From IMG/VR virus record IMGVR_UViG_3300035034_001226, positions 41,193 through 105,192 of that record: 64,000 nucleotides of DNA; one strand, written 5' to 3'. Each line of letters opens with the position of its first letter. The first letter of the stretch is position 1. This document shows, in pieces, positions 1 through 64,000 of the stretch. Position numbers and translations under genes: made by a program. A model generated the notes under the pieces. The model saw only the letters and a program-made list of their open reading frames with translations. It did not search any database and was not told the DNA's origin. Source of the DNA: a virus.

Positions 1-451
1 TATAATCTATATTGTCGATATTTACAACAACTTTATTCACATTTTCTAAAAAAGAATACCATTCTAAAATATAATCAATACATGCTTCAACTTCACTGTA
101 ATTGTTTATATATTCATTAATTATATCTTGATATGGTTTATATTCCTTATATGTAACTCTGAAAAACCCTAATTCTAAAAATGACCTTATAACTTTAAGT
201 GGGTTACGCACTACGTGAATAATTTTTATATGTGGATAGATGGTTTGAATATCATTTATAAATGGAGCAACTAACCAACTGCTATCAGCTACGGTAGGTG
301 ACTCTTCAATACCAGTGAGGTATTCTTCCAGAGTATGGTTCTTAACTCCGAATATACCTTCATGGTAGCATTCTATCCCATTATTAGATAATAAATGTGA
401 CATAAACCCGGTACCACTTCTAGCAGTACCAGTTACTATGTAATCAATCAT
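1..451 (-). CDS. Sulfotransferase-like protein (C-terminus off window)
   Basis: This 5' portion of a minus-strand gene runs off the left edge; about 150 codons are visible. The N-terminus reads MIDYIVTGTARSGTGFM, a glycine-rich PAPS 5'-phosphosulfate loop. Further in, HVVRNPLKVIRSFLELG matches the 3'-phosphate motif (RNP followed by S). Its ATG overlaps the TGA of the upstream sulfotransferase gene as ATGA, so the two are translationally coupled. Enzymes of this family move sulfate from PAPS to sugars, lipids or proteins. The acceptor is unknown; given the glycan genes at 35-37 kb, I infer surface or virion glycan sulfation. Confidence 0.75.
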   Translation of the reverse strand, partial: MIDYIVTGTARSGTGFMSHLLSNNGIECYHEGIFGVKNHTLEEYLTGIEESPTVADSSWLVAPFINDIQTIYPHIKIIHVVRNPLKVIRSFLELGFFRVTYKEYKPYQDIINEYINNYSEVEACIDYILEWYSFLENVNKVVVNIDNIDY

Positions 452-1041
452 TCTTTAATATAGTTAAACTTTTCAAAATCTTCACCAGCCCAAATGTTTG
501 CCAATTCAATTATTTCATCACTTTTAAGATCATCCCAAGTTGCATGTTCTCGCTTTAATTCATGAGGAATTATAACATCATCATTCACGAATGGCAATGC
601 TTTAAATTCCGCATCTATATTCTCTAAATGTAATGGTAATACATTGTCTGGCAATCTACGATACCATCTATGTTGTGGCATCATGAGTGTGGGTGTTCTT
701 ACTTCTGGCATTGTTTCAATATGGTCTTTATGCTTCGCAGCAAATTTGCAAAATGTTAAGAAGTCATCCTTCCTAATTACAGATAGCCATGTATCACGAT
801 ATGCATGGGGATCAGGTTTAGCAAACAATAATGAATTCCATAATGCTACTAATCGTTCATAAGGATTTCTTACAGTAGAAAATACAGTATAGCCATCGAT
901 GTTTGGTGGCATTTCTGTTCTATGGAAAGCACCTTCAAGTCGCTTACCGTCATATTCTTCAACTAATAATTTGAAAAATGTATGTGATCCAGTTTTTGGG
1001 GTTGATATGAAAACGAATTTATGTTCTCTAGATAGTATCAT
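448..1041 (-). CDS. Sulfotransferase family 2-like protein
   Basis: This is a 197-aa protein. KFVFISTPKTGSHTF near residue 8 is the PAPS 5'-phosphosulfate-binding strand-loop-helix. FSTVRNPYERLVALW near residue 54 is the 3'-phosphate motif. The length and motif spacing fit the small Sulfotransfer_2 family. It ends in ATGA overlap with a second, partial sulfotransferase. A third relative lies at 14.8-15.5 kb. The substrate cannot be read from sequence. No promoter is evident directly upstream; a GC-rich run of Gs and Cs separates it from the next gene. Confidence 0.8.
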   Translation of the reverse strand: MILSREHKFVFISTPKTGSHTFFKLLVEEYDGKRLEGAFHRTEMPPNIDGYTVFSTVRNPYERLVALWNSLLFAKPDPHAYRDTWLSVIRKDDFLTFCKFAAKHKDHIETMPEVRTPTLMMPQHRWYRRLPDNVLPLHLENIDAEFKALPFVNDDVIIPHELKREHATWDDLKSDEIIELANIWAGEDFEKFNYIKE

Positions 1042-1094
1042 GTTCGGTATAATTCCTCTACAATTTAATAATGGGGGTTTTACCCCCCACTAAT

Positions 1095-1568
1095 TTATGC
1101 TGCATACTTTATATCTTCAGGTTCAATGGATGCAATGGATTCCAATGCAGACACCAACATCTCCGGTGTAACAGTACCATCGAATGGTTCTAGAAATGTA
1201 TCTACAATTTCTACATACATTTTCTCTATACCATGTGTTGGTTCGTTTCCATTGTTCATTCGTATTACTGACTCTGCTCGATAATTCAAAGTCTTTGATT
1301 CATCTAACATAATTAGAAATCCAAGTTTACCCACTTTCCATTTAGATATGGTGTAACACTTTTGTATATCATTTCCAATGAGGATATTATATACCAAATG
1401 GTGCAAACCAGTGAGTGGACTTACTGGTGTGGTATCCCTAGGATTTTTACTCTTTTGCTTTTTGGCTTTTCCAGAATTAATATAGTCTGACCATGCCTGT
1501 CTAAATGCCAAATAATGTTCTTTAGACGTAAATACTTCTTTCTTTAAATTTTCAAATTTAGTAACCAT
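1095..1568 (-). CDS. Hypothetical protein, 157 aa
   Basis: I do not recognise the family. The N-terminal third is basic (KAKKQKSKNPRD), followed by a mixed alpha/beta region and an acidic C-terminus. An SD-like AGGAG lies just before the ATG. Transcription probably starts at the promoter around 1721-1749, giving a leader of about 140 nt that contains an AGGAGG-like element and AT-rich hairpins. Confidence 0.6.
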   Translation of the reverse strand: MVTKFENLKKEVFTSKEHYLAFRQAWSDYINSGKAKKQKSKNPRDTTPVSPLTGLHHLVYNILIGNDIQKCYTISKWKVGKLGFLIMLDESKTLNYRAESVIRMNNGNEPTHGIEKMYVEIVDTFLEPFDGTVTPEMLVSALESIASIEPEDIKYAA

Positions 1569-1720
1569 GTTAGTTTCTCCTATGATATGGTTTTATGTTT
1601 CGTTATAATACTCAAAATATAAAACCGTTATAGGAGGTCCACGGATTTTTCTTAAACTCTAATCGCCTGAAATTTTCATAATATTTTCCTTTATAAAACT
1701 ATTTATGTTAATAGTAACAT

Positions 1721-1749
1721 ATTATACACCATACAATTAATATTGTCCA
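1721..1749 (-). promoter_or_regulatory. Sigma-70-type promoter
   Basis: On the minus strand TGGACA is followed by a 17-nt spacer and a perfect TATAAT. It lies just downstream of tRNA-Thr and reads toward the gene at 1095-1568. Confidence 0.65.
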
Positions 1750-1759
1750 GTATATTTTG

Positions 1760-1831
1760 TGTTCTTACCGAGAATTGAACTCGAAACTAGACCATACCAA
1801 AGTCTCATTTTACCACTTAAACTATAAGAGC
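1760..1831 (-). tRNA. tRNA-Thr(GGT)
   Basis: The cloverleaf has anticodon loop TTGGTAT and stem AGACT/GGTCT. The T-loop region is CGAGTTCAATTCTCG and CCA is not encoded. The 5' end overlaps the last 15 nt of the upstream small CDS. Confidence 0.8.
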
Positions 1832-2053
1832 AGATGCCTGTTCTAGCAACTCTATAACTTCCATTAACCCGACTTCCTTAATTTCTGCAACTAATGATTC
1901 GGATTCCTTTTCCAATTCATGATCATGGGGATTCTTAATATATCGTTTATTTATAGAGTCCAATCTATCTAAAATACTTGGAAGTTTCTCAGATAATTCT
2001 GGATGTTCCCTAAGAACGGTATTCAATCTATCGGTTATTTCTTCACTATTCAT
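1817..2053 (-). CDS. Small helical hypothetical protein, 78 aa
   Basis: I chose the ATG at 2053 (MNSEEITDRLN) because GGAG precedes it at good spacing; the longer upstream reading has no ribosome site. The protein is charged and predicted mostly helical. Its last codons lie inside the tRNA-Thr gene, so the stop codon is formed within tRNA sequence. No family recognised. Confidence 0.6.
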   Translation of the reverse strand: MNSEEITDRLNTVLREHPELSEKLPSILDRLDSINKRYIKNPHDHELEKESESLVAEIKEVGLMEVIELLEQASALIV

Positions 2054-2118
2054 ATAATCTCCAGTAATTCTATTTATCAGTGATGTTTCAGTATGAAATA
2101 TGCATAATAAATAATGGT

Positions 2119-2484
2119 ATGAAAACAAATACCCATAAATCTGACTCATTAAATACGTATGATATAACCCAAATGGAAGTAAATGTAATATGGCGAAGAC
2201 TGCGAGAATCAGCTAAGAAGCGTGGTATTCCGTTTGATCTTACACCAATGGATATAACCGATATTGGGTTTCCATTATGTTGTCCAGTTTTAAATGAACC
2301 CATATATTTCAATAAAGGAAAGCCTAGATGGAATTCAATATCATATGATAGAATTGACTCCAATCTAGGCTATACTCGTGATAATCTAGTTGTTGTTTCA
2401 TTTAAGGTGAATAGAATTAAATCTGATTACACCCTAGACGAAATACAAAAAGTTCTAGACTACTATAAAAGCACAGAGTTCTAG
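2119..2484 (+). CDS. HNH-like endonuclease, phage mobile type
   Basis: This lone plus-strand gene sits in a minus-strand region. The segment CPVLNEPIYF, then SYDRIDSNLGYTRDNLVVVS and a terminal NRIKSD, matches the compact endonuclease VII/HNH-like family common in phage genomes as free-standing homing-type endonucleases. The start is uncertain: the ATG at 2119 (MKTNTHKSD) is preferred, but an in-frame ATG exists at 2080. No strong SD. It ends in TAG. Opposite orientation and isolation suggest a recently acquired mobile gene. Confidence 0.65.
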   Translation: MKTNTHKSDSLNTYDITQMEVNVIWRRLRESAKKRGIPFDLTPMDITDIGFPLCCPVLNEPIYFNKGKPRWNSISYDRIDSNLGYTRDNLVVVSFKVNRIKSDYTLDEIQKVLDYYKSTEF

Positions 2485-3615
2485 TTATTGGTACTCTGTT
2501 GCCTTAGAGCTTTTACGTAGAAGATAATCCTCACTGACACTCTTCAACAATACTCTGCCAATAGTGTCATCTCTGCGCTCTTTCAATGGTCGTACAACAA
2601 GACCCTCTCTGATGTTTACTTCTTTACCAGAGACAGTTTCACGGCCATCTGTGTGATCCCGTAATGCACCCTCTGAGAATGGTCCACGATAAAGTTCGGG
2701 AACAATTCCAATATGGGCACCATCAAATACGTTATTCATATATCCAATTTGACCTATCATATCATCATATCCCATATAATCACCCTGAAAATTATCATGT
2801 GACATATAGATATCAAAAACTCGGAATCCCTTTTTATTACTAGAATCATATTTCAGGTCTTGAACACCATAAATCTCACCTAATATATAAACATTAGGTA
2901 TACCACATAATAGCCGTAAGGTCTGAAGATACTTACCAATACCCAATTCATAGAACGTCTTAACATAAACATTATCTTTATTTACATCACCCATCTGGAA
3001 TGCAAATCCCTTTCCACTGTGACCTTTACTGGTAACAATATAGTCATGACCTACCATTCCAAAGCAAGCCCAAGTACCATGAATTTTTTCGGTAAATACA
3101 ACATCTTCACCGTCTTTAATTACATTAGGATGTGACTTGATATTCTCAATATCATATTTCAAGGTGGAACCAAATGGTGGAGTCCATAGAGCACCATTCA
3201 TACTGGTTGGAATTTCAGGTACATACTTTTCAATACCTAGAAACTCGGCAACATCATCACCGCAAAATACTTCTTTTAGTTGATCATTCTCACCTTCCAA
3301 TAATCCATCATCATTCAATGGTAAAATTAGCCCCTGTGATAGATTACCACGCAATTTAATTGCTTTAATTCTATTACCACGGGAACCGTTAAGCTTGCCC
3401 TTATCAGAATCTTCATCCCAAAATCCAAGTTTCACCCCCAGCCATTTAGGAATAAGGGATGCTTCAGGTATATATACTACCATATCACCTGATGTATAAC
3501 TGCCCCGTGAGGCAATTGCATTGTATCCATCAATTCGAACCATTTCCAAATTATCAGAGTTCTCTGCTGGAAATACATCTAATACTTTTTTTACTAAAAC
3601 TTTAAAATCACTCAT
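2485..3615 (-). CDS. RNA ligase, Rnl5/DraRnl-like
   Basis: This is a 376-aa ATP-dependent RNA ligase. About 150 N-terminal residues look like an OB-type domain. The adenylyltransferase motifs follow: motif I TEKIHGTW (nucleotidyl Lys about residue 178), motif III ILGEIYG, motif IV REGLVVRP and motif V LLKSVS. An N-terminal OB domain before the catalytic core is the layout of the Deinococcus Rnl5 family, known to seal nicked RNA ends. With the second RNA ligase at 4.4 kb and the CCA-adding enzyme it probably repairs cleaved tRNAs or other RNA breaks. An AAGGAATATTA sequence precedes the ATG. Confidence 0.85.
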   Translation of the reverse strand: MSDFKVLVKKVLDVFPAENSDNLEMVRIDGYNAIASRGSYTSGDMVVYIPEASLIPKWLGVKLGFWDEDSDKGKLNGSRGNRIKAIKLRGNLSQGLILPLNDDGLLEGENDQLKEVFCGDDVAEFLGIEKYVPEIPTSMNGALWTPPFGSTLKYDIENIKSHPNVIKDGEDVVFTEKIHGTWACFGMVGHDYIVTSKGHSGKGFAFQMGDVNKDNVYVKTFYELGIGKYLQTLRLLCGIPNVYILGEIYGVQDLKYDSSNKKGFRVFDIYMSHDNFQGDYMGYDDMIGQIGYMNNVFDGAHIGIVPELYRGPFSEGALRDHTDGRETVSGKEVNIREGLVVRPLKERRDDTIGRVLLKSVSEDYLLRKSSKATEYQ

Positions 3616-3710
3616 TAATATTCCTTATTCCAATGTAATTTAATATTTAAAATTATACGTACCCTTGGCAACAAGATTTCCCGCCAATTCACGATTTAAA
3701 CGATTAGACA

Positions 3711-4346
3711 TTAGACATTAGACATACCACCCATACCTGTTACATCATACCAATTTAATTTAATATAACTTACAACAAAATCGAGAACTTGTTGAGAATT
3801 ATTATCGTCATATTTTTCAACCACAATACCAGTATGCCTCGTTATATTTTTAAAATAATGCTTCATCAGATCACTACTAGCATTTACCATATGAAGTATT
3901 CTACTAGCATATACATTAAGTGTTGTTTCTGAAAGTTCTTCTTCAGAAAATCTTTTAAGTAATCTGTACATTTGGACTTTAGGATCAATATCAATATAAA
4001 AATTTGATATTTCATAATCATCAAGTTCAGGGGAGCAATTAATACTATTAACACCTTTAAGGTCTAAGATCACAACTGGAATTTTACCCAAATCCACAAT
4101 TCTTTCGATTTCGTCTAAGGTGCAACCATACCACGATTCATTAAATTCTGATTTCTCAAGCAATACTAGATTATCAAATTTACACTTAGATACAAAATAG
4201 TAATCAATGCCATGCATTTCACCTGTTCGTGTTTCACGAGTGGTGTTGGATATTACCTCTGCGAAGTTTCTAGTATCACATAACTCTTTAGTTAGGGTAG
4301 ATTTACCACTACAAGTAGGTCCAGAAATTGTTAATAATTTTTTCAT
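3711..4346 (-). CDS. Guanylate kinase-like protein
   Basis: The 211-aa protein starts with the P-loop GPTCSGKST (residues 9-17). It continues with the GMP-binding block SNTTRETRTGEMHGIDYYF and FNESWYG, which is how cellular Gmk enzymes read. It would convert GMP/dGMP to the diphosphate for phage nucleotide supply. The length matches the family. Its own sigma-70 promoter (4372-4400) and a GGAG SD lie upstream. The C-terminus carries a short direct repeat around the stop (TTAGACA repeated). Confidence 0.85.
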   Translation of the reverse strand: MKKLLTISGPTCSGKSTLTKELCDTRNFAEVISNTTRETRTGEMHGIDYYFVSKCKFDNLVLLEKSEFNESWYGCTLDEIERIVDLGKIPVVILDLKGVNSINCSPELDDYEISNFYIDIDPKVQMYRLLKRFSEEELSETTLNVYASRILHMVNASSDLMKHYFKNITRHTGIVVEKYDDNNSQQVLDFVVSYIKLNWYDVTGMGGMSNV

Positions 4347-4371
4347 ATATACTCCAATTATAATTTAAAGC

Positions 4372-4400
4372 ATTATAACTGAAGTATATTCTATTGTCAA
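4372..4400 (-). promoter_or_regulatory. Sigma-70 promoter of the guanylate kinase gene
   Basis: TTGACA, 17-nt spacer and TATAAT on the minus strand, about 25 nt upstream of the start codon. It overlaps the last codons of the RNA ligase gene upstream. Confidence 0.75.
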
Positions 4401-5041
4401 CGACTCTTAGGAACTCTTACCATATTTAGTTCACCACCTGTTCTCATCCAATGTGAATCGGTTTGAACATGACCTTCCCTAACATATTTTGCAACACATT
4501 TAGTAAAATCATTACGATGAAAACTGTCTGCGATGCGGATGACATAACCCTCATGTTTAGAATCCATATCTTCAGTATGAAGTTCCTTAATAAGAGTTTC
4601 ATCATATACACCACGATATAGTACAGATACCATACTTAACTCTAAATCACTTGCAATCTTTAAGGTATCATTCCATGATGCACAAACATCACCTTCCCAA
4701 AAACCAAACATAAGAAAATATGATGGTAAGTCAGTATATACTATACTATGAACCCAAAACATATTTTCACCACAAATACTTTGATTTTCACTAAGTTTAA
4801 ATCGTATGGTTGAATGTAGCGATTTTACCCAAGTTCTGGATGGATGGTATTTACTATCTATTGATCTTGCATGTATATGATCATCATACATAGTAGTATT
4901 CTCACCATCCATCTTTCTAGTCACTACAACTTCTTTACCGTCAAAAAAATCCATATCATTACGGACTTTATCATCACTAGTAATAGCTTTACTCCAAGGC
5001 ACATGGAATGTTCTTGGATATTTCTTATATTTTGTATTCAT
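4397..5041 (-). CDS. RNA ligase, Rnl2/PF09414-like
   Basis: This 214-aa protein carries the nucleotidyltransferase signature: motif I TRKMDGEN (Lys about residue 44), motif III GENMFWVHS, motif IV HEGYVIRI and motif V CVAKYVREGHV. This compact layout occurs in many phage and bacterial RNA ligases that seal RNA nicks. It has its own promoter (5074-5102). Carrying two RNA ligases of different families suggests separate substrates, for example tRNA anticodon-loop breaks versus other RNA damage. Confidence 0.85.
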   Translation of the reverse strand: MNTKYKKYPRTFHVPWSKAITSDDKVRNDMDFFDGKEVVVTRKMDGENTTMYDDHIHARSIDSKYHPSRTWVKSLHSTIRFKLSENQSICGENMFWVHSIVYTDLPSYFLMFGFWEGDVCASWNDTLKIASDLELSMVSVLYRGVYDETLIKELHTEDMDSKHEGYVIRIADSFHRNDFTKCVAKYVREGHVQTDSHWMRTGGELNMVRVPKSR

Positions 5042-5073
5042 TGTATTTTACCATATGGTTTCGTTAAATATGG

Positions 5074-5102
5074 ATATTATCAGATTGCTTTACGATTGTA
5101 AA
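5074..5102 (-). promoter_or_regulatory. Extended -10 promoter of RNA ligase 2
   Basis: TTTACA, 17-nt spacer, TGA then TAATAT on the minus strand, about 30 nt before the start codon. Confidence 0.6.
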
Positions 5103-5111
5103 GCTTTAATG

Positions 5112-5189
5112 TGGTAGCAAGGGGTGGATTTGAACCACCGATTTCCAGTTTATGAAACTGATGAGATAGCCAGACTTCTCTACCCTGCT
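5112..5189 (-). tRNA. tRNA-Met(CAT), initiator-like
   Basis: The anticodon loop is TTCATAA, with encoded CCA and T-loop GTTCAAAT. The D-arm reads GAGAAGTCTGGCTATCTC, resembling initiator tRNAs, but position 1:72 is an A-T pair. A second, more classical initiator-like gene lies at 14115-14191. Confidence 0.85.
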
Positions 5190-5257
5190 ATAATAAATGA
5201 ACTCCGACCACCCACATTTATAAACAAGGAGGTCGAGGTGGTCGAAGTTCTACTCAA

Positions 5258-5866
5258 CTATTGTTTAAGTGTTGATGAAGATGAAACAATATCTGCCAAT
5301 TTCTTATCAGCCTCTTCACTTGATGCACCACTACGAAAGCTAGTTGCATACACACTAACAGCATCGTAAGAATCTGAAATGCCCCTTGAAGTCCCCCCAA
5401 ATGAAAATGCTTTACCCATATCCATTCCTAGACTCTTAGCTTCACTCAATGACTTTTCATCTGATCCAATGAAAATAAATTCCCATTTATTTTCTCGCAT
5501 TTCAGAAATTAAACTACTTATGGCAGAGGCATTTTTCCATTCAGTACTTCTATTCTCCTGACCATCCGTAACAACTACAAATATTTTCTTACCTGTAACA
5601 TTAGAATCCTTAACTGCATTTGCAGTTCTCCCAATAGCATCAAATAATGCTGTCATACCCCTTGGGACAAGTTTATATTCTTTAAATTCCTTGATATTTA
5701 CATTTTCAGCTAACATATCATAATTTTCATCAAACTCAACAAAGGTTAGTTCCGCCTCACCAATTTCTTTTTGCTCATTAATAAATGAGTTTACACCACC
5801 TTCAGCATCCGATTTTATTAAATCCATTGACCCTGATCTATCCACAACTACTACAATTTTATCCAT
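5258..5866 (-). CDS. vWA-domain protein
   Basis: The 202-aa protein is a single von Willebrand A domain. It shows the MIDAS motif DRSGSM at residues 9-14, the MIDAS threonine in GMTALFDA and the downstream Asp in VVVTDGQENRS. Such domains bind a metal and partner proteins; stand-alone cytosolic vWA proteins often work with AAA ATPases, and one AAA ATPase lies at 44.3 kb. The C-terminus is Ser/Ala rich. It stops in TAG and would be extended 24 residues by readthrough. Confidence 0.85.
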   Translation of the reverse strand: MDKIVVVVDRSGSMDLIKSDAEGGVNSFINEQKEIGEAELTFVEFDENYDMLAENVNIKEFKEYKLVPRGMTALFDAIGRTANAVKDSNVTGKKIFVVVTDGQENRSTEWKNASAISSLISEMRENKWEFIFIGSDEKSLSEAKSLGMDMGKAFSFGGTSRGISDSYDAVSVYATSFRSGASSEEADKKLADIVSSSSTLKQ

Positions 5867-5888
5867 TATTATTCCCTTTTATGTTTTT

Positions 5889-6281
5889 TTATTCTCGTAC
5901 AAAGCTTATATGATATAGTGTTAATACACTATGATCGGTACGCTCGGTTACACTCTCATATAAAAATACCTTAGCACTACACTTACCTTCACCACTGAGA
6001 ATCTTATCAAGTTCAAGACCCATATCAGTATCTAATGTTTTTATACCAACATATAAAATATCATCTTCTATATATGCTCGTATAACTTTATGGCTGGCTA
6101 GTTTAACATCTAATGTTGGATCATCTACGGTTAGATCAGTAGAATCTAACAACATTCCAACTCTAAGATCACGCTGATTAAAAAGATCAACTGCCCTTTC
6201 TAAAATATCAAGTGGGTATTGCTCGCCAACTATATGATCACCAATTGTTAAATTGGTTTTAACTTTAATCTTATGTTTCAT
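5889..6281 (-). CDS. Hypothetical protein with a prohead-protease-like pattern
   Basis: 130 aa from the ATG at 6281, chosen because GAGG precedes it; an in-frame GTG lies two codons upstream. The order YPLDILERAV, then VASHKVIRAYIEDD-type strands and LGLELDKIL loosely mirrors the gp21 protease fold seen at 48.3 kb. The catalytic His and Ser contexts are not evident. I treat the resemblance as weak and the function as unknown. Confidence 0.5.
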   Translation of the reverse strand: MKHKIKVKTNLTIGDHIVGEQYPLDILERAVDLFNQRDLRVGMLLDSTDLTVDDPTLDVKLASHKVIRAYIEDDILYVGIKTLDTDMGLELDKILSGEGKCSAKVFLYESVTERTDHSVLTLYHISFVRE

Positions 6282-6302
6282 AAACACCTCACAATTTAGG
6301 TA

Positions 6303-6911
6303 TTATAAGTTTTTATAATCTTCCAAATTTACTGGAATCTCAATACCACATGTCCAACGTAGATATGACACATAAAGTAGTGGATCAGCACCAATTCCTA
6401 ACCAACTTGGGTCTGAAGGTGTTGGACATGGTGCCCAAAGATTTTCTGCTTTGGATTCTAAAAATGACCCATCCCCCTCAATATCAACTTGGGTAAAATT
6501 ATCATCTGTCAATTTTACCATAAATAAATGGTATACTGTGTCCGATGCCTTTGACCCTCGAACTACACCTAATGATGTGATGTGAGAATTATCTTTCAGT
6601 ACTATTCCTGCTTCTTCCCTTAACTCTTCAATTGCGGTGTGAAATGGTGTTTCATGCTTCTCGCGTTCCCAACCACCAGTTATTGAACTAATATGATTTC
6701 CATAGGCACTCCAAGCTGGAGTAAACTCATTACGTACAATCATATTACCATTTATATGAACCGGCATGATTGAAACAATATGACCTTCACATCGACTCTC
6801 ATGCATGTACTCGTACTTATAATTATCAGTTTCAATAGTTCTAAGATTAATGAATTTACCATCATATACATTCTTGGTAATTGGAATATCATTACATATC
6901 ATATTTTCCAT
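6303..6911 (-). CDS. Nudix hydrolase, ADP-ribose/NDP-sugar-like
   Basis: 202 aa. The Nudix helix core is TAIEELREEAGI with an upstream TGGWE. The first Arg of the classical box is Glu here and the Gly-Glu spacing is slightly long. The N-terminal beta-hairpin and the position of the box resemble ADP-ribose pyrophosphatase-type Nudix enzymes, so ADP-ribose, NADH or a nucleotide sugar is a plausible substrate. A GGAG SD and promoter 6934-6962 lie upstream. It may belong to the NAD/ADP-ribose set with PARP and the NADAR proteins. Confidence 0.75.
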   Translation of the reverse strand: MENMICNDIPITKNVYDGKFINLRTIETDNYKYEYMHESRCEGHIVSIMPVHINGNMIVRNEFTPAWSAYGNHISSITGGWEREKHETPFHTAIEELREEAGIVLKDNSHITSLGVVRGSKASDTVYHLFMVKLTDDNFTQVDIEGDGSFLESKAENLWAPCPTPSDPSWLGIGADPLLYVSYLRWTCGIEIPVNLEDYKNL

Positions 6912-6933
6912 TAATTATTCTCCATTTTTAAGT

Positions 6934-6962
6934 ATTATATCATAGTACTGATGAGAATACAA
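6934..6962 (-). promoter_or_regulatory. Extended -10 promoter of the Nudix gene
   Basis: TTGTAT, 17-nt spacer, TGA TATAAT on the minus strand. Confidence 0.65.
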
Positions 6963-6965
6963 GTA

Positions 6966-7421
6966 TTAAACTATGAGAGTTCTTAACATCTGCATAGTTC
7001 TAGTCATACTGGCATCATGTTGATTCACATTTAATTGTAATACAGTTGTTACGGTGGTTCGAGTTTCAGTATCATATTCTTCACGTATAGTACCTGAAGA
7101 CGTACTTATTATTGGTTCACGTATAGTACCTGAAGACGTACTTATTATTGGTTCACAAGAAAAAATAGACCGTAATTGTATTCCACCTTCCAAATCAGCA
7201 TTATCTGGTAAATATTTTGAATTCTCTATTGTTATAGATAAAATTTCAGTCCTCTCGAATGTGGTCGGTGAGATAACCGTTGAAGTTCTAATAGCCGATA
7301 CTCGTATTAAGTACTGGTTCCCTAAGCCACATGTTAGAACATAATCATATTCATCATATTCATCATATTCATCATATTCAGATATATTAGATTTTTCCAA
7401 GTATTCCTTCACCTTTAACAA
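6966..7421 (-). CDS. Hypothetical protein with internal peptide repeats
   Basis: 151 aa. Residues 14-26 are repeated EYD triplets encoded by a 9-nt tandem repeat. Around residue 95 a 12-residue unit, EPIISTSSGTIR, occurs twice in tandem from a 36-bp DNA duplication. The rest looks like beta-rich structural protein sequence. Its start lies inside the 3' end of the GroES-like gene (35-nt overlap). No family recognised. Confidence 0.55.
   Translation of the reverse strand: MLKVKEYLEKSNISEYDEYDEYDEYDYVLTCGLGNQYLIRVSAIRTSTVISPTTFERTEILSITIENSKYLPDNADLEGGIQLRSIFSCEPIISTSSGTIREPIISTSSGTIREEYDTETRTTVTTVLQLNVNQHDASMTRTMQMLRTLIV
7080..7151. repeat. 36-bp tandem repeat, two copies
   Basis: Two directly adjacent identical 36-bp units beginning TTCACGTATAGTACC. 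The length is a multiple of three, so the reading frame of the host gene is kept. Confidence 0.9.
7342..7381. repeat. 9-bp tandem repeat encoding EYD triplets
   Basis: About four copies of a CATATTCAT-type unit near the start of the gene at 6966-7421. Confidence 0.85.
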
Positions 7422-7671
7422 ATGTTACACTCTTAGAACCAATTTCATATGTTTTCTCGTGGGCCATATTCCATGCTATACGATCACCTACTTCTACGCC
7501 AGCCGTGTGGAACTTTCCTTCACTATCGTACCCACCTGATCCAACTTCCAGTACTGTGCCAATTCTAGGCTTACCTTTGATCGCTTTAGGTAGTATGATA
7601 CCACCTTCACTTTCACGTTCCGTTTCTTCTCGGTTTACGATAACTACATTGTGTCTTGGTTTAATCTTCAT
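7387..7671 (-). CDS. GroES-like co-chaperonin
   Basis: 94 aa with the GroES pattern throughout: IKPRHNVVIVNREE at the N-terminus, GGIILP and GKPRIGTVLEVGSGG, VEVGDRIAWN, and the terminal EGILGKI. The mobile-loop region that contacts GroEL (ERESEGGIILP) is present. Phage co-chaperonins such as T4 gp31 replace host GroES to fold the capsid protein; this one resembles bacterial GroES more than gp31. It is translationally overlapped by the next gene. Confidence 0.85.
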   Translation of the reverse strand: MKIKPRHNVVIVNREETERESEGGIILPKAIKGKPRIGTVLEVGSGGYDSEGKFHTAGVEVGDRIAWNMAHEKTYEIGSKSVTFVKGEGILGKI

Positions 7672-7706
7672 TATTATATCCTGTTTTAATTATTTACTGT
7701 ATTAAA

Positions 7707-7913
7707 TTAAGATGTTTCTTCTTTTTTATTTACAGCTATATTAGTTGCTGGCAATGAACCAAAGATTTCATCCACATCTATTTCGTCTTTCATTGGTGAT
7801 GATGGTATTAAAAAATCTAAAATCTTGCTTCCTATCACAGCTACTGTAGATATTACAAAAAGTGATATTAGTAATCCAACGCCTACCAAAAAGGTTATGA
7901 TTGGTTCAAACAT
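7707..7913 (-). CDS. Small membrane protein, 68 aa
   Basis: One long hydrophobic N-terminal helix (residues about 5-32, IITFLVGVGLLISLFVIST) is followed by an acidic and then Lys/Glu-rich tail. This suggests an inner-membrane protein with a cytoplasmic tail. No family recognised. Confidence 0.55.
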   Translation of the reverse strand: MFEPIITFLVGVGLLISLFVISTVAVIGSKILDFLIPSSPMKDEIDVDEIFGSLPATNIAVNKKEETS

Positions 7914-7932
7914 TATGTTTCCCTTATATAGT

Positions 7933-8004
7933 TGGTGGGGTGAATGGTTCGAGCCATTATCTCCAGATGTTTTATCTGGCGTTTTTCCTTTAAACTATAA
8001 CCCC
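7933..8004 (-). tRNA. tRNA-like element, anticodon unclear
   Basis: Minus-strand order fits a tRNA: GGGG...CCCC acceptor ends, D-arm GTTTAAAGGAAAAAC, anticodon stem CCAGA/TCTGG with loop TAAAACA, T-stem AATGG/CCATT and an encoded CCA. However position 33 is A, not T, and the T-loop has only six bases (CTCGAA). It may be a degenerate tRNA. Confidence 0.35.
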
Positions 8005-8013
8005 ATTGTTTCT

Positions 8014-8277
8014 TTATATGTCATTAATATATTCGCTATATGTTAACATATTTCGCCTTTCAGGTAAAGTTAACTCATTATTCTTTCTAGGATTTATATG
8101 ACACAAACAACTCGAACAAGTTGTTTGTGTTCTACTTAATCGTGCGCCTGCAATATCTAACCATTCTTCATCTAATTTAAATGATTGGTGATACCAATCA
8201 TTACGCCTTATTTTCTTCCATTTAGCCTTTAGTCGTACATAATGACTTCTACGCACTGATCGTTTCATGTTTTTCAT
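8014..8277 (-). CDS. Basic small protein with CxxC motif
   Basis: 87 aa. The N-terminal half is strongly basic (MKNMKRSVRRSHYVRLKAKW). The middle has TTCSSCLCHINPRKNN, a possible metal site. It resembles the nucleic-acid-binding small proteins scattered in phage genomes. No family recognised. Confidence 0.5.
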   Translation of the reverse strand: MKNMKRSVRRSHYVRLKAKWKKIRRNDWYHQSFKLDEEWLDIAGARLSRTQTTCSSCLCHINPRKNNELTLPERRNMLTYSEYINDI

Positions 8278-8383
8278 AACAGTTTTCCCTTTGGTTATAG
8301 GATGTCATGATTATTGGGAATTACTTAATCATGACTATCACATGAAACTGTTATACATTTGTTTATCCTCATAGTAGACCTAT

Positions 8384-8635
8384 TTATAATACTTCCTCAA
8401 CGTTACCATCAATGTAAAATCTAATTTGATGCATACCTGATTTGGTTATCCGTTTATTAACTGTGATGAATTTAGCAGCCCTTAATACTTCAAGCATTGT
8501 GGCATTAACATATACCCCCCAACTAACCTTAACAAGAGCTATTTTAAATTCATGTAACTTTTCATTATCTGAATATGATGAATATGATTCTTCGAATAAT
8601 TCTAATACTTGTTTATCTGTTAGTGGCTCTTTCAT
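8384..8635 (-). CDS. Hypothetical protein on a probable leaderless mRNA
   Basis: 83 aa, charged N-terminal helix followed by a short alpha/beta part. There is no SD: the ATG follows the TATAAT of a perfect promoter by exactly six bases, so transcription should begin at or within one base of the A of ATG. No family recognised. Confidence 0.6.
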   Translation of the reverse strand: MKEPLTDKQVLELFEESYSSYSDNEKLHEFKIALVKVSWGVYVNATMLEVLRAAKFITVNKRITKSGMHQIRFYIDGNVEEVL

Positions 8636-8641
8636 TACCGA

Positions 8642-8670
8642 ATTATACTATTAAATTGGATTTATGTCAA
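8642..8670 (-). promoter_or_regulatory. Sigma-70 promoter producing a leaderless mRNA
   Basis: TTGACA, 17-nt spacer, TATAAT, then TCGGTA and ATG. The distance puts +1 at the start codon. Confidence 0.75.
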
Positions 8671-8676
8671 CAAATT

Positions 8677-8684
8677 AATAAATA
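8677..8684 (+). promoter_or_regulatory. Late-type promoter box
   Basis: AATAAATA five bases before the ATG at 8690, matching the T4-type late element TATAAATA recognised by gp55-like sigma. Confidence 0.5.
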
Positions 8685-8689
8685 GTACT

Positions 8690-9169
8690 ATGAAAGTTAA
8701 AGACATAATCTTAGAACGTGCTACTATAACTCAAGGTAAGGACAAGGCTGAAATGGCATACCTAACCAAAGTTGCTGAATTTCTATCAAATCACCTTGGA
8801 ATAGATAATACTGAGCTAACTATATCACTTGATCCACCAGTTGATCTTGATAAGAGTCAGTATGGTGTAACTGTAGGTATTGGGCATAAGCCAAAGAAAA
8901 TATTCATTATGCTTGATAGTGGATTATCTACTGGTGAAAAAATTAGAACTTTAGCACATGAAATGGTTCATGCTCATCAGATTGCACGGGGTGATTTAGC
9001 TATCCTATCATTAGAAGATGGTAAGATTAAAGGTGAATGGGAAGGTGAAGAATTTAACTTTATTAGGTATAGTAGGTCGAATCCTTGGGAAGTCGAAGCA
9101 TACACCAAGGAAAAGACTCTACATAAACTGGTAATCAATAAAATTGGGAACTATCAATCATCAGACTGA
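8690..9169 (+). CDS. Zinc metallopeptidase, possible packaged protein
   Basis: 159 aa. LAHEMVHAHQ (residues about 86-95) is an HExxH zinc site, and the downstream Glu in WEVEAY may be the third ligand, as in SprT/ImmA-like peptidases. The N-terminus MKVKDIILE parallels MKIKDILTE of the second metallopeptidase at 11.4 kb and MLVKDILNE of a head-cluster protein. The ending I/LxE resembles gp21-type cleavage sites. With a late-type box right at the start codon, I infer a late protein that may be packaged and processed; unproven. Confidence 0.75.
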   Translation: MKVKDIILERATITQGKDKAEMAYLTKVAEFLSNHLGIDNTELTISLDPPVDLDKSQYGVTVGIGHKPKKIFIMLDSGLSTGEKIRTLAHEMVHAHQIARGDLAILSLEDGKIKGEWEGEEFNFIRYSRSNPWEVEAYTKEKTLHKLVINKIGNYQSSD

Positions 9170-9255
9170 TCGTTATTATCATCTGGCATAAGTTTACCAA
9201 CATACCACAAAAAATCGAACCATTTAATTGTTAAATAATCTATTACCTTTTCCAT
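9154..9255 (-). CDS. Small ORF, 33 aa
   Basis: An ATG with AAGGA ten bases upstream opens a 33-codon frame (MEKVIDYLTIKWFDFLWYV...) with an aromatic, possibly membrane-active middle and an acidic tail. It overlaps the 3' end of the convergent metallopeptidase gene by 16 bases. Confidence 0.4.
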   Translation of the reverse strand: MEKVIDYLTIKWFDFLWYVGKLMPDDNNDQSDD

Positions 9256-9266
9256 TTTATATTCCT

Positions 9267-9599
9267 TTATGATTTTGTGTTTGGTAGTTGTGTGTGGGGA
9301 TCATACACAACTTTACCATTATACTTAAACTTCTCTTGTAACTCATGAACAACAGCAGCTTCAGTAGCTTTATATATCGTCCTAACTACTTCACTTTCAG
9401 TAGACTCATTTTCCACAATCCACGGTCTACACTCTGCTCGTAATGGTTCCCCAGAAATCGTACATATTGTATCGAAAACTACCTTCACTGTAATTACATT
9501 TTCACCGATAACATCAACCGTAAAACTATAATTTTCATATTCTAAATTACTAATAACTCTATTAACCATATCAAGAGTCATTCTTACTGAATAGTGCAT
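9267..9599 (-). CDS. Hypothetical protein, 110 aa
   Basis: The start at 9599 (MHYSVRM) is chosen because GGAGGG precedes it at ideal spacing; an ATG four codons upstream overlaps that SD. It is a beta-rich protein with no recognised family. Promoter 9619-9646 lies immediately upstream. Confidence 0.6.
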   Translation of the reverse strand: MHYSVRMTLDMVNRVISNLEYENYSFTVDVIGENVITVKVVFDTICTISGEPLRAECRPWIVENESTESEVVRTIYKATEAAVVHELQEKFKYNGKVVYDPHTQLPNTKS

Positions 9600-9618
9600 G
9601 TCACCCTCCATTTATTCT

Positions 9619-9646
9619 ATATTACCACAAGCATTACATTTGTCAA
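9619..9646 (-). promoter_or_regulatory. Sigma-70 promoter
   Basis: TTGACA, 16-nt spacer ending TGTGG, TAATAT on the minus strand. Confidence 0.6.
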
Positions 9647-10059
9647 TACTTTTCTACTCCAATTGACAAATGTAATGGAAAATGTGTTGGTCGTTTGAAT
9701 TCATGTCTGATATTCATTAAAAAATCACATTTAACTTCAACCGTCCAATAATCATCCCTAGATGACCGTTCAGGAGAAATATTATATTTAAATGGTACTA
9801 CCATACCATTATATTTTTTCCACAAGTGCATTAGTTTAGGGGTTGGTTTTTCACCACGGATTATAGATATGTGTGCATCCCATGAAGGCTGTAGCATATC
9901 GTGAAGGTGAAATTCTTTCTGTAACCACCAACGATAATATCGAGTGATTTCACGGTCAACTTCAGCCACACACCACCAGTCCACACGGTGTTTCATACCA
10001 CCACGATAAGGATCATATACTATCTTTGCTTTGCTTTCCAGCCACATATCTTCATTCAT
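9643..10059 (-). CDS. 2H phosphoesterase-like protein
   Basis: 138 aa. Two Hx(S/T) motifs, AHISIIRG (about residue 62) and LHLSIGV near the C-terminus, sit 60-70 residues apart, the signature of the 2H superfamily. That superfamily includes RNA 2',3'-cyclic phosphodiesterases (LigT/ThpR) and the Acb1 anti-CBASS nucleases. The length is short for LigT and close to Acb1-type proteins. Either role fits: RNA end healing beside two RNA ligases, or destruction of cyclic-nucleotide alarm signals. The start codon is six bases after a TATACT box, so the mRNA is probably leaderless. Confidence 0.6.
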   Translation of the reverse strand: MNEDMWLESKAKIVYDPYRGGMKHRVDWWCVAEVDREITRYYRWWLQKEFHLHDMLQPSWDAHISIIRGEKPTPKLMHLWKKYNGMVVPFKYNISPERSSRDDYWTVEVKCDFLMNIRHEFKRPTHFPLHLSIGVEKY

Positions 10060-10065
10060 GAAAAA

Positions 10066-10094
10066 AGTATAACAGAAGTTAAATTCACATGCAA
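10066..10094 (-). promoter_or_regulatory. Extended -10 promoter, leaderless
   Basis: TTGCAT, 17-nt spacer ending TGT, TATACT, then TTTTTC and ATG. Confidence 0.65.
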
Positions 10095-10106
10095 TGTATT
10101 ATTTCA

Positions 10107-10421
10107 CTAAGTCAATAATTTGCTTTTTAGAGTGGCTAATTCTTTATTGGAATTTATTTTCAAATATAAATCCGATGGGTGAAATCCGTCTTTCCAACAA
10201 GTACCAAGAGTGGTGTGATATTCTTCAGCTAGAAGGTGATGGTGAGGGCATAGGGATATTCCATTTTCTCTGACATATCCACCATTCGGCATATCATTAC
10301 GATCTGTTATATGATGTGCATCTAACTCTTCAGTTATATCACAAAATACACATTTATATCCATCTCGTAAAAATACACTGTCTCTGAAATTCTGCCGTAT
10401 CTGTTTCTTTTTACTACTCAT
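10107..10421 (-). CDS. HNH endonuclease
   Basis: 104 aa from the ATG at 10421 (MSSKKKQIRQ). The longer frame upstream runs through tRNA-Cys and is rejected. CVFC, then LDAHHITDR, GGYVRENGISLC and PHHHLLAE give the beta-beta-alpha HNH fold with two zinc-knuckle cysteine pairs. It may be a free-standing homing or packaging-associated nuclease. It ends in TAG immediately followed by TGA. Confidence 0.8.
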   Translation of the reverse strand: MSSKKKQIRQNFRDSVFLRDGYKCVFCDITEELDAHHITDRNDMPNGGYVRENGISLCPHHHLLAEEYHTTLGTCWKDGFHPSDLYLKINSNKELATLKSKLLT

Positions 10422-10422
10422 T

Positions 10423-10496
10423 TGGAGATTGAGGTGGGATTCGAACCCACGTATGGAGGTTTGCAATCTCCTGTATAGCCACTCTACCACTCAACC
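10423..10496 (-). tRNA. tRNA-Cys(GCA)
   Basis: Anticodon loop TTGCAAA in stem GGAGA/CCTCC, T-loop GTTCGAAT, T73 and encoded CCA. A second Cys tRNA lies at 33277-33348. Confidence 0.85.
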
Positions 10497-10543
10497 ATAA
10501 TTATTTAAACTATTTAATTCATAATACTATAATATTATAATAT

Positions 10544-10620
10544 TGGCGAGTCAGGAGGGATTCGAACCCCCGGCATCTAGTTTTGGAGACTAGCGTTCTA
10601 CCAGACTGAACTACAGACCC
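10544..10620 (-). tRNA. tRNA-Trp(CCA)
   Basis: Anticodon loop CTCCAAA in stem CTAGT/ACTAG, G73, encoded CCA. It reads UGG only, not UGA. Confidence 0.9.
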
Positions 10621-10643
10621 GTATATTTATTTACTGTATTTAT

Positions 10644-10994
10644 TTACCATAATGGCAATCCACCAGTAATCTTATCAATTTCATCCTTATCATATGGTCC
10701 AACATATGCACATGTATCAGTAGGTACTCCACCAAATTCAGTTAGTCCAGCATCTGTAATTATACCAGATGGTATTCCAAGGTCATTGGCTTTAGTAACA
10801 ATTTCATTAAGTTCATCATTAGATGATACAGTAACACATATCTTAACCCACCTACCACTTCCATTATTATACTCTTGAACGTGAGGTGAATCTCTATCAA
10901 ATAATGCTTTCTGGACAGCATGTCATCCTTGTGCAACAGCCTTACCTTTACGCATTCCTAAATCTTTACGCATTACTATTACTAATTTCATCAT
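10644..10994 (-). pseudogene. Peptidyl-tRNA hydrolase 2 (Pth2) with in-frame TGA
   Basis: The frame starts MMKLVIVMRKDLGMRKGKA and ends DEIDKITGGLPLW, an unmistakable Pth2 (archaeal/eukaryal type), with TDAGLTEF and TCAYVGP in between. A single TGA (10923-10925) interrupts it at the conserved AQ-x-x-HA segment, where a Ser, Ala or Cys is usual. The frame is open on both sides for the full family length (about 116 codons), so this is either a fresh nonsense mutation or a recoded codon. The start lies six bases after a TATAAT box. Pth2 would recycle peptidyl-tRNAs. Confidence 0.8.
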
Positions 10995-11000
10995 GAAGAT

Positions 11001-11029
11001 ATTATATATTACTAATATGTGTATGTCAA
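11001..11029 (-). promoter_or_regulatory. Sigma-70 promoter, leaderless
   Basis: TTGACA, 17-nt spacer, TATAAT, then six bases to the ATG of the Pth2 frame. Confidence 0.75.
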
Positions 11030-11454
11030 CTGTTTAGAGGAAATAATGACCCTAAAAGAGATTCATATATTAATACGGTGTCACTATCAATACCATCACC
11101 TAAAAGTTTCCGAGCATATGCTATGTCGATTATCTTAGGTGAATCTAAAATCACATCATCATCCCAAATAACTTCTTCAACATATCCAACTCTGGGCATA
11201 GTTCTAGTCTTAAACCATACTGCAACAATTGGATCATCTTCATCTGCACCATCATGGCTAAGATGAGTGGTCTGTACAGTTGGTACGAACCTTCCGTAGT
11301 TAACAGATACTGCTTGATTGCCAGCTATACCCATCTTCTTATAGATTGGCTTAGTCTTAAGCATTCCAGATTCTAAAATTTCCTGTGCTCTACTTTTATA
11401 AGTGAAATGAAGAAATGTATCTTCACTTAAAATTACCTTTTTGTTATCGTTCAT
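11026..11454 (-). CDS. Conserved phage protein, possibly ADP-ribosyltransferase-like
   Basis: 142 aa from the ATG at 11454 (AAAGGTG upstream; an in-frame GTG lies three codons earlier). FLHFTYKSRAQEILESGMLK near the N-terminus resembles the opening strand-helix of ART-fold proteins of the DarT/KptA type. A later VGYVEEVIW could carry the catalytic Glu. That assignment is weak. The start overlaps the stop of the metallopeptidase gene (ATGAACGATAA), implying coupling. Confidence 0.5.
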   Translation of the reverse strand: MNDNKKVILSEDTFLHFTYKSRAQEILESGMLKTKPIYKKMGIAGNQAVSVNYGRFVPTVQTTHLSHDGADEDDPIVAVWFKTRTMPRVGYVEEVIWDDDVILDSPKIIDIAYARKLLGDGIDSDTVLIYESLLGSLFPLNS

Positions 11455-12202
11455 CACTGGCACCTTTATTTTTTAAATATTCTATTGTGCGTTCTAGATA
11501 TTTAAATATTCTATTGTAGATTTTTTTAAAAGCCTTATTTTGCATTGCTTTAGATTCACCACCAAATACATCAATAAGATCATGATGTGATGCGGCCTGC
11601 ATTATTGCTGAATTAATAGAATTACGATCTATCTCTGTTCCACTCTTATAAAGTTTAATTAATTCACTTCTAGCCGTCAACATTGCTTCACTAGTCCTAG
11701 CATTAATCTCCGATGGATCACGATGATATTCTGAATTATCCTCTCCAGTATCGACTGTATGACGGTTCATTTTAGTATTATCAAATGATTTACCCTTAGA
11801 TAATGAATAATCCAATGCATGTCGCAATTCGTGAACGATGGTTGAATGAATACTTTGAAATAGTCTCCTACCATATACAAGTGGGAATGTAAGAGTTATA
11901 CTCTTATCTTCATAGTTATATTCACCACCTCCAATATCATCAGAATCAGGATCAACATATATTGGAGTGGAATATATCTTAATCATACCTAAACGCCCAT
12001 AAAGTGATCCAAGAACCTTAGAGTCAACTATCTGACGTATTCTACCCACATATATTGGCTCATCATATAGGTTTTCACCCGCCTTAATTTCACGTACTAC
12101 AGGCTTCATCTTAGTAAGTATTGTCTTATTGATCTGAGTTGCTATTGCATCTAAACGGTTCTCTGCCTTAACATCCTCTGTTAAAATATCCTTGATTTTC
12201 AT
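11444..12202 (-). CDS. Zinc metallopeptidase with possible head-targeting N-terminus
   Basis: 252 aa. STIVHELRHALDY around residue 125 is an HExxH zinc site and the Glu in DPSEINARTSE may be the third ligand. The N-terminus MKIKDILTEDVK matches the short MKxKDIL-x-E peptide seen on another metallopeptidase (8.7 kb) and a head-cluster protein (50.2 kb). In T4, N-terminal peptides cut by gp21 after an LxE-type site target internal proteins into the head. A GATAAATA box lies six bases before the start. I infer a late, possibly ejected, protease. Confidence 0.7.
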   Translation of the reverse strand: MKIKDILTEDVKAENRLDAIATQINKTILTKMKPVVREIKAGENLYDEPIYVGRIRQIVDSKVLGSLYGRLGMIKIYSTPIYVDPDSDDIGGGEYNYEDKSITLTFPLVYGRRLFQSIHSTIVHELRHALDYSLSKGKSFDNTKMNRHTVDTGEDNSEYHRDPSEINARTSEAMLTARSELIKLYKSGTEIDRNSINSAIMQAASHHDLIDVFGGESKAMQNKAFKKIYNRIFKYLERTIEYLKNKGASDER

Positions 12203-12208
12203 AAAGAA

Positions 12209-12216
12209 TATTTATC
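12209..12216 (-). promoter_or_regulatory. Late-type promoter box, leaderless spacing
   Basis: GATAAATA, six bases, ATG of the metallopeptidase gene. Confidence 0.45.
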
Positions 12217-12227
12217 AGTTTAGACTA

Positions 12228-12416
12228 TTATGTTGGATATCCATTAAATGCCATTGTTAAAGTTGTTTCATTAATCGGCATTCTTTCATGCTTATCCGTT
12301 ATTACAAACATATTACCTTGACGATCTACATGTATTTTTTTAAATTTAAAATGTTCAGCCATTTCAGAATCAGTCAATAAATCAATTTCATCTTCAGTAA
12401 TTTCCCTATATGTCAT
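12228..12416 (-). CDS. Hypothetical protein, 62 aa
   Basis: Acidic N-terminal helix followed by a small beta region (GNMFVITDKHERM). It is transcribed behind the structured leader at 12430-12611, which may regulate it. SD GAGGGTAAT precedes the ATG. No family recognised. Confidence 0.55.
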   Translation of the reverse strand: MTYREITEDEIDLLTDSEMAEHFKFKKIHVDRQGNMFVITDKHERMPINETTLTMAFNGYPT

Positions 12417-12429
12417 ATTATTACCCTCA

Positions 12430-12611
12430 GTATTTGGTATTGTTTAAATTAAGTTGAATTTATAATGCGCTATTGTGAGATTACTCTGACAATATCTCTT
12501 TTGGCTTAATCAATTGGATTTTAAAGTGCAAAGAGCTACACTTACTGTCCTTACCTTTTATTCCCGACAATTTCTTGTGGAGATGGTAACATTATATTTT
12601 ATAAATTCAAC
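12430..12611 (-). ncRNA. Structured leader or small RNA closed by a 13-bp stem
   Basis: GTTGAATTTATAA (453-465 on the plus strand of this block) and its exact reverse complement at 12599-12611 enclose about 130 nt that is GC-richer than its surroundings. Inside are short complementary pairs such as AGTG/CACT and GATATTGTC/GACAAT-type segments. A perfect promoter (12615-12643) starts transcription at the edge of the stem. It is either an independent small RNA or a riboswitch-like leader of the 62-aa gene. No known family recognised. Confidence 0.55.
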
Positions 12612-12614
12612 CGA

Positions 12615-12643
12615 ATTATACTGCAATAATCAGATGATGTCAA
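12615..12643 (-). promoter_or_regulatory. Sigma-70 promoter of the structured leader
   Basis: TTGACA, 17-nt spacer, TATAAT on the minus strand, immediately downstream of the CCA-adding enzyme gene. Confidence 0.8.
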
Positions 12644-13717
12644 TTATAATGATTTACTCATTATGTCTATTCTAATTTCATCCAACCTACGGCCAATACC
12701 AGCACCTACTAGTTGATTCTTTTCCTTTTCTGATAGATACTCAAAGTTAACTTTAGATGATTCATTAATAGCATTCAGTATTGCATCAGTGTCCTCCAAT
12801 CGGAGCATCCAAAGTTGAGAAACTTTAAGATATGTTTCCAACAAACTAGTATCCTGCCAAAGTCTGTATACCTTACACAAATTAAACAATTCAATAGGGT
12901 CACTAAAGTCTATTCTATTTGCAGTAACACCGAAACTTATAGCTTCACTAATTTCAGTTGGTATAGATTGCTTCTCAATAAAGTTATCAGCTATATCTCT
13001 TCCAACATCCATAAATGTTCCCATCCATCTTTCAATTTCAGTTGCGTTTGATACATTGAAAAGCATCATTCGCTGGGTTAGGTCACTGAATGCGATTGAT
13101 GCAAGGTCAAATATGTCATGCATTGCATCAACATCTTTCAGAATTCTGAAAAAGTTCTGGGGATTTGGTTCCATCATTGCGCGTGAAACTTCCTTCCACA
13201 CCCTTTCACTAATAAGGTGCTTCACTTCACCAAAATCAACCATCGCTTTCATCATATCCATAGTTGAAGGGTCAACAGTAAACCCATACCGTGCTGAAAA
13301 TCTAGCAACCCTAAGAATCCTAACCGGATCGTCGGAAAATGCACTAGATACATGACGAAGTATACCATTTTTAATATCATCACGTCCACCGAAAAAATCA
13401 AAGATTTCACCAGTTTCCAAATCCTGTGCAATGGCATTAATAGTCAAATCTCTACGCTTAAGATCATCTTCAAGTGTTACGTATGGTGTGTGATTGGTAG
13501 TGAAGCCAGTATATCCATTACCAGATTTACGCTCCGTTCGTGCGAGTGCATACTCTTCACCATCTTTCAAAAACACTGGGAATGTTTGACTTACTTGATG
13601 GTAGCCAAGAGAGTACATTTCTTCTGGTGTCGAGCCAACTACGACATAATCAATATCTTGGGGTTCTATACCCATGATTTCATCTCGTACTGCTCCACCA
13701 ACTTTATAAATTTTCAT
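12644..13717 (-). CDS. cca: CCA-adding tRNA nucleotidyltransferase
   Basis: 357 aa from ATG 13717 (MKIYKVGGAVRDEIMG), chosen over a longer frame because GGTGATAG precedes it. Class II nucleotidyltransferase marks are all present: GGAVRD, the catalytic DID of QDIDYVVV, RRDLTINAIA and DPVRILRVARFSARYG. The length fits the bacterial Cca head domain without the HD phosphohydrolase tail. It adds or repairs CCA ends. That matters here because several tRNAs (Thr-GGT, Cys at 33.3 kb, the interrupted one at 34.5 kb) do not encode CCA. A weak TTGACA promoter lies upstream. Confidence 0.9.
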   Translation of the reverse strand: MKIYKVGGAVRDEIMGIEPQDIDYVVVGSTPEEMYSLGYHQVSQTFPVFLKDGEEYALARTERKSGNGYTGFTTNHTPYVTLEDDLKRRDLTINAIAQDLETGEIFDFFGGRDDIKNGILRHVSSAFSDDPVRILRVARFSARYGFTVDPSTMDMMKAMVDFGEVKHLISERVWKEVSRAMMEPNPQNFFRILKDVDAMHDIFDLASIAFSDLTQRMMLFNVSNATEIERWMGTFMDVGRDIADNFIEKQSIPTEISEAISFGVTANRIDFSDPIELFNLCKVYRLWQDTSLLETYLKVSQLWMLRLEDTDAILNAINESSKVNFEYLSEKEKNQLVGAGIGRRLDEIRIDIMSKSL

Positions 13718-13892
13718 ATCTATCACCTTGATTAAACTATTAATACATTTAAGCATGTATTATTGTTGATGTCAAGGTTTATTTTAACCTATTAATATTT
13801 AGTAGCCTTGCCTTTAATCGCAAATGTTACACAAGTCCTCCGAATCGAACGGTACGGAGGACATCCTAGCCCACCCGCTGCACCAGCAAACG
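13718..13892. other. Intergenic region with a GC-rich hairpin
   Basis: It holds a TTGACA-containing weak promoter near 13765 for the cca gene and an 8-bp perfect hairpin at 13835-13862 (GTCCTCCG/CGGAGGAC) whose loop contains a T-loop-like TTCGATT on the minus strand. I could not build a full tRNA around it; it may be a tRNA remnant or a transcription-related hairpin. Confidence 0.4.
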
Positions 13893-14112
13893 CTAACCCG
13901 CACTACTATTTTTATATTCAGCTATCCAATCAACAATTTTCTGGTTTTCTTCTTCATCACAAAGATTATCACTATAACTGAATTTCACATATAATTTATT
14001 TTCAGGAATCATTGATCCAATATTGTTTTTGTCGTCTTCATCTAATATCAACATTATAGGTTGATCATTAGAATCGTATATTGTGTATTGTGTTTCCTAT
14101 TTTTACTTTCAT
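13893..14112 (-). pseudogene. Small frameshifted gene
   Basis: The ATG at 14112 opens MKVKIG and then hits a stop after eight more codons. Shifting +1 at about codon 6 gives a natural, continuous 70-residue protein (...TQYTIYDSNDQPIMLILDEDDK... ending in YKNSSAG). The single-base offset suggests an indel or frameshifting. An internal ATG at 14054 could give a 53-aa product. No family recognised. Confidence 0.45.
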
Positions 14113-14114
14113 AT

Positions 14115-14191
14115 TGGTAGCGGGAGAGGGATTCGAACCCTCGACCTTCTGGTTATGAGCCAAACGAGATACCTGCCTTCTCCACCCCGCA
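14115..14191 (-). tRNA. Initiator-like tRNA-fMet(CAT)
   Basis: The sequence closely follows bacterial initiators: GCGGGGTGGAG, D-loop AGGTA, anticodon loop CTCATAA, AAGGTCG, encoded CCA. Position 1:72 is a T-T mismatch, the unpaired first position expected of initiators. Confidence 0.9.
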
Positions 14192-14240
14192 AACTGTCGC
14201 TTCGACATCCTTGTCAAAGCATAATCTGTGTGTTGACGTT

Positions 14241-14268
14241 ATTATAACATAACTAGTAAGCTTGTCAA
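14241..14268 (-). promoter_or_regulatory. Extended -10 promoter for initiator tRNA
   Basis: TTGACA, 16-nt spacer ending TGT, TATAAT, about 45 nt upstream of the tRNA 5' end and just downstream of tRNA-Leu(TAG). Confidence 0.8.
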
Positions 14269-14276
14269 CTATTTAT

Positions 14277-14362
14277 TGGTGCCCCTCACAGGACTTGAAC
14301 CTGTACATCCTTTCGAATACTAGCACCTAAAGCTAGCGTGTCTACCATTCCACCACAGAGGC
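14277..14362 (-). tRNA. tRNA-Leu(TAG)
   Basis: Class II tRNA: anticodon loop TTTAGGT in stem CTAGC/GCTAG, long variable arm TATTCGAAAGGATG, A73, encoded CCA. Confidence 0.9.
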
Positions 14363-14434
14363 ATTTTTCTGTATTACTATTTATGCAGTTTACCAAACTT
14401 TTGCCATAATAGCAAGTCAACTTTTGATTTTCCC

Positions 14435-14677
14435 CTAAATTGTATCTGTCATAATATGAAATATTTTAGTTGTATCCTCTATCATATGTAGACTTTGACG
14501 ACTGAGTTCATCATACATCATTTTAACACGTTTATGATATTCATCAGAATCCCTATCATATTCCTCAGTAAATTCATCACCATCTGACGGCCACGAATGG
14601 TAACGTCCAACACTCGGGTCCAGATATGTAATGAATTCGATTGTGTTCCCATTAACCTCATCAATATATAAATCCAT
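14435..14677 (-). CDS. Acidic hypothetical protein, 80 aa
   Basis: Asp/Glu- and Tyr-rich (EYDRDSDEYHKRVKMMYDEL) with no recognised domain. It ends in TAG, with a TGA five codons later. The intergenic stretch beyond its start (14678-14815) holds only a 16-codon ORF (MKFDELQVGMFIDNWA, SD AAGGA), possibly the remnant of a truncated gene. Confidence 0.5.
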   Translation of the reverse strand: MDLYIDEVNGNTIEFITYLDPSVGRYHSWPSDGDEFTEEYDRDSDEYHKRVKMMYDELSRQSLHMIEDTTKIFHIMTDTI

Positions 14678-14815
14678 TATTAGGCCCAGTTATCAATAAA
14701 CATCCCAACCTGTAATTCATCAAACTTCATATTAAGATTCCTTAATTTTTTCATCATTTATATTCATTTCTAAGTCTCATCAAGCTACTAAATGAACCCA
14801 TAGGTTTATGTAGTA

Positions 14816-15502
14816 TTAATTACCTTTCATGTAAATATTATTTTCATCACATAATGTGGTCAATTCGTTGTATATCTTATAATCATACTTATTAAGTGTG
14901 ATTAAAAAATCAATGACCCAATTTGGAACATTATTTCTGAAAGTTTCATCACCGGGAATTTCATGTCCTATTGGATATAAGTTCTCTCCAACACCTATCA
15001 TAATACCGAATATTATCAAATCTTTTGCATACGTTTCTTTATTAAAAATAAGTATTGGCATATTTCGCAATCTATCAAATGCAAGGTCTATCTTATCTTC
15101 GTACAATACTTCCAACTTCCCGGCTATGGATTTTGTATATGCGTTGCTAAAATGTGATTTATCGTTTACTAACTTTTCCACAATATCCACCCAGAATTGT
15201 GGTTTAGTTAATTGATCTATCTTATGTCCACCTTCTGGCCGTGTACGTAGTTCCAATAAACTTAATGCCCGTTCCACTGGATCACGCAGAATGGTAAAAA
15301 ACTCATGTTTATCTTCAAGTTCATCTAAGTATATACCGGGTTCAACTTCTATTATTTTTATGCGTTCATTTCTAATAGGTTCAAATTCATTAATTCTTTC
15401 AATAATATCATTTTTACGATATGGTAATCCGTGGGCATGGTATGCTCTACGTAATGTCGAACCCCCACAACGTTGATGATGTAAAAAAATCTTAGCCGTC
15501 AT
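14816..15502 (-). CDS. Sulfotransferase-like protein
   Basis: 228 aa. IFLHHQRCGGSTLRRA at the N-terminus is a PAPS-binding loop with Arg/Cys in place of the usual Lys/Thr. FFTILRDPVERALSL near residue 85 is the 3'-phosphate motif. Overall layout matches Sulfotransfer_2 proteins. Its stop is adjacent to the NADAR gene start, so both are probably co-transcribed. The acceptor is unknown. Confidence 0.7.
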   Translation of the reverse strand: MTAKIFLHHQRCGGSTLRRAYHAHGLPYRKNDIIERINEFEPIRNERIKIIEVEPGIYLDELEDKHEFFTILRDPVERALSLLELRTRPEGGHKIDQLTKPQFWVDIVEKLVNDKSHFSNAYTKSIAGKLEVLYEDKIDLAFDRLRNMPILIFNKETYAKDLIIFGIMIGVGENLYPIGHEIPGDETFRNNVPNWVIDFLITLNKYDYKIYNELTTLCDENNIYMKGN

Positions 15503-15978
15503 TATGTATATAACCTACTCATAAGTTCTTCATTTTTAATTGTTGTTCTTAATTTCATTAACCTACTACAAAATTCTGTTCTGGTTAATATTGTTTCAGA
15601 CTTATTTGTCCTTCCAATACTGTGTGTCAATTTTGAATTATTAGATGCCATTAGAGCTTTACGTGCTTTCGAATTTTCAGTGTATAGTACAGTGAATGCT
15701 TCATCCAAAAGTTCTTGATATTCATCTGACTTTCTTTGGTATGCTACACCATCCCACCATAATACTTGATCACGTTGCCAATTTTTATTAGCACCTGACT
15801 TCTTTGCTGCAAACCCAACCAAAGTGCAAATATGTTTTTGCATCTCAACATCTTTAAATTTTAACGACTGTAAAAACCCTTCCATAGATGCTACCTCCAC
15901 ACCCCTAAATGTAAACGGGTGTGGAGCAAAATTACTTAATGCACCTGCTGGGTATTTTGTCCCTGATTTTATATCCAT
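15502..15978 (-). CDS. NADAR-family protein (YbiA-like)
   Basis: 158 aa. AGALSNFAPHPFTFRG, then VASMEGFLQSLKF, the Trp-containing NWQRDQVLWWDG and the Ser/Arg segment HSIGRTNKSETILT fit the NADAR/YbiA fold. Members are reported to hydrolyse N-glycosidic bonds, including ADP-ribose on guanine (DarT reversal) and riboflavin-pathway intermediates. A second NADAR of a different subgroup is at 21.3 kb and a PARP at 26.5 kb, so a role in ADP-ribose chemistry is a reasonable inference. Confidence 0.8.
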   Translation of the reverse strand: MDIKSGTKYPAGALSNFAPHPFTFRGVEVASMEGFLQSLKFKDVEMQKHICTLVGFAAKKSGANKNWQRDQVLWWDGVAYQRKSDEYQELLDEAFTVLYTENSKARKALMASNNSKLTHSIGRTNKSETILTRTEFCSRLMKLRTTIKNEELMSRLYT

Positions 15979-15981
15979 AAT

Positions 15982-16386
15982 TTATGATCTATTATTTCTC
16001 TTGGCAAGTCGTTTCATTTTTCTGTTATGTTCTTCATGCCACTCTGGGCCTATACAACTGTCACATCTAGTAGTAAACCAACCATCTCTATCTTGTCTAT
16101 TACTTTCAGTACCACATAAATCGCAATAATTAAGTGATTGTTCTTGTAACTGATTAACAGTATTACGAATTTCTAACATAGTCGTTTCATCAATATCATT
16201 ACCATCACTAAAACTAAAGTAGTATTCTAATTTACCAAATTTATCCTTTATCTGATAGATATTGTACTCTGGATCAACGGCTGATATGCATTCATCTATA
16301 GCTTGAATTATTAATTTCTAACCAGTTAAATATTCGTGAGAATTACTATATTGCATTCTACTGCATCGTTCTTTAAAAGTATTCAT
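15982..16386 (-). pseudogene. Zn-binding gene with in-frame TAG at codon 23
   Basis: The ATG at 16386 opens MNTFKERCSRMQYSNSHEY, reaches TAG (16318-16320) after ...YLTG, then stays open for 111 codons to TAA. The downstream part has IYQIKDKFGKLEYYFSFSD and two CxxC pairs (YCDLCG, RCDSCIG), a family I have seen as a single uninterrupted small protein in phages and bacteria. Downstream ATG starts give only the C-terminal 65 aa. Either a nonsense mutation (for example from TGG or CAG) or a codon read by the phage CUA tRNA. Confidence 0.65.
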
Positions 16387-16387
16387 A

Positions 16388-16675
16388 TTACTGACATAAT
16401 CCATTTATGACTCTATATGTACTTAGGTTACCAATGCCATTCACTGTCAGCATAGCCTGTGCCCATCCTAAACATCTATGGGCTTTCTCACCATCTATCT
16501 CAGAATATATAATTTGATTCAATATATTAACCTGATGTTGGATATCGTCACCATTGCCGATTGGGATATATTCAGTATCAATGTGTCGAACCATTACTTC
16601 TGCACCATCGGGAGTGTATCCACCTAACAATTCAGCAAGTTTTAATGTTTGTTCTGCGGCCTTAATTAATTCCAT
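16388..16675 (-). CDS. Hypothetical protein, 95 aa
   Basis: The start at 16675 (MELIKAAEQTLK) has GGAG nine bases upstream; the longer frame overlaps the DUF4326 gene. Helical, with KAHRCLGWAQAMLTVNG near the C-terminus, a motif of small phage regulatory-type proteins. Function unknown. Confidence 0.65.
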   Translation of the reverse strand: MELIKAAEQTLKLAELLGGYTPDGAEVMVRHIDTEYIPIGNGDDIQHQVNILNQIIYSEIDGEKAHRCLGWAQAMLTVNGIGNLSTYRVINGLCQ

Positions 16676-16676
16676 A

Positions 16677-16958
16677 TTATTCTCCAAATAATTGTTGTTC
16701 ATTACGTTGAATATTAACAAGTTTCAGTAATATATCACTGTGACATTTTTTAGGTTTACACCAACAACCCAATCTTTTATCATGTAACTCATGTAAACTA
16801 TACATAAGTTCTGGCTGTTTTACAATCCACGATTCATACATTTTTATGACTTCTGTACGATTACCATCCTTACCAACGGTAAATGGATTCCCCCATTTAC
16901 TGGGTCTTCCAATGTATACATCATAATCATCTGTTTTACAATTTACTATTTTTATTAT
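16677..16958 (-). CDS. DUF4326 protein lacking a normal start codon
   Basis: About 93 residues: VYIGRPSKWGNPFTVG, VIKMYESWIVKQPELM and LGCWCKPKKCHSDILL are the hallmark blocks of DUF4326. The expected initiator position reads ATA (16958) or ATT (16961); no ATG, GTG or TTG is in frame upstream before the tRNA-Met gene that abuts it. There is no SD. The gene may have lost its start when the tRNA inserted, or may use a rare AUA/AUU start. DUF4326 proteins often neighbour NADAR proteins in phages. Confidence 0.7.
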   Translation of the reverse strand: MIKIVNCKTDDYDVYIGRPSKWGNPFTVGKDGNRTEVIKMYESWIVKQPELMYSLHELHDKRLGCWCKPKKCHSDILLKLVNIQRNEQQLFGE

Positions 16959-16961
16959 AAT

Positions 16962-17038
16962 TGGTGGGCCGGGAAGGACTCGAACCTTCGACCGTGAAAT
17001 TATGAGTTTCCTACTCTAACCAACTGAGTTACCGGCCC
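16962..17038 (-). tRNA. tRNA-Met(CAT), elongator or Ile2
   Basis: GGGCCGG acceptor, standard D-arm with GTTGGTTAGAG, anticodon loop CTCATAA, A73 and encoded CCA. Without knowing the lysidine identity set, Met and Ile(AUA) cannot be separated. Confidence 0.85.
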
Positions 17039-17044
17039 AATGCT

Positions 17045-18193
17045 TTACATGCGGTCCTCTAAATGTAGTGCTGTAGCAACTGGTATACGAGGTTTCAATT
17101 TACCCGGTGTTCTGCCGAAGTACCTAATTGTAGCCTCTTTGCCAACATAAGCATTACGATTTTCAAATACTTCCTTAAGGTATGTTCTATTACCACGCAT
17201 ACCTGCACCAGTCTCACCACACTCACCTTGGTTATTCTGAAATATTACACGCTTTGCACAACCAGACCAGTTACCTTGACCTTCTTCAATGCGTACAATA
17301 ATAAATTCTTCATCTTCAAAGTCTTTACGTTTGATAAGAGCATTACTACGCTTCTGAGAATACTCTTCATTTAAACGAATGATACCACCTTCATAACCCT
17401 GATCAACAACCATATCATACACAACATCAATCTCAGCTTCAGACATACACTTATGTGTTTTTACGATTCGAATTGGAGTGTTACAATTATCACCTTCAAT
17501 TGTAACCGCATTATCAACGAGGATTTTAACCACCGCGTCAAAACGTGCAATAAATGGTTGGTCCATAAGATATGGGTAATCATAGATGTGATATTGCATT
17601 AATCGGCTAGACTTATCAAGATCATCTTCAGTTACTTTAACACGCTTGACAATAGAAACTATCTCATTAAAGTCATCTTTGAAATCGTGGTTATAAAGTT
17701 CACCATCAAATATAGCATCAGGATTCTCATCAAATGCTGGTTGCAGGGCTTCCATGATGTGGGGTGCTGCAACAATAGGCTTACCTGTGCGACTCCACAT
17801 GCCATGACGTGTTGCAATACAACGGATACCATCAAGTTTACCTTGAAAGTAAACAGGTTCGTTGTATTTTAACTTAGATTTACGCTTTTCCCAAGTAGAA
17901 GCCAACATAGGTGCAAATATTTTCGGAGTGTCAACATCCTCAATATTAGAATGGTAATCTACGTCAAGCTTCTTAGTGTAATGTGAAGCAACTTCGGCCT
18001 CAGCCTGTTCCTCACCAGTAGTAACATTGGATCGACCAACGTTTTTTGATTCAGCAGTAGTCCATTCGGATGTTACTTGTTGACCCTCTTGTAGACCTGC
18101 AACAGTACGATACTGATCGCCATTTAGTTGCATTCGCCATTCACGAATGTTGCCTTTACTGTCACGTTTATAGATGGTTGGAAATGTTTTCAT
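17045..18193 (-). CDS. ATP-dependent DNA ligase with N-terminal WGR domain
   Basis: 382 aa. Residues about 1-80 form a WGR-type domain (REWRMQLNGDQYRTVAG, then KNVGRSNVTTGEEQA). Ligase motifs follow: I FQGKLDGIRC (Lys about 137), III AIFDGELYNH, IV QGYEGGIIRL and V LIKRKD. A C-terminal OB domain completes it. It seals nicks in phage DNA. WGR domains in PARP2/3 bind 5'-phosphorylated nicks, so the fusion likely directs the ligase to breaks. Promoter 18220-18248 drives it. Confidence 0.9.
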   Translation of the reverse strand: MKTFPTIYKRDSKGNIREWRMQLNGDQYRTVAGLQEGQQVTSEWTTAESKNVGRSNVTTGEEQAEAEVASHYTKKLDVDYHSNIEDVDTPKIFAPMLASTWEKRKSKLKYNEPVYFQGKLDGIRCIATRHGMWSRTGKPIVAAPHIMEALQPAFDENPDAIFDGELYNHDFKDDFNEIVSIVKRVKVTEDDLDKSSRLMQYHIYDYPYLMDQPFIARFDAVVKILVDNAVTIEGDNCNTPIRIVKTHKCMSEAEIDVVYDMVVDQGYEGGIIRLNEEYSQKRSNALIKRKDFEDEEFIIVRIEEGQGNWSGCAKRVIFQNNQGECGETGAGMRGNRTYLKEVFENRNAYVGKEATIRYFGRTPGKLKPRIPVATALHLEDRM

Positions 18194-18219
18194 TTTATAA
18201 TCCTTGTGTATTTGAATGA

Positions 18220-18248
18220 AGTATATAATACTGATGATGTATTGTCAA
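18220..18248 (-). promoter_or_regulatory. Sigma-70 promoter of DNA ligase
   Basis: TTGACA, 17-nt spacer, TATACT, about 20 nt upstream of the start codon. Confidence 0.75.
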
Positions 18249-18249
18249 G

Positions 18250-18616
18250 TATCTTAAGCATTAGAATATGAGTAATCGGTTAGGAACGTCTGGACATCTT
18301 TAAATCTTGCCGTTCCATTAAAGTGTTGGTATCACCTGTCTCGATAGGTCCAACGGCCAACGACACACCCGATTTCAAACATATTTTGGTGTATATGCTT
18401 CGCTCTGAACTCACCCACATATACTGCTCAAGCGTGTAATTTATCCTCAAGTCAGAGAGCGTCCGTCAGGATAATACACGCTGTGTAACGTTTCCAAAAT
18501 CGATTTAGTTAGATATGTTACCCGAAGGTGGTTTAGGTCTTCGGTATGATATTTTGTGATGTTCAATTCACCTCGGTCTTACCCGTCCACATAAACCAAT
18601 AACATATCTAACTAAT
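18250..18616 (-). ncRNA. Structured ~370-nt non-coding RNA
   Basis: No ORF with a ribosome site fits this stretch, which is clearly GC-richer than the genome. A promoter at 18623-18650 starts it. Domain 1 is closed by a perfect 12-bp stem (18601-18612 with 18508-18519) and contains CCGAAG/CTTCGG. Domain 2 is closed by AGCGTGTA/TACACGCT (18431-18438 with 18475-18482). Domain 3 is GTATATG/CATATAC, and domain 4 GTTGG/CCAAC with ACCT/AGGT inside. I see no RNase P, tmRNA or 6S signature. Its end is probably near the ligase promoter. Confidence 0.65.
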
Positions 18617-18622
18617 TTTAAA

Positions 18623-18650
18623 AGTATAACAGTTTAAATATCAATGTCAA
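18623..18650 (-). promoter_or_regulatory. Extended -10 promoter of the 370-nt RNA
   Basis: TTGACA, 16-nt spacer ending TGT, TATACT. It overlaps the 3' end of the small gene upstream. Confidence 0.75.
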
Positions 18651-18823
18651 GAATTTTTTTGTTTTCTATTCCACGCCTTCTTTGAGGTATAATCATGAAT
18701 ATTGATAGATAGCTTTGAATAATTTGTCAAGGCCATTAGTGGGTGGGCTATTATATCATGTAGCATAGCCCATCCACGATGTTCATTATAATCAATACAA
18801 TGCTTTTGTGGATCAATTTTCAT
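18647..18823 (-). CDS. Small hypothetical protein on a probable leaderless mRNA
   Basis: 58 aa from ATG 18823 (MKIDPQKHCIDYNEHRGW). HDIIAHPLMALTN suggests a short helix pair; basic C-terminus. The ATG follows a TATAAT box by six bases, with no SD. No family recognised. Confidence 0.55.
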   Translation of the reverse strand: MKIDPQKHCIDYNEHRGWAMLHDIIAHPLMALTNYSKLSINIHDYTSKKAWNRKQKNS

Positions 18824-18829
18824 GAAAGA

Positions 18830-18858
18830 ATTATACCACACCAAAAACTATAAGTAAA
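18830..18858 (-). promoter_or_regulatory. Extended -10 promoter, leaderless
   Basis: TTTACT, 17-nt spacer ending TGG, TATAAT, then TCTTTC and ATG. Confidence 0.55.
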
Positions 18859-18872
18859 TAGTGTGGTTTAAT

Positions 18873-19199
18873 TTATGCAATCATAAGTGCATATGTAACA
18901 TATAGACATGTCATATGGATTGCTTGATCGAATCCAATAGTACCAAAAAATAATCTCTGGTTACCTACTTTATTAAAATGTCCTGAGACTTTAGATGTAA
19001 TGAAGTCAGTTATCCAGTGTAGTACAAAGTTTAGTAGTGCATACTGCCAACCAAACCATAGCAATGGTAATGAATAAATAAATACATGAAATGTTAACCA
19101 TTTCAAACTTGATCCCTTATTCATTGCCATCTTGTTTATTTGGCAAACAAAGTCACCAAAAAAATGCATCCAAACTAAAAGTATAATATCTGTAATCAT
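18873..19199 (-). CDS. DUF3307-like membrane protein
   Basis: 108 aa from ATG 19199 (MITDIILLVWMHFFGDFVC) with GGAGGT upstream. Three or four hydrophobic helices and the pattern HFFGDF, KWLTFHVFIY, HWITDFITSK and GFDQAIHM match DUF3307, a bacterial inner-membrane family of unknown function. Phage copies are found among accessory genes. Confidence 0.7.
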   Translation of the reverse strand: MITDIILLVWMHFFGDFVCQINKMAMNKGSSLKWLTFHVFIYSLPLLWFGWQYALLNFVLHWITDFITSKVSGHFNKVGNQRLFFGTIGFDQAIHMTCLYVTYALMIA

Positions 19200-19411
19200 A
19201 ATATGAACCTCCATTGGTCGTTGTTCATAATACTATTTACGTATACAAGTTACTTAAGTTCTTAATAAATAAGGGGTTTTGTGAACCATGTCACATTAAG
19301 ACATGGTTCAGTTCACAGTTTGAGAATTTTCTAGTTCATCTAATCTATAAGATAAGGCTGATGCTAATAAATTAGCATCAGATTTGTACATTCCTGCACT
19401 ATTGATACAGT
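19200..19411. other. Intergenic region with two long perfect hairpins
   Basis: TGAACCATGTC pairs with GACATGGTTCA (19282-19292 with 19300-19310). CTGATGCTAAT pairs with ATTAGCATCAG across a 2-nt centre (19358-19381). Neither is followed by a convincing U tract on either strand. They may be processing or binding sites, or the ends of a small RNA behind the terminase-like gene. Confidence 0.45.
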
Positions 19412-20185
19412 TCAATTCAATGACCTTATTAATAATTTACATTCATGTAAACGTTTAAATTCCATTATACCTAATTCGTCAATCTTAGATTTTTTCCATA
19501 TTTCATCCCGGTTCGGATGCTTTCGCCAAGTAGTGTGGGATATTTCAAATTCATTATCTGCATTCTGTGCAGACATCCACAGTTCACCAAATTTATCATC
19601 AACATATCCAGCATTACTAGTAATAATACATTTTGCTCCTAGACACAACATTGGATTTATTGATTCCCAAAAATAACATGCTTGCTCTAACGATACATTT
19701 GAAAAATTATCAATATATAATAAATCTAATGATAATCCTTTACATGAATGTGCACTTGCTTGGTTGGCATGTATAGATGAGCCATTATCAAATTTAATTT
19801 TAGTCTTATCATATGTTACTATATCTTGGCGGATAAAGTCTGGACATGATTCATGGGCTGTTCTTATAATATTTATGAAATCCCTAGCATGATCCCACTC
19901 ACTACATGCAATTAATATTTTACTATTTGGTACGAACATAGCATACCACAACATGTACATTAGTGATACTGTGGTTTTCCCCATATCTTCACCCATCAAA
20001 TTAATCGAATCTTTACAATCACGATAAACATCTAACAAACAAAATTGGTGTTCATAAGGTATAAATTTAATTAAGCCTTTGTTTGGATGTTCTATGTATA
20101 TAAACTCAGAAATAAAATATTCTGGACCATATATCGGATCAGTGCATTGTGTTAATTGAACGTTTTCATTTTTAGTTAATATCAT
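19412..20185 (-). CDS. Terminase large-subunit-like ATPase domain, probably inactive
   Basis: 257 aa aligning by eye with only the N-terminal ATPase half of T4 gp17-type terminases: YGPEYFISEF, FIPYEHQ, the P-loop GEDMGKTTVSLMYMLWYAMF, a coupling-type IITSNAGY and FNEF-like later blocks. The Walker B region reads LLYIDNFSNV where active terminases have LDEF, so the catalytic Glu is Asn. The nuclease domain is absent. It is likely a paralogue with a regulatory or competitive role, or a decaying remnant. A real terminase must lie outside the window. Confidence 0.7.
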   Translation of the reverse strand: MILTKNENVQLTQCTDPIYGPEYFISEFIYIEHPNKGLIKFIPYEHQFCLLDVYRDCKDSINLMGEDMGKTTVSLMYMLWYAMFVPNSKILIACSEWDHARDFINIIRTAHESCPDFIRQDIVTYDKTKIKFDNGSSIHANQASAHSCKGLSLDLLYIDNFSNVSLEQACYFWESINPMLCLGAKCIITSNAGYVDDKFGELWMSAQNADNEFEISHTTWRKHPNRDEIWKKSKIDELGIMEFKRLHECKLLIRSLN

Positions 20186-20316
20186 TTAATTTACCTTATT
20201 AAAAATAGTGTGGGTTTACGGGGTAAGCTTTATAACTTACAATTACTGTTTCTCATTCCTGAGACAAACCCACCTCTTCTCCCATCAGCATATAGAGGTC
20301 TGCTGACACTATTAAA

Positions 20317-20760
20317 TCACCCTGCCCAAGATAAAAAATTAGGGTTGGATTCCACCTTCTTTTTAGTTTCAAGAGCTTCGCTTTTTTTCACTGGGACTGT
20401 AAAATATTCAGTAAGTTCTACACCCTTACCGTTATTTTCCTTTTCAATTTCACGTTCAATCCTTCGAGTGGCTTCACTTACCATCTCTTCATAATTTCCC
20501 TGAAATGCCTTAGATGGTTCATAGTTTTTAACACCCTCCATAGCTTTAACTAAATCTGAAATTCTATCATCCTTTGATTTTCGTGGTAATGGCTTTAGAT
20601 GGTAATATAGAAACCCAACGTCAGAATACAATCCATCAATTTGACGATTGAATGCTTTATCGCTTTCAGATTCCTTATTACCAAAGATGGTATCCCAATT
20701 ATCCGACACTTGTTTGCTTGAAACTAATGTTGGTCTACGCTTTGAACCTTTACCACTCAT
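20317..20760 (-). CDS. Conserved phage hypothetical protein, 147 aa
   Basis: The N-terminus MSGKGSKRRPTLVSSKQ followed by NWDTIFGNK is a recurring opening in small phage proteins of unknown role. The rest is charged and helical. Its ATG overlaps the TGA of the YqeY gene (ATGA). Between its end and the terminase-like gene (20186-20316) an 8-bp inverted repeat GTGGGTTT/AAACCCAC encloses about 50 nt. Confidence 0.55.
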   Translation of the reverse strand: MSGKGSKRRPTLVSSKQVSDNWDTIFGNKESESDKAFNRQIDGLYSDVGFLYYHLKPLPRKSKDDRISDLVKAMEGVKNYEPSKAFQGNYEEMVSEATRRIEREIEKENNGKGVELTEYFTVPVKKSEALETKKKVESNPNFLSWAG

Positions 20761-21191
20761 GATAAGTATCCTTTAACTACCTGAGATGCCACCTTACCGT
20801 CATACTGTCCACTGTAGTTAGTCTTTAAATGACCCATAGCTTCACCCATATTAGATGGATTCAACGCTGATACAATCTCCAGTAACTTCTGTTCAGTAAG
20901 TTGAGCAGGTACATACTTTTCAAGTATTGCCATTTCAAACTTAATAGCATCAATCTGAACGGTTGATGTTACATTATCTAAATTAGTATCAAGATTAGAA
21001 ATAAACTTCTTGACGGTTGATACAACTAATTCATCAGTAATTGCTGTACCATTTTTTTTAGATATTAACTCAAGTTCACCATATAAAGTCGTATATACCT
21101 TGACGGCTTCACTATTACGTTCCTTTCTAGCAGTTAACATATCTGCTTTTATTGTATCTAGTAAATCAGACACTGTTGTTGTAACTAACAT
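20757..21191 (-). CDS. YqeY/GatB-like domain protein
   Basis: 144 aa. LLDTIKADMLTARKERNSEAVKVY, EMAILEKYVPAQLTEQKL and the C-terminal MGEAMGHLKTNYSGQYDGKVAS follow the YqeY family, which shares the tRNA-binding tail domain of GatB. Stand-alone YqeY is thought to bind tRNA. Given the tRNA-dense genome, a tRNA-related role is plausible. Promoter 21223-21251 overlaps the divergent promoter of the NADAR gene. Confidence 0.8.
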   Translation of the reverse strand: MLVTTTVSDLLDTIKADMLTARKERNSEAVKVYTTLYGELELISKKNGTAITDELVVSTVKKFISNLDTNLDNVTSTVQIDAIKFEMAILEKYVPAQLTEQKLLEIVSALNPSNMGEAMGHLKTNYSGQYDGKVASQVVKGYLS

Positions 21192-21218
21192 TTTACTTCT
21201 CCTATGGTTTTTTCAATG

Positions 21219-21247
21219 TTGTATAATATCAAATCCTATGGTATAAT
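21219..21247 (+). promoter_or_regulatory. Promoter of NADAR gene 2
   Basis: TTGTAT, 17-nt spacer, TATAAT on the plus strand, 22 nt before the start codon. Confidence 0.65.
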
Positions 21248-21251
21248 GCAA
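21223..21251 (-). promoter_or_regulatory. Overlapping divergent promoter of the yqeY-like gene
   Basis: TTGCAT, 17-nt spacer ending TGA, TATTAT on the minus strand. It occupies the same DNA as the plus-strand promoter, so the two cannot be used at once. Confidence 0.6.
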
Positions 21252-21269
21252 CCAAAATAAGGATATAAT

Positions 21270-21890
21270 ATGAGTATTAAAGATAAAACAGTCATTCCAA
21301 ACAAATATCATTTCTTTTGGGGTGGGAATTATTCTCAATGGGTTCCAGCAGAATTTTCATTTCATGATGTAGATTTTAATACGGCTGAACAATTTATGAT
21401 GTTGGGTAAGGCAATAGTTTCGGAAGATTATGAAACTGCTAATAAAATTATGAAAAGTGATGATCCTAGTGTTCAAAAGAAATTGGGTCGATCAGTAAAA
21501 AACTTTGATGAATCTAAGTGGGATTTATATAAGTATGAAATTGTATTACTTGGTAATTTTTTAAAATCAACACAAGTTAATGAATATGCTGAACTTGTCC
21601 CTATGGATAGTGATGTTGATTTGTTTGTTGAGGCTAGTCCATATGATAAGGTCTGGGGAATTAAGATGGGTGTGAGTGACCCTGATCATACTGACCCTAA
21701 AAAATGGAAGGGTGAAAATCTATTAGGTTATGTAATAACTGATATTAGGGATTTATTAGTATTTGGCTCAGTAGATTCAAATCTTGATGATATATCCATA
21801 ATGAGAAAGTTAGATACATGGTCTGAAGTTATGAGAAAGGGAATCGACAATTGGGTTCACTATAACATAATGAATCCAACTGACATATAA
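21270..21890 (+). CDS. NADAR-family protein
   Basis: 206 aa with textbook NADAR blocks: FFWGGNYSQWVPAEF, FNTAEQFMMLGKA, QKKLGRSVKNFDESKWD, YEIVLLGNFLKS, LVEASPYDKVWGIKMG. Family members remove ADP-ribose from guanine or act on riboflavin-linked N-glycosides. It is one of few plus-strand genes here, with SD AAGGATAT and its own promoter. With PARP at 26.5 kb and YbiA-like NADAR at 15.5 kb it forms the core of a possible ADP-ribose module. Confidence 0.85.
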   Translation: MSIKDKTVIPNKYHFFWGGNYSQWVPAEFSFHDVDFNTAEQFMMLGKAIVSEDYETANKIMKSDDPSVQKKLGRSVKNFDESKWDLYKYEIVLLGNFLKSTQVNEYAELVPMDSDVDLFVEASPYDKVWGIKMGVSDPDHTDPKKWKGENLLGYVITDIRDLLVFGSVDSNLDDISIMRKLDTWSEVMRKGIDNWVHYNIMNPTDI

Positions 21891-21892
21891 TC

Positions 21893-21955
21893 CGACCGAG
21901 TTTAGGGGCTACTCCCCCAACCACCTTATAGACGGTGGCTTCCGGTAACCTTAAT
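21893..21955. other. Structured GC-rich spacer
   Basis: CCACC/GGTGG and ACCG/CGGT pairs plus a GGGG/CCCC pair stack into a compact fold between convergent genes. It may terminate transcription from one or both sides, although no U tract is visible. Confidence 0.4.
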
Positions 21956-21967
21956 ATCATCATACTG

Positions 21968-22399
21968 TTATATACCACTTCCTCTATTCATTATAATATA
22001 GTGGATAATATCACTCTGTATTGACATAAGTTTAGCTTTTTCAAGAAACAATCCTGTGATGTCAATTGATTTACCAAGGGCTTGGATGTCTGATGACTTT
22101 ATAGATTCTCTAATTGTAGAAGCAATATCACTAAAATCTAGAACATCAGCATTTAATTCACGAATATTATACTCAATACTATCAATTTCTTCAATATTAT
22201 TGGATAACTCTGCTTCAAGTTCACTTAATGTTAGGCTCCGATATCTTTCATTTTTTGCATTAACAATATCATCATATGCAGTCTTCCTACATTTACCCCA
22301 ATTATCTTTATCCACATCTGTCATATTTTTATATGATGGTAATTCTGTCAATTCACTACCATGACACGCGGGACAGTTAACTCTTTCACAATTATACAT
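21968..22399 (-). CDS. Zinc-knuckle plus coiled-coil protein, 143 aa
   Basis: The N-terminus MYNCERVNCPACHGSEL has two Cys pairs for a small zinc site. From about residue 55 a long heptad-like stretch (LTLSELEAELSNNIEEIDSI) suggests a coiled coil. No family recognised. Confidence 0.55.
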   Translation of the reverse strand: MYNCERVNCPACHGSELTELPSYKNMTDVDKDNWGKCRKTAYDDIVNAKNERYRSLTLSELEAELSNNIEEIDSIEYNIRELNADVLDFSDIASTIRESIKSSDIQALGKSIDITGLFLEKAKLMSIQSDIIHYIIMNRGSGI

Positions 22400-22404
22400 A
22401 TTAT

Positions 22405-22596
22405 TTCCATTATTTTAGTTAAATTTGGTAGTAATGGGATGCTTGCAACACACCGACCTCCACCTCGTGGTGACGCTCTCTTCAGTTTTCTGTTGCAGTT
22501 TCTCGCTATTCAGGGTCATGACTCCCCTACTCACTTAGCTGCTCAATCCCCCTACAATTGCTTCTGATCTACATTACCCCACGCCTGTGGCGTGGT
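22405..22596 (-). ncRNA. Structured non-coding region downstream of tRNA-Ser
   Basis: This 190-nt stretch is much richer in G and C than its neighbours. CCACGC/GCGTGG (near 22579-22595) and CCACCTCGTGGTG (near 22467) fold as hairpins. It lies directly after the 3' end of tRNA-Ser on the same strand and is probably transcribed with it. The long plus-strand frame here is not supported by an SD. Identity unknown. Confidence 0.45.
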
Positions 22597-22688
22597 TGGT
22601 GGTAGGTGTGGGATTCGAACCCACGAACCGGCTTTCGCCGGTTAACTCCTTAGCAGGGAGCCGATTTCAGCCTCTCATCCAACCTACC
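22597..22688 (-). tRNA. tRNA-Ser(GCT)
   Basis: Class II: anticodon loop CTGCTAA in stem GCTCC/GGAGT, long variable arm with ACCGGCGAAAGCCGGT, encoded CCA, A73 rather than the usual G. Confidence 0.9.
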
Positions 22689-22691
22689 ATA

Positions 22692-23042
22692 TTATATTCT
22701 TTCAATAAAAATTTCTTCTAAATGTCTAGATTCATCATTATTATACAAATCCGCAACCTCTTTACGTAAATGTATTCGTAATACTAAATCCTTTTTAGTT
22801 GCGGTTATACCATAGAATCCTTTACTGGTTTCATCTGGTCTTAAACGTCTACCCCTGACAAACTTAATCTTAACCGCACTATACTCTGGATACTGTTCAG
22901 CAATTAGTTTTGCTAATGATTCCGAGAATGTAATACGATGTAAAGTGTTTGTTGTGGGGTTTATGATTGCCCATGCTGACTCACTAGCCTTACATGATTG
23001 GCAAAAACTTGGTGCTTGTTCTTCGTTCTAACTGTTGGTCAT
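22692..23042 (-). pseudogene. Gene with in-frame TAG at codon 5
   Basis: GGAG lies nine bases before ATG 23042, which reads MTNS, then TAG (23028-23030), then 111 open codons to TAA. The downstream protein (EQAPSFCQSCKASESAWAI, LHRITFSESLAKLIAEQYPE, IHLRKEVADLYNNDES) is clearly coding, with a CxxC pair and balanced codon use. There is no alternative start close by. Either a recent nonsense mutation or a recoded amber codon. Family not recognised. Confidence 0.65.
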
Positions 23043-23114
23043 TTTATTTCTCCTATTTATGAAATGTACTATACCAATATTTATTATAGAAGTCAAACAA
23101 TATTCTTTCCATTA

Positions 23115-23333
23115 TTAATAACCTTCAGGTCTTGCTGGTATCTCTTGCCCTACATCATACTGCCAATGTGTAACATCGCCAGTTAGAAAACCTCTGTTGC
23201 CACCAAAACAGTTGCCACCATAGTATTGCCCTTTACTTACACCTGTAAATTCAAAGAAGTAAAACACATCTGAATCAACTTCAGGTAGGTTTTTTTCGTC
23301 ATACATATTAAATACATTCCAATTATCTGCCAT
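23115..23333 (-). CDS. Hypothetical protein, 72 aa
   Basis: Aromatic and Gly-rich: DSDVFYFFEFTGVSKGQYYGG, then THWQYDVGQEIPARPEGY. This is typical of small phage proteins with a single beta sheet. No family recognised. Confidence 0.55.
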   Translation of the reverse strand: MADNWNVFNMYDEKNLPEVDSDVFYFFEFTGVSKGQYYGGNCFGGNRGFLTGDVTHWQYDVGQEIPARPEGY

Positions 23334-23358
23334 ATTTTACCCCATAAATTATATTGTT

Positions 23359-23434
23359 TGGTATCCCTACACGGACTTGAACCGAGATTTTAACCTTGAA
23401 AGGGTTACGTCCTAACCAATTAGACGATAGGGAC
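23359..23434 (-). tRNA. tRNA-Glu(TTC)
   Basis: Anticodon loop CTTTCAA in stem TAACC/GGTTA, T-loop GTTCAAGT, A73, encoded CCA. Confidence 0.9.
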
Positions 23435-23439
23435 ATTGA

Positions 23440-24356
23440 ATGTTTATTTATTACTAGGAGGGTTAATAATAAACGCTGAGATTATACGTTTTAGTAGTGA
23501 CCTTTAATTCCCGTACCATATCCCTTGCGAGGATAGTTAAGAACTTATCCATATAAACGCTATTAAGCTGCCTATATATTCACTAATGCTGCCTTGTTAA
23601 AGTGTGGCGTTTCACTTGTCATAACATACTACTCGTCCAGTCTTATTACGTCTGGTCACCCAGTTAAACTCCGCTAAAAGTCTACGTACTCTTTCTAAAC
23701 AAATATCATCAGCTTGCGGCCTTTGACACACTCCATTCCAAATGGTGGAGTATTAAGCATTTTTAGTATGCTACCGGAATGGTCTTTGCGTTTTAATCAA
23801 TAGTAGGACTTGAACCTACATACGATTCCTTTTGAGGGAATTGCCTAATCCAATTTGGCTATATTGTAACCTACTAAGATGTGCCATTCCTGTCGCTACA
23901 TATCTTGTTAGATACGTAATACAACACACCTCCTATCTTTCGTCTTGCGAACTACTCGATATCCTTTCACGATTATGGCTCTTACACCAATATCGTTCAA
24001 AATGATAGCTGCCCTTTCCTGCGAAAGATCGGACTAATCCATCTACACATTAGAATCCCACTATGGTTAGGTTGATTTGTTCAGCTTGGCTATCACACCA
24101 ATTCATGTCTCGCGGAGCCGTCTGACACTATCCTTTCGGACTAAAACCCTAACTTACAGTTTATCGCTGCCTTAACAACGCGGCTAACTTAGAACCGAAG
24201 TTCATATTGCCTATCCTGTGCTTGCATATATAGACCCTTACGGGTGATGGCGTGTAGGACGCTCATCTTTTTAAGTGTTACCACTTATTGTCTTATTGAG
24301 GATATGCCCCCAAATTCTCATGTTACATAAATGTTATTATTTATGTCTTAAAACTT
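23440..24356 (-). ncRNA. Giant structured non-coding RNA, about 0.9 kb
   Basis: No supportable ORF occupies this stretch, which is strikingly GC-richer than the genome. A strong promoter (24363-24390) fires into it on the minus strand. Read on that strand it contains many compact hairpins capped by stable tetraloops: AAGTG-GTAA-CACTT, ACCC-GTAA-GGGT, TCC-GAAA-GGA, GAAC-TTCG-GTTC, and CTTTC-GCAG-GAAAG. Those loops are GNRA/UUCG only on the minus strand, fixing the strand. A tRNA-like fold is embedded at 23796-23868. Large size, phage origin, embedded tRNA and tRNA neighbours recall GOLLD-type RNAs. Family membership is unproven. Its 3' end is undetermined and may join tRNA-Glu. Confidence 0.7.
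23796..23868 (-). tRNA. tRNA-like domain inside the giant RNA, Leu(CAA)-like
   Basis: A perfect anticodon stem ATTCC/GGAAT holds loop CTCAAAA (CAA). T-arm GTAGG/CCTAC with TTCAAGT is intact and the D-arm GCC/GGC is short. The acceptor has two mismatches and CCA is not encoded. It may be a functional tRNA released from the longer RNA or a structural domain of it. Confidence 0.5.
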
Positions 24357-24362
24357 GCGATT

Positions 24363-24390
24363 ATTATATCATAAAATGTTTTATTGTCAA
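24363..24390 (-). promoter_or_regulatory. Strong extended -10 promoter of the giant RNA
   Basis: Perfect TTGACA, 16-nt spacer, TGA, perfect TATAAT on the minus strand, just downstream of tRNA-Ile(GAT). Confidence 0.85.
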
Positions 24391-24416
24391 CTATTTTTTT
24401 TTGAAATAATTTTACT

Positions 24417-24493
24417 TGGTGGACGTGGTAGGATTTGAACCTACGGATACCTCCTTATCAGAGAGGCTGCTTAGACCACTTGCATACACGTCC
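24417..24493 (-). tRNA. tRNA-Ile(GAT)
   Basis: Anticodon loop CTGATAA in stem CCTCT/GGAGG, GGACGTG acceptor, A73, encoded CCA. Confidence 0.9.
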
Positions 24494-24504
24494 ATAATTT
24501 ATTA

Positions 24505-24575
24505 ACCTATATTGCAAGATTCGAACTTGCGTCTGTGGGTTCGTCCACTGTTCTATCCACTGAACTATTTATAGG
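24505..24575 (-). tRNA. Degenerate tRNA-like element
   Basis: D-arm GTTCAGTGGATAGAAC and T-arm GCAAG/CTTGC with TTCGAAT are intact. The anticodon arm GTGG-ACGAAC-CCAC has a six-base loop lacking T33; the anticodon could be ACG (Arg). No CCA encoded. Confidence 0.4.
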
Positions 24576-24577
24576 GT

Positions 24578-24715
24578 TGGGTATGGTCACTACTCCATAA
24601 TCTTCCAGATGTTACTCCGGTGCTTTCTCAATCAATGTATTAGTGATATAACTATTTCGAAGTTCATTATACCACCTCAATCAATCTACATAGTGAATCT
24701 TTAAGCTACCTCAAA
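24578..24715 (-). ncRNA. Two-copy structured RNA element, copy 1
   Basis: Shares ordered blocks with copy 2 at 40427-40581: TAG-Y-TTAAAGATT near the 5' end, TGAGAAA in the middle and AAGAT-Y-ATGGAGTAG-NN-ACCAT near the 3' end, where ATGG/CCAT forms a hairpin. Intervening sequence is diverged. Both copies sit among tRNA genes on the same strand. No known family recognised. Confidence 0.55.
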
Positions 24716-24991
24716 TTATTCTTTTAATCTATTATTTAATCTATTATTTAATCTATCATTAAACCTCTGTAAATGTTCTGAAGTTAGTTCCATTTCTAAG
24801 GTTAATTGCTCTAATAATAAATTAGTTTTATGTAATAGATATTCTGTACTTTCTTTATCAAGATTAGGATTTTTTTCCATCTCATCCAATTCTTCAATTA
24901 TTTCACTCTTACGAGTATTGCATTTTTCTATATTATGTTTGATAGTATCATAATATACTTCTTCTAAATTGTCAAATATTTCATGTTCCAT
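24716..24991 (-). CDS. Coiled-coil protein, 91 aa
   Basis: Glu/Lys/Leu heptads throughout (EIIEELDEMEKNPNLDKEST). The C-terminus carries repeated DRLNNRLNNRLKE from a 12-bp DNA repeat. It probably self-associates. SD AGGTAAC upstream. No family recognised. Confidence 0.55.
   Translation of the reverse strand: MEHEIFDNLEEVYYDTIKHNIEKCNTRKSEIIEELDEMEKNPNLDKESTEYLLHKTNLLLEQLTLEMELTSEHLQRFNDRLNNRLNNRLKE
24724..24761. repeat. 12-bp tandem repeat, three copies
   Basis: AATCTATTATTT-type units inside the 3' end of the coiled-coil gene; copy number change would alter the protein tail in frame. Confidence 0.8.
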
Positions 24992-25007
24992 TTTAGTTAC
25001 CTATTAT

Positions 25008-25085
25008 TGGGGTGGTGGGGGGAACTCGAATCCCCATCTTCTTCGTTCACAGCAAAGAGCTTTACCTAATTAAGCTAACACCACC
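25008..25085 (-). tRNA. tRNA-His(GTG)
   Basis: Anticodon loop CTGTGAA in stem CTTTG/CGAAG, extra 5' G paired with C73 as in all tRNA-His, encoded CCA. Confidence 0.9.
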
Positions 25086-25130
25086 ATCTCATCTATCAAT
25101 TTAATCGTCATCACGTGGATATACATACCA

Positions 25131-25376
25131 TCAGTCATTATCTTCTACAATATTATAATATAATTCAACTTTCACAATCTTTGGTACGATCAACGTTCCA
25201 TCATCAGAGTATAATTGACTGAAATCCCATTCATCAATGTTTGGTAGTGTTTTAAACATTCGTGCCTTGTTTATATCACTAGTCCATAACCCCTCTGCAT
25301 ATGGGTGGCTACTCTGATGTTTCTGATGATATCCTAATTCACATTCAATAAGATAAACTTCTTTTAATTTTTCCAT
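25131..25376 (-). CDS. Hypothetical protein, 81 aa
   Basis: MEKLKEVYLIECELGYHQKH, then DINKARMFKTLPNIDEW, resembling small phage proteins with one alpha/beta unit (PF-type 'YLI...A..F'). SD GGAATAATA. Function unknown. Confidence 0.55.
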   Translation of the reverse strand: MEKLKEVYLIECELGYHQKHQSSHPYAEGLWTSDINKARMFKTLPNIDEWDFSQLYSDDGTLIVPKIVKVELYYNIVEDND

Positions 25377-25389
25377 TATTATTCCAATT

Positions 25390-25466
25390 TGGAGACTCCG
25401 CTCGGACTTGAACCGAGATAACCCAACTTAACAGGATGGTGCTCTTACCAATTGAGCTACAGAGTC
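25390..25466 (-). tRNA. tRNA-Asn(GTT)
   Basis: Anticodon loop CTGTTAA, GACTCTG acceptor, T73, encoded CCA. A second Asn tRNA is at 34569-34645. Confidence 0.9.
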
Positions 25467-25479
25467 AGATTTTGCATAT

Positions 25480-25556
25480 TGGTAGGAGCCGTGAGACTTG
25501 AACTCACTATCTTTCGCTTATAAGACGAATGCATTTACCTGTTATGCTACGCTCCC
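25480..25556 (-). tRNA. tRNA-Ile(TAT)
   Basis: Anticodon loop CTTATAA in stem TTCGT/GCGAA, A73, encoded CCA. It can read AUA directly without lysidine; such tRNAs are uncommon in bacteria. Confidence 0.85.
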
Positions 25557-25590
25557 ATTATAGAAGCTACGTATTTCACTTTCTAACATT

Positions 25591-25971
25591 TTATTCTCCG
25601 TATTTTGCTTTCAGTTCCAAATATTTCTTTTTAGCATTCTGAAATATTTGTTCCTCGTTTTTCTGCTTTTTCAATTTTCTAGTAGCTGCTGCCTTTTTTG
25701 ATCGTTCACTATTTCGCTTGTTAGCAGCTTGACGTTTCTCATACTCTTTATCGGTTTCCATTCTTATGGCATAGCAATTTAATTCACCTTCATCATAATC
25801 ATAAGATCGATAATTAAACATTACATCATGATATCCCTGAGATTTTTCATAAATAACAGTGTCTTTAATCTTTGAAATAAATTCTTCTGATCTAAGATAA
25901 CTAATATGATATAACTCAAATCCACTAATCTCAACCCTTATTTCAATTTTATCTGTACTCTTCAAACTCAT
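25591..25971 (-). CDS. Hypothetical protein with basic coiled-coil tail, 126 aa
   Basis: An N-terminal alpha/beta part (EIRVEISGFELYHISYL) is followed by a very basic helix (RNSERSKKAAATRKLKKQK). The tail suggests nucleic-acid binding. No family recognised. Confidence 0.55.
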   Translation of the reverse strand: MSLKSTDKIEIRVEISGFELYHISYLRSEEFISKIKDTVIYEKSQGYHDVMFNYRSYDYDEGELNCYAIRMETDKEYEKRQAANKRNSERSKKAAATRKLKKQKNEEQIFQNAKKKYLELKAKYGE

Positions 25972-26003
25972 ATCATTTCCTTTCCTATTAAATTAGTACC
26001 GCC

Positions 26004-26108
26004 AGTGAGTCAGAAACCTAGAATTTCTCATGTAAGTAGGGAATCGAACCCTATCGAACCCTAAATGGCTGTGCAACCAGTACACCACATAACACTTTGT
26101 CACTCACT
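26004..26108 (-). tRNA. tRNA remnant in a 7-bp closed fold
   Basis: AGTGAGT/ACTCACT (26004-26010 with 26102-26108) closes the element. Inside are a perfect T-arm TAGGG/CCCTA with TTCGATT, a D-arm-like TGTG/CACA and a 10-nt tandem duplication (AGGGTTCGAT). No complete anticodon arm can be drawn. A second T-arm-like GATGG-TTCGACC-CCATC follows at about 26160, inside an 8-bp inverted repeat that uses the end of the next gene. Confidence 0.35.
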
Positions 26109-26175
26109 AGCTAGCAACTCATTACCTTAACCTGCCAAGGATACACCTCATGGACGTATGATGGGGTCGAACCAT

Positions 26176-26439
26176 CTAATGAGTCGATTCTTCAATGATA
26201 TCTACCATTGTCATTAAACCGTGGGGATTATTACCTGCCACTGTCCAAGTACCTTTGATATCATTTAAATTCACTCTACCTGATAACTCATATGTCTTTC
26301 CATCATCGTACACAACTTTCATTGTACATTTATGGTTATCAATCAGTTTCAAATCTTCAATTTCTACTGATACTGCTTCAATTTCTTTTGTTGGCACTCT
26401 TCTCTTGAACCAACTTGTTTTCCTAATCTCTAATTTCAT
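26176..26439 (-). CDS. Hypothetical protein, 87 aa, probable leaderless mRNA
   Basis: MKLEIRKTSWFKRRVPTKE, then beta strands (KCTMKVVYDDGKTYELSG). The ATG follows a TATAAT box by seven bases, with no SD. It ends in TAG. The stop lies in an 8-bp inverted repeat next to a tRNA T-arm remnant. Confidence 0.55.
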   Translation of the reverse strand: MKLEIRKTSWFKRRVPTKEIEAVSVEIEDLKLIDNHKCTMKVVYDDGKTYELSGRVNLNDIKGTWTVAGNNPHGLMTMVDIIEESTH

Positions 26440-26446
26440 GTTTCAC

Positions 26447-26474
26447 ATTATACATAGTAATTTTAATAATGCAA
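26447..26474 (-). promoter_or_regulatory. Sigma-70 promoter, leaderless
   Basis: TTGCAT, 16-nt spacer, TATAAT, GTGAAAC, ATG. Confidence 0.6.
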
Positions 26475-26489
26475 CACTTTTTTATAAAA

Positions 26490-27755
26490 TTAATTACTCA
26501 ATTCAATTAAATGTGAAATTGTGCACTGCTTACCATCATACACGATGTACTCATTATTACGTAGATCAGCACCACCTTCAGCAAACACACTATCATACCC
26601 CTCACGTTTCAAAACGCTCTTAGAGAGAGAATAACAGTCACGTGTGTGATGTTTAATACGCTTCCACTTACCAGTATGGACTTTAAATAATGCTAGGTAT
26701 GCAGTATTGTCACTTCCACTCGCCCAATATGATCCACGTAGGGAAGTATATCCAATAGACTTCTGTGCCTTATCAGCAAAGTAGATACCATCACCAAACA
26801 TAGAGCCAGTATATAAAGCACCCGCTGGACGAATCATCAAACCAGTAGAAATAATATTCAACCAGTTTTGATTTCTTGAACCGTGAAAGAAATGTCTTAC
26901 ATGCTTATCATCAACCGATTTCAAATGGTTATCGAACTTCTTCTCAGTTGCCAAATGCTTTACAGTGAAAACTCTTTTGACTTGACCCTTGTTGCTACCC
27001 ATCTTACTCACTGCAAAGTCATATTCTTCAGTTGATGCTGCTTCTATTTCTACACCCAACATTGTTAGAATGTCTTTATGATCAGATTTCACAGTATCAT
27101 CGGTTTCATCATTAATCAAAACCTGTCCAGCCATTACATCTAATGTAGCCTGCTCTTCTGCAATTTGACTTTTAATATCATCTAATAATGCCTTATTAAT
27201 TTTAGCATCCTTTTCAAATATATGATCCCTAACATCTTTCATTCGGCGTGGAATGATATGATATAGTTCAATCAATTGCTTATTAATATCATCAGTTTTC
27301 CTTCTAAGTTTTGCGGCATCTAAGATACTATTAACCTTATCTTGGGCCTCATCAATCTGTGCTTGTGTAACTGATTTAGAACTTACTGAATAATTTTCCT
27401 GAATAGAGTTATTAGCAAAACGTTGTAATATATCCATCAAGGATTTAACTTTACTGTCTTTAATATCTACAATGTTTGATGGTGTACTACTATCAGACTC
27501 TGCAAATAAATGGGTAACTTCAGTGTAAATACTACCACTTTTACTCTTCTTAGACTTTATAACGGAATCCCATTTTGACATCGGATATTCTTTAATCTGT
27601 GGGGCACAATCTACTCTACCATATTCTGCAATGAATGTTGAATCATCCTGCTCATACATATTGTAGTATTTGTTGCTCTGTGCAGTTTTACCATCATCAA
27701 TGGAAACACAAATTAACTTACATACTTTTTTGCCTTCTACTAATAACTCACTCAT
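26490..27755 (-). CDS. PARP-type ADP-ribosyltransferase with WGR domain
   Basis: 421 aa. Residues about 10-85 are a WGR domain (NKYYNMYEQDDSTFIAEYGR, then YPMSKWDSVIKSK). A helical linker resembling the PARP regulatory domain follows (about 120-230). The catalytic domain (about 270-420) has the full H-Y-E triad: His291 in FFHGSR, Tyr325 in GDGIYFAD and Glu402 in NNEYIVYD, as in PARP1/2/3. It should transfer ADP-ribose from NAD+ and, with the Glu, could extend chains. The WGR domain implies activation by DNA breaks. It is co-directional with, and 3 nt from, the 27759-28349 gene. Confidence 0.95.
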   Translation of the reverse strand: MSELLVEGKKVCKLICVSIDDGKTAQSNKYYNMYEQDDSTFIAEYGRVDCAPQIKEYPMSKWDSVIKSKKSKSGSIYTEVTHLFAESDSSTPSNIVDIKDSKVKSLMDILQRFANNSIQENYSVSSKSVTQAQIDEAQDKVNSILDAAKLRRKTDDINKQLIELYHIIPRRMKDVRDHIFEKDAKINKALLDDIKSQIAEEQATLDVMAGQVLINDETDDTVKSDHKDILTMLGVEIEAASTEEYDFAVSKMGSNKGQVKRVFTVKHLATEKKFDNHLKSVDDKHVRHFFHGSRNQNWLNIISTGLMIRPAGALYTGSMFGDGIYFADKAQKSIGYTSLRGSYWASGSDNTAYLALFKVHTGKWKRIKHHTRDCYSLSKSVLKREGYDSVFAEGGADLRNNEYIVYDGKQCTISHLIELSN

Positions 27756-27758
27756 AAT

Positions 27759-28349
27759 TTATCCCGTTGCTAGGCTGCTTCTGACATTATTATAGTTAAC
27801 ATGGAAAACATCAGCATGTGCCTGACGTGCCTGACCACGACTAATATCTTGTATAAAAAAGGCCATGTGTCCAGTTGATTGAGAAATTCTAGTTACATCT
27901 TCATCTAAACCAAAATCCAATAATTTTTTATAATCAGTAAACACATAGATATTATAACCTCTAGAATTTGTATATAATTTAGGATAATCAGCTACTGACA
28001 TATTTTCCATTTTTGATATTTGTGCTCCTGTTAGTCCATCCCAACCATCACCTATTTCAAGTCCTATCTCACCATCATCATCAAGATCAGGATAATTATG
28101 ATCAGTAGTAACTGATGCACTTGGTGAAGCTAATGTATAGATTCGATAATTTCCAGAATGTGGTTCTACTGTAAATTCAAGTGGCAATTCATCTGCGGCT
28201 TGTGCCATAAAATGTGAAACTTCATCTTGGTCAGCCTGATAATTAATTTGACGAAGAAGATTCTTTACTTCTAAAGTCGTAGTATTTGAATTTCGCTCTA
28301 TTAATAATAGAGTGGCGTACTTTACTGCTAATGGTGTTAAATTGTTCAT
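27759..28349 (-). CDS. Hypothetical protein upstream of PARP, 196 aa
   Basis: Start ATG 28349 (MNNLTPLAVKYATLLLIER) with GAGG upstream; a TTG in frame lies five codons earlier. The N-terminal 70 residues look like a small winged-helix fold (TLEVKNLLRQINY). The middle is Asp-rich (YPDLDDDGEIGLEIGDGWDG), possibly metal-binding. The gap to the PARP gene is 3 nt, so the two form an operon from promoter 28374-28402 and may act together. Confidence 0.6.
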   Translation of the reverse strand: MNNLTPLAVKYATLLLIERNSNTTTLEVKNLLRQINYQADQDEVSHFMAQAADELPLEFTVEPHSGNYRIYTLASPSASVTTDHNYPDLDDDGEIGLEIGDGWDGLTGAQISKMENMSVADYPKLYTNSRGYNIYVFTDYKKLLDFGLDEDVTRISQSTGHMAFFIQDISRGQARQAHADVFHVNYNNVRSSLATG

Positions 28350-28373
28350 ATTAAATTTCCTCAAGTTGTAGAT

Positions 28374-28402
28374 ATAATACTACATGAATTTAAATATGTC
28401 AA
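28374..28402 (-). promoter_or_regulatory. Promoter of the PARP operon
   Basis: TTGACA, 17-nt spacer, TATTAT on the minus strand between tRNA-Ala and the operon. Confidence 0.7.
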
Positions 28403-28410
28403 CTATTTTT

Positions 28411-28485
28411 TGGTGGAGCCAAAGGGATTTGAACCCTTATCTTCTACGTGCAAGGCAGGAGTTCTTCCAATTGAACTATGGCCCC
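28411..28485 (-). tRNA. tRNA-Ala(TGC)
   Basis: Anticodon loop CTTGCAC; D-arm TAGTTCAATTGGAAGAAC; A73, encoded CCA. Its D-arm equals the one predicted after removing the insert from the interrupted tRNA at 31 kb. Confidence 0.9.
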
Positions 28486-28492
28486 AAAAATT

Positions 28493-28567
28493 TGGCGAAA
28501 CGAAAGAGATTTGAACTCTCACCACCTTCCGTGACAAGGAAGTGCTCTACCATTAAGCTACCGTTCC
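28493..28567 (-). tRNA. tRNA-Asp(GTC)
   Basis: Anticodon loop TTGTCAC in stem CTTCC/GGAAG, G73, encoded CCA. Confidence 0.9.
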
Positions 28568-28640
28568 TAACTTCGGCTTTATTCGATGGTCTTTCCCATC
28601 ACCGCTCACAATGTAAGACGGAGGTTGCCGACATCCTATT

Positions 28641-28716
28641 TGGTGGGTCTAGAAGGCTTCGAACCTTCAACTTCTCGGTTAAGAGCCGAGTGCTCTGCCA
28701 GTTGAGCTATAGACCC
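28641..28716 (-). tRNA. tRNA-Lys(CTT)
   Basis: Anticodon loop CTCTTAA in stem CTCGG/CCGAG, A73, encoded CCA. The 73-nt spacer before it (28568-28640) is GC-rich with no ORF. Confidence 0.9.
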
Positions 28717-28729
28717 AAAATTATCACAT

Positions 28730-28948
28730 TCAATTATCACTATCGACTATGAAACCCACACACAATCCATATATAACACCCCCACTATCAGTAACTTCAA
28801 AGTCAGCGTCATAATTCATTCTAGTTCGAACAAACTCTTCAAGTTCTACTAAACTACCAAACAATAAAATTGGTGGGTTACAACCATAGTCCTTATAATC
28901 GGTATCATTTATCCAGATACGTAACTTTCTTCTTCTAAATTTTATCAT
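28730..28948 (-). CDS. Hypothetical protein, 72 aa
   Basis: Basic start MIKFRRRKLRIWIN, then an acidic C-terminus (DADFEVTDSGGVIYG). Flanked by tRNAs on both sides. No family recognised. Confidence 0.5.
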   Translation of the reverse strand: MIKFRRRKLRIWINDTDYKDYGCNPPILLFGSLVELEEFVRTRMNYDADFEVTDSGGVIYGLCVGFIVDSDN

Positions 28949-28965
28949 ATATATCCACTATAATT

Positions 28966-29041
28966 TGGTGCACTTGGTAGGACTCGAACCTACACCTTCA
29001 AGCTTAGGAGGCTTGTGCCCTGTCCATTAGACTACAAGTGC
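28966..29041 (-). tRNA. tRNA-Arg(CCT)
   Basis: Anticodon loop CTCCTAA in stem CAAGC/GCTTG, A73, encoded CCA. Its first ten bases overlap the end of the upstream CDS. Confidence 0.9.
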
Positions 29042-29247
29042 CTTACTTCTTTCATACGCTGCATTATGGATTTACCTATTGCCAAGGCAATATCATCTTT
29101 ATTATTTAGATTAGCGTTCATGTCTTGCATCATCTCCATACTTAGTGTCATATTCACATTCATAAGTGGCTGAAATGTTTTACCATTTATCTTAATTTCA
29201 CACTCAGTCGAAATATATAGCAGTTCATCTATTCGTTCCCTTGTCAT
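29032..29247 (-). CDS. Hypothetical protein, 71 aa, ends inside tRNA-Arg
   Basis: Start ATG 29247 (MTRERIDELLYISTECEIK) with GAGGTGAA upstream; longer frames run through two tRNAs. The last codons and the TAG stop lie in the 5' end of tRNA-Arg, so processing of the tRNA would cut the mRNA tail. No family recognised. Confidence 0.55.
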   Translation of the reverse strand: MTRERIDELLYISTECEIKINGKTFQPLMNVNMTLSMEMMQDMNANLNNKDDIALAIGKSIMQRMKEVRHL

Positions 29248-29269
29248 ATTCACAACATTCACCTCTGTT

Positions 29270-29346
29270 TGGAACTCTAAACGGGATTCGAACCCGCAAC
29301 CTTCTGTGTGAAAGACAGACGAACTGACCAATCGTTCTCTTAGAGC
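29270..29346 (-). tRNA. tRNA-Glu(TTC), second copy
   Basis: Anticodon loop CTTTCAC in stem TCTGT/ACAGA, T73, encoded CCA. The body differs from the first Glu tRNA, so it is not a recent duplicate. Confidence 0.85.
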
Positions 29347-29354
29347 ATTGTTAG

Positions 29355-29431
29355 TGGTACCCCTAGTCGGAGTCGAACCGACAATCATCAAGTTTTAAGC
29401 CTGATAGCGATGCCAATTTGCTTACAGGGGC
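29355..29431 (-). tRNA. Class I tRNA with Leu(TAA) anticodon
   Basis: Anticodon loop CTTAAAA in stem TCAGG/CTTGA. The variable loop is short (TGATT), unlike canonical tRNA-Leu. D-arm TAAGCAAATTGGCATCGCT is shared with tRNAs at 33.8 and 40.6 kb. Confidence 0.8.
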
Positions 29432-29442
29432 ATTGTGTTATT

Positions 29443-29529
29443 TGGTGCGCTAGGTGGGACTTGAACCCACAAGACCTTTCGGCCACCACCCTCTCAAGAT
29501 GACGTGTTTACCAATTTCACCACTAGCAC
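29443..29529 (-). tRNA. tRNA-Leu(GAG)
   Basis: Class II with variable arm TGGCCGAAAGGTCTT; anticodon loop TTGAGAG; A73, encoded CCA. Confidence 0.9.
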
Positions 29530-29539
29530 AACTATTAAT

Positions 29540-29623
29540 ACACACTGTCCAGTTCCACTGGTGTGGAACGCCCATTACGAGCTTAACAACCATGTGATGT
29601 TTTATCTCATCTACCCAGTGTGT
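29540..29623 (-). ncRNA. Small structured spacer RNA
   Basis: ACACACTG/CAGTGTGT closes an 84-nt element lying between tRNA-Val and tRNA-Leu. Inside is a perfect hairpin GTTCCAC-TGGT-GTGGAAC. It is transcribed with the tRNA cluster and may be a stable small RNA. Confidence 0.5.
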
Positions 29624-29626
29624 GTT

Positions 29627-29702
29627 TGGTGGATCATACTGGGTTCGAACCAGTTACCTCCAGTGTGTAAAACTGGCGCTCTTCCAAATGAGCTAATGAT
29701 CC
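29627..29702 (-). tRNA. tRNA-Val(TAC)
   Basis: Anticodon loop TTTACAC in stem CCAGT/ACTGG, A73, encoded CCA. Confidence 0.9.
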
Positions 29703-29709
29703 ATTGTCA

Positions 29710-29868
29710 CTATAATCTTCTTAATATCCCAGAGCAAAGTCGGTATGTTGATTTATCTGTGATTAATTCAATTCCATCAAATGATATTATCTTTTCAGAT
29801 TTATCACGTTCTATAGCTGCCTTCACACTAGATAAACTATCCCATGTCTTTTTTGTATAATCCACCAT
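29710..29868 (-). CDS. Small protein, 52 aa
   Basis: ATG 29868 with AGGA ten bases upstream: MVDYTKKTWDSLSSVKAAIE, ending in LRRL. Short alpha/beta protein, no family recognised. It stops in TAG immediately followed by TGA. A TATAAT box with TGT lies about 30 nt upstream. Confidence 0.5.
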   Translation of the reverse strand: MVDYTKKTWDSLSSVKAAIERDKSEKIISFDGIELITDKSTYRLCSGILRRL

Positions 29869-29927
29869 ATTCTAATATCCTATAGTTGCGAATATTATAA
29901 CATACTTAATAATGATTAGCCACTCTA

Positions 29928-30149
29928 CTACTCAACTATTTTAATAGTATGCAATCTAAGGTAATTCTCTTTTACAATTGGTTCACCCATCAATTCTACC
30001 AAATCTTCCTCGACTTCAGGAGATAATGGATTATTCGCAGTAAAGGTCAATGATAATTCTTTTCCATCATACTCTGGATTGTCAGTATCCAAATCAATTT
30101 CAACTAAATCCGTTAATGCTTCTTTAGTCATTTTCATTGTTGATTTCAT
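29928..30149 (-). CDS. Hypothetical protein, 73 aa
   Basis: MKSTMKMTKEALTDLVEIDL, then YDGKELSLTFTANNPLSPEVEED, an acidic alpha/beta protein. SD AGGGAT. It stops in a double TAG TAG. Confidence 0.55.
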   Translation of the reverse strand: MKSTMKMTKEALTDLVEIDLDTDNPEYDGKELSLTFTANNPLSPEVEEDLVELMGEPIVKENYLRLHTIKIVE

Positions 30150-30166
30150 AACATATCCCTATCTAA

Positions 30167-30409
30167 TTAATCTACTAACTTAAATCCATAATTTTCAAAT
30201 AATGGGTGTTTAAATACAGCATACCTATTTTCACCATTAATCTTTTTACGTGATACTATCAGTCCAGCATCTACATTATTGTATATTATGCCATTTTTTA
30301 AATAGTTTTTATACTTGATATATTCTCTATACTTAAAATTTATTAACCATCTACTTTTTTCAGACCATATTAAATATGGTATTAATTTACATACATCCCA
30401 AAGTGTCAC
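30167..30409 (-). CDS. Hypothetical protein with GTG start, 80 aa
   Basis: GTG at 30409 overlaps the TGA of the upstream gene (GGTGAC), so it is translationally coupled. Basic and aromatic (WSEKSRWLINFKYREYIKYK). No family recognised. Confidence 0.5.
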   Translation of the reverse strand: MTLWDVCKLIPYLIWSEKSRWLINFKYREYIKYKNYLKNGIIYNNVDAGLIVSRKKINGENRYAVFKHPLFENYGFKLVD

Positions 30410-30891
30410 CTTCTTAATATTTGTAGTCCATGAGGTTGGGAATATATTAGATTATTATTGAATACTATATTACCTACACCACGTCTAGTATTTCTAGCTA
30501 TATCGTTCCCACATACATTCAATTTTACCTTTGATTTATCATCACCTGTACTAAATTTAATATGTGGTAGTTCTGTAAATTCTGGTAAATTGCTATATAT
30601 GGATTTTACTTCATCTTCAATAGTTTCGTCCGTAAACTTAAAATCACTATCATATATTTCATCATATAAAATATTTAATGATATTGGTTTATCAGATGAA
30701 ATGGAGGGATATGATATTTCTTTATCACTATGTGTGTAACACATGTAACCGACATACATTTTATTAGGATCAAAATCAGGGTCTGAGTTAGGACCAAATA
30801 TTTCTGCTTGCTTCTTGCGTAGGTTACTCATACTATTAACATCTTGTAACGCTACAGCATCATCCCAATTATCAGTGTATTCTATAGACAT
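30406..30891 (-). CDS. Hypothetical protein, 161 aa
   Basis: Acidic, with FGPNSDPDFDPNKMYVGYMC near residue 32 and IKFSTGDDKSKVKLNVCGND later. No recognised domain. Coupled to the next small gene. Confidence 0.55.
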   Translation of the reverse strand: MSIEYTDNWDDAVALQDVNSMSNLRKKQAEIFGPNSDPDFDPNKMYVGYMCYTHSDKEISYPSISSDKPISLNILYDEIYDSDFKFTDETIEDEVKSIYSNLPEFTELPHIKFSTGDDKSKVKLNVCGNDIARNTRRGVGNIVFNNNLIYSQPHGLQILRR

Positions 30892-30906
30892 ATAAATTCT
30901 CCATAT

Positions 30907-30982
30907 TGGTAGTTCCTATCGGACTTGAACCGATAACTTCAACCATGTCATGATTGCACTCTACCAATTGAGTTAAGGAACT
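30907..30982 (-). tRNA. tRNA-Val(GAC)
   Basis: Anticodon loop ATGACAT in stem CAATC/GGTTG, A73, encoded CCA. Confidence 0.85.
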
Positions 30983-30986
30983 ATTG

Positions 30987-31293
30987 TGGATTCGTGAGCA
31001 GGACTCGAACCTGCAACCACGGCGTAATATATGCATTAACCTTTACCGCTGTTCTTCCACATCATCATATCCATAATATTACTAATCAGCATTATTTCCA
31101 CGTTCATATAACAGTTCTACAACATTTTCCCATACCTAGATGCCTGTCTGTACCTTCCACAGTTCACGTTTTTTGAGCTTATGCATATGTTACATCGTCA
31201 ATTTACTAGTGTTGTTTACTAAATTATAATACTAATGGCTGTATCTCAGCGTTTCATATCATTTCAATTTCAGAATAATTGAACTATCACGAA
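30987..31293 (-). tRNA. tRNA interrupted in the D-loop by a 218-nt insert
   Basis: TTCGTGA at 31287-31293 pairs perfectly with TCACGAA at the far end, 307 nt away, followed by T73 and encoded CCA. T-arm GCAGG/CCTGC is perfect. The 5' exon ends TAGTTCAAT and the 3' part resumes TGGAAGAAC. Joining them gives TAGTTCAATTGGAAGAAC, identical to the D-arm of tRNA-Ala at 28.4 kb. The insert is 31060-31277, begins with U and ends with G. The anticodon arm downstream is non-canonical (loop too long), so the amino acid is unknown. Promoter 31401-31429 drives it. Confidence 0.55.
31060..31277 (-). other. Putative intervening sequence in tRNA
   Basis: 218 nt between the D-loop halves. TTCAATT/AATTGAA forms a P1-like stem across the 5' junction. 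Internal hairpins include GCTG/CAGC and CTGT/ACAG. I could not identify confident group I P, Q, R and S core elements. No ORF. Confidence 0.45.
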
Positions 31294-31400
31294 ATTTTAC
31301 TTCTTCATTAATCTTGGTGCATGTTCCGAAAAATAAGCGCAAATACTAATACTTTCATATTTTTAAGCGCAACTACCGGATAATGACCGCATTTTCATAC

Positions 31401-31429
31401 ATTATATGATATATGTACGCAAATGTCAA
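31401..31429 (-). promoter_or_regulatory. Promoter of the interrupted tRNA
   Basis: TTGACA, 17-nt spacer, TATAAT on the minus strand. About 100 nt of leader with two AAGCGCAA repeats separates it from the tRNA 5' end. Confidence 0.8.
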
Positions 31430-31437
31430 TTAATAAT

Positions 31438-31513
31438 TGGTGGAGAATATCGGACTTGAACCGATCTGGCTAAAACCTTGCAAAAGTTTTCCGGGTACCC
31501 ATGCCCATTCCCC
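31438..31513 (-). tRNA. tRNA-Ala(TGC), second copy
   Basis: GGGGAAT/ATTCTCC acceptor, anticodon loop TTTGCAA in stem AAACT/GGTTT, A73, encoded CCA. The D-stem is only three pairs. Confidence 0.75.
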
Positions 31514-31525
31514 ATACTATATTGT

Positions 31526-31612
31526 TGGCAGGCAGTGGAGGAATCGAACCCCTCAGCTCCTTCCGACTTTTTTATGCTACGGACTTAGAAGGTCCGTGTC
31601 GGGACACCGCCT
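31526..31612 (-). tRNA. Atypical tRNA-like gene, Arg(TCT)-like
   Basis: AGGCGGT/ACTGCCT acceptor, G73, encoded CCA and a T-loop TTCGATT are good. The anticodon stem CGGAC/GTCCG with loop CTTCTAA is perfect. There is no normal D-arm: the 5' segment CCGAC pairs instead with GTCGG in the variable region, enclosing the anticodon hairpin. Confidence 0.5.
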
Positions 31613-31627
31613 ATTAATGGATATTAA

Positions 31628-32083
31628 ATGATTAATTGTACATTTTGTGATACACCTACTAAAAATAAAAAAAATTGCTCTAGGTCATGTGCTAACTCAT
31701 ACAATAACACTGTATATCCCAAGCGTAAACCAGAAGGCTCCTGTAAAAGCTGCTTAATGCCTATTAAAACAACATATACTTACTGTACATCATGTTGGAA
31801 TATAAAGAAGATGGTGGATGACATAACATTAGGACAAGCTATTTACACCAATCACCATAAGAGTTCGGCTTTTGCCTTAATAAGATCAAGAGCAAGGGCT
31901 AGAATTAAACCTAAAGGGCAGTCTTGTCAGTCTTGTGGATACAGCAAACATGTTGAAGTATGTCATATAATACCTATTAAAGATTTTCCATTAGATGCTA
32001 AATTGAGTGATATAAACAGTGATGATAACTTGATGCTTTTGTGTCCTAACTGTCATTGGGAATTCGATCATAACCTAGTCTAA
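31628..32083 (+). CDS. Zinc-finger HNH endonuclease
   Basis: 151 aa on the plus strand amid minus-strand tRNAs. The N-terminus has several CxxC knuckles (CTFCD, CKSCL, CTSCW). The C-terminus has the HNH core: SCQSCGYSKHVEVCHIIPI, then NLMLLCPNCHWEFDHN. Typical of free-standing homing endonucleases that sit beside tRNA or other conserved sites. It starts 15 nt from a tRNA-like gene, consistent with insertion there. Confidence 0.85.
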   Translation: MINCTFCDTPTKNKKNCSRSCANSYNNTVYPKRKPEGSCKSCLMPIKTTYTYCTSCWNIKKMVDDITLGQAIYTNHHKSSAFALIRSRARARIKPKGQSCQSCGYSKHVEVCHIIPIKDFPLDAKLSDINSDDNLMLLCPNCHWEFDHNLV

Positions 32084-32107
32084 ATTAACATAATATTCCT
32101 TTTAGTT

Positions 32108-32186
32108 TGGTGGGAGTGGTGGGGTTCGAACCCACAACCTATCGGTTAAAAGCCGATTGCTGACTGTCCAGTTGAGCTACACTCCC
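32108..32186 (-). tRNA. tRNA-Lys(TTT)
   Basis: Anticodon loop CTTTTAA in stem ATCGG/CCGAT, A73, encoded CCA. Confidence 0.9.
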
Positions 32187-32239
32187 AAATTTATCTTTCA
32201 ATCATATTCATATATGCCGTTATTGTCAAGAACTAATTT

Positions 32240-32308
32240 TGGTGGGGGTGGTGGAATTGAACCACTTTTCCGGGAATCCCGGTGCAAAGCCATTTTTGCT
32301 ACACTCCC
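32240..32308 (-). tRNA. tRNA-like gene with collapsed anticodon arm
   Basis: D-arm GCAA/TTGC, T-arm GTGG/CCAC with TTCAATT, A73 and CCA are present. The anticodon region is CCGGG-ATT-CCCGG, about five bases too short. It could descend from a Gly(TCC) tRNA, the one amino acid for which I found no canonical gene. Confidence 0.4.
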
Positions 32309-32327
32309 CAGATTAATAATCAATAAT

Positions 32328-32403
32328 TGGTGGGTCCAGAAGGAGTCGAACCTTCAACCCTCTGGGTAAAAGCCAGATGCTCTGCCAGTTGAGCTATAGA
32401 CCC
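32328..32403 (-). tRNA. tRNA-Lys(TTT), second copy
   Basis: Anticodon loop CTTTTAC in stem TCTGG/CCAGA; body very like tRNA-Lys(CTT) at 28.6 kb, suggesting duplication and anticodon change. Confidence 0.9.
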
Positions 32404-32409
32404 AAAATA

Positions 32410-32556
32410 TCAATCTAACATTTTTCTAAAATTTTGTTTAGCTTTTGAACGCCGTGAACGTCTTTTAAATACTTTAATTCTGGCCATCTGCCTGCGTAGA
32501 TTACCATATCGTTCACCACGTGCTTCTTTCCAAGGTGGTAAGTTTTCCTCTTTCAT
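32410..32556 (-). CDS. Very basic small protein, 48 aa
   Basis: MKEENLPPWKEARGERYGNL, then an Arg/Lys-rich tail (KVFKRRSRRSKAK). AGGGGAA precedes the ATG. It resembles nucleic-acid-binding small proteins and, loosely, the N-terminal half of the 8.0-kb gene. The DNA containing its SD is duplicated upstream. Confidence 0.5.
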   Translation of the reverse strand: MKEENLPPWKEARGERYGNLRRQMARIKVFKRRSRRSKAKQNFRKMLD

Positions 32557-32625
32557 AATATTATTCCCCTAATGTAAATTAATTATTTGCATAATATTAT
32601 TCCCCTAATGTAAATTAATTATTTG
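32554..32625. repeat. 36-bp tandem duplication covering a ribosome site
   Basis: Two identical adjacent 36-bp units that include AGGGGAATAATATT, the SD of the 48-aa gene, and its upstream leader. Confidence 0.9.
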
Positions 32626-32740
32626 CACTGTATAAAGACGGTCCATATATCTTTAAGATACCACTCTTCGGGCAGAGTAAAAGGCTCGTTGACCCGATTA
32701 AATACACTTTCTGTTACTAGCCAAGCACAATTCTTTAATA
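32626..32740 (-). ncRNA. Transcribed leader region
   Basis: Between promoter 32746-32774 and the 36-bp repeats. GC-richer than the surroundings, with ACTC/GAGT enclosing TGCCCGAA and a TTAAAGATAT block like that of the two-copy RNA family. It could be a leader of the 48-aa gene or a small RNA. Confidence 0.35.
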
Positions 32741-32745
32741 AAATG

Positions 32746-32774
32746 AGTTTAACAGTTTGTCTTCATCATGTCAA
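32746..32774 (-). promoter_or_regulatory. Extended -10 promoter
   Basis: TTGACA, 17-nt spacer ending TGT, TAAACT on the minus strand. A hairpin ATTGTC/GACAAT overlaps the -35 region. Confidence 0.55.
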
Positions 32775-32796
32775 TTGTCTATTCGACAATTATATT

Positions 32797-32872
32797 TGGC
32801 GGCAACGGCGGGACTCGAACCCGTAACCTCTTCCGTGACAGGGAAGTACTCTACCAATTGAGTTACGCTACC
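32797..32872 (-). tRNA. tRNA-Asp(GTC), second copy
   Basis: Anticodon loop CTGTCAC in stem CTTCC/GGAAG, G73, encoded CCA. Confidence 0.9.
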
Positions 32873-32877
32873 ATATT

Positions 32878-32967
32878 TGGAGGAAAATGGAGGAATCGAA
32901 CCCATGCCACATCTCTGTAACACGCTAGTTTTCAAGACTAGTTGTCCTCCGTTGGACCGCACCTTCC
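32878..32967 (-). tRNA. tRNA-Ser(TGA)
   Basis: Class II: anticodon loop CTTGAAA in stem CTAGT/ACTAG, long variable arm, encoded CCA. Position 73 is T, whereas Ser tRNAs usually have G. Confidence 0.85.
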
Positions 32968-32979
32968 AATATTCAGATA

Positions 32980-33144
32980 TTACACTTCGGAAACATCTAA
33001 GACACCTCCGAAGTAATAATCTTCTTCCATTGCTTTCTCTATCGCATCCAATTCATCTTCAGCGATTACTTCTGTACTCCTATTACCATAGTCATAACTT
33101 CTACTATCAGAGTACCATACTTCATACGTTCTTAACTTGTTCAT
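32980..33144 (-). CDS. Small acidic protein, 54 aa
   Basis: A perfect AGGAGGA lies before ATG 33144: MNKLRTYEVWYSDSRSYDYG, then AEDELDAIEKAMEED. This matches the small alpha/beta proteins in phages whose motif is a strand followed by an 'AxxxA' helix. Function unknown. Confidence 0.6.
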   Translation of the reverse strand: MNKLRTYEVWYSDSRSYDYGNRSTEVIAEDELDAIEKAMEEDYYFGGVLDVSEV

Positions 33145-33276
33145 AATGAATCCTCCTTTGGTTTGATTCCATAATCATCAAAGGTTTTGGACTGAACGAT
33201 CCAAATTACGTTACTTCGTTATTACTCTTTTGAAAATTAAACAATTTTTACTGTTCTTCAATTTCCATATGTTTGA
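33145..33276. other. Intergenic stretch
   Basis: Contains an imperfect hairpin CTTTGGTTTGAT/ATCATCAAAG near 33160. I see no promoter or ORF that I can defend. Confidence 0.3.
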
Positions 33277-33348
33277 CGGGGGTGTAAGAAATCGAATCCT
33301 ACATACACCGACGTTTGCAGCCTCAGTAGCTTACCCAGAGCCACCCCC
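33277..33348 (-). tRNA. tRNA-Cys(GCA), second copy, no CCA
   Basis: GGGGGTG/CACCCCC acceptor, D-arm GCT/AGC, anticodon loop CTGCAAA. The T-stem has mismatches and the 3' end reads GTCA, so CCA must be added by the cca enzyme. Confidence 0.65.
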
Positions 33349-33361
33349 ATTGTTCAAATTA

Positions 33362-33823
33362 TTAACCATTATCTATTCTAACAAAATCTACACCTAAGTC
33401 AATAGTATAACATAAAAAAGCACCAATAGGTTCTGGAGTATAACATAAAAAACCACCAATAGTTTTTGGACTTTCCTCACATGAAATACTTTTAACAATA
33501 CATCCCTCAATACTTACATTATCATAATATATATTAAATTTATAAGAACCCAAACCCAAACCCAAACCATTTCTAGTGGGTATAATCTCAAGCCTATTAT
33601 GCATTTCTTGAAAATAATCTATATTAATAGCGTTATTACCAAATAATACAAGTACACAATTATAGGATACTGCTTGTGGGGCCATGTCTCCAATTCTTGT
33701 TTGTTCAAGGTCTGCCATAATTTGAATAATATCAACAGTTATTAATAAAGGTAGATCACTATCACTATCAGTTAAATATACTGGTACGTTTCGTTTTATT
33801 ATATCACTCATAAATATGTACAT
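33362..33823 (-). CDS. Hypothetical protein with internal duplication, about 150 aa
   Basis: MSDIIKRNVPVYLTDSDSDL is the likely start (33811); an ATG four codons earlier sits too close to AGGA. Near the C-terminus IGGFLCYTPEP and IGAFLCYT are tandem copies from a 33-bp repeat. No family recognised. Confidence 0.5.
   Translation of the reverse strand: MYIFMSDIIKRNVPVYLTDSDSDLPLLITVDIIQIMADLEQTRIGDMAPQAVSYNCVLVLFGNNAINIDYFQEMHNRLEIIPTRNGLGLGLGSYKFNIYYDNVSIEGCIVKSISCEESPKTIGGFLCYTPEPIGAFLCYTIDLGVDFVRIDNG
33404..33469. repeat. 33-bp imperfect tandem repeat
   Basis: Two adjacent units starting AGTATAACATAAAAAA that keep the reading frame of the host gene. Confidence 0.8.
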
Positions 33824-33833
33824 ATCCTATTTT

Positions 33834-33910
33834 TGGTAGTCCCGGTGGGAGTCGAACCCACAATCCTGAGATTTTGAATATCAGAGCGATGCCAATTTGC
33901 TTACAGAACC
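33834..33910 (-). tRNA. Class I tRNA with Leu(CAA) anticodon
   Basis: Anticodon loop TTCAAAA, short variable loop, D-arm TAAGCAAATTGGCATCGCT as in the tRNAs at 29.36 and 40.6 kb, A73, encoded CCA. Confidence 0.75.
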
Positions 33911-33923
33911 ATAATTTTATTTT

Positions 33924-34337
33924 TTAACATATTGTAGTAATCGTTCCACAACACATTCTCTCATTATCATAGATTGCAAATAATACATCATCAGTAAGTT
34001 CATAGCGTTGGAATCCTTCAAACATACATTGGTAAGTTTTAATGAATAATGGGTGCCTTATAAGTTCATCAACAGTATTGCATTCTATGATTGCTGGATC
34101 AACACCACCAACAAAATTTGGTATAAGTTGTGTAAATTTAATGTTATACACACCATCTACTGGATCAGATAATGTCTCTTTGTATGCAATATATTCATGG
34201 ATACCTTCTATTGCACTCTCATCAATCTTAGATTGCATATCTCCAACAGTCAAACCATTCTCAATTGCTAATTCTTTCATAATTTCGCCTTTAATGATTT
34301 TTTCTAATTCATCTTCTAAATCATCTCTAGTTTCCAT
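33924..34337 (-). CDS. Acidic hypothetical protein, 137 aa
   Basis: METRDDLEDELEKIIKGEIM and KIDESAIEGIHEYIAYK suggest a helical N-terminal half; the C-terminus ends in RMCCGTITTIC. No family recognised. Confidence 0.55.
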   Translation of the reverse strand: METRDDLEDELEKIIKGEIMKELAIENGLTVGDMQSKIDESAIEGIHEYIAYKETLSDPVDGVYNIKFTQLIPNFVGGVDPAIIECNTVDELIRHPLFIKTYQCMFEGFQRYELTDDVLFAIYDNERMCCGTITTIC

Positions 34338-34353
34338 ATAATTTCCTTATGTT

Positions 34354-34431
34354 TGGTGCCCCAAGAGGGATTCGAACCCCCGACCTTTCGCTTCGTAGGC
34401 GCTTGCTCTATCCAAACTGAGCTACAAGGGC
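34354..34431 (-). tRNA. tRNA-Arg(ACG)
   Basis: Anticodon loop CTACGAA; D-loop GTTTGGATA; A73, encoded CCA. A34 would need conversion to inosine to read all CGN codons. Confidence 0.85.
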
Positions 34432-34444
34432 GTTGTTAATATAT

Positions 34445-34562
34445 GCGTCATAAACGGATTCGAACCGATGTTTCACTATGCGGATTTACACGTACCATAC
34501 TTTAATTGAATCGAACAATTGAAACCCTAGTAGTGCGTTCTTAGCCACTGAACTACACGACA
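34445..34562 (-). tRNA. tRNA with a 52-nt anticodon-loop region
   Basis: TGTCGTG/TATGACG acceptor pairs throughout allowing wobbles. The D-arm GTTC/GAAC is standard and the anticodon stem CACTA/TAGTG is perfect, but 52 nt lie between its halves instead of seven. The insert itself contains a perfect second T-arm (AATTG-TTCGATT-CAATT). No CCA encoded. Either an intron-like insert or a fusion of two tRNA pieces. Confidence 0.45.
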
Positions 34563-34568
34563 CATATT

Positions 34569-34645
34569 TGGCTGGCACCCTCGGAATCGAACCGAGCACA
34601 TCTTGATTAACAGTCAAGCCCCACCACCTTGGTCGGTTCGTGCCA
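34569..34645 (-). tRNA. tRNA-Asn(GTT), second copy
   Basis: Anticodon loop CTGTTAA in stem CTTGA/TCAAG, G73, encoded CCA; D-arm unusual (ACC/GGT). Confidence 0.85.
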
Positions 34646-34652
34646 ATTGTAA

Positions 34653-35165
34653 TTATTTAAATAATGAATCTATCACATCATTAAATTCTTGTTGGTAAAT
34701 ATAGAGAGATTTGATCAATACGATATACGTATAATTAGACACACCGTTATTTACATTCTCTCTGTTCCCAGCAATGTTTATTATTGTCGGTTTATATTCT
34801 CTAAGGAATTCCAGAACATTATGTGTCGCTTCTTCTGTAGAATTTCCTGAATTTTTATAATATGGAACTGTTAAATATGGTCTATCATTTTCTCTACAAT
34901 ATTTTATAGTCAATTTACAACCACTGCTATTCATGTCACCGAATAGAATAGTTGCATTTGCATCAATAACATTCTTACGGGTACGTGGTGGATACTTAGG
35001 ACTACCATGTTCAACTAATCCATATTCTCTACCCCAATCTGGACGTGGACCCGTTTGGGTCTTCCATCCCTTGGGCATAGTTCCACCTGTAGATATGTCC
35101 AAATCTTTAGCAGCCCGTAAACCAGCCTCATCTGCACCAGTTTGGCATCCTGATATTATTTTCAT
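34653..35165 (-). CDS. SLOG-family protein (cpYpsA-like)
   Basis: 170 aa. IISGCQTGADEAGLRAAKDL, TMPKGWKTQTGPRP and ANATILFGDMNSSG..T follow the YpsA-like SLOG family (also called putative molybdenum carrier). SLOG proteins bind nucleotide-type ligands, some linked to NAD or cyclic-nucleotide signalling. Start overlaps a 13-codon ORF (MSIKTVRFGGDIL) with a good SD, probably a leader peptide. Promoter 35235-35263 drives both. Confidence 0.75.
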   Translation of the reverse strand: MKIISGCQTGADEAGLRAAKDLDISTGGTMPKGWKTQTGPRPDWGREYGLVEHGSPKYPPRTRKNVIDANATILFGDMNSSGCKLTIKYCRENDRPYLTVPYYKNSGNSTEEATHNVLEFLREYKPTIINIAGNRENVNNGVSNYTYIVLIKSLYIYQQEFNDVIDSLFK

Positions 35166-35234
35166 ATTTACAATATATCACCACCGAATCTAACTGTTTT
35201 AATACTCATATCATTCTCCTATTAATATTTCCAT

Positions 35235-35263
35235 ATCATAGTATGAATGATTTAGACTGTCAA
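35235..35263 (-). promoter_or_regulatory. Promoter of the SLOG gene
   Basis: TTGACA, 17-nt spacer, TATGAT on the minus strand, inside the 3' part of the interrupted gene upstream. Confidence 0.65.
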
Positions 35264-35592
35264 GTATTTTTATCAATATAAATGTATTCTTTAGCAAAAG
35301 CTTGGGCTTCCTCTACTGTCATATTTGCATAATCCATATATGTGTCCAATAATTTCGTTGAATCTTCATTAGTAAAATATGGTCACTGTTCAGGGTGTTT
35401 TGGTATTCCAACAGTACACTCTACACATGCATAATGTGACCCAAATTCTACCTTTGTAACTTTTGGATTAAAGTATTTTATATACCATTCTATATGTGGA
35501 GTCCTCATACTTTTCCAATAGACATCAATCAATCTTCCCGTACTTGGTATATCAAATACATATTTTTCTTCACACTTCCACATATCCGTCAT
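35260..35592 (-). pseudogene. Gene with in-frame TGA near its middle
   Basis: From ATG 35592: MTDMWKCEEKYVFDIPSTGR... reaching KHPEQ, then TGA (35383-35385), then PYFTNEDSTKLLDTYMDYAN... for 40 more codons to TGA. The downstream frame is clearly protein-like, and EQ-W-PYF is a natural reading, so TGG to TGA is likely. The upstream part may still be made as a 69-aa product. Family not recognised. Confidence 0.55.
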
Positions 35593-35608
35593 TACTATCT
35601 CCTAATTA

Positions 35609-36148
35609 TTATTTTATGAATCTGTAAAGATAATGACCTCTACCACCTTGCCAACTCTTTCTACCATCTACATAAAAGTCAGTATCTTTAAATAATTTTT
35701 GAAACTCTTGTTGAGTAAAATTATTTTTCCAACCATTTAATTGTAATGTATCACTATCTATATCATTCATCAATGCATATGAACATATAATGGTATTAGT
35801 AATAGTACCTAAGTATTCTATAAATTTTTCTAACTCTATTACATATTCAAATACACCACTTGCAAAAACTACATCATAAGATTCGGTAATACACCATTCA
35901 TCTTCATTGAAATCCATTATTATGGAACCATCTCCACGATCAATTATATCTGATGGAGTATATGATATAGTTGGTGGTAAAAGTGTTTTCAGATGGCACA
36001 TTCCAGCACCCAGTTCTAATAATGACTTTGTATTTCTTGGAATAAAGGTTGCCATTTTTTCCGTTCTAGCGTTCCACGTTTCATGATAAGATAAGTCATT
36101 AACCCACCTCTCATCACTATCATTTAGGGTTCTTGGATGCTTCGGCAC
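35609..36148 (-). CDS. Class I SAM-dependent methyltransferase
   Basis: 179 aa. LLELGAGMCHLKTLLPP is motif I for SAM binding; YDVVFASGVFEYV is motif post-II/III. The start overlaps the preceding gene by 29 nt, so the two are coupled. As part of the cluster with a glycosyltransferase and a pyruvyltransferase, it may O-methylate a sugar; other acceptors are possible. Confidence 0.75.
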   Translation of the reverse strand: MPKHPRTLNDSDERWVNDLSYHETWNARTEKMATFIPRNTKSLLELGAGMCHLKTLLPPTISYTPSDIIDRGDGSIIMDFNEDEWCITESYDVVFASGVFEYVIELEKFIEYLGTITNTIICSYALMNDIDSDTLQLNGWKNNFTQQEFQKLFKDTDFYVDGRKSWQGGRGHYLYRFIK

Positions 36149-36746
36149 GTTGTTTCTCCATGAATTGTTTTTTATTGCTACCTGTTGATGCTCTATGAGC
36201 TATAACTGTACCATTAAATGGATCAGGTTGATCTGCTCGTAGCATTTGAAAATATTCTGGTGGTAATTCAAAATAATTTAAATCTTTATATGAATTGTTG
36301 TTGGCTTTCCATAACTCATTTAATGCCAATTCATCAGAACCTTCCATGCTATCATTAAGTTCACACCATGCTTCTAAGAAATCTAAAGTTCTTTCATTAT
36401 AATCAAAATACAACGTTCCGACATGCCAGAACCTGTCAGTATGTGCACCCACTTTTCGTTTTGCTGCAAAATCATAATCAAATTCACTATTAAACAGTTC
36501 TGGTATTTTATATAATGTACCATCTACGTCTATCCACAATACTCTACGCTTTAATTCCTTTAAAGTATCCAAAATGAATCGGGGCTTTATAGCCGTGTTG
36601 TTTATCCATGATCCAGTGTCCTTTAACTCAACAATATGATGATCGATATCATAACGATCACAATCATGTCTCATTTTTTTCGCATAGTGTGGATACTGCC
36701 AACTCATTGTATAAAATGATATTACGGTAGGGTACTCATTATTCAT
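36120..36746 (-). CDS. GT-A type glycosyltransferase-like protein
   Basis: 208 aa. KPRFILDTLKELKRRVLWID followed by VDG supplies the DxD metal site of nucleotide-sugar transferases; EGSDELALNELW later is a typical GT-A block. Overlaps both neighbours in the glycan cluster. Confidence 0.7.
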   Translation of the reverse strand: MNNEYPTVISFYTMSWQYPHYAKKMRHDCDRYDIDHHIVELKDTGSWINNTAIKPRFILDTLKELKRRVLWIDVDGTLYKIPELFNSEFDYDFAAKRKVGAHTDRFWHVGTLYFDYNERTLDFLEAWCELNDSMEGSDELALNELWKANNNSYKDLNYFELPPEYFQMLRADQPDPFNGTVIAHRASTGSNKKQFMEKQRAEASKNPK

Positions 36747-37512
36747 CGATATAATCTCTCAAGGTATTTATCACTGGTTCCATATCATATGCTTCAGGTT
36801 GGCTATAATTAAATTTACCTAAATCTTCTACTTCTATACGTGATGTGAAATCTATGCATTCAGTAGACGCACCAACCAATTCAAGGTGGTCTAAAAATTT
36901 AGTACCATCACCACCCAACTTATCAGAATGTTTTACCCATACAGCAGGTATTCCGTAAGCATGTGCCAATATCAACCCATGCAATGAACTGCTTATAATG
37001 TACTCACATTGTAATGATTGCTTAACCACATTTAATGGATTCGAATTTAACGGGTTGATAATTTTAACATCAGGATGATCGTACCACCCTGACACCTTTT
37101 CAGTATCAACATAATGTGCAAATATACCATACTTATATTTTATTGGTAAATCAGGGTTATAAATTTGTGGTAGAATCATAGCAGGGTCACCGAATATTTC
37201 AGGACAATTAACACCGGAAGATGTTATCAAATCTCTAGTTCTTCTACCTCTGACACATAGATAGTTTGCATCAGCTTTGATAGGGTCTGTAGTTCTCATG
37301 GAACCACTTCCCCACACAACCGTATTGTTCTCAGCTTTATTTAATATACTTCCAATGCCTATTAATGCTTCACTGTTAAATGGTCTAGAAGTCCAAATTG
37401 TATTATATCCATACAATTCTTTAATTATTAAAGGTGTTAGTATGTCACCAAAATTTCCGGGTGTTGGACCTTTTGGCCACCATGCTTTTATTATATTATT
37501 GTTTACTAACAT
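36739..37512 (-). CDS. Polysaccharide pyruvyltransferase-like protein
   Basis: 257 aa. GNFGDILTPLIIKELYG at the N-terminus, VRGRRTRDLI and FGDPAMILP in the middle, and SSSLHGLILAHAYGIP are hallmarks of PF04230. These enzymes place ketal pyruvate on, or transfer to, cell-surface sugars. Promoter not evident; first gene of a three-gene glycan operon. Confidence 0.85.
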   Translation of the reverse strand: MLVNNNIIKAWWPKGPTPGNFGDILTPLIIKELYGYNTIWTSRPFNSEALIGIGSILNKAENNTVVWGSGSMRTTDPIKADANYLCVRGRRTRDLITSSGVNCPEIFGDPAMILPQIYNPDLPIKYKYGIFAHYVDTEKVSGWYDHPDVKIINPLNSNPLNVVKQSLQCEYIISSSLHGLILAHAYGIPAVWVKHSDKLGGDGTKFLDHLELVGASTECIDFTSRIEVEDLGKFNYSQPEAYDMEPVINTLRDYIDE

Positions 37513-37526
37513 CTTATTCCTATAAC

Positions 37527-37602
37527 TGGTGCAGGTAGATACCTAGCAGTACCAACCTCCCCCTCCAATGGGGGTGCTCTTGCCTATTTGAGCTATACCT
37601 GC
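37527..37602 (-). tRNA. tRNA-Pro(TGG) with non-canonical T-loop
   Basis: Acceptor GCAGGTA/TACCTGC perfect, anticodon ATTGG in a CCCCC/GGGGG stem, A73, CCA. The T-arm is GGTAC-TGCTAG-GTATC: six-base loop with no TTC motif, shared with the next tRNA. Confidence 0.75.
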
Positions 37603-37611
37603 ATTCTAAAT

Positions 37612-37688
37612 TGGCGCGAGTAGATACCTAGCAGTACCATTTCTCCCAGTTCATTGGGAGCGTCCTTACCTATTTAGACTATACTCAC
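37612..37688 (-). tRNA. tRNA-Phe(GAA) with non-canonical T-loop
   Basis: Acceptor GTGAGTA/TACTCGC, anticodon region CTCCCA-ATGAAC-TGGGAG (GAA), G73, CCA. Same GGTAC-TGCTAG-GTATC T-arm as the adjacent Pro tRNA. Confidence 0.7.
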
Positions 37689-37710
37689 TTATTATTCACT
37701 TATTATTCAT

Positions 37711-37785
37711 TGGAGCCACATCTCGGAATCGAACCGAGTTCTCAAGCTTACAAGGCTAGTGCATCGCCAGCAATGCTTATGCGGC
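37711..37785 (-). tRNA. tRNA-Thr(TGT)
   Basis: Anticodon loop CTTGTAA in stem CTAGC/GCTTG, D-stem GCAT/ATGC, T73, encoded CCA. Confidence 0.85.
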
Positions 37786-37799
37786 TAGTATATCATTAT

Positions 37800-38174
37800 T
37801 TATTCGATAAATCCAGCTTTTTTATAAATTTTAATTTTATCAGTATAATCATTTGATATAAATCTTGGGACTGTTGATGTTGGTTCAATATTTAAGTATG
37901 TATAATTCTCTAAAAATTCATCCATTTGATTACCACTACAAACAGTAATCATTTCTATAATTTTTTCACCATCTGTGGTAAGTCTTTCAACCACTATATA
38001 GTAAAGCTTTTCACCAACTTGAAATCTATTATTTACAGATTCAGTAACTTCTTCAAGTGATTAATTATCACCATGTTCTTCCATATTCTCCATCCGCCCA
38101 TCAATAAGATTTTGGATAGTTTCTTCTGTAATTACCTTTGCATTCTGTTTTTCTAATAATTCAAATAGTTCCAT
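37800..38174 (-). pseudogene. Gene interrupted by an in-frame TAA
   Basis: ATG 38174 opens MELFELLEKQNAKVITEE... and stops at TAA (38061-38063) after 37 codons. The same frame then stays open for 87 codons as SLEEVTESVNNRFQVGEKLYYI..., clearly coding, with only a GTG (37994) as a possible restart. One ancestral gene or two fused ones; a nonsense mutation is simplest. No family recognised. Confidence 0.45.
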
Positions 38175-38175
38175 A

Positions 38176-38874
38176 TTACTTAATCCTCAACTTATCGCTA
38201 TTGAATTTAACAATAGTGGTATTTCCCTCAGTATATACTTCAATAGGTGCACTATTATGTACTGAAAAATTTGATGTAATTATCGTAAAAGTTTCAATAT
38301 CATCAAAATTTAAATCATGTTCTTGTGGAATTTTTAATATCCCAATATATTCACTGCTGGCAGTTTCGTCATCATTACATAGTGAAATGCTTACCACATC
38401 AGTTGACTTCACTATAAGATCATATATGGTTAAATACGTATAATTGATAATTTGTTTTTGCATTACCGGGTCAGATGGGTCTTTACTCCTCATAGTTGCC
38501 GAAAACTTTACAATATTGGACGCATTTCCTTCACCTTCTAAACTGCCAATAAATCCATTTTCAGTAAGATTATGTTTAATTAACCCCTGCAATACTTTCC
38601 ACCTACCATCAGGGTCATCTTTATAATTGGCAGTTTCTGCAAATTCTAATGCTTCTACTGGAACCTTCATATTAAGATTAATAAATAGTTTATCTTCATC
38701 ATAATAAGGGAATTCTGGAAACATTTTTTCATAATCACATAAATCTGAAATATTTTGCTGTTGTTCTTTAGAAAGTAAAACTTTTATTGACTCATTTGTA
38801 TATGACGACTTTATATCAATTTTATATTTCATATAATCATCAGGCATCTCAGTGTTATTCTCACTAGTATTCAT
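38176..38874 (-). CDS. Late hypothetical protein, 232 aa
   Basis: Acidic with Thr/Ser-rich strands (FTIITSNFSVHNSAPIEVYT). GGAG SD and a TATAAATA late box (38893-38900) immediately upstream suggest a structural or assembly protein. No family recognised. Confidence 0.6.
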   Translation of the reverse strand: MNTSENNTEMPDDYMKYKIDIKSSYTNESIKVLLSKEQQQNISDLCDYEKMFPEFPYYDEDKLFINLNMKVPVEALEFAETANYKDDPDGRWKVLQGLIKHNLTENGFIGSLEGEGNASNIVKFSATMRSKDPSDPVMQKQIINYTYLTIYDLIVKSTDVVSISLCNDDETASSEYIGILKIPQEHDLNFDDIETFTIITSNFSVHNSAPIEVYTEGNTTIVKFNSDKLRIK

Positions 38875-38892
38875 ATTATCTCCATATTTTAC

Positions 38893-38900
38893 TATTTATA
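38893..38900 (-). promoter_or_regulatory. Late promoter TATAAATA
   Basis: Exact T4-type late box, 18 nt before the start codon. Confidence 0.6.
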
Positions 38901-38923
38901 TAGTAAAAAAATGCTTGAGCTTT

Positions 38924-38998
38924 TGGCTGGCCCACTAGGTTTCGAACCTAGACTCCAAGGATCAGAACCTTGTACACTACCAGTTATGTTACAGGCCA
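38924..38998 (-). tRNA. tRNA-Gln(CTG)
   Basis: Anticodon loop TTCTGAT in stem CAAGG/CCTTG, T1-A72, G73, encoded CCA. Confidence 0.9.
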
Positions 38999-39024
38999 AT
39001 ATTTTTTTAATAATTTCATAAACT

Positions 39025-39032
39025 AATAAATA
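39025..39032 (+). promoter_or_regulatory. Late-type promoter box
   Basis: AATAAATA on the plus strand ahead of the secreted-protein gene. Confidence 0.45.
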
Positions 39033-39089
39033 ATACCATTGATGTGTCACATCAATGCATAAAATTCTAATAAAATAAAAGGTAAAAAA

Positions 39090-39781
39090 ATGAAAAAATT
39101 ATATTAACAATCTCAATGATTGTTGTAACAATGATGTCTTTTCAAGCATCTGCTTGGACTACCCCAATTTATGGTGGTGTACTGTGGCATTATGGTAACA
39201 TTGTAAACTATAACGTACACCAATCTGGTGATTATGTAGAGGTTGATCTACAATTTCGAACACATGTTGCTGATATTGATCCGTTATTAAAGGATTGGAA
39301 ACTATTGATACGACCAAATATTACCATCAATGGTGTTGTAACAACTCTTTCACAGTGGCCATTTTCTGCGTTTGAGAATCTTGAATTGCAACCGAATGGA
39401 AAATATGGATTTATTACTGCATTTAAACCATTTAATAATCCAGAAAGGGTTTATCTACCACAGAATTCAGACCCTGTTACAATTTGTGCCAACCCTAGTG
39501 ATAGCTATGTGGCATTGAATGAATTGACAGGTAATGGATATTATGAGCATCGTAGTGGTGGTTCTACCCCTACAGTGTACGGTAATAGCGTGAATACTGT
39601 ATATTGGACACAAAGTGGTTATTGTGCAACATTTCAACGTGTTGGTTACGACGAGCCACCTGTTATTGAGCCAGAAGAACCAACTCCACCTAATGATCCA
39701 TATGTGCCATCTCCACCACCACCACCAACCCCACCATTTCCGGGTTGTGATCCAGCAAATGGACAATATGCAAGTTGTTAA
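39090..39781 (+). CDS. Secreted protein gene with a signal-peptide frameshift
   Basis: The body (from about 39115) reads SMIVVTMMSFQASAW..., the end of a signal peptide. About 185 residues of beta-rich sequence follow, then a Pro-rich tail (EPTPPNDPYVPSPPPPP) with two Cys near the end. The true start is probably ATG 39090 (SD AAAGG), but a run of six As puts it out of frame. One more A would give MKKIILTISM, a perfect signal peptide. A late box and a strong terminator flank the gene. It may be an outer-membrane or periplasmic effector. Confidence 0.6.
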
Positions 39782-39793
39782 CTTGTAATTCTT

Positions 39794-39818
39794 AAAGGAC
39801 TCTTCGGAGTCCTTTTTT
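39794..39818 (+). terminator. Rho-independent terminator
   Basis: AAAGGACTC-TTCG-GAGTCCTTT followed by six Ts, right after the secreted-protein gene. Confidence 0.9.
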
Positions 39819-39849
39819 AGCTATCAAGAAATATTTCTAATAATTAATT

Positions 39850-39913
39850 ATGTGGGTGGTAATATTTTTGACCTTTACTCTTACAATCGGGACGGTCAGG
39901 CGAGTACCCACAT
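39850..39913. other. Closed structured element
   Basis: ATGTGGGT/ACCCACAT encloses 48 nt between convergent genes. It could be a small RNA or a terminator-like barrier. Confidence 0.4.
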
Positions 39914-39923
39914 ACTAATTTAC

Positions 39924-40256
39924 TTATGCTGCGTAAAAAAACTTTACACCATTCACTGATGTGTTGTTATTAATAGCAACAGATATTTTCTTTACTTCAA
40001 CATTAAGCGTTTCAGCGGCATGTTTTTTATTGTCATACCTTCCAACAAAACGACCTTGTTCATCACGAACAATTAAAGGTAGAGTGTGCATAATTCTACA
40101 AAACACGCTACGATTGTATATGGCATATTCACCGAAATCATACACCGATTCGTTTTTTGATAACTTTTCACTTACCGTTTTAAAGCGTTCTGACGCATAT
40201 TCAGTCCCAATATATCTTCCTTCATCAAAGGCTTCTTTAACTAATTCTTTATACAT
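39924..40256 (-). CDS. NUMOD1-like DNA-binding protein
   Basis: 110 aa. RFVGRYDNKKHAAETLNV, then KISVAINNNTSVNGVKFF, follow the helix-turn-helix of NUMOD1/IENR1 modules that guide homing endonucleases. No nuclease domain is present, so this is a remnant or a stand-alone DNA-binding protein. Confidence 0.6.
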   Translation of the reverse strand: MYKELVKEAFDEGRYIGTEYASERFKTVSEKLSKNESVYDFGEYAIYNRSVFCRIMHTLPLIVRDEQGRFVGRYDNKKHAAETLNVEVKKISVAINNNTSVNGVKFFYAA

Positions 40257-40328
40257 TTGTATTTTTCTCTAAATTTAAAAGAAGTATTATATCACAACCT
40301 ATAATATAATCAAGCATATAATGGTATT

Positions 40329-40406
40329 TGGCTACCCCGGAAGGATTCGAACCTTCAACACCCAGAATCAAAATCTGGTGCTCTACCAAGATTGAGCTAC
40401 GAGGCA
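40329..40406 (-). tRNA. tRNA-Gln(TTG)
   Basis: Anticodon loop TTTTGAT in stem CCAGA/TCTGG, G73, encoded CCA. Confidence 0.9.
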
Positions 40407-40426
40407 TCATTGTGTAATTGGTGGGT

Positions 40427-40581
40427 GTCTGAATTTGGCATGGTTGCTACTCCATGATCTTGCCACATAGTGCGACATGTTTTCTCAGTAAGGGTTTAGT
40501 TGTTACACAGTGTGAGGTGATCAGCCAATTTGCATAACATACCTTACCTACTTAGCAATCTTTAAACTACTCTATTCAGAC
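40427..40581 (-). ncRNA. Two-copy structured RNA element, copy 2
   Basis: GTCTGAAT/ATTCAGAC closes a 155-nt element. On the minus strand it carries TAGTTTAAAGATT, TGAGAAA and AAGATCATGGAGTAG..ACCAT in the same order as copy 1 at 24.6 kb. It lies between tRNA-Leu and tRNA-Gln. Confidence 0.6.
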
Positions 40582-40590
40582 TTACCCGTT

Positions 40591-40667
40591 TGGTAGCCAA
40601 GGTGGGAGTCGAACCCACAATCACCAGCTTCTAAAGCTGATAGCGATGCCAGTTTGCTTACTCGGCC
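40591..40667 (-). tRNA. Class I tRNA with Leu(TAG) anticodon
   Basis: Anticodon loop TTTAGAA in stem TCAGC/GCTGG, short variable loop, D-arm TAAGCAAACTGGCATCGCT, A73, CCA. Third of a related trio. Confidence 0.75.
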
Positions 40668-40680
40668 ATTGTTAATAAAT

Positions 40681-40776
40681 GAATATGATTCTGTACCTTA
40701 CCTTTAATGATTCAGGTTGGCTATACCCTACAGATAGGCTCTACGGTAGTCCCGTAAATTTTACCAGCTCATATTC
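40681..40776 (-). ncRNA. Closed structured element between tRNAs
   Basis: GAATATGA/TCATATTC encloses about 80 nt of mixed-GC sequence with ACTACCGTAGAGCC-type pairing. Adjacent to tRNA-Leu on the same strand. Function unknown. Confidence 0.45.
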
Positions 40777-40780
40777 AAAA

Positions 40781-40957
40781 TTAATAATATAGTTCATCTA
40801 TCATGTCTGATGCAATATCGGATGTGATTTCTCCTGCTACTACTCTGTCAATAATTGATATAATTTTATCATCTCTACCTTGAGATGATGATCCATGAAT
40901 ATGACAATCTGGGTATTCCGCAATAAATGGACCACCAATTTTATAACACTCACACAT
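40781..40957 (-). CDS. Small protein, 58 aa
   Basis: ATG 40957 with AAGGA upstream: MCECYKIGGPFIAEYPDCHI, then a helical SIIDRVVAGEITSDIASDMI tail. The CxC start and HIHG suggest metal binding. Not recognised. Confidence 0.55.
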   Translation of the reverse strand: MCECYKIGGPFIAEYPDCHIHGSSSQGRDDKIISIIDRVVAGEITSDIASDMIDELYY

Positions 40958-40976
40958 AATATATCCTTATTAAATT

Positions 40977-41054
40977 TGGTCAGAGTGACAGGATTCGAAC
41001 CTGCATATACCTCCATCCAAGGGAGGACGATAACCTGATTTTCGTTACACTCTG
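40977..41054 (-). tRNA. tRNA-Pro(TGG), second copy
   Basis: Anticodon loop CTTGGAT in stem CCTCC/GGAGG, canonical TTCGAAT T-loop, A73, CCA. Confidence 0.85.
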
Positions 41055-41060
41055 TAATAC

Positions 41061-41318
41061 TTATTCTTTTTTAGACTGTTTATCAAACCAATCAAAAAAT
41101 TCTGAATTATCTTCTAAAAAATTATTATATCTGCCAATTGTAGTTCGGTATTGTAGAAGAACTTTTATGGCATTAATCTGATCAATTGCCAAATTAAAAT
41201 CTAATTTATGTACATTTTTATGTTGCATTGTTTCTGATATATTAAAAAAATCTTCTAATAATGCAGCTAATCCTATTTTTTCAGATTGTGTACAATCTAA
41301 ATCAATGTTGATATTCAT
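41061..41318 (-). CDS. Hypothetical protein, 85 aa
   Basis: Helical: LAALLEDFFNISETMQHKNV, then DQINAIKVLLQYRTT. It starts just downstream of the LemA gene in the same direction (9-nt gap), perhaps part of that operon. Not recognised. Confidence 0.5.
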   Translation of the reverse strand: MNINIDLDCTQSEKIGLAALLEDFFNISETMQHKNVHKLDFNLAIDQINAIKVLLQYRTTIGRYNNFLEDNSEFFDWFDKQSKKE

Positions 41319-41326
41319 ATTTACCT

Positions 41327-41881
41327 CTAACGTGTTATAAGGGTTATACCCTCATCTATACCTGTTTCAAACGTCTTCTTAGCATGTGATGATGTAATGG
41401 TCTTATAATCATCCAAGTTAATATTTGGATATCCTGCAAAACCTAACCACATGCCACCCCAAAAATTACCCATTGCCACTTCATATGTTCGCTTGTGATC
41501 AATAAATCTGCTTTGATGGTTCTCAAATTTATTACGTCCAGCTTCCATCATTCTCTGAAGTTGAATGTATGTTTCTTGGTTTAGATTGGGATTTTGTTCC
41601 TTGATCCACTGCATTGAAGCCTGAGAACCATCTGAACCATATCGTGCATCAAGAGAACCAGTAAATAATTCTACCAAGTCATCTGTTTGCATACCCGGAA
41701 CCTGTGCAGCTTCTTTAATTTTCAAACTGTACTGTCCAAGGATATTTTGAAGGTTTTCATATTCGTATACAATACCCTTCTCACTTTTATTTCCAAGATT
41801 ATGATATGTTACATAACTTGAAAAACATACAATCAAAATAAGTGACACAATTCCTAATGATGCTAATACTTTAATGTTCAT
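41327..41881 (-). CDS. LemA-family protein
   Basis: 184 aa. One N-terminal membrane helix (VLASLGIVSLILIVCFSSYV) is followed by YENLQNILGQYSLKIKE and MQWIKEQNPNLNQETYIQLQ, then GYPNINLDDY near the end. This is the LemA layout, lipoprotein- or membrane-anchored four-helix bundle. It lies directly after a TPM-domain gene, the classic bacterial lemA-ygcG pairing. Role unknown; rarely reported in phages. Stop is TAG followed two codons later by TAA. Confidence 0.8.
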   Translation of the reverse strand: MNIKVLASLGIVSLILIVCFSSYVTYHNLGNKSEKGIVYEYENLQNILGQYSLKIKEAAQVPGMQTDDLVELFTGSLDARYGSDGSQASMQWIKEQNPNLNQETYIQLQRMMEAGRNKFENHQSRFIDHKRTYEVAMGNFWGGMWLGFAGYPNINLDDYKTITSSHAKKTFETGIDEGITLITR

Positions 41882-41884
41882 AGT

Positions 41885-43042
41885 TTATCTCCTATTTTTA
41901 AACTTGCGGAGATTATACCCATCAAGATTACCAATGTCAACCCTTGTAAAGATAATAGATAATAATAGACTGCAAATAATACCCACTATGCTCATAATTA
42001 CAATTGCAGTGGTTGATGGTGTTACCTGAGAACCCAAATATTCAAATTCTTTCATACTAATGCGATCAAATAATAAATCAGTATTAGCTTCCATAACTGT
42101 TGCAAGTACATCAGGATCGAATTTTTGAACATTTAATAATGCATCACGTAGTGTGACATTATACACTTCATTCCCCATGTTACCGGCAAATGTCATAACG
42201 TCAGCCCATATGATTTTTTCACCATCTATGCCTAAGAAAATTACAGCGTCATTTTTCTTTGCACCAATCCATTCTGATTCAACTGCATACCTATATGATG
42301 GGTCTGAAATATTAGTCACAATAACAATAAAGTTAACTTGTTTTTTTGGTGCCAGTTCTATTAATGATACATTAAGTAACATATTCAATCTATCCCTGTC
42401 CGGTTTACTTATACCAGAATTAACATTTAGAACTCTATTTATTTTATACTTAGATCGTACTCTTGGATATGATGGAATTAACCCCTCAAAAGAATTTAAT
42501 AATGTTGATGGGTTGATGATACTATCAGGAACAGCTTTAACATAATTAGTATATGTTTCTTCTTTGCTAGCTGGTTCTCCCACTATACAGTCAGTATATG
42601 ATTGAGGATCAGGTTCATTATATACCCTTCTACTACCCCTATCCAAATGTTTAAATGTGATTTCTTCATTGACAAATCCATAATTGGCATCAGCTTTCCA
42701 ATGAACAGTATATCTATCCTCATAACATGTAGAACAAGTGGTAGAACAACTTCTATTTTTTCCACTACCTGAACATGTTTCGTAGCAATTACATTCATAA
42801 CTTCTCGTGTATTCACCATGCACACGATCCTTAGAGATAATTTTACCGTTCCATATTTCTGTATCATCAGTCTGGCTTGTAATACTAATATAATAACTTC
42901 CTGATACTATTAGTATCACAATCACAATATTAATTACAATCTCTAATATATTCAATGATTTTTGAAAAAACATTTTCATAATTAGTGGAATTGATAATGG
43001 TACCAATAACAGTAGTGCTAACGTCCCAATACTTCCTATCAT
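41885..43042 (-). CDS. TPM-domain membrane protein (YgcG/MOLO-1-like)
   Basis: 385 aa from ATG 43042, where AGGAG precedes; the longer frame enters tRNA-Tyr. Two membrane helices near the N-terminus (IGTLALLLLVPLSI and INIVIVILIVSG), a Cys-rich extracytoplasmic patch (CNCYETCSGSGKNRSC), a TPM domain (VNFIVIVTNISDPSYRYAV, KKNDAVIFLGIDGEKIIWAD) and a C-terminal helix. Partner of LemA. In bacteria such pairs act in the envelope; a phage copy may modify host envelope stress. Confidence 0.75.
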   Translation of the reverse strand: MIGSIGTLALLLLVPLSIPLIMKMFFQKSLNILEIVINIVIVILIVSGSYYISITSQTDDTEIWNGKIISKDRVHGEYTRSYECNCYETCSGSGKNRSCSTTCSTCYEDRYTVHWKADANYGFVNEEITFKHLDRGSRRVYNEPDPQSYTDCIVGEPASKEETYTNYVKAVPDSIINPSTLLNSFEGLIPSYPRVRSKYKINRVLNVNSGISKPDRDRLNMLLNVSLIELAPKKQVNFIVIVTNISDPSYRYAVESEWIGAKKNDAVIFLGIDGEKIIWADVMTFAGNMGNEVYNVTLRDALLNVQKFDPDVLATVMEANTDLLFDRISMKEFEYLGSQVTPSTTAIVIMSIVGIICSLLLSIIFTRVDIGNLDGYNLRKFKNRR

Positions 43043-43097
43043 AATTTTACTCCTATGTAAAATTTCATTATACGATAGATTTTTAATAAAGTCAAAT

Positions 43098-43172
43098 TGG
43101 TGGGGGCCGTAGGATTCGAACCTACATGTCTCTGATTTACAGTCAGATGCTTCCCAATCACGCCACACCCCC
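43098..43172 (-). tRNA. tRNA-Tyr(GTA)
   Basis: Anticodon loop CTGTAAA in stem TCTGA/TCAGA, A73, encoded CCA. Variable loop is short (GACAT), unlike bacterial Tyr tRNAs, which are class II. Confidence 0.8.
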
Positions 43173-43193
43173 GATATTCTTTTAATTTAATAT

Positions 43194-43481
43194 TTAACTG
43201 TTATAGTTAATAGTTTTTCTATCTCTGCATAAATTGCGTTCTTGAACTGTTACACCTACATGCTTTTCTGCTATTAACATAGCCTCGTCTAAAGAACGTG
43301 TAGCGTTGACGTGTTCACGCTCTTGGCGATAAAAGTCATCTGAATCATCATATTTAAAAACTACATTTGAATTAGTCAGTGCATCTGTGATGATACGAGC
43401 TATTGCAGATTTACCTGAACCTGAACTGCCAGCAATTACTACCAGTACCTGACCCCTTTTCATACCTACATTATTTCCCAT
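43194..43481 (-). CDS. Small P-loop kinase-like protein, 95 aa
   Basis: ATG 43481 (MGNNVGMKRGQ) with GGAG upstream. LVVIAGSSGSGKSAIARIIT is a Walker A loop, and VVFKYDDSDDFYRQEREH could be a substrate or Walker B region. Too short for a complete kinase, perhaps a truncated uridine/AAA-type kinase. Confidence 0.65.
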   Translation of the reverse strand: MGNNVGMKRGQVLVVIAGSSGSGKSAIARIITDALTNSNVVFKYDDSDDFYRQEREHVNATRSLDEAMLIAEKHVGVTVQERNLCRDRKTINYNS

Positions 43482-43547
43482 GATATTCTCCAATAAAAAT
43501 TAAGTATACACGATATAATGAGTTATTACAACATGAATTACATTATT

Positions 43548-43639
43548 TGGAGCCGAGGGTAGGAATCGAACCTACATTGTGCGACAGGCATCACCCAACA
43601 CTATTATGGATTCTAGAGTACCAATACTCATCTCTCGAC
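43548..43639 (-). tRNA. Class II tRNA-like gene, anticodon unclear
   Basis: GTCGAGA/CCTCGGC acceptor, D-arm GAGT/ACTC with loop ATTGGT, perfect T-arm GTAGG/CCTAC, T73 and CCA. The anticodon stem is poorly paired (CCA...TGG) and a long variable region GATGCCTGTCGCAC is present. Possibly a degenerate Ser or Leu tRNA. Confidence 0.45.
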
Positions 43640-43678
43640 ATAAAAACCTAATTACTGCATTACATGATAACCTAAAAT

Positions 43679-43755
43679 TGGTGCATCCAGTTGGATTCGA
43701 ACCAACGTCTTCAGGGCTTCAACCTAACGCTAAACCAGAACTCAGCTATGGATGC
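43679..43755 (-). tRNA. tRNA-Phe(GAA), second copy
   Basis: Anticodon loop TTGAAGC in stem TTAGG/CCTGA, canonical TTCGAAT T-loop, A73, CCA. Confidence 0.85.
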
Positions 43756-43791
43756 AAATGAATGGTGATTTATTTCACTGACCATCGGCAG

Positions 43792-43950
43792 ATACCTTTT
43801 TGGTGAAAGGTATTTTTTCAGAGGCGACAGTGTTAGCTGATGTTCCCTCGTGGCTGGCGACAGCATTACCACATACTGTCGAGTTCCGTTATATGAGTTG
43901 GGGCATTTCAGCACTTGCACCACCGTTTGGTTTTGGTGGGGAACTCGTGG
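43792..43950. other. GC-rich element with nested hairpins
   Basis: Around 50% GC in an AT-rich genome. ATACCTTT/AAAGGTAT followed by six Ts forms a plus-strand terminator (43792-43818). Then CGACAG/CTGTCG (43858-43881) and CGAGTTCC/GGAACTCG (43880-43947) enclose CACC/GGTG. A plus-strand reading frame with no SD spans it, continuous with an upstream 14-codon ORF if -1 slippage occurs at the T run. RNA role or protein is undecided. Confidence 0.45.
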
Positions 43951-43979
43951 TTCCATTTCATATAACCCAATTTTAAAGC

Positions 43980-44007
43980 AAAAAAAAGCGGCTTTATTAG
44001 CCGCTTT
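43980..44007 (-). terminator. Rho-independent terminator
   Basis: GCGGCT-AATAA-AGCCGC followed by eight Ts on the minus strand, ending the unit that starts at 44298. Confidence 0.9.
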
Positions 44008-44035
44008 CTTTGGAATTTCTTACTGGTCCTTGTAT

Positions 44036-44173
44036 CTAAATTGGACCTACTCCTTTGAAAGCGGATGAGATACTATCATAATTATTCGGCACAATAGTAG
44101 CCCGTTGCGAGAGTATCTCTGTCGCAATGTGTGCTAATCTAAATTGTTTCGAACTTACTGCTGTATTCATCAT
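44036..44173 (-). CDS. Small protein, 45 aa, in its own transcription unit
   Basis: ATG 44173 (MMNTAVSSKQFRLAHIATEI), preceded by AAAGAG, ends in TAG. Promoter 44305-44332 and a strong terminator bracket it, leaving a 125-nt leader with a GACAGT/ACTGTC hairpin. Amphipathic helix in the middle. No family recognised. Confidence 0.5.
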   Translation of the reverse strand: MMNTAVSSKQFRLAHIATEILSQRATIVPNNYDSISSAFKGVGPI

Positions 44174-44304
44174 TTTTCTCTTTTAATTTTATTTGACAGT
44201 ATAAACTGTCTGTTTCATTTATTTATTTATACATCTTACAATATTTTTTTTATTAAGTCAACAAATATTGTAAAACTATTTATATCTCTTGTTGAGATGT
44301 GCGT

Positions 44305-44332
44305 AGTATACCACTTATTTATACAGTGTCAA
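44305..44332 (-). promoter_or_regulatory. Sigma-70 promoter
   Basis: TTGACA, 16-nt spacer, TATACT; overlaps the stop codon of the AAA ATPase gene. Confidence 0.7.
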
Positions 44333-45345
44333 CTACTTTTTAATTTATTATTTACATATGGTTTGGTTGATGTATGGGTATCATATTCCGCCACTTCAGC
44401 TTTATCACCATAACCATAATAATCAGGGTGAAATTCTGAAACTTTATGATTGGTTACATCTTCAGGAATTTCTGTACCCTGCTTCACCAAGGAACCAACT
44501 CGATCTAATGATTCTGATCTATCAAGCCCCATCACATATATAAGTATAACTAGTTCTTTAATATGTGCATATGAATAGCCTTCAGTATATTGGGCTAATT
44601 CTTCTAGTTCCTTATCAGGTACAACTTCACCTGTTGATACCATGATATTTACCAAAAAATCATACCTTGCTTTGACATCTGGAACATCTATAAGTTTAAC
44701 TATATCAAATCTACTTGGCCTATTTGTAATTCTATCACTCAACCTATCTATATAATTGGTAGTAGCGACATATATAATATTATCAAATTGTCGTTGGCCA
44801 TCAAGTAAATCCAATAAAACTTCTTCATATCCCTGTCGTTCTAACATATCCACGTCTTCAATTGTGACCATAATTGTTCGATTGGGTTCTTGTTGCCTAA
44901 ATGCCTTAATTATCTGTGGTAGAGCACCAAAGCTTTCACAATTAAAACTTATACCGTTGTATTTCTTAGTAAATAATTCCAATATTGTACTAAGAATTGT
45001 ACTTTTACCTGAACCCGGTGGCCCGTATAATAAAATTCCACGTTTCCAAATAAAATTAAAACGATTGTATACATCCTTTGAATTAAGGAATTTTTCAACA
45101 TCGTTCATTATTTCAACACATACTGGGTCATCATTTTTCACTAATCCATCAGATACTTTTTCCTGCTTTGAAAACATCCACAAGTTATTAAACTCATCAT
45201 ATGTGGTGCTATATATTCCCGATGGTAATTCTGAATACATATCTTCATTCGGTGGTAGATTCAATGGTGAATAAAAAATACCATCATTATCTAAATCTTG
45301 CCATTTTACGTTTAAATTTTCAGTAATTTTAGTTTTATTTGTCAT
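44329..45345 (-). CDS. AAA ATPase, BCS1-like
   Basis: 338 aa. Walker A LLYGPPGSGKST (about residue 106), Walker B TIMVTIEDVDML, sensor ATTNYIDRL and arginine-finger region NRPSRFDIV; C-terminal lid helix. It resembles small stand-alone AAA proteins that thread or remodel proteins. The vWA protein at 5.3 kb is a candidate partner by analogy with MoxR/vWA pairs, though distant. Confidence 0.85.
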   Translation of the reverse strand: MTNKTKITENLNVKWQDLDNDGIFYSPLNLPPNEDMYSELPSGIYSTTYDEFNNLWMFSKQEKVSDGLVKNDDPVCVEIMNDVEKFLNSKDVYNRFNFIWKRGILLYGPPGSGKSTILSTILELFTKKYNGISFNCESFGALPQIIKAFRQQEPNRTIMVTIEDVDMLERQGYEEVLLDLLDGQRQFDNIIYVATTNYIDRLSDRITNRPSRFDIVKLIDVPDVKARYDFLVNIMVSTGEVVPDKELEELAQYTEGYSYAHIKELVILIYVMGLDRSESLDRVGSLVKQGTEIPEDVTNHKVSEFHPDYYGYGDKAEVAEYDTHTSTKPYVNNKLKSS

Positions 45346-45380
45346 ATATCCTCATATTTGATTCAAGAGTTGCATTATAT

Positions 45381-45388
45381 AATAAATA
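45381..45388 (+). promoter_or_regulatory. Late-type promoter box
   Basis: AATAAATA within TATATAATAAATAG, 27 nt before the ATG at 45416. Confidence 0.5.
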
Positions 45389-45415
45389 GAGTAACAAGTC
45401 AAAGGAATTTAAACT

Positions 45416-46132
45416 ATGCAACTAATTACTGAAATGATGGAAGATTCGGATATCTCTGAACTTAAAAATGAGATGGATATGGTATTAGAAAAATATCGCA
45501 ATCTGATTAAATATACACAATTAAATGAAGGTGTTTTGGATGATCTAAGTGATGATCTAATTCAGAAAGTATCGGAGATTCAACGTAGAATTGAAGTTAT
45601 TACCAAAGCTAGGAATATTGTTTCAAAGCTAGAAAAAAGTGGAGGATTCTCTAAGGAAGAAGTTTCTAGACACCGTAAGCGTCTTTCTAATAACCGAAAG
45701 TCATTGTCTGCTGCTTTAAGTAGAACTATGAAGAATATGGAACAATTCGAAAAAGAAGCTAAGAAAGTAATCAGTGCTAAATCAGTACCTGATGAATTAT
45801 CGAAGAATGATGGTAATTCAGAGGCTGTAGATTTGGAGCCATTTGGTAGACAGGCACCTTTTCTATTGAGTCAATCAGTAAAGGGAACTTTACCTAATCT
45901 TATGGATGACGAAAAGTTTGATAAATATGATGAAACGTTTGATGTTCTGGTTCATTCAGGTCTATTGAGCAAAGATGGTTCAATTACTAAAAAAGGTAAA
46001 GATTCACTACGTGCAAGCCGTGCCGGTAGAAATGCTGGTGTTAGTTTAAAGCCAAAGCGTAGTTCTGCTGATGACACCTTTGATGACCTTGAAAGTATGG
46101 GTGATAATGGTGAACGTGAGTTAAACTTTTAA
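45416..46132 (+). CDS. Late coiled-coil protein, possible internal head protein
   Basis: 238 aa, SD AAAGGAA and late box upstream. N-terminus MQLITEMMEDSD ends in an MxE-type site, then coiled coil (LEKYRNLIKYTQLNEGVLDDL; VISAKSVPDELSKND). Basic and Ser-rich tail. It could be a scaffold or head-internal protein. A perfect hairpin GGGCTACAAT/ATTGTAGCCC follows at 46141-46160. Confidence 0.55.
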   Translation: MQLITEMMEDSDISELKNEMDMVLEKYRNLIKYTQLNEGVLDDLSDDLIQKVSEIQRRIEVITKARNIVSKLEKSGGFSKEEVSRHRKRLSNNRKSLSAALSRTMKNMEQFEKEAKKVISAKSVPDELSKNDGNSEAVDLEPFGRQAPFLLSQSVKGTLPNLMDDEKFDKYDETFDVLVHSGLLSKDGSITKKGKDSLRASRAGRNAGVSLKPKRSSADDTFDDLESMGDNGERELNF

Positions 46133-46140
46133 GATTAGCT

Positions 46141-46160
46141 GGGCTACAATATTGTAGCCC
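46141..46160. terminator. Perfect palindromic hairpin, possible terminator
   Basis: GGGCTACAATATTGTAGCCC between convergent genes. No U tract, so rho-independent action is uncertain. Confidence 0.45.
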
Positions 46161-46187
46161 AAACCAATCAACCTATAGGATCATAGG

Positions 46188-46751
46188 TTAGGAGTTCTTT
46201 TTGTGGTGGTCAACCACTTCAGTTTTTCGACCATCCATAAATCTTTTTATTTCATCAAATGAATATGGTCTATATTCATCCGTAATACTTTTACTGTCAA
46301 CTCCCACATCCATTGATAGGCCATGTGGTGGTAAACTGCCATGTGAATGACCATATAAGTGCCATGAGCCGTGATGTGACTTGTTCCACACCCTCATTCC
46401 ATAGTGGAACAATACAATACTCTGCTTGCCAACATTAACCTCACGGTAATCCTGAATGCTTTCTAATAGACCATCTGTAACTAACTCACTATGGTTACGA
46501 ATTTGCTTATCATGATTACCCAATACTAAATGTTTTTTACCATTTAATCGCCGTAATATGGATTTCACATTCGTTATATTACTGAATGCAAAATCTCCGG
46601 TCATCCAAACTGTATCTTGGGGTGATACAGTTTGATTATGTGCCTTTATTAAAGCTTCATTCATTTCATCAACATCAGAAAATGGCCTATCTGCAAATTT
46701 ACAAATATTCTTATGATAGTAATGTTGATCACTTGTAAAGTATATACTCAC
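46188..46751 (-). CDS. Calcineurin-like metallophosphoesterase
   Basis: 187 aa from GTG 46751 (the TTG further up lies in tRNA). FTSDQHYYHKN, VWMTGDFAFSN, LVLGNHDKQ, HYGMRVW and YGHSHGS give all metal-binding motifs of the family. It could act on nucleotides, phosphoproteins or cyclic nucleotides; small stand-alone members are common in phages. Confidence 0.85.
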   Translation of the reverse strand: MSIYFTSDQHYYHKNICKFADRPFSDVDEMNEALIKAHNQTVSPQDTVWMTGDFAFSNITNVKSILRRLNGKKHLVLGNHDKQIRNHSELVTDGLLESIQDYREVNVGKQSIVLFHYGMRVWNKSHHGSWHLYGHSHGSLPPHGLSMDVGVDSKSITDEYRPYSFDEIKRFMDGRKTEVVDHHKKNS

Positions 46752-46754
46752 TAT

Positions 46755-46828
46755 TGGTCGCTCCAAGGGGAATCGAACCCCTGTCGTAAGTTTTAGAGAC
46801 TCTTGACAACCAACATGTCAATAGAGCG
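46755..46828 (-). tRNA. Amber suppressor tRNA(CTA)
   Basis: Acceptor CGCTCTA/TGGAGCG, D-arm GACA/TGTC, T-arm AGGGG/CCCCT with TTCGATT, A73, CCA. The anticodon stem is AGAGT/ACTTA with one mismatch and loop CTCTAAA, so the anticodon is CUA, which reads UAG. The amino-acid identity is unclear: a C1-G72 pair with A73 does not match one standard set. Confidence 0.75.
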
Positions 46829-46841
46829 TTTATATTATTTT

Positions 46842-47366
46842 TCATTTTCCTTCTTTCCTTCTTTCCTTCTTTTTTAAATTTTTAGATATATTCTTTTTTG
46901 CAATACTTAATGATGTTTTAGATACTTTATCAGTAAATACGACACCATTTAAATGATCAAGTTCGTGTTGAAAGCATCGTGCATTTATCCCACTTAATGA
47001 ATCATAAATCATTGTACCAGATTCGTCAAGATATTTTACTGTAATTTTATCTGGACGCTTTATATTTAACCGTAATCCGGGAAATGATAAACATCCTTCT
47101 TTTTCTACAATTGATTCAGACGCATCAATACCTGATGTTATTTCAGGGTTAATACACGTATAGCGAGTTCCATCGAGTTCCATTACAAATAGTCGAATAC
47201 TATATCCAACTTGTGGTGCCGCTAATCCAATACCATCGTTATCTTTCATACATGTGTACATATCTTCCAACAATTTAGTAAAATGGGGTGTTTCCAAATC
47301 TGATGTTGATATGGGTGTTGCAACCCGTTGTAGTACAGATGCAGTGTCTGGGTATATTTTTAGCAT
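46842..47366 (-). CDS. def: Peptide deformylase
   Basis: 174 aa. GIGLAAPQVG (motif 1), EGCLSFPG (motif 2, metal Cys) and QHELDHLNG (motif 3, HExxH) are all intact. It removes the formyl group from new proteins. With two initiator-like tRNAs, it suggests the phage supplies its own initiation pathway parts. Start overlaps the MazG stop (TAATG). The C-terminal tail is Lys-rich, from a short TTCCTTCT repeat. Confidence 0.95.
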   Translation of the reverse strand: MLKIYPDTASVLQRVATPISTSDLETPHFTKLLEDMYTCMKDNDGIGLAAPQVGYSIRLFVMELDGTRYTCINPEITSGIDASESIVEKEGCLSFPGLRLNIKRPDKITVKYLDESGTMIYDSLSGINARCFQHELDHLNGVVFTDKVSKTSLSIAKKNISKNLKKKERRKEGK

Positions 47367-47758
47367 TAGCTATTATTAACCTCTTTCCCATTGTTAATTT
47401 CACCAGATACTACAATACTTTCCCACTTAGTACATTTTTTACGACAAGAGTGCTCTAACATAGTTGTAATTTCAGCTAATGACTTATTAGGATATGTTCT
47501 ACATAATCCATCAATCACTGTAATATATACGTCAGCAGCTTCATCGAATGGTGCGTTTAATTCTTGGGTTTTGTGTGGAGGCATTTTACCACGCTCTATT
47601 TGAATAGCTTCGCTATATTCACCAACTTCTTCCATTGTCTTAACTAATACATCTGATATACTCCAACCCTGACTTCTAGCATAAGGTTCAATTCTTCTAG
47701 ATGTCATACATATGTCGTAAATTATACTATCTTTATTTTCCATCGTTCTTTCTGTCAT
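47366..47758 (-). CDS. MazG-like NTP pyrophosphohydrolase
   Basis: 130 aa. KTMEEVGEYSEAIQIERG and EAADVYITVIDGL form the metal-binding helices of all-alpha NTP pyrophosphatases (MazG/dUTPase-like). Phage MazG proteins may lower ppGpp or clear nucleotides. Promoter 47781-47809; SD GGAG. Confidence 0.8.
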   Translation of the reverse strand: MTERTMENKDSIIYDICMTSRRIEPYARSQGWSISDVLVKTMEEVGEYSEAIQIERGKMPPHKTQELNAPFDEAADVYITVIDGLCRTYPNKSLAEITTMLEHSCRKKCTKWESIVVSGEINNGKEVNNS

Positions 47759-47780
47759 TTTAATGCTCCATTTTATGTGT

Positions 47781-47809
47781 ATTATAGTACATGTGAGTCA
47801 GAATGTAAA
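47781..47809 (-). promoter_or_regulatory. Sigma-70 promoter of mazG-def
   Basis: TTTACA, 17-nt spacer, TATAAT. Confidence 0.65.
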
Positions 47810-47893
47810 GAGTCATTAAGTTATTCATGTAAAGTGTTGACATTATGATCATTTTTGTAATACTATTGCATCTCAAGTCACGGAGAACGACAT

Positions 47894-48241
47894 ATGAATG
47901 TAGTACAAATTAAAGAACCACTGGATACTAAGCTTACAGATTCATTAGATTTTGACGATCTTACATCAATGGAAATTGCATGTCTAAAGCTTTTAAAATC
48001 AGGCACATACGATGTTGATTCAATGTCTGATAGAATGTTTGATACTTTATTTAAATTAGAAGTTGATGAGTTAGTTTATAATCATAAGGTAACTGCATCT
48101 GGTGAAAAAGCAATTAATCTTGCATTTGAATTAGGTGGTAGTAAAGAACGAAGACGAGCCGCATCATTAAAGGATGTTGATGTTGATAAAATTTTTGAAG
48201 AAAATAAACCAGATACTTGGTCGTCAATGGATGAATATTAA
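47894..48241 (+). CDS. Hypothetical protein, 115 aa
   Basis: Acidic N-terminus (DTKLTDSLDFDDLTSMEIAC), then a winged-helix-like middle (LKSGTYDVDSMSDRMFDTL). A TTGACA box lies near 47837. SD GGAGAA. It ends at a bidirectional terminator. Possibly a transcription-linked protein; not recognised. Confidence 0.55.
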   Translation: MNVVQIKEPLDTKLTDSLDFDDLTSMEIACLKLLKSGTYDVDSMSDRMFDTLFKLEVDELVYNHKVTASGEKAINLAFELGGSKERRRAASLKDVDVDKIFEENKPDTWSSMDEY

Positions 48242-48267
48242 AAAGGGGGCTTATGCCCCCTTTTTTA
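48241..48267. terminator. Bidirectional rho-independent terminator
   Basis: AAAAAGGGGGC-TTAT-GCCCCCTTTTTT works on both strands, separating a plus-strand gene from the virion operon. Confidence 0.9.
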
Positions 48268-48897
48268 CAATATCTTTGAAATAAATTTCAAGATTTCTTT
48301 TCTGAAATATTCCTGTGCTTTGGGATCATGTCTTACTGATTCAGCTAAAGACATAATTTCTGCACCTTTGATATCACGCTGTAAAGATTCGTATATTGGG
48401 TCAAGTATTGCACCCTGTGCAGATGGAGTTACTACTAGGTCACAAGTTACTAACCTGAATCCTTTAACACCACCGCTTGAATCAACGTCACCTGTACCGC
48501 GACTAGATATCCCATAACGTACTCCAGATTTAGCGAGTTCCTTTGCGATCATACCCATTGGCGTTTCTAGCAATTCAGCCTTACCAACAGCATTAGAACC
48601 ATCCATATATATTTCACGAATTACATGTGAGATTCTATCCATATTGACATTCAATGTCTGTGGATGATCCAGTTCACCGAATATTCCACCGTGTGTAGCT
48701 ATGGTTTGCTTTGCACCATCTACCGCACTGCTTATTTCAGAAAGTGGATATACTCGACCGTTACGGTTTTGTACTTCACCCTGCATGAAAATACCCGATA
48801 GGAATACCTTCTTGCCACCTTTGGAATCCTTTACGGTTTCCATTATGACGTTCCCATCACTCGGAAGTATTTCTTCGATTAATAAATCTACACTCAT
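48265..48897 (-). CDS. 21: Prohead core protease, gp21-like
   Basis: 210 aa. RNGRVYPLSEI, the His box GELDHPQ and the Ser box GVRYGISSRGTG match T4 gp21. It would cleave prohead scaffold and internal proteins at LxE/IxE-type sites and trim the capsid. Last gene of the minus-strand virion block; the scaffold gp22 and capsid gp23 that follow gp21 in T4 are not here. Confidence 0.9.
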   Translation of the reverse strand: MSVDLLIEEILPSDGNVIMETVKDSKGGKKVFLSGIFMQGEVQNRNGRVYPLSEISSAVDGAKQTIATHGGIFGELDHPQTLNVNMDRISHVIREIYMDGSNAVGKAELLETPMGMIAKELAKSGVRYGISSRGTGDVDSSGGVKGFRLVTCDLVVTPSAQGAILDPIYESLQRDIKGAEIMSLAESVRHDPKAQEYFRKEILKFISKIL

Positions 48898-48908
48898 TTG
48901 AGTACCCC

Positions 48909-49523
48909 TTAGTCCTTATTATGTAATGTTCTTACATCTTTACTGTCATAGGTCAAATCTGTGTCTAGATCACTTGCATCGGCTTTAGGATCAACACCTT
49001 TATCATTAGGTGTGTCGTAAACTCCACCAGTCTGTGATGTATGATCACCTTGAGTGCCATCCTTTTGAGGCTTATTGATTTCGGCCCAACGCTTTGATCT
49101 TTCAGATTTTCCAGCTTCAGTTGCATCTACTGCAACTTTTTTAGATTCTTCAGGGCTTGATTCATCCAGCTCTTCAGATTCTTTGACATTATATTTAGTT
49201 GCAATGTGACCGTATATTTGTTCAATTGTGTCGAACTCTTTACTATCACCGTCAGCAGATGTGAATACCATTCCAGATGTCATATCATCAGCATCTGACT
49301 TAATTGTACCAACTTTTTTATCATCAATGAATACATCATCACCATTCATTTTAATTCTACTGTCTCCAGAGAATTCCTTAATTTCTGTCTTACCTTCCAA
49401 TATTTCTTGGGTTTTTGCTTTTGCAATTTCAGACATTAATTGTGATTCAGCTTCCTCATTTTCTGAAGTTACTGCGTCAATTAGTGCCGAAAGGCTTTCG
49501 TATAGTTTGGTTTTATCAACCAT
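48909..49523 (-). CDS. Acidic prohead-core-type protein, 204 aa
   Basis: Position between portal and protease, helical acidic N-terminus (KLYESLSALIDAVTSENEEA), several ExxE clusters and a Pro/Asp-rich tail (GVDPKADASDLDTDL). Fits a prohead core/scaffold protein such as T4 gp67/gp68/gp22, but sequence identity is not evident. Confidence 0.6.
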   Translation of the reverse strand: MVDKTKLYESLSALIDAVTSENEEAESQLMSEIAKAKTQEILEGKTEIKEFSGDSRIKMNGDDVFIDDKKVGTIKSDADDMTSGMVFTSADGDSKEFDTIEQIYGHIATKYNVKESEELDESSPEESKKVAVDATEAGKSERSKRWAEINKPQKDGTQGDHTSQTGGVYDTPNDKGVDPKADASDLDTDLTYDSKDVRTLHNKD

Positions 49524-49538
49524 AATGTTCTCCTGTTA

Positions 49539-49790
49539 TTAGCTATTTGTTGAAACAGAAATCTCTATCCACTTACGTATATTTTCAGCCCTTGCATTTT
49601 CTGCTCGTTCTGCTTTTGTAAGCTTCCCTCTACCACTGCTTCTATCTTTATTTGTAACATCACTGGTATCAGTGGTGTCTTTCTTACTATCCTTGTTATT
49701 ATCTTCTAATTCCTTACCCATTATATTAGGCAATGAATCAAAATACGTATAGTATTCTTTAAGGTATTCACTTAGTGATACTTTTGACAT
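49539..49790 (-). CDS. Small head-cluster protein, 83 aa
   Basis: MSKVSLSEYLKEYYTYFDSL, then Asp/Ser/Lys-rich linker and a basic helix (KLTKAERAENARAENIRK). Overlaps the previous gene by one base. Probable prohead core component; not recognised. Confidence 0.5.
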   Translation of the reverse strand: MSKVSLSEYLKEYYTYFDSLPNIMGKELEDNNKDSKKDTTDTSDVTNKDRSSGRGKLTKAERAENARAENIRKWIEISVSTNS

Positions 49791-50191
49791 TATTCAACAC
49801 CTCGTTTATCTTGAAAATAATCACCCATATATGATGGTTTAACAACTACTTCATATGCATCACCATCTTCGGTGCGTATTAATGCAACTGTACCATCTGA
49901 TATTCCATGCATATCAACAATTTTTGATACCATGTCGGTTTTTACCATATCACTTATTAATTTATAAGTTATCGTCTGTCTTAATCTTCTAGGGTTTCCA
50001 CGATCTGGACGTTGTTCATTATTTGGACCTTCTGATACACCACCATCGGCAGCGCCATAAACATCCTTTTTCTTTTTTCTAGGTGTTTTATCTGCCTTAG
50101 ATGCATCATCTGTATACTGATTTGGTATATCACCACCAGTAAGATTAGTTTTTGCCCTCTTTTGATCCTTCATGTACTCTAGCAATCTCAT
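49790..50191 (-). CDS. Head-cluster protein, 133 aa
   Basis: N-terminus MRLLEYMKDQKRAKT, a basic disordered middle (KTPRKKKKDVYG) and a beta-rich end (DGTVALIRTEDGDAYEVVV). Part of the portal-protease operon; not recognised. Confidence 0.5.
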   Translation of the reverse strand: MRLLEYMKDQKRAKTNLTGGDIPNQYTDDASKADKTPRKKKKDVYGAADGGVSEGPNNEQRPDRGNPRRLRQTITYKLISDMVKTDMVSKIVDMHGISDGTVALIRTEDGDAYEVVVKPSYMGDYFQDKRGVE

Positions 50192-50197
50192 AATATT

Positions 50198-50500
50198 CTA
50201 CTTATAGTGACCTGCAATTGAATCATATATCTGATTGAATGTCCTTTCATCAAATAAACTTCCTAATGCTGACTTTGCATCTTTATGTGCCTCAGCCCGA
50301 GGATTTGGTGAACTACTATTGGATAAATGTTTATCCACGATAGCTGTTATTGCACTGTCTATTCCACCAGAATTATTTTCATTAGCGGGGGTTCTATTAG
50401 CGTTTACTTTATTACGCATCGATGTTCTGGCAGTTCGAATATGTCTTCGAGCGGCCTTTGCCATCATTGAACCCTCATTTAATATATCTTTAACTAACAT
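50198..50500 (-). CDS. Head-cluster protein with MxVKDILxE start, 100 aa
   Basis: MLVKDILNEGSMMAKAARRH resembles the N-termini of the two metallopeptidases at 8.7 and 11.4 kb. Basic helix, then a Ser/Asn-rich linker and a helical end. A gp21-type cleavage site (ILNE) may remove the first nine residues. Confidence 0.5.
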   Translation of the reverse strand: MLVKDILNEGSMMAKAARRHIRTARTSMRNKVNANRTPANENNSGGIDSAITAIVDKHLSNSSSPNPRAEAHKDAKSALGSLFDERTFNQIYDSIAGHYK

Positions 50501-50502
50501 AA

Positions 50503-50685
50503 CTACTTATCTTCAGTTTCACCATCAGTTTCTGAAACTTCGTCTGAAGCTTCATCTAAATTTGTTACAGCGGTTGCACTTTTGCTACGTATTACTGCAC
50601 TGTCTGCAACTGCACTGTCTGTATCGCTACGCATAATATTAAGTATCATGCTTCGTATTGAATCTTTTTCTGCTTGACTACCCAT
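50503..50685 (-). CDS. Acidic small protein, 60 aa, gp67-like position
   Basis: MGSQAEKDSIRSMILNIMRS then an acidic Ser/Ala tail. T4 gp67, an acidic prohead core protein, sits in the same place after gp20. Start overlaps the upstream stop; ends in TAG. Confidence 0.5.
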   Translation of the reverse strand: MGSQAEKDSIRSMILNIMRSDTDSAVADSAVIRSKSATAVTNLDEASDEVSETDGETEDK

Positions 50686-51118
50686 TGAATAATTCCTCTA
50701 ATTTAATTTTTCCTTTTTTTAGATCAGTATAGAAAGAGTCTTCATATTCTTTCACAATCTCTAATCTTAATTCCTCTGGAAACATAGTTTCCCAAAGTCT
50801 TGGTTCTTTACAATTCTCTTTAATAAATGATACACATGCGGATGAAACTAACTTTTCCCATGAACGCTCTGCCAAGTTTGAATTATATTCACCCTTCTTC
50901 CAGTGTTTAAATAATGTCTTCTTGATATCCTGTTGGTCTTCAGATATTGATTTATCTTGATCAATATGGTTAGTTAATTCCGTCTTCAAAGAATCTCGAT
51001 CTAAGCTTTCAGATAATGCCTTTACCTTCTTCGTACCATATAGGTAGTTAGAGAAACTAGAATCGATTTTTTGTCTTTCCGTTTCAAAAATCATTTTGTT
51101 TAACACTGATTTGCTCAT
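50678..51118 (-). CDS. Head-cluster protein, 146 aa
   Basis: Charged helical protein (MSKSVLNKMIFETERQKIDS; LFKHWKKGEYNSNLAERSWE). Between portal and core proteins. A late box AATAAATA (51149-51156) precedes it, so it may be the first gene of a second late transcript. Not recognised. Confidence 0.55.
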   Translation of the reverse strand: MSKSVLNKMIFETERQKIDSSFSNYLYGTKKVKALSESLDRDSLKTELTNHIDQDKSISEDQQDIKKTLFKHWKKGEYNSNLAERSWEKLVSSACVSFIKENCKEPRLWETMFPEELRLEIVKEYEDSFYTDLKKGKIKLEELFNG

Positions 51119-51148
51119 TTTAGCCTCATAACCATATTTGTATCTAAT

Positions 51149-51156
51149 TATTTATT
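51149..51156 (-). promoter_or_regulatory. Late-type promoter box
   Basis: AATAAATA on the minus strand, 31 nt before the 146-aa gene. Confidence 0.45.
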
Positions 51157-51187
51157 AATCCTGACCTATTCGACTGTAAATTTGATG

Positions 51188-52879
51188 TTATGTTGATTGA
51201 TTAGGAGTGTCAGCATCTGCGTCAGTGTTTGCTGCATCACCTTCAGTATCATCTGGATTATCTCCATCACCTTCAGTATCATCACCGAATCCACCATCAT
51301 CATCAAGACCACCATCTAGTGCACCTGCTCCACCACCCGGTCCTCCACCAATACCACCATCTAGCCCACCAGCTTCAGCAGCTTCAGGCCAATAGATTAA
51401 TGGTAGATCACGATCATCGCCAGTTCCTTGAATATTCTTTTCCTTACGGATAAGCTCTTCATTATACTTAATTTCGTCTTTGGTAAGCCCTAAGTAGCGT
51501 TCAAGCAAAAACTGTTTAGATAATATGTCAGATGCTTCAATTGAACCATAATTATTCAATGATTCAGTATCCATACCTTGCTGTCTTGACTTACCATAAT
51601 CGGATGGTTCTGGTAATACAATTCTGTAAATTGTTGGGTCAATCTTTATGTTTGAATTATATATCCAACGCTTAAATTCTTCATCCAATACTTCTTCCAT
51701 ATAACGCTGTAGTCTCTGGATATACTGGTAAAATTTAATTTCTTGAATATAAGCTAGTCCAACCTTACCTTCATTAGCAATAGCCTGACCATCCTCTGTA
51801 CTAGAACCGATATATGAAGATGGGATTCTTAACCCTCTCCACATTTTACGATAGAAATAATCAAGTTCAGTTAACTCACCAAGACCTGTACCACCGGGAA
51901 GTGTTTCAACTTTACTTCCAGTTCCATTTGGTCCAACAGGTAAGAATATATCTTCATTCATTGACTGTGGATTATATATTGATTCAGTCTGCCACTTACC
52001 ACCATATCGAGTTGGTATTTTTTTCTGTCTAAGTTGATTCTTAAATTTTTCTAATATGCCCGGAACCAAATGGTCTGGACGATTACCAACGTCAATATAA
52101 TAAACTCTTTTCTCTGGTGCACGTGTAATTCTGTATATTAGTACAGAATCCTCTAATAGTTCCTTTTGCTTGAATACTTTATATGCGGGGCGTAAAACGG
52201 ATACACCAAATGGTGCTTCATCAGACATGTCATCAGATAATGAAAAGCGTATTACCTGTTCACGATCATATGATTTTATACTTTCATCGGTCGAGTTTCC
52301 GGCCTGTGGAGTGTTTTGATTTTGTTCAGGTTCTAGGTATGCATTGCTAATCTGCCAACCTCTAATATCGGTAATGTCATCTTTTGATACTATTGCACCC
52401 AGAACATGTTTTGGATGTATAAATCTATTCCTTTTATTTTTATTAGCATTACGTTCAAAGAAGCAATCGCCATATTTAATCATGGTTCGTGCTATATTAA
52501 ACAATCTTCCACCCTGCCAGTTATGAACTTTACACCATGTTCGCAATCCAGCACGTAGTGTTGTATATACATGAGCTGGAACATTTTCTTCACTACCAGC
52601 TTCAATGATTAAATTTAATGGCATACGATTTTTAGTATCATTACCTGTCATCTCTTCAGCCATGATATCTAATGCTCTTGAAACATCAATATCATTATCC
52701 ATCATATCATATTCACGATATCGAATTATTCTTGTTGATGATCCTTGTATTAGTCGCTGATACCATCCAAAGTTACCATATAACCCTGCACCACCACCAC
52801 CAACATTCTGATTGTTACCAACCGATGTGTTTGGGGCTTGAGGGGTGGCGATTTTAAAATATGTCTGGATCGTTGTCAT
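51188..52879 (-). CDS. 20: Portal protein, gp20-like
   Basis: 563 aa. RIIRYREYDMMDNDIDVSRA, LDIMAEEMTG, YGDCFFERNANK, RLPSSYIG-type GLRIPSSYIGSST and EIKFYQYIQRLQRYMEEVLDE follow T4 gp20. It forms the dodecameric DNA entry ring and prohead initiation complex. The C-terminus is Gly/Asp-rich and probably disordered. Driven by a perfect late promoter (52901-52908). Confidence 0.9.
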   Translation of the reverse strand: MTTIQTYFKIATPQAPNTSVGNNQNVGGGGAGLYGNFGWYQRLIQGSSTRIIRYREYDMMDNDIDVSRALDIMAEEMTGNDTKNRMPLNLIIEAGSEENVPAHVYTTLRAGLRTWCKVHNWQGGRLFNIARTMIKYGDCFFERNANKNKRNRFIHPKHVLGAIVSKDDITDIRGWQISNAYLEPEQNQNTPQAGNSTDESIKSYDREQVIRFSLSDDMSDEAPFGVSVLRPAYKVFKQKELLEDSVLIYRITRAPEKRVYYIDVGNRPDHLVPGILEKFKNQLRQKKIPTRYGGKWQTESIYNPQSMNEDIFLPVGPNGTGSKVETLPGGTGLGELTELDYFYRKMWRGLRIPSSYIGSSTEDGQAIANEGKVGLAYIQEIKFYQYIQRLQRYMEEVLDEEFKRWIYNSNIKIDPTIYRIVLPEPSDYGKSRQQGMDTESLNNYGSIEASDILSKQFLLERYLGLTKDEIKYNEELIRKEKNIQGTGDDRDLPLIYWPEAAEAGGLDGGIGGGPGGGAGALDGGLDDDGGFGDDTEGDGDNPDDTEGDAANTDADADTPNQST

Positions 52880-52900
52880 TTTATTTCCTATAGTAACATA

Positions 52901-52908
52901 TATTTATA
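52901..52908 (-). promoter_or_regulatory. Late promoter TATAAATA of the portal gene
   Basis: Exact T4-type late box in ACTATAAATATATG, 22 nt before the start codon. Confidence 0.75.
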
Positions 52909-52929
52909 GTTACGGGTCTATTATGAGCC

Positions 52930-54801
52930 TTAAAGTAAGTCATCGGTTCGACGCAAATCTAACTTTTGGAAAAATGATCTATTCTCACCACCATAACCAA
53001 AAATATTAACCACTCGTGTCATATGGTAATATTCATCAAAATAGAATTTACTTGGGACTGAGATTATATCATCTTCACTTACTTTAGTTCTTTCAAATAT
53101 TGAAAATTTAATATACATTGGATTTACTTCAGGTATTGGGTAGTATGTTACACTTTGCCCTTCGACATCATTCACAACATCATTTGGATTCCTATTAACA
53201 TCTGACATTAGTAATGGGTTACCAAATATGACCATTTCATAATCTGTAGATTGTGTGTATGTGTATCGGTCCATTAAATTAAAAATATCACCAGCTTTTT
53301 CTGCACTTTCTAAACCATCAATATTATAAGAACCTATCATTGGTCGTAGACCACTGTACATAGATTCAAAAAATGAAAGATCAGGTCTACGTTCACCAGT
53401 AGCCTGTTCTCTATCGGCGTATACCACACCCGCACCAATATTATCCTGAATCTGTCGTTCTAACATGGTATCGCCCACTCGATATGATATGTTTGACCTA
53501 AATGCCATTACATCAATATCTTTATCATTAGGATCATTAACTACGAATTCCAATGGTGCTATAGCTTCTCCCGGACCTGTATTATTATCATCATTTGTGT
53601 TATTAGGTAATATATACTGGCGTATTTTTATGTTTATTTCATATCTCTTAGTTCTGCGTTTTATTGCAGTTATTGTAGTTTTGAATGTTCGTTTAACTCG
53701 CCCTTCAGCATCTTCACCGACAGACTGTGACAATAACATTAATCGTTCAACTAAATCGAAAATATCAATACCAGTCTTTACTGGAAATACTCGTATGCCA
53801 GCATTACTCTGAACAACATCTGGTTGCTCAAATGGCATATTACGATTATCAACTAAATATGATGAATATATTGGGTCTAAATCAACCGTAAAGTCTATTG
53901 GTAGTTCTTCCGGTGTGGGCAATTTTGTCTGACTTGGAGATATTACTATTTTGTCAGTATTCGGTTCACTTCTTAGTTCTCGTATCCAACGCTGCAATTG
54001 TCCCTGATGTACATATTTTTGTTGATTTAAGTCAGATTCTAAACCATCAAAAATATCTTTTAAGTTAATCATGGGTTTGGATAAATCTAATCGAGCTTTA
54101 CGTTTAGCACTATTAGATAAATTTTCTTCAGTTCGAGTTTTTAATCCACCATCTGAACCATCTGCAACTGGTAATTGTTCGTGTATATTACCATCTTTAT
54201 GTGTAACACTAACTTGAAATATACTAGAAAATGATCGTAACAACCCTGTTGAATTTGCTATACCTGAAACGTTAAATATATGTCGGCTTGGTGTTATTTC
54301 TTCATTGCCTGTGACAGATTCTATACTATCCAATGTAAAATAAAATGGTTCTGGATTAATAGTGGTGATAGTTTCATCATCCTCATCACTGTTTAATGAG
54401 AATATGGTTTTTAGCATAAATGTTACTTGTGATAGTGATATTGGGTCACTGATATCTTCATTAAATCTATCATATACTGTAGACCGCAAATAGTCTAGGA
54501 ATGCATATGGTGCAACTCTTTCATAGATTACAATTTTCCCTACACTGGCTGACGTACTCACACCTATATCAGGTATGAAGTTAAAATCCCACATTGCTTC
54601 AGGTATAGTGTAATCATTATCAAGTAATTCATTTAACACAACAGAGCTGTCAGGAATGTTGGGTAGGGGTTGTCCTACTATTGCACTTATAGGTGAAATT
54701 TGTGTTGCAGCAAATGCATCATCACCATTCTTGAATGCTATTAAGATATGACTGTGGCTGCTTGTACCGGCTTCTGATAATGGGTTCTGTGGGGTTGACA
54801 T
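52930..54801 (-). CDS. Virion structural protein, 623 aa
   Basis: Large beta-rich protein between the baseplate and portal genes: HSHILIAFKNGDDAFAATQI near the start, RRTKRYEINIKIRQYILPNN in the middle and a C-terminal EYYHMTRVVNIFGYGGENRS. The position suggests a baseplate or tail-completion protein. I do not recognise the family. One base separates it from the wedge gene. Confidence 0.65.
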   Translation of the reverse strand: MSTPQNPLSEAGTSSHSHILIAFKNGDDAFAATQISPISAIVGQPLPNIPDSSVVLNELLDNDYTIPEAMWDFNFIPDIGVSTSASVGKIVIYERVAPYAFLDYLRSTVYDRFNEDISDPISLSQVTFMLKTIFSLNSDEDDETITTINPEPFYFTLDSIESVTGNEEITPSRHIFNVSGIANSTGLLRSFSSIFQVSVTHKDGNIHEQLPVADGSDGGLKTRTEENLSNSAKRKARLDLSKPMINLKDIFDGLESDLNQQKYVHQGQLQRWIRELRSEPNTDKIVISPSQTKLPTPEELPIDFTVDLDPIYSSYLVDNRNMPFEQPDVVQSNAGIRVFPVKTGIDIFDLVERLMLLSQSVGEDAEGRVKRTFKTTITAIKRRTKRYEINIKIRQYILPNNTNDDNNTGPGEAIAPLEFVVNDPNDKDIDVMAFRSNISYRVGDTMLERQIQDNIGAGVVYADREQATGERRPDLSFFESMYSGLRPMIGSYNIDGLESAEKAGDIFNLMDRYTYTQSTDYEMVIFGNPLLMSDVNRNPNDVVNDVEGQSVTYYPIPEVNPMYIKFSIFERTKVSEDDIISVPSKFYFDEYYHMTRVVNIFGYGGENRSFFQKLDLRRTDDLL

Positions 54802-55161
54802 TTATCGTACAATCCTTCCTGATGATGGGGCTGATAGTAATTCGAAAAAAACACGCTCTTTACTTGGAAGACGTATTTTTTTACCAACTGCGAGTTCTAA
54901 ATTAATATCCACTATATTGTTGTACTGTAATACCAACCATCCAAGATCATTTCTACCGTACATATCGTATCCTATTAAATCCTCATTGCCAGAATAGGTA
55001 TCATTTATTGTATATTCAATGTCAGTGACATCATTTTTTGCTATTGATTGTCGTTCCCACCAACCCACTGAATTACCATTGACCTCGGTAACACCACCTT
55101 GGATGTATCTAGAGTTTCGCTTTCTTATTGAACTTTTATCAATATAAGTTCTAAATTTCAT
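54802..55161 (-). CDS. 53: Baseplate wedge protein, gp53-like
   Basis: 119 aa. DIEYTINDTYSGNEDLIGYD, YGRNDLGWLVLQYNNIVD and AVGKKIRLPSKE combine the gp53 core with a LysM-like end, as in T4 gp53, which joins wedge units to the baseplate hub. It overlaps the next gene's stop by a base. Confidence 0.75.
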   Translation of the reverse strand: MKFRTYIDKSSIRKRNSRYIQGGVTEVNGNSVGWWERQSIAKNDVTDIEYTINDTYSGNEDLIGYDMYGRNDLGWLVLQYNNIVDINLELAVGKKIRLPSKERVFFELLSAPSSGRIVR

Positions 55162-55865
55162 TATGAATACCCCGGCAATATACCTTGTTTAAATAATTCT
55201 ATATTAAATTCACCAGCTAACCTACCACTTGCTGACCCACTGATATCTATTCCACTTATTGCTTGACCATGTGATTCAATAAGACTTAACTCCACGGTTT
55301 GCACTATCGGTACCATCGCAATGTCGGTTTCTATATAATCTACATCATCTGGGTAGGAAATGCTTAATTCTGATACAACTACTGGGATATTGAAAAAAAC
55401 ATTTTTATATCCATTTAATCTTATTATTGGTGGTTTTCCCTTAGAACTACCAACATTACCGCTACCCAATGGAACCATCCATGATCTTAGTATATTTACG
55501 TATGCATTATTTTGGACAGCTTCATTTACTGTTCTGGATACAAATTTTGCATTTATACTATAACGTCTGTTACCTGTAACAGTATATACAACTATACCGT
55601 TTGCTCCGGGTAGTCCCTCATCTACATATTGCGCTGAACGACTTTCACTAACTACTGGTGAAACTTCAAATGTTACTACTTCCGATACTCTAGATGATCC
55701 TTCACTATCAGAAAAAAGACCACCCGCTATTGATTTTTTTCTTGCCTCTTCACGCTGTTGGGAATTTAGACCATTGTTTCCCAATTTAGTCAATTCCCGA
55801 GATTGCCCAGTGAATCCACTATCATTAGGGAATCGCCTAAGTTGAACCTGATAAAAAACACCCAT
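55161..55865 (-). CDS. Baseplate tube-cap/junction protein, gp48/gp54-like
   Basis: 234 aa. RYSINAKFVSRTVNEAVQNN, NILRSWMVPLG, PIIRLNGYKNVFFNIPVVVS and ELSISYPDDVDYIETD match the tail-tube junction family (T4 gp48/gp54). It would connect the hub to the first tube ring. First gene of the baseplate block, after a late box at 55891-55898. Confidence 0.75.
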   Translation of the reverse strand: MGVFYQVQLRRFPNDSGFTGQSRELTKLGNNGLNSQQREEARKKSIAGGLFSDSEGSSRVSEVVTFEVSPVVSESRSAQYVDEGLPGANGIVVYTVTGNRRYSINAKFVSRTVNEAVQNNAYVNILRSWMVPLGSGNVGSSKGKPPIIRLNGYKNVFFNIPVVVSELSISYPDDVDYIETDIAMVPIVQTVELSLIESHGQAISGIDISGSASGRLAGEFNIELFKQGILPGYS

Positions 55866-55890
55866 TTATAAAACTCCATTAATTAACTAA

Positions 55891-55898
55891 TATTTATT
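55891..55898 (-). promoter_or_regulatory. Late-type promoter box
   Basis: AATAAATA on the minus strand, 25 nt before the baseplate gene. Confidence 0.5.
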
Positions 55899-55941
55899 AT
55901 TATTCCCAACACTTAGTGATTGCTACGGTTAATTACATTTG

Positions 55942-55971
55942 TTGACAGTCCTTATTACTTTATGATATAAT
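55942..55971 (+). promoter_or_regulatory. Extended -10 promoter of the gp55-47-46 operon
   Basis: TTGACA, 18-nt spacer ending TGA, TATAAT on the plus strand. A tiny ORF with good SD (MPVRGN) lies in the leader at about 55986, possibly a leader peptide. Confidence 0.75.
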
Positions 55972-56055
55972 AGGAGTAGTAAAATATGCCCGTAAGAGGC
56001 AACTAATAAGGCACAAAGTGTCCAATAATAACAATAATAACAATAAAGGTGTGAT

Positions 56056-56739
56056 ATGAGTGAAGATAAGGATAATATTAAGAAGGTTAAAGCTAAGGCA
56101 ACACCGAAGCCTAAGAAACCTAAAAAAAAGAAGAATTATATCAATAATGCTGATATGATGGATGAATTACGGAAATCCCATGAACAAGATCAGATGACTG
56201 ATAAATTAGCAAATATGGTAATGTTATTGGCCGAACGATATAGTAGACGATATGAATATGTTGAATATTCACCTCATATTGAAGATATGAGGGCAATCGC
56301 TGTAATGAATGTAGTTAGGGCTTGGCGTAAATTTGATATGGATAATTATGATAACCCATTTGCATATTTTACACAGGCGATAACCCACACATTCTGGCAG
56401 TATTCGTCACAGGAGAAGAAGCATAGGCTTAATCGTGATCATATGTTAATTAATTTAGGTGAGATGCCATCTGATAAATTTATGGAAGATTATAATATTC
56501 AAATGGAATCTGAAAAAATTGAAAGGGAATTAAAAAAGAGAATTAAAGAGTTAGATAGTATTATATCATCTGGGTTTGAAGATGATGTTAATGTTATTAA
56601 ACAATTAAAAATAGAACGAAGAATTAAACGTATTGATTTAGTTATAAATTCTGGTAATGCTAATGATGAAGAATTACAGGATTTAATGCAAGAACAGGAA
56701 GCTCTGCTATTGCAGCAAGAAAATAATCAGGAAGAGTAA
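56056..56739 (+). CDS. 55: Late sigma factor, gp55-like, with C-terminal extension
   Basis: 227 aa. YVEYSPHIEDMRAIAVMNVV, RAWRKFDMDNYDNPFAYFTQ and ITHTFWQYSSQEKK give the minimal region-2 sigma of T4 gp55. It directs RNA polymerase to TATAAATA-type late promoters. T4 gp55 is about 185 aa; here a Lys-rich N-terminus and a long coiled-coil tail (KIERELKKRIKELDSIISSG, ELQDLMQEQEALLLQ) are added, perhaps to bind the clamp or another factor. SD AAAGGTG. Confidence 0.9.
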   Translation: MSEDKDNIKKVKAKATPKPKKPKKKKNYINNADMMDELRKSHEQDQMTDKLANMVMLLAERYSRRYEYVEYSPHIEDMRAIAVMNVVRAWRKFDMDNYDNPFAYFTQAITHTFWQYSSQEKKHRLNRDHMLINLGEMPSDKFMEDYNIQMESEKIERELKKRIKELDSIISSGFEDDVNVIKQLKIERRIKRIDLVINSGNANDEELQDLMQEQEALLLQQENNQEE

Positions 56740-56740
56740 T

Positions 56741-57781
56741 ATGCTTAAACGTGCCGCGTGTTTTACCGATATACATTGGGGTAAAAAGAATAATAGTGAA
56801 ATACATAACCAAGACTGTTTAAGATTTGTCGAATGGTTTTGTGAAAATGTAAAAAATAATAAGGAAATTGATCATATCATATTTATGGGTGATTGGTTTG
56901 AACATCGTTCTGCTATTAACGGTCTGACATTAGATTATGCGTATAAGGGTGCTAAACTATTGAAGGATTTAGGGATGCCTGTTTATTTTATTGTGGGTAA
57001 TCATGATTTATATTACCGATACTCACGTGATGTATATTCTACTAATTTCTTTGACTCTCTTGGATTCATATTAATCAATGAACCAACTGTAATTGAAGAA
57101 ACATATAAACCTACACTATTATGCCCATTCTTATTTGAAAGTGAATATCCATCATTGGCACAATATTTTACAGTTCCAATCTGGTTTGGACACTTTGAAT
57201 TTAAAGGATTCGTTGTTACAGGTGATACAAAGAAAATGGATCACGGTCCTGACCCTGATGATTTTGAAGGACCAACCAGAATTTTTTCAGGCCATTTCCA
57301 TAAACGGCAATCTAATAAAAATATCACTTATATCGGAAACACATTCCCTGTTGACTTCAGTGATGCTAATGATACTGAGCGCGGTATGTCAATTTATGAT
57401 TATGAAAATGACGATATGGTATTTATTGATTGGAATGAATGTCCATCTTACATCAAGACTGATCTTAAGTCATTAATTGCGGATGCTGTAACTATATTAA
57501 AGAAAGATGCTACCGTGAAATGTCTAGTCAATATGGATATTGATTATGAGAAAAGTATCAAATTAAAAGAACAGCTTGTTACAAAGTATGCACTTAGATA
57601 TATTGAGTTACATGAAAGTCCTGAAATAGATATTGCTTTACAGGATACCGAGGTTGATGATAGTATAGATCAGTTAGACAGTACAGATAGTCAAGTTCGT
57701 GCAATGCTAGGTACTATAGAAGCACCATCTATCGATAATGATAAATTGATAGCAATATATGGAGAATTAAATGTCGAGTAA
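56741..57781 (+). CDS. 47: Recombination nuclease subunit, gp47-like
   Basis: 346 aa Mre11/SbcD-type nuclease. CFTDIHWGKK, IIFMGDWFEHR, YFIVGNHDLYY, HFEFKGFVVTGD and SGHFHKRQ supply the metallophosphoesterase motifs. Works with gp46 on DNA ends for recombination-dependent replication. 11-nt overlap with gp46. Confidence 0.9.
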   Translation: MLKRAACFTDIHWGKKNNSEIHNQDCLRFVEWFCENVKNNKEIDHIIFMGDWFEHRSAINGLTLDYAYKGAKLLKDLGMPVYFIVGNHDLYYRYSRDVYSTNFFDSLGFILINEPTVIEETYKPTLLCPFLFESEYPSLAQYFTVPIWFGHFEFKGFVVTGDTKKMDHGPDPDDFEGPTRIFSGHFHKRQSNKNITYIGNTFPVDFSDANDTERGMSIYDYENDDMVFIDWNECPSYIKTDLKSLIADAVTILKKDATVKCLVNMDIDYEKSIKLKEQLVTKYALRYIELHESPEIDIALQDTEVDDSIDQLDSTDSQVRAMLGTIEAPSIDNDKLIAIYGELNVE

Positions 57782-59942
57782 ATTAAAATTTTTGGAACTA
57801 TCCATTAGTAACTTTATGTCATATGGTAATAACATTACCACAATCAATCTAGATTTTTCTGAACCTATATTAATTGTGGGTGAAAATTTGGATGCTATTG
57901 TTAATGGTCAAATTGATAGTAATGGTGCTGGTAAGTCTGCAATTCTTGATGCTTTAGCGTTTGCACTATATGATACAACTATTTCTAAGAAAGAAAAGTC
58001 ACAGCTTATTAACAATATTAATAAAAAGAATATGGAAGTATCAGTTACATTCCTTAAGGGTTCACAAAAATATAAAATCATTCGTTCCAGAAAGACTAAA
58101 AGTAAGGGTGATGTTAAACTTATGGTTGATAATGGTGGTGTATATGAAGATAAAACACCAGATAGTATTGGAAATGCTAATGCTAAAATTGCAGATATTT
58201 TAGGTTTACCATTTGAAGTATTCTCACGGATTGTAGTATATAGTGCTGACTTTCAACCATTCTTAGACTTACCTAGTAGACATGCCACTCAACCAAGTCA
58301 AACTAGTATTATGGAAGAATTGTTCGGTTATACTGAAATATCAAAGAAGGCTGAAGTTCTTAAGGGATTAATTAAAAATAATAAAACCGAATTCACCCAC
58401 CTTGAAGAGTTACAAAAGCAGATTGCACTCGAACAAGAACGACACAATGCACAAATTGAGTCTGTAAAAAAACGTGTTGATGATTGGGATAAATCCAAAG
58501 CTATTAATATTTCTGAATATAAAGAAAATATTGCAAAATTGGAAAAGATAGATTTTGATTCACAGCGCCAAATATTTACTGATATTGAAAAATGTAATGA
58601 AATGATGCGTAACCTTAAATCCAAAAGAACTGAAAATGTTAATAAGTTAAAATCACTAAGAGCACAAGTAGATAGTCATAAGTCTAGCATTGATGCCATT
58701 GCTAAGGTAAAAGAGAAAATAAAACTTATTGAAGATAAAATTGATTTTGATAAAGAAATTAAAATAATAGACGCGATTAACAAACTTGAACTTGAAGTCA
58801 GTGAACATGATGTGGTGGTTGGTAAAATAAATATTGATATAACTGCTAATAATAAGAAAAAATCAAAATTGATGGGTGAACTTTCACATCTTGATGACGG
58901 TAACTGTCCATACTGTGAACAAAAATACGAAGATTCACAAACAAAAATTGAAAGTATAAATGGTGATATTAAAAATATCGAGGATGATAATTATACACTC
59001 GAAACCGAATTAGATATTGCTAAAGATAAAATTTCAACCATTACCACAGAAAAAGAAGAATTATTAAGCAGTTCCGTATTTAAAGGTTCTATGTCTAAGT
59101 TAAACAGTACCAAGGAAGACTATTCAAGATATACAACTCAAGTTGAAACTTTCCAAAATAATACTATTGATATTGATAAGATTGAATTAGATATGAATGA
59201 CCCTATTACAGAAATTCAAATATGTGAAGATGATATATCAGATTGTGAGAGAGATATTCAGTCTAAAGTGTCAACATTATTATATTCTGATAGGGATACC
59301 TTGATTCGAGAAGAGTCAAAGGTTAAATCAAGTATAGAAAAACTTTCAGAATTAGAAGAATCTGAAAATCCACATATATCTACACTTGACGAATTATCAG
59401 GAGTTGAATTTGATAATGATAAATCTAACAAACTCAATGAAATTGAAAATGAAGTTAAACATCAAGAGTTCTTATTGAAATTATTAACTAAGAAAGATTC
59501 ATTTATACGCAAAGCACTCTTAGATAAAAGCTTACCATTCCTAAATCAACAGTTATCACATTATCTTGGTTTTATTGGACTGCCACATAAAGTTGAATTT
59601 CAACCTGATATGTCAGTTAGTATATCTCAATTCGGCACTGAGTTGACCTTTGACAGCCTTTCTAAAGGTCAGAAGGCCAGAGTTAACCTAGCACTAGCAT
59701 TTGCCTTCAGGGATGTCCTACAGGCTCGTCATGGGAAGATAGACTTCTGTGTACTTGATGAATGTTTGGATACGGGTCTTGGTAATGTTGGTGTTCAACT
59801 TGCAGCGAATATGATTAAAAGTATTGCCAAAGATAATAATATGGCAATGTTTATTATCACACACCGTGATGAAGTTTCATCTATGTTTGCTAACAAGATG
59901 ACGGTTCAATTGAAAAGTGGATTTACTACAATAGTCGATTAA
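57771..59942 (+). CDS. 46: Recombination ATPase subunit, gp46-like (SbcC/Rad50)
   Basis: 723 aa. Walker A DSNGAGKSAILDALAFALYD near residue 50; long coiled coils; zinc-hook CPYCEQ in the middle; signature LSKGQKARVNLALAFAFRD and Walker B FCVLDECLDTGLG near the C-terminus. Complete SMC-like ATPase. Partner of gp47. Confidence 0.95.
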   Translation: MSSKLKFLELSISNFMSYGNNITTINLDFSEPILIVGENLDAIVNGQIDSNGAGKSAILDALAFALYDTTISKKEKSQLINNINKKNMEVSVTFLKGSQKYKIIRSRKTKSKGDVKLMVDNGGVYEDKTPDSIGNANAKIADILGLPFEVFSRIVVYSADFQPFLDLPSRHATQPSQTSIMEELFGYTEISKKAEVLKGLIKNNKTEFTHLEELQKQIALEQERHNAQIESVKKRVDDWDKSKAINISEYKENIAKLEKIDFDSQRQIFTDIEKCNEMMRNLKSKRTENVNKLKSLRAQVDSHKSSIDAIAKVKEKIKLIEDKIDFDKEIKIIDAINKLELEVSEHDVVVGKINIDITANNKKKSKLMGELSHLDDGNCPYCEQKYEDSQTKIESINGDIKNIEDDNYTLETELDIAKDKISTITTEKEELLSSSVFKGSMSKLNSTKEDYSRYTTQVETFQNNTIDIDKIELDMNDPITEIQICEDDISDCERDIQSKVSTLLYSDRDTLIREESKVKSSIEKLSELEESENPHISTLDELSGVEFDNDKSNKLNEIENEVKHQEFLLKLLTKKDSFIRKALLDKSLPFLNQQLSHYLGFIGLPHKVEFQPDMSVSISQFGTELTFDSLSKGQKARVNLALAFAFRDVLQARHGKIDFCVLDECLDTGLGNVGVQLAANMIKSIAKDNNMAMFIITHRDEVSSMFANKMTVQLKSGFTTIVD

Positions 59943-60063
59943 GGGGGTAGCCTGACCCGGCTGCTCCTAATACTTCTGCATATTTCTCTGGATTGCGTAT
60001 CATAATGTATAATGATACACCAGATAAACATAATAAAGCACCTATTAATATAATTCCTAACAT
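59926..60063 (-). CDS. Small membrane protein, 45 aa
   Basis: ATG 60063: MLGIILIGALLCLSGVSLYI, one membrane helix, then a short tail. It overlaps the 3' end of gp46 on the other strand by 17 nt. It stops in TAG followed at once by TAA. It starts 4 nt after the cysteine peptidase gene and is probably co-expressed. Confidence 0.5.
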   Translation of the reverse strand: MLGIILIGALLCLSGVSLYIMIRNPEKYAEVLGAAGSGYPLNRLL

Positions 60064-60066
60064 ATT

Positions 60067-60567
60067 TTAATCTCCTGATCGTGTTGCAAGTGTGGCTTCT
60101 TTTTCCAGAAGCCTAGACATTGCATTGTTGTTAAATTTACCACTTGCTACTAATGAAAATTCATATCTGAGTTGACGTTTAAATTTTCGTTTACTAAATA
60201 TGCTTGCCATATTGCTATCAAAACAATAACCTTTCGCACATACTATAACATGCCTATAATCAGGATAATCGGCATCACCGTCCCTGTCATAAACATATAC
60301 TGTTGGATTTAGTTTTTCTTTCCATAACACATAATATATTGCGCTTGCAAAATCATCACAATCACCATAGATTTTATCCTCAGTTGTATAATACTGGAAT
60401 GTTTCACCTTCAGGATTGCCTTCTTCTGCAACAAATCTACTATGGACACTTTTATGAATTTTATTTAAAGATTCTTTGTTAATCTTAACATTTAATTCAT
60501 CAGGGTGCTGGGTTCCGTATGTATTTAAACATAAAAGCATTATCATAAATGCTAGCACGGACCTCAT
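60067..60567 (-). CDS. Secreted transglutaminase-like cysteine peptidase
   Basis: 166 aa. A signal peptide (MRSVLAFMIMLLCLNTYG) is followed by GDCDDFASAIYYVLW (catalytic Cys), YRHVIVCAKGY (His) and CFDSN (Asp), the triad order of BTLCP/LapG-like enzymes. LapG cleaves surface adhesins in the periplasm. This phage copy could act on host surface proteins or the envelope during lysis or entry. Confidence 0.75.
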   Translation of the reverse strand: MRSVLAFMIMLLCLNTYGTQHPDELNVKINKESLNKIHKSVHSRFVAEEGNPEGETFQYYTTEDKIYGDCDDFASAIYYVLWKEKLNPTVYVYDRDGDADYPDYRHVIVCAKGYCFDSNMASIFSKRKFKRQLRYEFSLVASGKFNNNAMSRLLEKEATLATRSGD

Positions 60568-60670
60568 TTTTTACTCCTGTATTTACTATTGTGTATACAG
60601 TATATATTGCAATGCACAAAAAATAAAGTATTTTTTGCATATACAATTACAGGAGGTTATAAGTTATTGA

Positions 60671-62371
60671 TTATGAAAGTCTTTTGAATGCATCTTTCCA
60701 CCATTTTGGTGTTCTAGATTTGAATTGTCTCCATAGAAATGCAAAGCTTTCATCTAGGATATACACATTACCCCAATCCTGTTCACTACGTACCACACGG
60801 CCACCACCTTGGATGATACTGATCATGGCCTGACGTTGGTACCACTCATTAGATAAGTCCATCCTACGCTTAACCCATGCGTCACCCATATGAGGATATG
60901 GGATTTTTGCAAATATTGCAAATCTTGATTTATCATCCTTTAAGTCTAAACCTTCAGTTATTGATGGTGATATAAAAACCATAGGTTTTTTACCATCATT
61001 ATTAGTAAATGTGTTGATGCAATCATCTCTAGATTCATTATCTTCCTGATCATGTGTAATAATTTGCTGTGGAATCTTACCTTCTAAATTTTCAACCAAC
61101 CACTTAGATAACATAAAACTGCCAGTGTGAATAATACCACATTCATCCGAGTGAAGATTGCATAATTTTTCAACTTGACTAATCATTGCATCCTGTTTAG
61201 GTTTATTTTCTTTTTTATTCCAACCATAATTCATTTTTGCAGTTGGCATATAATATACTGGTCTATTATCCACATCAAATTCAGATGGCAAATCGATTAT
61301 GTGGACTAAATCTCGATCTAATCCAATATCATCAATATATGCATCAAAGTTTAAAATTGTTGATGACATGAATAAGAACTTCTCCGCCATTGGCTCCAAA
61401 AGTTTATTAAACAAATGTTGACCATAAATTTCTTTAAATTTAAAGAAATTTTCATCTTTAATAAAAACATAGTTCTTAGACAGTTCTTCAAGTCCAGTAT
61501 CAGTCATATTAGAAATTAGTTCAAGATGTCGGTTACTATCTTTATAATTTTTTATTGTTTTAAATTCACTTGGGAGTGGGGTAGAATTACCATGTTCATA
61601 CTTATCATTAATATATTCCACTTCACCTTTAAGATATTCTACACGATTGATTAGTGCTGGCTTGTATATATCAACAACCCACTCATATGCTTCTTCTAAT
61701 GTTTCAGCACAATAAAAGTCTATATCCATATCAGAACATCGCTTTTGGCCAATCTGCACTGCCCTATGGTCTACAAGTTGAGACTCTAAAGTGTGACACT
61801 CATCAAATACCATCAACCCTCTATGGTTAAAATCCATAACACCACCATTAGCCATTTCTGAATATAGTAATGCTAATTTATAATTCAATACGACATGATT
61901 GGTTGTTGCCATTTTTCTAAACTGTGTGGATGCTGTACAATCTTCACACTTTGGTTTTATATCAGAACCAACATCACAATTTAATCCAAGTTTCGTATGA
62001 CATTCATAATTTGCCTTACCATACATAGACATTATTTTTTCACCGTATATATCAAAAAAAGATTCTTCATATTGTCTCTGTAGAATTCGTTGTGGGGTTA
62101 ATATATAAGATGTTCCACCATATTTACCACCAAGGTAATCGGCATAGGTTAATGCTATCGGTGATTTACCACCACCAACTGGCACCTGTAAGAAAATATA
62201 TTTAACGTGGCTTGGAATATTATCCATTTCAGCGAATGCTTCAATTTGTGATTTTCGTGGTTTTGAATCCTTCATACACCAATAATCGAGTACGTTCCCA
62301 ATAGGGGTGGTATCACTTGTAATTATTTCTGGTGATTGATTTGGCTCATCAATATCTTTCGTACTGGTCAT
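60671..62371 (-). CDS. Superfamily 2 helicase, XPD/DinG-like, with Fe-S cysteines
   Basis: 566 aa. Q-motif-like KSQIEAFAEM, Walker A LQVPVGGGKSPIALT, DEAH-type VFDECHTLESQ, motif SPSITEGLDLKDD and arginine motif QGGGRVVRSEQDWGN. Between Walker A and DECH lies YECHTKLGLNC, then CEDC, four Cys in the place of the 4Fe-4S cluster of XPD and DinG. A 5'-3' DNA helicase for repair, replication or R-loop removal. Confidence 0.9.
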   Translation of the reverse strand: MTSTKDIDEPNQSPEIITSDTTPIGNVLDYWCMKDSKPRKSQIEAFAEMDNIPSHVKYIFLQVPVGGGKSPIALTYADYLGGKYGGTSYILTPQRILQRQYEESFFDIYGEKIMSMYGKANYECHTKLGLNCDVGSDIKPKCEDCTASTQFRKMATTNHVVLNYKLALLYSEMANGGVMDFNHRGLMVFDECHTLESQLVDHRAVQIGQKRCSDMDIDFYCAETLEEAYEWVVDIYKPALINRVEYLKGEVEYINDKYEHGNSTPLPSEFKTIKNYKDSNRHLELISNMTDTGLEELSKNYVFIKDENFFKFKEIYGQHLFNKLLEPMAEKFLFMSSTILNFDAYIDDIGLDRDLVHIIDLPSEFDVDNRPVYYMPTAKMNYGWNKKENKPKQDAMISQVEKLCNLHSDECGIIHTGSFMLSKWLVENLEGKIPQQIITHDQEDNESRDDCINTFTNNDGKKPMVFISPSITEGLDLKDDKSRFAIFAKIPYPHMGDAWVKRRMDLSNEWYQRQAMISIIQGGGRVVRSEQDWGNVYILDESFAFLWRQFKSRTPKWWKDAFKRLS

Positions 62372-62435
62372 GTAAATTAAACTCCCGTTATTTCATTAGT
62401 ATATCATTATTATGAAATTATAGCAAACATCATAT

Positions 62436-62708
62436 TTACCATTTCTTTGGAGCTTTTTTACTCCTATAATTAGATGGACCTTTCGGTACATTCTTTTCAA
62501 TAATGTCAATTTCAGATAATGAAGAAAGTTCATAGTCATTTACAAGTACATACGTGGAATTGCAATCACTACATATAACTTTCATACTATGAGTTTCAAT
62601 ATCACTCTTATATTGATTTAGTATATCAATTTGTTTATCACAAAATTCACATCGGACAATTTCATCATCTATTTTGGATGAAGTTGTCGTATCATCATGT
62701 ACGTTCAT
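62436..62708 (-). CDS. Zinc-ribbon protein, 90 aa
   Basis: CEFCDKQIDIL and VICSDCNSTYV give one four-Cys zinc ribbon; acidic N-terminus and basic tail (YRSKKAPKKW). ATGA overlap with the upstream gene. Not recognised. Confidence 0.6.
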   Translation of the reverse strand: MNVHDDTTTSSKIDDEIVRCEFCDKQIDILNQYKSDIETHSMKVICSDCNSTYVLVNDYELSSLSEIDIIEKNVPKGPSNYRSKKAPKKW

Positions 62709-63225
62709 TTGTGTTCCTTATCTCACCATCACATAATTCAATAAATTCGTCATGTTTCTCAATCCAAGTATTATCACTATAATCAAGTAGTTCAAGTTCA
62801 CCATACTCATTTCTTTCAACACGATCCAATAAATCGATTGCATCTAATAATAATGATTCCAACTTATACTGTCGTTCTTTATATAAGAACTGTAACCCCA
62901 ATTCAGTTAATTCTACAGATTCTTGAAGTTTTAATTTTTCGGTTATATACATTAATGTTGATCCTAATGTATAACCATATATAATTTTTTCTAACCCATC
63001 CACTAGTATACGCTTTCGACCATCATCGGTATATGTATCAGGACCAAAATTAGTATTTTCGAATGCTAATTCTATTTCATTATCTGTCGGCAAATTCATT
63101 ATTTTTTCCAAGCCATTCATCATATTTTTATAATCTTTAATTTCTTCATCAGATGCGATTCTTATAAGTGCGGGGGTATTATCTACCATTTCTTGTATTT
63201 CTCGTAATGATTTAATTTTAGTCAT
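62695..63225 (-). CDS. Acidic hypothetical protein, 176 aa
   Basis: Start ATG 63225 (MTKIKSLREIQEMVDN) with AAGGA upstream; a longer frame overlaps the next gene. Helical, Leu/Glu-rich. Not recognised. Coupled to the zinc-ribbon gene. Confidence 0.55.
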   Translation of the reverse strand: MTKIKSLREIQEMVDNTPALIRIASDEEIKDYKNMMNGLEKIMNLPTDNEIELAFENTNFGPDTYTDDGRKRILVDGLEKIIYGYTLGSTLMYITEKLKLQESVELTELGLQFLYKERQYKLESLLLDAIDLLDRVERNEYGELELLDYSDNTWIEKHDEFIELCDGEIRNTNERT

Positions 63226-63227
63226 GA

Positions 63228-63443
63228 TTAATCCTTTATTTTCATCCACCTTACCATAGATGGTTCGCCAACTCCACTAAAATCTGGACGTAATAGTTTA
63301 TTATTACCATAATCAGTGTCAATTTCACATATCAATCTTTCCTTATGGCCATGACCCATACCCTGATCTAAATAGAATTCAACTAAATACTCACCCTTTT
63401 CAGTTGGAAATTCTGTACCGTCAACCCATTCTGTTCTTTTCAT
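63228..63443 (-). CDS. Small alpha/beta protein, 71 aa
   Basis: TEWVDGTEFPTEKGEYLVEF and VRWMKIKD resemble the small 'WxxG..YLV' phage proteins that often regulate or bind others. ATGA overlap with the upstream gene. Function unknown. Confidence 0.6.
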   Translation of the reverse strand: MKRTEWVDGTEFPTEKGEYLVEFYLDQGMGHGHKERLICEIDTDYGNNKLLRPDFSGVGEPSMVRWMKIKD

Positions 63444-63967
63444 CGATTACCTCCATTTATCATGTGTCCACAATGTGGACAATTTTCAATCCAATCTAAA
63501 CGTGAATATGAATTTCCACACTGTGGACAAGCTGCAATGTTTTGTTCTCCATGCCCATGATTATTTGGTTGATATGTTGTATTATTCAAGACAGGAATTT
63601 TATTGTTGTCATTTTCTTCTGATATGCACTTTACACCTGCTCTGAACCCCTCATCAAAAGACTCGAAATGGTCATAATTACATTCGAGTCTTTCGTTTCT
63701 TTCGGTTAACTCATCTACCTCACGCTTTAGTTTCTTAATTTCAATTTCCTGTCTAAGAACAATCGCATTTTGATTGTTAGCCCTATGCCGTTCCCATAAT
63801 ATTAGGTTTACATAGTTGCAAATTTCACATGACCTATCAGGGTGATGTATACTGTGACTTGCACATCGATAGCTATATTGAATTAGTTCTGATGGTGTGT
63901 GTGGTACGGTTTGTAAATCATATGGCCATTCTTGAATTATGTGAAAACATGTCAGCATTCCACTCAT
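63440..63967 (-). CDS. Coiled-coil zinc-ribbon protein, 175 aa
   Basis: N-terminal SYRCASHSIHHPDRSCEICN may hold a metal; then a coiled coil (EIKKLKREVDELTERNERLE); C-terminal zinc ribbon CPQCGNSYSRL, NCPHCGHMI. Not recognised. Confidence 0.6.
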   Translation of the reverse strand: MSGMLTCFHIIQEWPYDLQTVPHTPSELIQYSYRCASHSIHHPDRSCEICNYVNLILWERHRANNQNAIVLRQEIEIKKLKREVDELTERNERLECNYDHFESFDEGFRAGVKCISEENDNNKIPVLNNTTYQPNNHGHGEQNIAACPQCGNSYSRLDWIENCPHCGHMINGGNR

Positions 63968-64000
63968 TATTTGTTATCCTCATCATTTATCACTTCAATA
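63967..64000 (-). CDS. C-terminal end of a gene cut by the window edge
   Basis: The last ten codons (IEVINDEDNK, TAA) overlap the next ATG as TAATG. Too short to identify. Confidence 0.4.
   Translation of the reverse strand, partial: IEVINDEDNK

What the first reader, a model, noticed from the sequence alone, without database searches (positions are those of the whole stretch)
23440..24390. Giant structured RNA (~0.9 kb) with its own promoter and an embedded tRNA-like domain
A GC-rich, ORF-free block in an AT-rich genome; a perfect extended -10 promoter at its edge; at least five hairpins capped by GNRA or UUCG tetraloops that make sense only on the minus strand; a tRNA-like fold inside. Known: GOLLD and ROOL are large phage or prophage RNAs, GOLLD often near or containing tRNAs. 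This could be a member or a new class.
Basis: partly seen in the sequence, partly recalled or inferred. Interest (0 to 1): 0.88.

Follow-up and report, generated by a model that had tools for sequence, protein, structure and literature searches.

The report
GOLLD cage RNA with disabled tRNA
This stretch of a large bacterial virus makes a GOLLD RNA, a known kind of giant RNA that assembles into hollow cages; the tRNA-like piece inside it is real, but in this virus and nearly all its relatives it has lost the end that carries an amino acid, so it is probably not a working tRNA.

Summary
Minus strand 24356-23473 is a GOLLD RNA: Rfam RF02032 matches over its whole model at 23932-23473 (156.1 bits, gathering 150, E 8e-42). 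It has its own consensus promoter (TTGACA-16-TATAAT with TG; 24390-24363). Relatives show compensatory changes in 80 of 112 predicted pairs of the 3' domain and 48 of 62 of the 5' domain. It is a member of a known class, in a relative of jumbo phages XacN1/CM1/RAS14; tRNAs in the GOLLD linker are already reported. Not found reported: (1) In 62 distinct linker tRNAs, the D, anticodon, T and lower acceptor stems are kept, but acceptor pairs 1-3 pair no better than shuffled, and CCA is encoded in 1 of 62, against 988 of 1029 free tRNAs nearby. They are probably not chargeable, contrary to the idea of stored working tRNAs. (2) The linker changes faster than the cage: cores 99.4% identical can carry linkers only 72% identical. 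(3) Three types of relative hold circularly permuted tRNAs (T-arm, CCA, then 5' half) with perfect acceptors, joined to the cage at the variable arm. Best guess: a tRNA-shaped bait inside the cage, perhaps for tRNA-cutting defence enzymes. The role is inferred.

The parts
24363..24390 (-). sigma-70 promoter TTGACA-N16-TATAAT with extended -10 (TG)
   Evidence: 12 of 12 consensus positions. 24 of 69 related GOLLD loci score 11-12 in the same upstream zone (mostly 450-467 nt before the 3' domain); 0 of 345 shuffles reach 11.
23933..24356 (-). 5' domain of the GOLLD RNA (predicted start about 24356)
   Evidence: Outside the Rfam model. Alignment of 23 relatives: 62 predicted pairs, 48 with a compensatory change.
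23473..23932 (-). conserved 3' domain of GOLLD RNA (RF02032, model 1-416)
   Evidence: 156.1 bits, E 8e-42; 112 predicted pairs, 80 with a compensatory change in 22 relatives.
23790..23877 (-). GOLLD linker (88 nt), between GCACATC and GCAAAGAC
   Evidence: Falls in the unpaired filler of the Rfam model. In the solved GOLLD env-38 the linker is disordered and lies inside the cage (PMC12286853).
23795..23868 (-). tRNA-like domain in the linker (anticodon CAA); acceptor pairs 1-72 and 2-71 mismatched, no CCA
   Evidence: ARAGORN; RF00005 49.2 bits over model 3-68; parsed acceptor TACAATA/TATTGAT with pairs 1 and 2 broken; at most 62% identical to any free tRNA of this window.
24192..24203 (-). 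UUCG-capped hairpin GAACTTCGGTTC in the 5' domain
   Evidence: sequence
23359..23434 (-). tRNA-Glu(UUC) 38 nt downstream of the GOLLD 3' end; cleavage at its 5' end by RNase P could set the RNA's 3' side (inference)
   Evidence: no intrinsic terminator found just downstream of the GOLLD 3' end
24417..24493 (-). tRNA-Ile(GAU) upstream of the promoter (tRNA-island context)

Best explanation
Minus-strand 24356-23473 encodes a GOLLD RNA of about 0.88 kb made from its own strong promoter during infection. As in the solved GOLLD, copies would assemble into a hollow multimeric cage with the linker facing inward. The linker carries a tRNA-shaped domain that keeps the anticodon arm, the elbow and the lower acceptor stem but lacks a normal acceptor end. 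It is therefore most likely not a translating tRNA but a fixed tRNA mimic, many copies per cage, swapped quickly between relatives. My best guess for its job is bait that binds proteins recognising tRNA bodies or anticodon arms, such as host tRNA-cutting defence enzymes. Shown here: identity, promoter sequence, covariation, tRNA geometry, loss of upper acceptor pairing and encoded CCA. Inferred: cage formation in this member, expression, non-charging, bait function. My separate estimates: GOLLD identity 0.98; linker domain not a working tRNA 0.8; bait for tRNA-targeting proteins 0.3.
For: RF02032 full-length hit. Compensatory changes in both domains. Promoter conserved in relatives. Among linker tRNA domains, acceptor pairs 1-3 are at 38-57%, no better than shuffled partners, while pairs 4-7 are at 91-97% with 0 of 2000 shuffles reaching that; the anticodon stem is 98-100% paired with many pair types; U33 is 100% and A37 93%. 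Allowing bulges does not rescue the top pairs (60% against 56% shuffled). CCA is encoded in 1 of 62 linker domains against 988 of 1029 free tRNAs in the same contigs. Linkers differ where cores are near-identical: 72% against 99.4% for L300/L295. Position 34 varies (G, U, C, A before UU) in one lineage, which a charged tRNA could hardly tolerate. Solved cage with inward linker: PMC12286853. [quoted passage not shown] Asn(GUU), Lys(UUU) and Thr(UGU) anticodons make up 36 of 58 linker domains.
Against: No expression, assembly or binding data for this RNA. The anticodon bias is carried mostly by one lineage: clustering at 80% gives 14 clusters with mixed anticodons, so it is not independent support for a PARIS-type target. 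The window's own anticodon is CAA, outside that set. One relative (L007) has an intact acceptor and CCA, and the three permuted types have perfect acceptors, so the acceptor is not lost everywhere. Many GOLLDs have no tRNA in the linker (also XacN1 and CM1), so the cage must do something without it. A CCA-adding enzyme is encoded by this phage, so absence of encoded CCA alone would not prevent charging.
Confidence: 0.6

Rival explanations
1. The linker domain is a genuine phage tRNA stored in or released from the cage: it is cut out, given CCA by the phage-encoded nucleotidyltransferase, and used in translation (the cage as tRNA store).
For: Recognisable cloverleaf with anticodon and T-loop signature; tRNA-rich phage with a CCA-adding enzyme; encapsulated or covalently linked tRNA proposed in PMC12286853; L007 keeps a full acceptor and CCA.
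Against: Top three acceptor pairs show no pairing constraint and CCA is almost never encoded, unlike the free tRNAs around it. The wobble base switches between Asn and Lys forms within one lineage.
Confidence: 0.12
2. The tRNA-like domain is only structural filler: a compact, readily available fold that occupies the linker and helps folding or spacing of the cage, with no partner.
For: Many GOLLDs have an A-rich or short linker instead, so a tRNA is dispensable; phages with tRNA islands have tRNA pieces at hand.
Against: The anticodon loop (U33 100%, purine 37 97%), D-loop GG and T-loop are as conserved as in free tRNAs, more than a filler needs; the permuted tRNAs keep the whole tRNA fold although joined at another point.
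Confidence: 0.25
3. The domain lets the GOLLD cage bind ribosomes through a tRNA site, holding or shielding them late in infection.
For: Ribosomes are reported to bind GOLLD in pull-downs (cited in PMC12286853); the anticodon arm is intact.
Against: The linker points into the cage in the solved structure; many GOLLDs lack the tRNA domain.
Confidence: 0.15
4. A dead insertion: a tRNA gene landed in the GOLLD linker and is decaying neutrally.
For: Top acceptor pairs and CCA are lost; mycobacterial case described as a pseudo-tRNA (PMC6582537).
Against: Acceptor pairs 4-7 and the anticodon and T stems covary strongly across 58 domains; decay would hit all stems alike.
Confidence: 0.08

Closest known systems
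GOLLD RNA (Rfam RF02032; env-38 structure, Kretsch et al. 2025, PMC12286853)
   Same: Full-length 3' domain above gathering score, variable 5' domain, inward linker position, phage and tRNA-island context, length (about 0.88 kb against 833 nt).
   Different: The linker is 88 nt and holds a tRNA-like domain instead of about 42 disordered nucleotides.
GOLLD of mycobacterial tRNA arrays (PMC6582537)
   Same: GOLLD among many tRNA genes with a predicted pseudo-tRNA inside.
   Different: Here the phage is a distant XacN1-type jumbo phage relative, and the tRNA domain belongs to a set whose stems covary, so it is not simply a pseudogene.
Circularly permuted tRNA genes of algae and archaea (Soma 2014, PMC3978253)
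   Same: The relatives L292/L380, L340 and L032/L329/L347 encode the 3' half with CCA before the 5' half, with an intervening loop.
   Different: In phage; inside a large RNA; joined at the variable arm with an AAGU/ACUU stem. The review's table covers algae and archaea only. The window's own linker tRNA is not permuted.
tmRNA
   Same: A tRNA-like domain fused into a larger phage or bacterial RNA.
   Different: The domain keeps D and anticodon arms; no Rfam tmRNA hit above threshold in this window; a tag reading frame was not looked for.
ROOL RNA
   Same: Phage nanocage RNA near tRNA islands.
   Different: No Rfam match here.

Membership tests
GOLLD (RF02032) | Conserved 3' domain scored by the covariance model above the gathering score | tested here: met
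   156.1 bits against 150, model 1-416
GOLLD (RF02032) | Covarying secondary structure of the 3' domain | tested here: met
   80 of 112 predicted pairs with compensatory changes
GOLLD (RF02032) | Less conserved but structured 5' domain, total about 0.8-0.9 kb | tested here: met
   48 of 62 predicted pairs with compensatory changes; promoter places the start about 424 nt upstream of the 3' domain
GOLLD (RF02032) | Phage or prophage, often near tRNAs | tested here: met
   38 ARAGORN tRNAs in the window; portal and helicase nearest to XacN1/CM1/RAS14
GOLLD (RF02032) | Assembles into a multimeric cage | not testable with these tools
   known for env-38 (PMC12286853); needs cryo-EM or mass photometry
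GOLLD (RF02032) | Transcribed, rising during lysis | not testable with these tools
   needs RNA-seq of infected cells
functional tRNA (linker domain) | Cloverleaf with D, anticodon and T arms | tested here: met
functional tRNA (linker domain) | Intact 7-bp acceptor stem | tested here: not met
   pairs 1-72 and 2-71 mismatched in the window; pairs 1-3 unconstrained across relatives
functional tRNA (linker domain) | CCA end | tested here: inconclusive
   not encoded, while 36 of 37 free tRNAs of this window encode it; addition after transcription cannot be excluded
ROOL / OLE / HEARO | Rfam covariance match | tested here: not met
   no match at gathering score in the window nor at E<=1 over 23300-24520

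The most novel reading that the evidence does not exclude
GOLLD cages of this subfamily carry inward-facing tRNA mimics as exchangeable bait. In the permuted members the tRNA hangs from the cage by its variable arm, with a free, complete CCA acceptor that RNase P could mature, giving a chargeable tRNA covalently tied to a cage RNA. To my knowledge these would be the first circularly permuted tRNA genes in phages or bacteria.
Probability: 0.25. Interest if true: 0.85.

Novelty: new variant of a known kind. Interest (0 to 1): 0.55.

Why it matters
GOLLD cages have a structure but no known function. The family-wide rule found here (tRNA body kept, charging end lost, fast swapping) argues against storage of working tRNAs and points to recognition of the tRNA body or anticodon arm, which can be tested with linker swaps. 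The permuted tRNAs in related phages are a second, independent handle: the tRNA fold was kept while its point of attachment moved. They also suggest that circularly permuted tRNA genes exist in bacterial viruses.

Tried and rejected
BLASTN of the locus against phage and plasmid records finds only partial matches or none. The 3'-end motif scan of genome contigs gave almost only chance hits. A scan for CACTTAAAN{0,2}CGCAAAGAC gave chance hits apart from known loci. A relaxed search for further permuted types found none. Searching doubled linkers with ARAGORN missed the permuted tRNAs because the variable arm is replaced by the cage RNA; a dedicated scan and rotation found them. That strict scan misses the L032 type because its position 37 is not a purine, and one of its hits (L269) is best read as neighbouring ordinary tRNAs. 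Considered and dropped: origin of the window's linker tRNA by recent copying of its own tRNA-Leu(CAA) or another free tRNA (at most 62% identity). The anticodon bias as proof of a PARIS target was rejected because of shared descent. ROOL, OLE and HEARO were excluded by Rfam.

Full report
IDENTITY. cmscan of the window finds one hit to RF02032 (GOLLD), 23932-23473 minus strand, all 416 model positions, 156.1 bits against a gathering score of 150, E 8e-42. The same hit is the only one in the 105,192-base virus record that holds the window; 14 control genomes give none. The embedded tRNA falls in the unpaired filler of the model, which corresponds to the linker that is disordered and faces the lumen in the solved 14-mer (PMC12286853). 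Upstream, at 24390-24363, is a 12/12 promoter. With a start near 24356 the RNA is about 0.88 kb, the size of env-38 GOLLD (833 nt).

RELATIVES AND STRUCTURE. Pattern scans of viral contigs by conserved GOLLD motifs gave about 55 loci by the 3'-end motif and 88 by a motif of the window's own subfamily. Aligning 22-23 of them, RNAalifold predicts 112 pairs in the 3' domain, 80 with at least one compensatory change, and 62 in the 5' domain, 48 with one. Consensus promoters scoring 11-12 of 12 lie in the same upstream zone in 24 of 69 relatives and in 0 of 345 shuffles.

THE LINKER tRNA. Of 72 distinct subfamily linkers, 62 parse as a normally ordered cloverleaf by a parser that does not score the acceptor stem. 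The acceptor pairs from the top are present in 39, 56, 50, 92, 92, 92 and 92%; free tRNAs in the same contigs, parsed the same way, give 89-95% throughout (those were first called by ARAGORN, a bias in their favour). CCA is encoded in 1 of 62 against 988 of 1029. In the 58 class-I cases pairs 1-3 pair no better than with shuffled partners, even allowing bulges, whereas pairs 4-7, the anticodon stem and the T stem are kept with several pair types. The 5' side of the upper acceptor overlaps the cage's own conserved flank GTAGGTT (48 of 58 have GTAGGT). Grouping linkers at 80% identity leaves 14 clusters: one large lineage and 13 small ones. Lack of encoded CCA holds in 13 of 14 clusters (from the listing); the anticodon bias to NUU (44 of 58) comes mostly from the large lineage and is not independent. 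The loss of pairs 2 and 3 is also clearest in that lineage; pair 1 is broken in most of the small clusters too (listing). The window's domain fits: pairs 1-72 and 2-71 broken, no CCA, anticodon CAA, at most 62% identical to any free tRNA of the window, of which 36 of 37 encode CCA. In two named phages, MD18 and DSS3_MAL1, the same linker domain is annotated as tRNA-Arg; read by eye from the sequence, MD18's second and third acceptor pairs are also broken and CCA is absent.

TURNOVER. For close pairs, linkers differ more than the cage: L300/L295 core 99.4% and linker 72% (Asn against Lys anticodon), L318/L262 94.6% and 67%, L301/L358 99.7% and 86%. The tRNA domain is an exchangeable or fast-evolving module.

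PERMUTED tRNAs. In six loci of three sequence types the order inside the linker is T-arm, 3' acceptor strand, discriminator, CCA, loop, 5' acceptor strand, D-arm, anticodon arm: L292 (with L380, another metagenome), L340, and L032/L329/L347. Acceptor stems are perfect 7 bp. A strict scan of 6.7 Mb (both strands) finds this order in GOLLD linkers and once elsewhere (L269, probably neighbouring ordinary tRNAs), and never in 20 Mb of shuffled sequence. Rotated into normal order, all three types are called as complete tRNAs by ARAGORN. The entry and exit strands carry AAGU and ACUU, which would close a variable-arm stem (sequence inspection). Replicate contigs agree over 6-8 kb at 99.97-99.99%, so an assembly artefact is unlikely for two of the three types; L340 was seen once. 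Rfam accepts L292, L380 and L340 as GOLLD over the cut-off (188-199 bits); the L032 type scores 100 bits, below the cut-off. In a tree of the 3' cores a well-supported 20-row set (98/85) holds the window and all four permuted rows; the label needs three changes, two forced by well-supported branches, though several long branches make the deeper order unsure. I found no report of permuted tRNAs in GOLLD in the held papers; Weinberg 2009 was not among the papers found and Morgado 2020 is not held, so novelty is provisional.

PHAGE. Portal and helicase are closest to Xanthomonas phage XacN1 (49%, 46% identity) and Stenotrophomonas phages CM1 and RAS14. XacN1 has two GOLLD copies and CM1 one, none with a tRNA-sized linker. 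The 105-kb record is thus probably a fragment of a jumbo phage (inference); the host is unknown.

MECHANISM. Established for the class by others: cage assembly, inward linker, dispensability in one prophage (as cited in PMC7567579). Shown here: the tRNA body is kept, the charging end is not. Inferred: the cage presents many tRNA mimics to the lumen, acting on something that reads tRNA bodies. A defence nuclease is a plausible partner because phage tRNAs counter such enzymes (PMC12409363, PMC10264068, PMC11555353), but nothing here identifies one. In the permuted forms the acceptor is free, so there the tRNA might still be matured and charged while tied to the cage.

VERDICT. The window's element is a new member; the subfamily rule and the permuted tRNAs in its relatives are the new part, and are why I rate it a variant rather than only a further member.

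Noticed in passing
window 46755-46828 (-): A free tRNA with anticodon CUA (called tRNA-Pyl by ARAGORN) and encoded CCA: a likely amber-suppressor tRNA of the phage. The GOLLD linker tRNA of relative L046 also has anticodon CUA.
   Followed up: no
window 12644-13756 (-) and 2485-3615 (-): The phage encodes a tRNA nucleotidyltransferase (CCA-adding enzyme, PHROG 2244) and an RNA ligase (PHROG 968), so tRNA repair functions accompany the tRNA island.
   Followed up: partly
L396 1599-1672 (Phaeobacter phage MD18), L397 1592-1667 (phage DSS3_MAL1): GenBank annotates a 'tRNA-Arg' that is the GOLLD linker domain, with broken upper acceptor pairs and no CCA; the GOLLD itself is not annotated.
   Followed up: partly
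XacN1 AP018399.1 38570-38983 and 357365-357778 (L399, L401): Two equal-scoring GOLLD copies in Xanthomonas phage XacN1, presumably in terminal repeats.
   Followed up: no
L002 about 5126-5592 (Sinorhizobium phage Phosso): GOLLD with a degraded tRNA-Arg(UCU)-like linker in a 469-kb phage; not annotated.
   Followed up: partly
L032 8130-8650: Downstream of the permuted-tRNA GOLLD lie several odd stretches with long closing stems or tRNA-like sequence, perhaps further unusual or intron-bearing tRNAs.
   Followed up: no
L397 2080-2488 (phage DSS3_MAL1): A phage-encoded tmRNA is annotated just downstream of the GOLLD.
   Followed up: no
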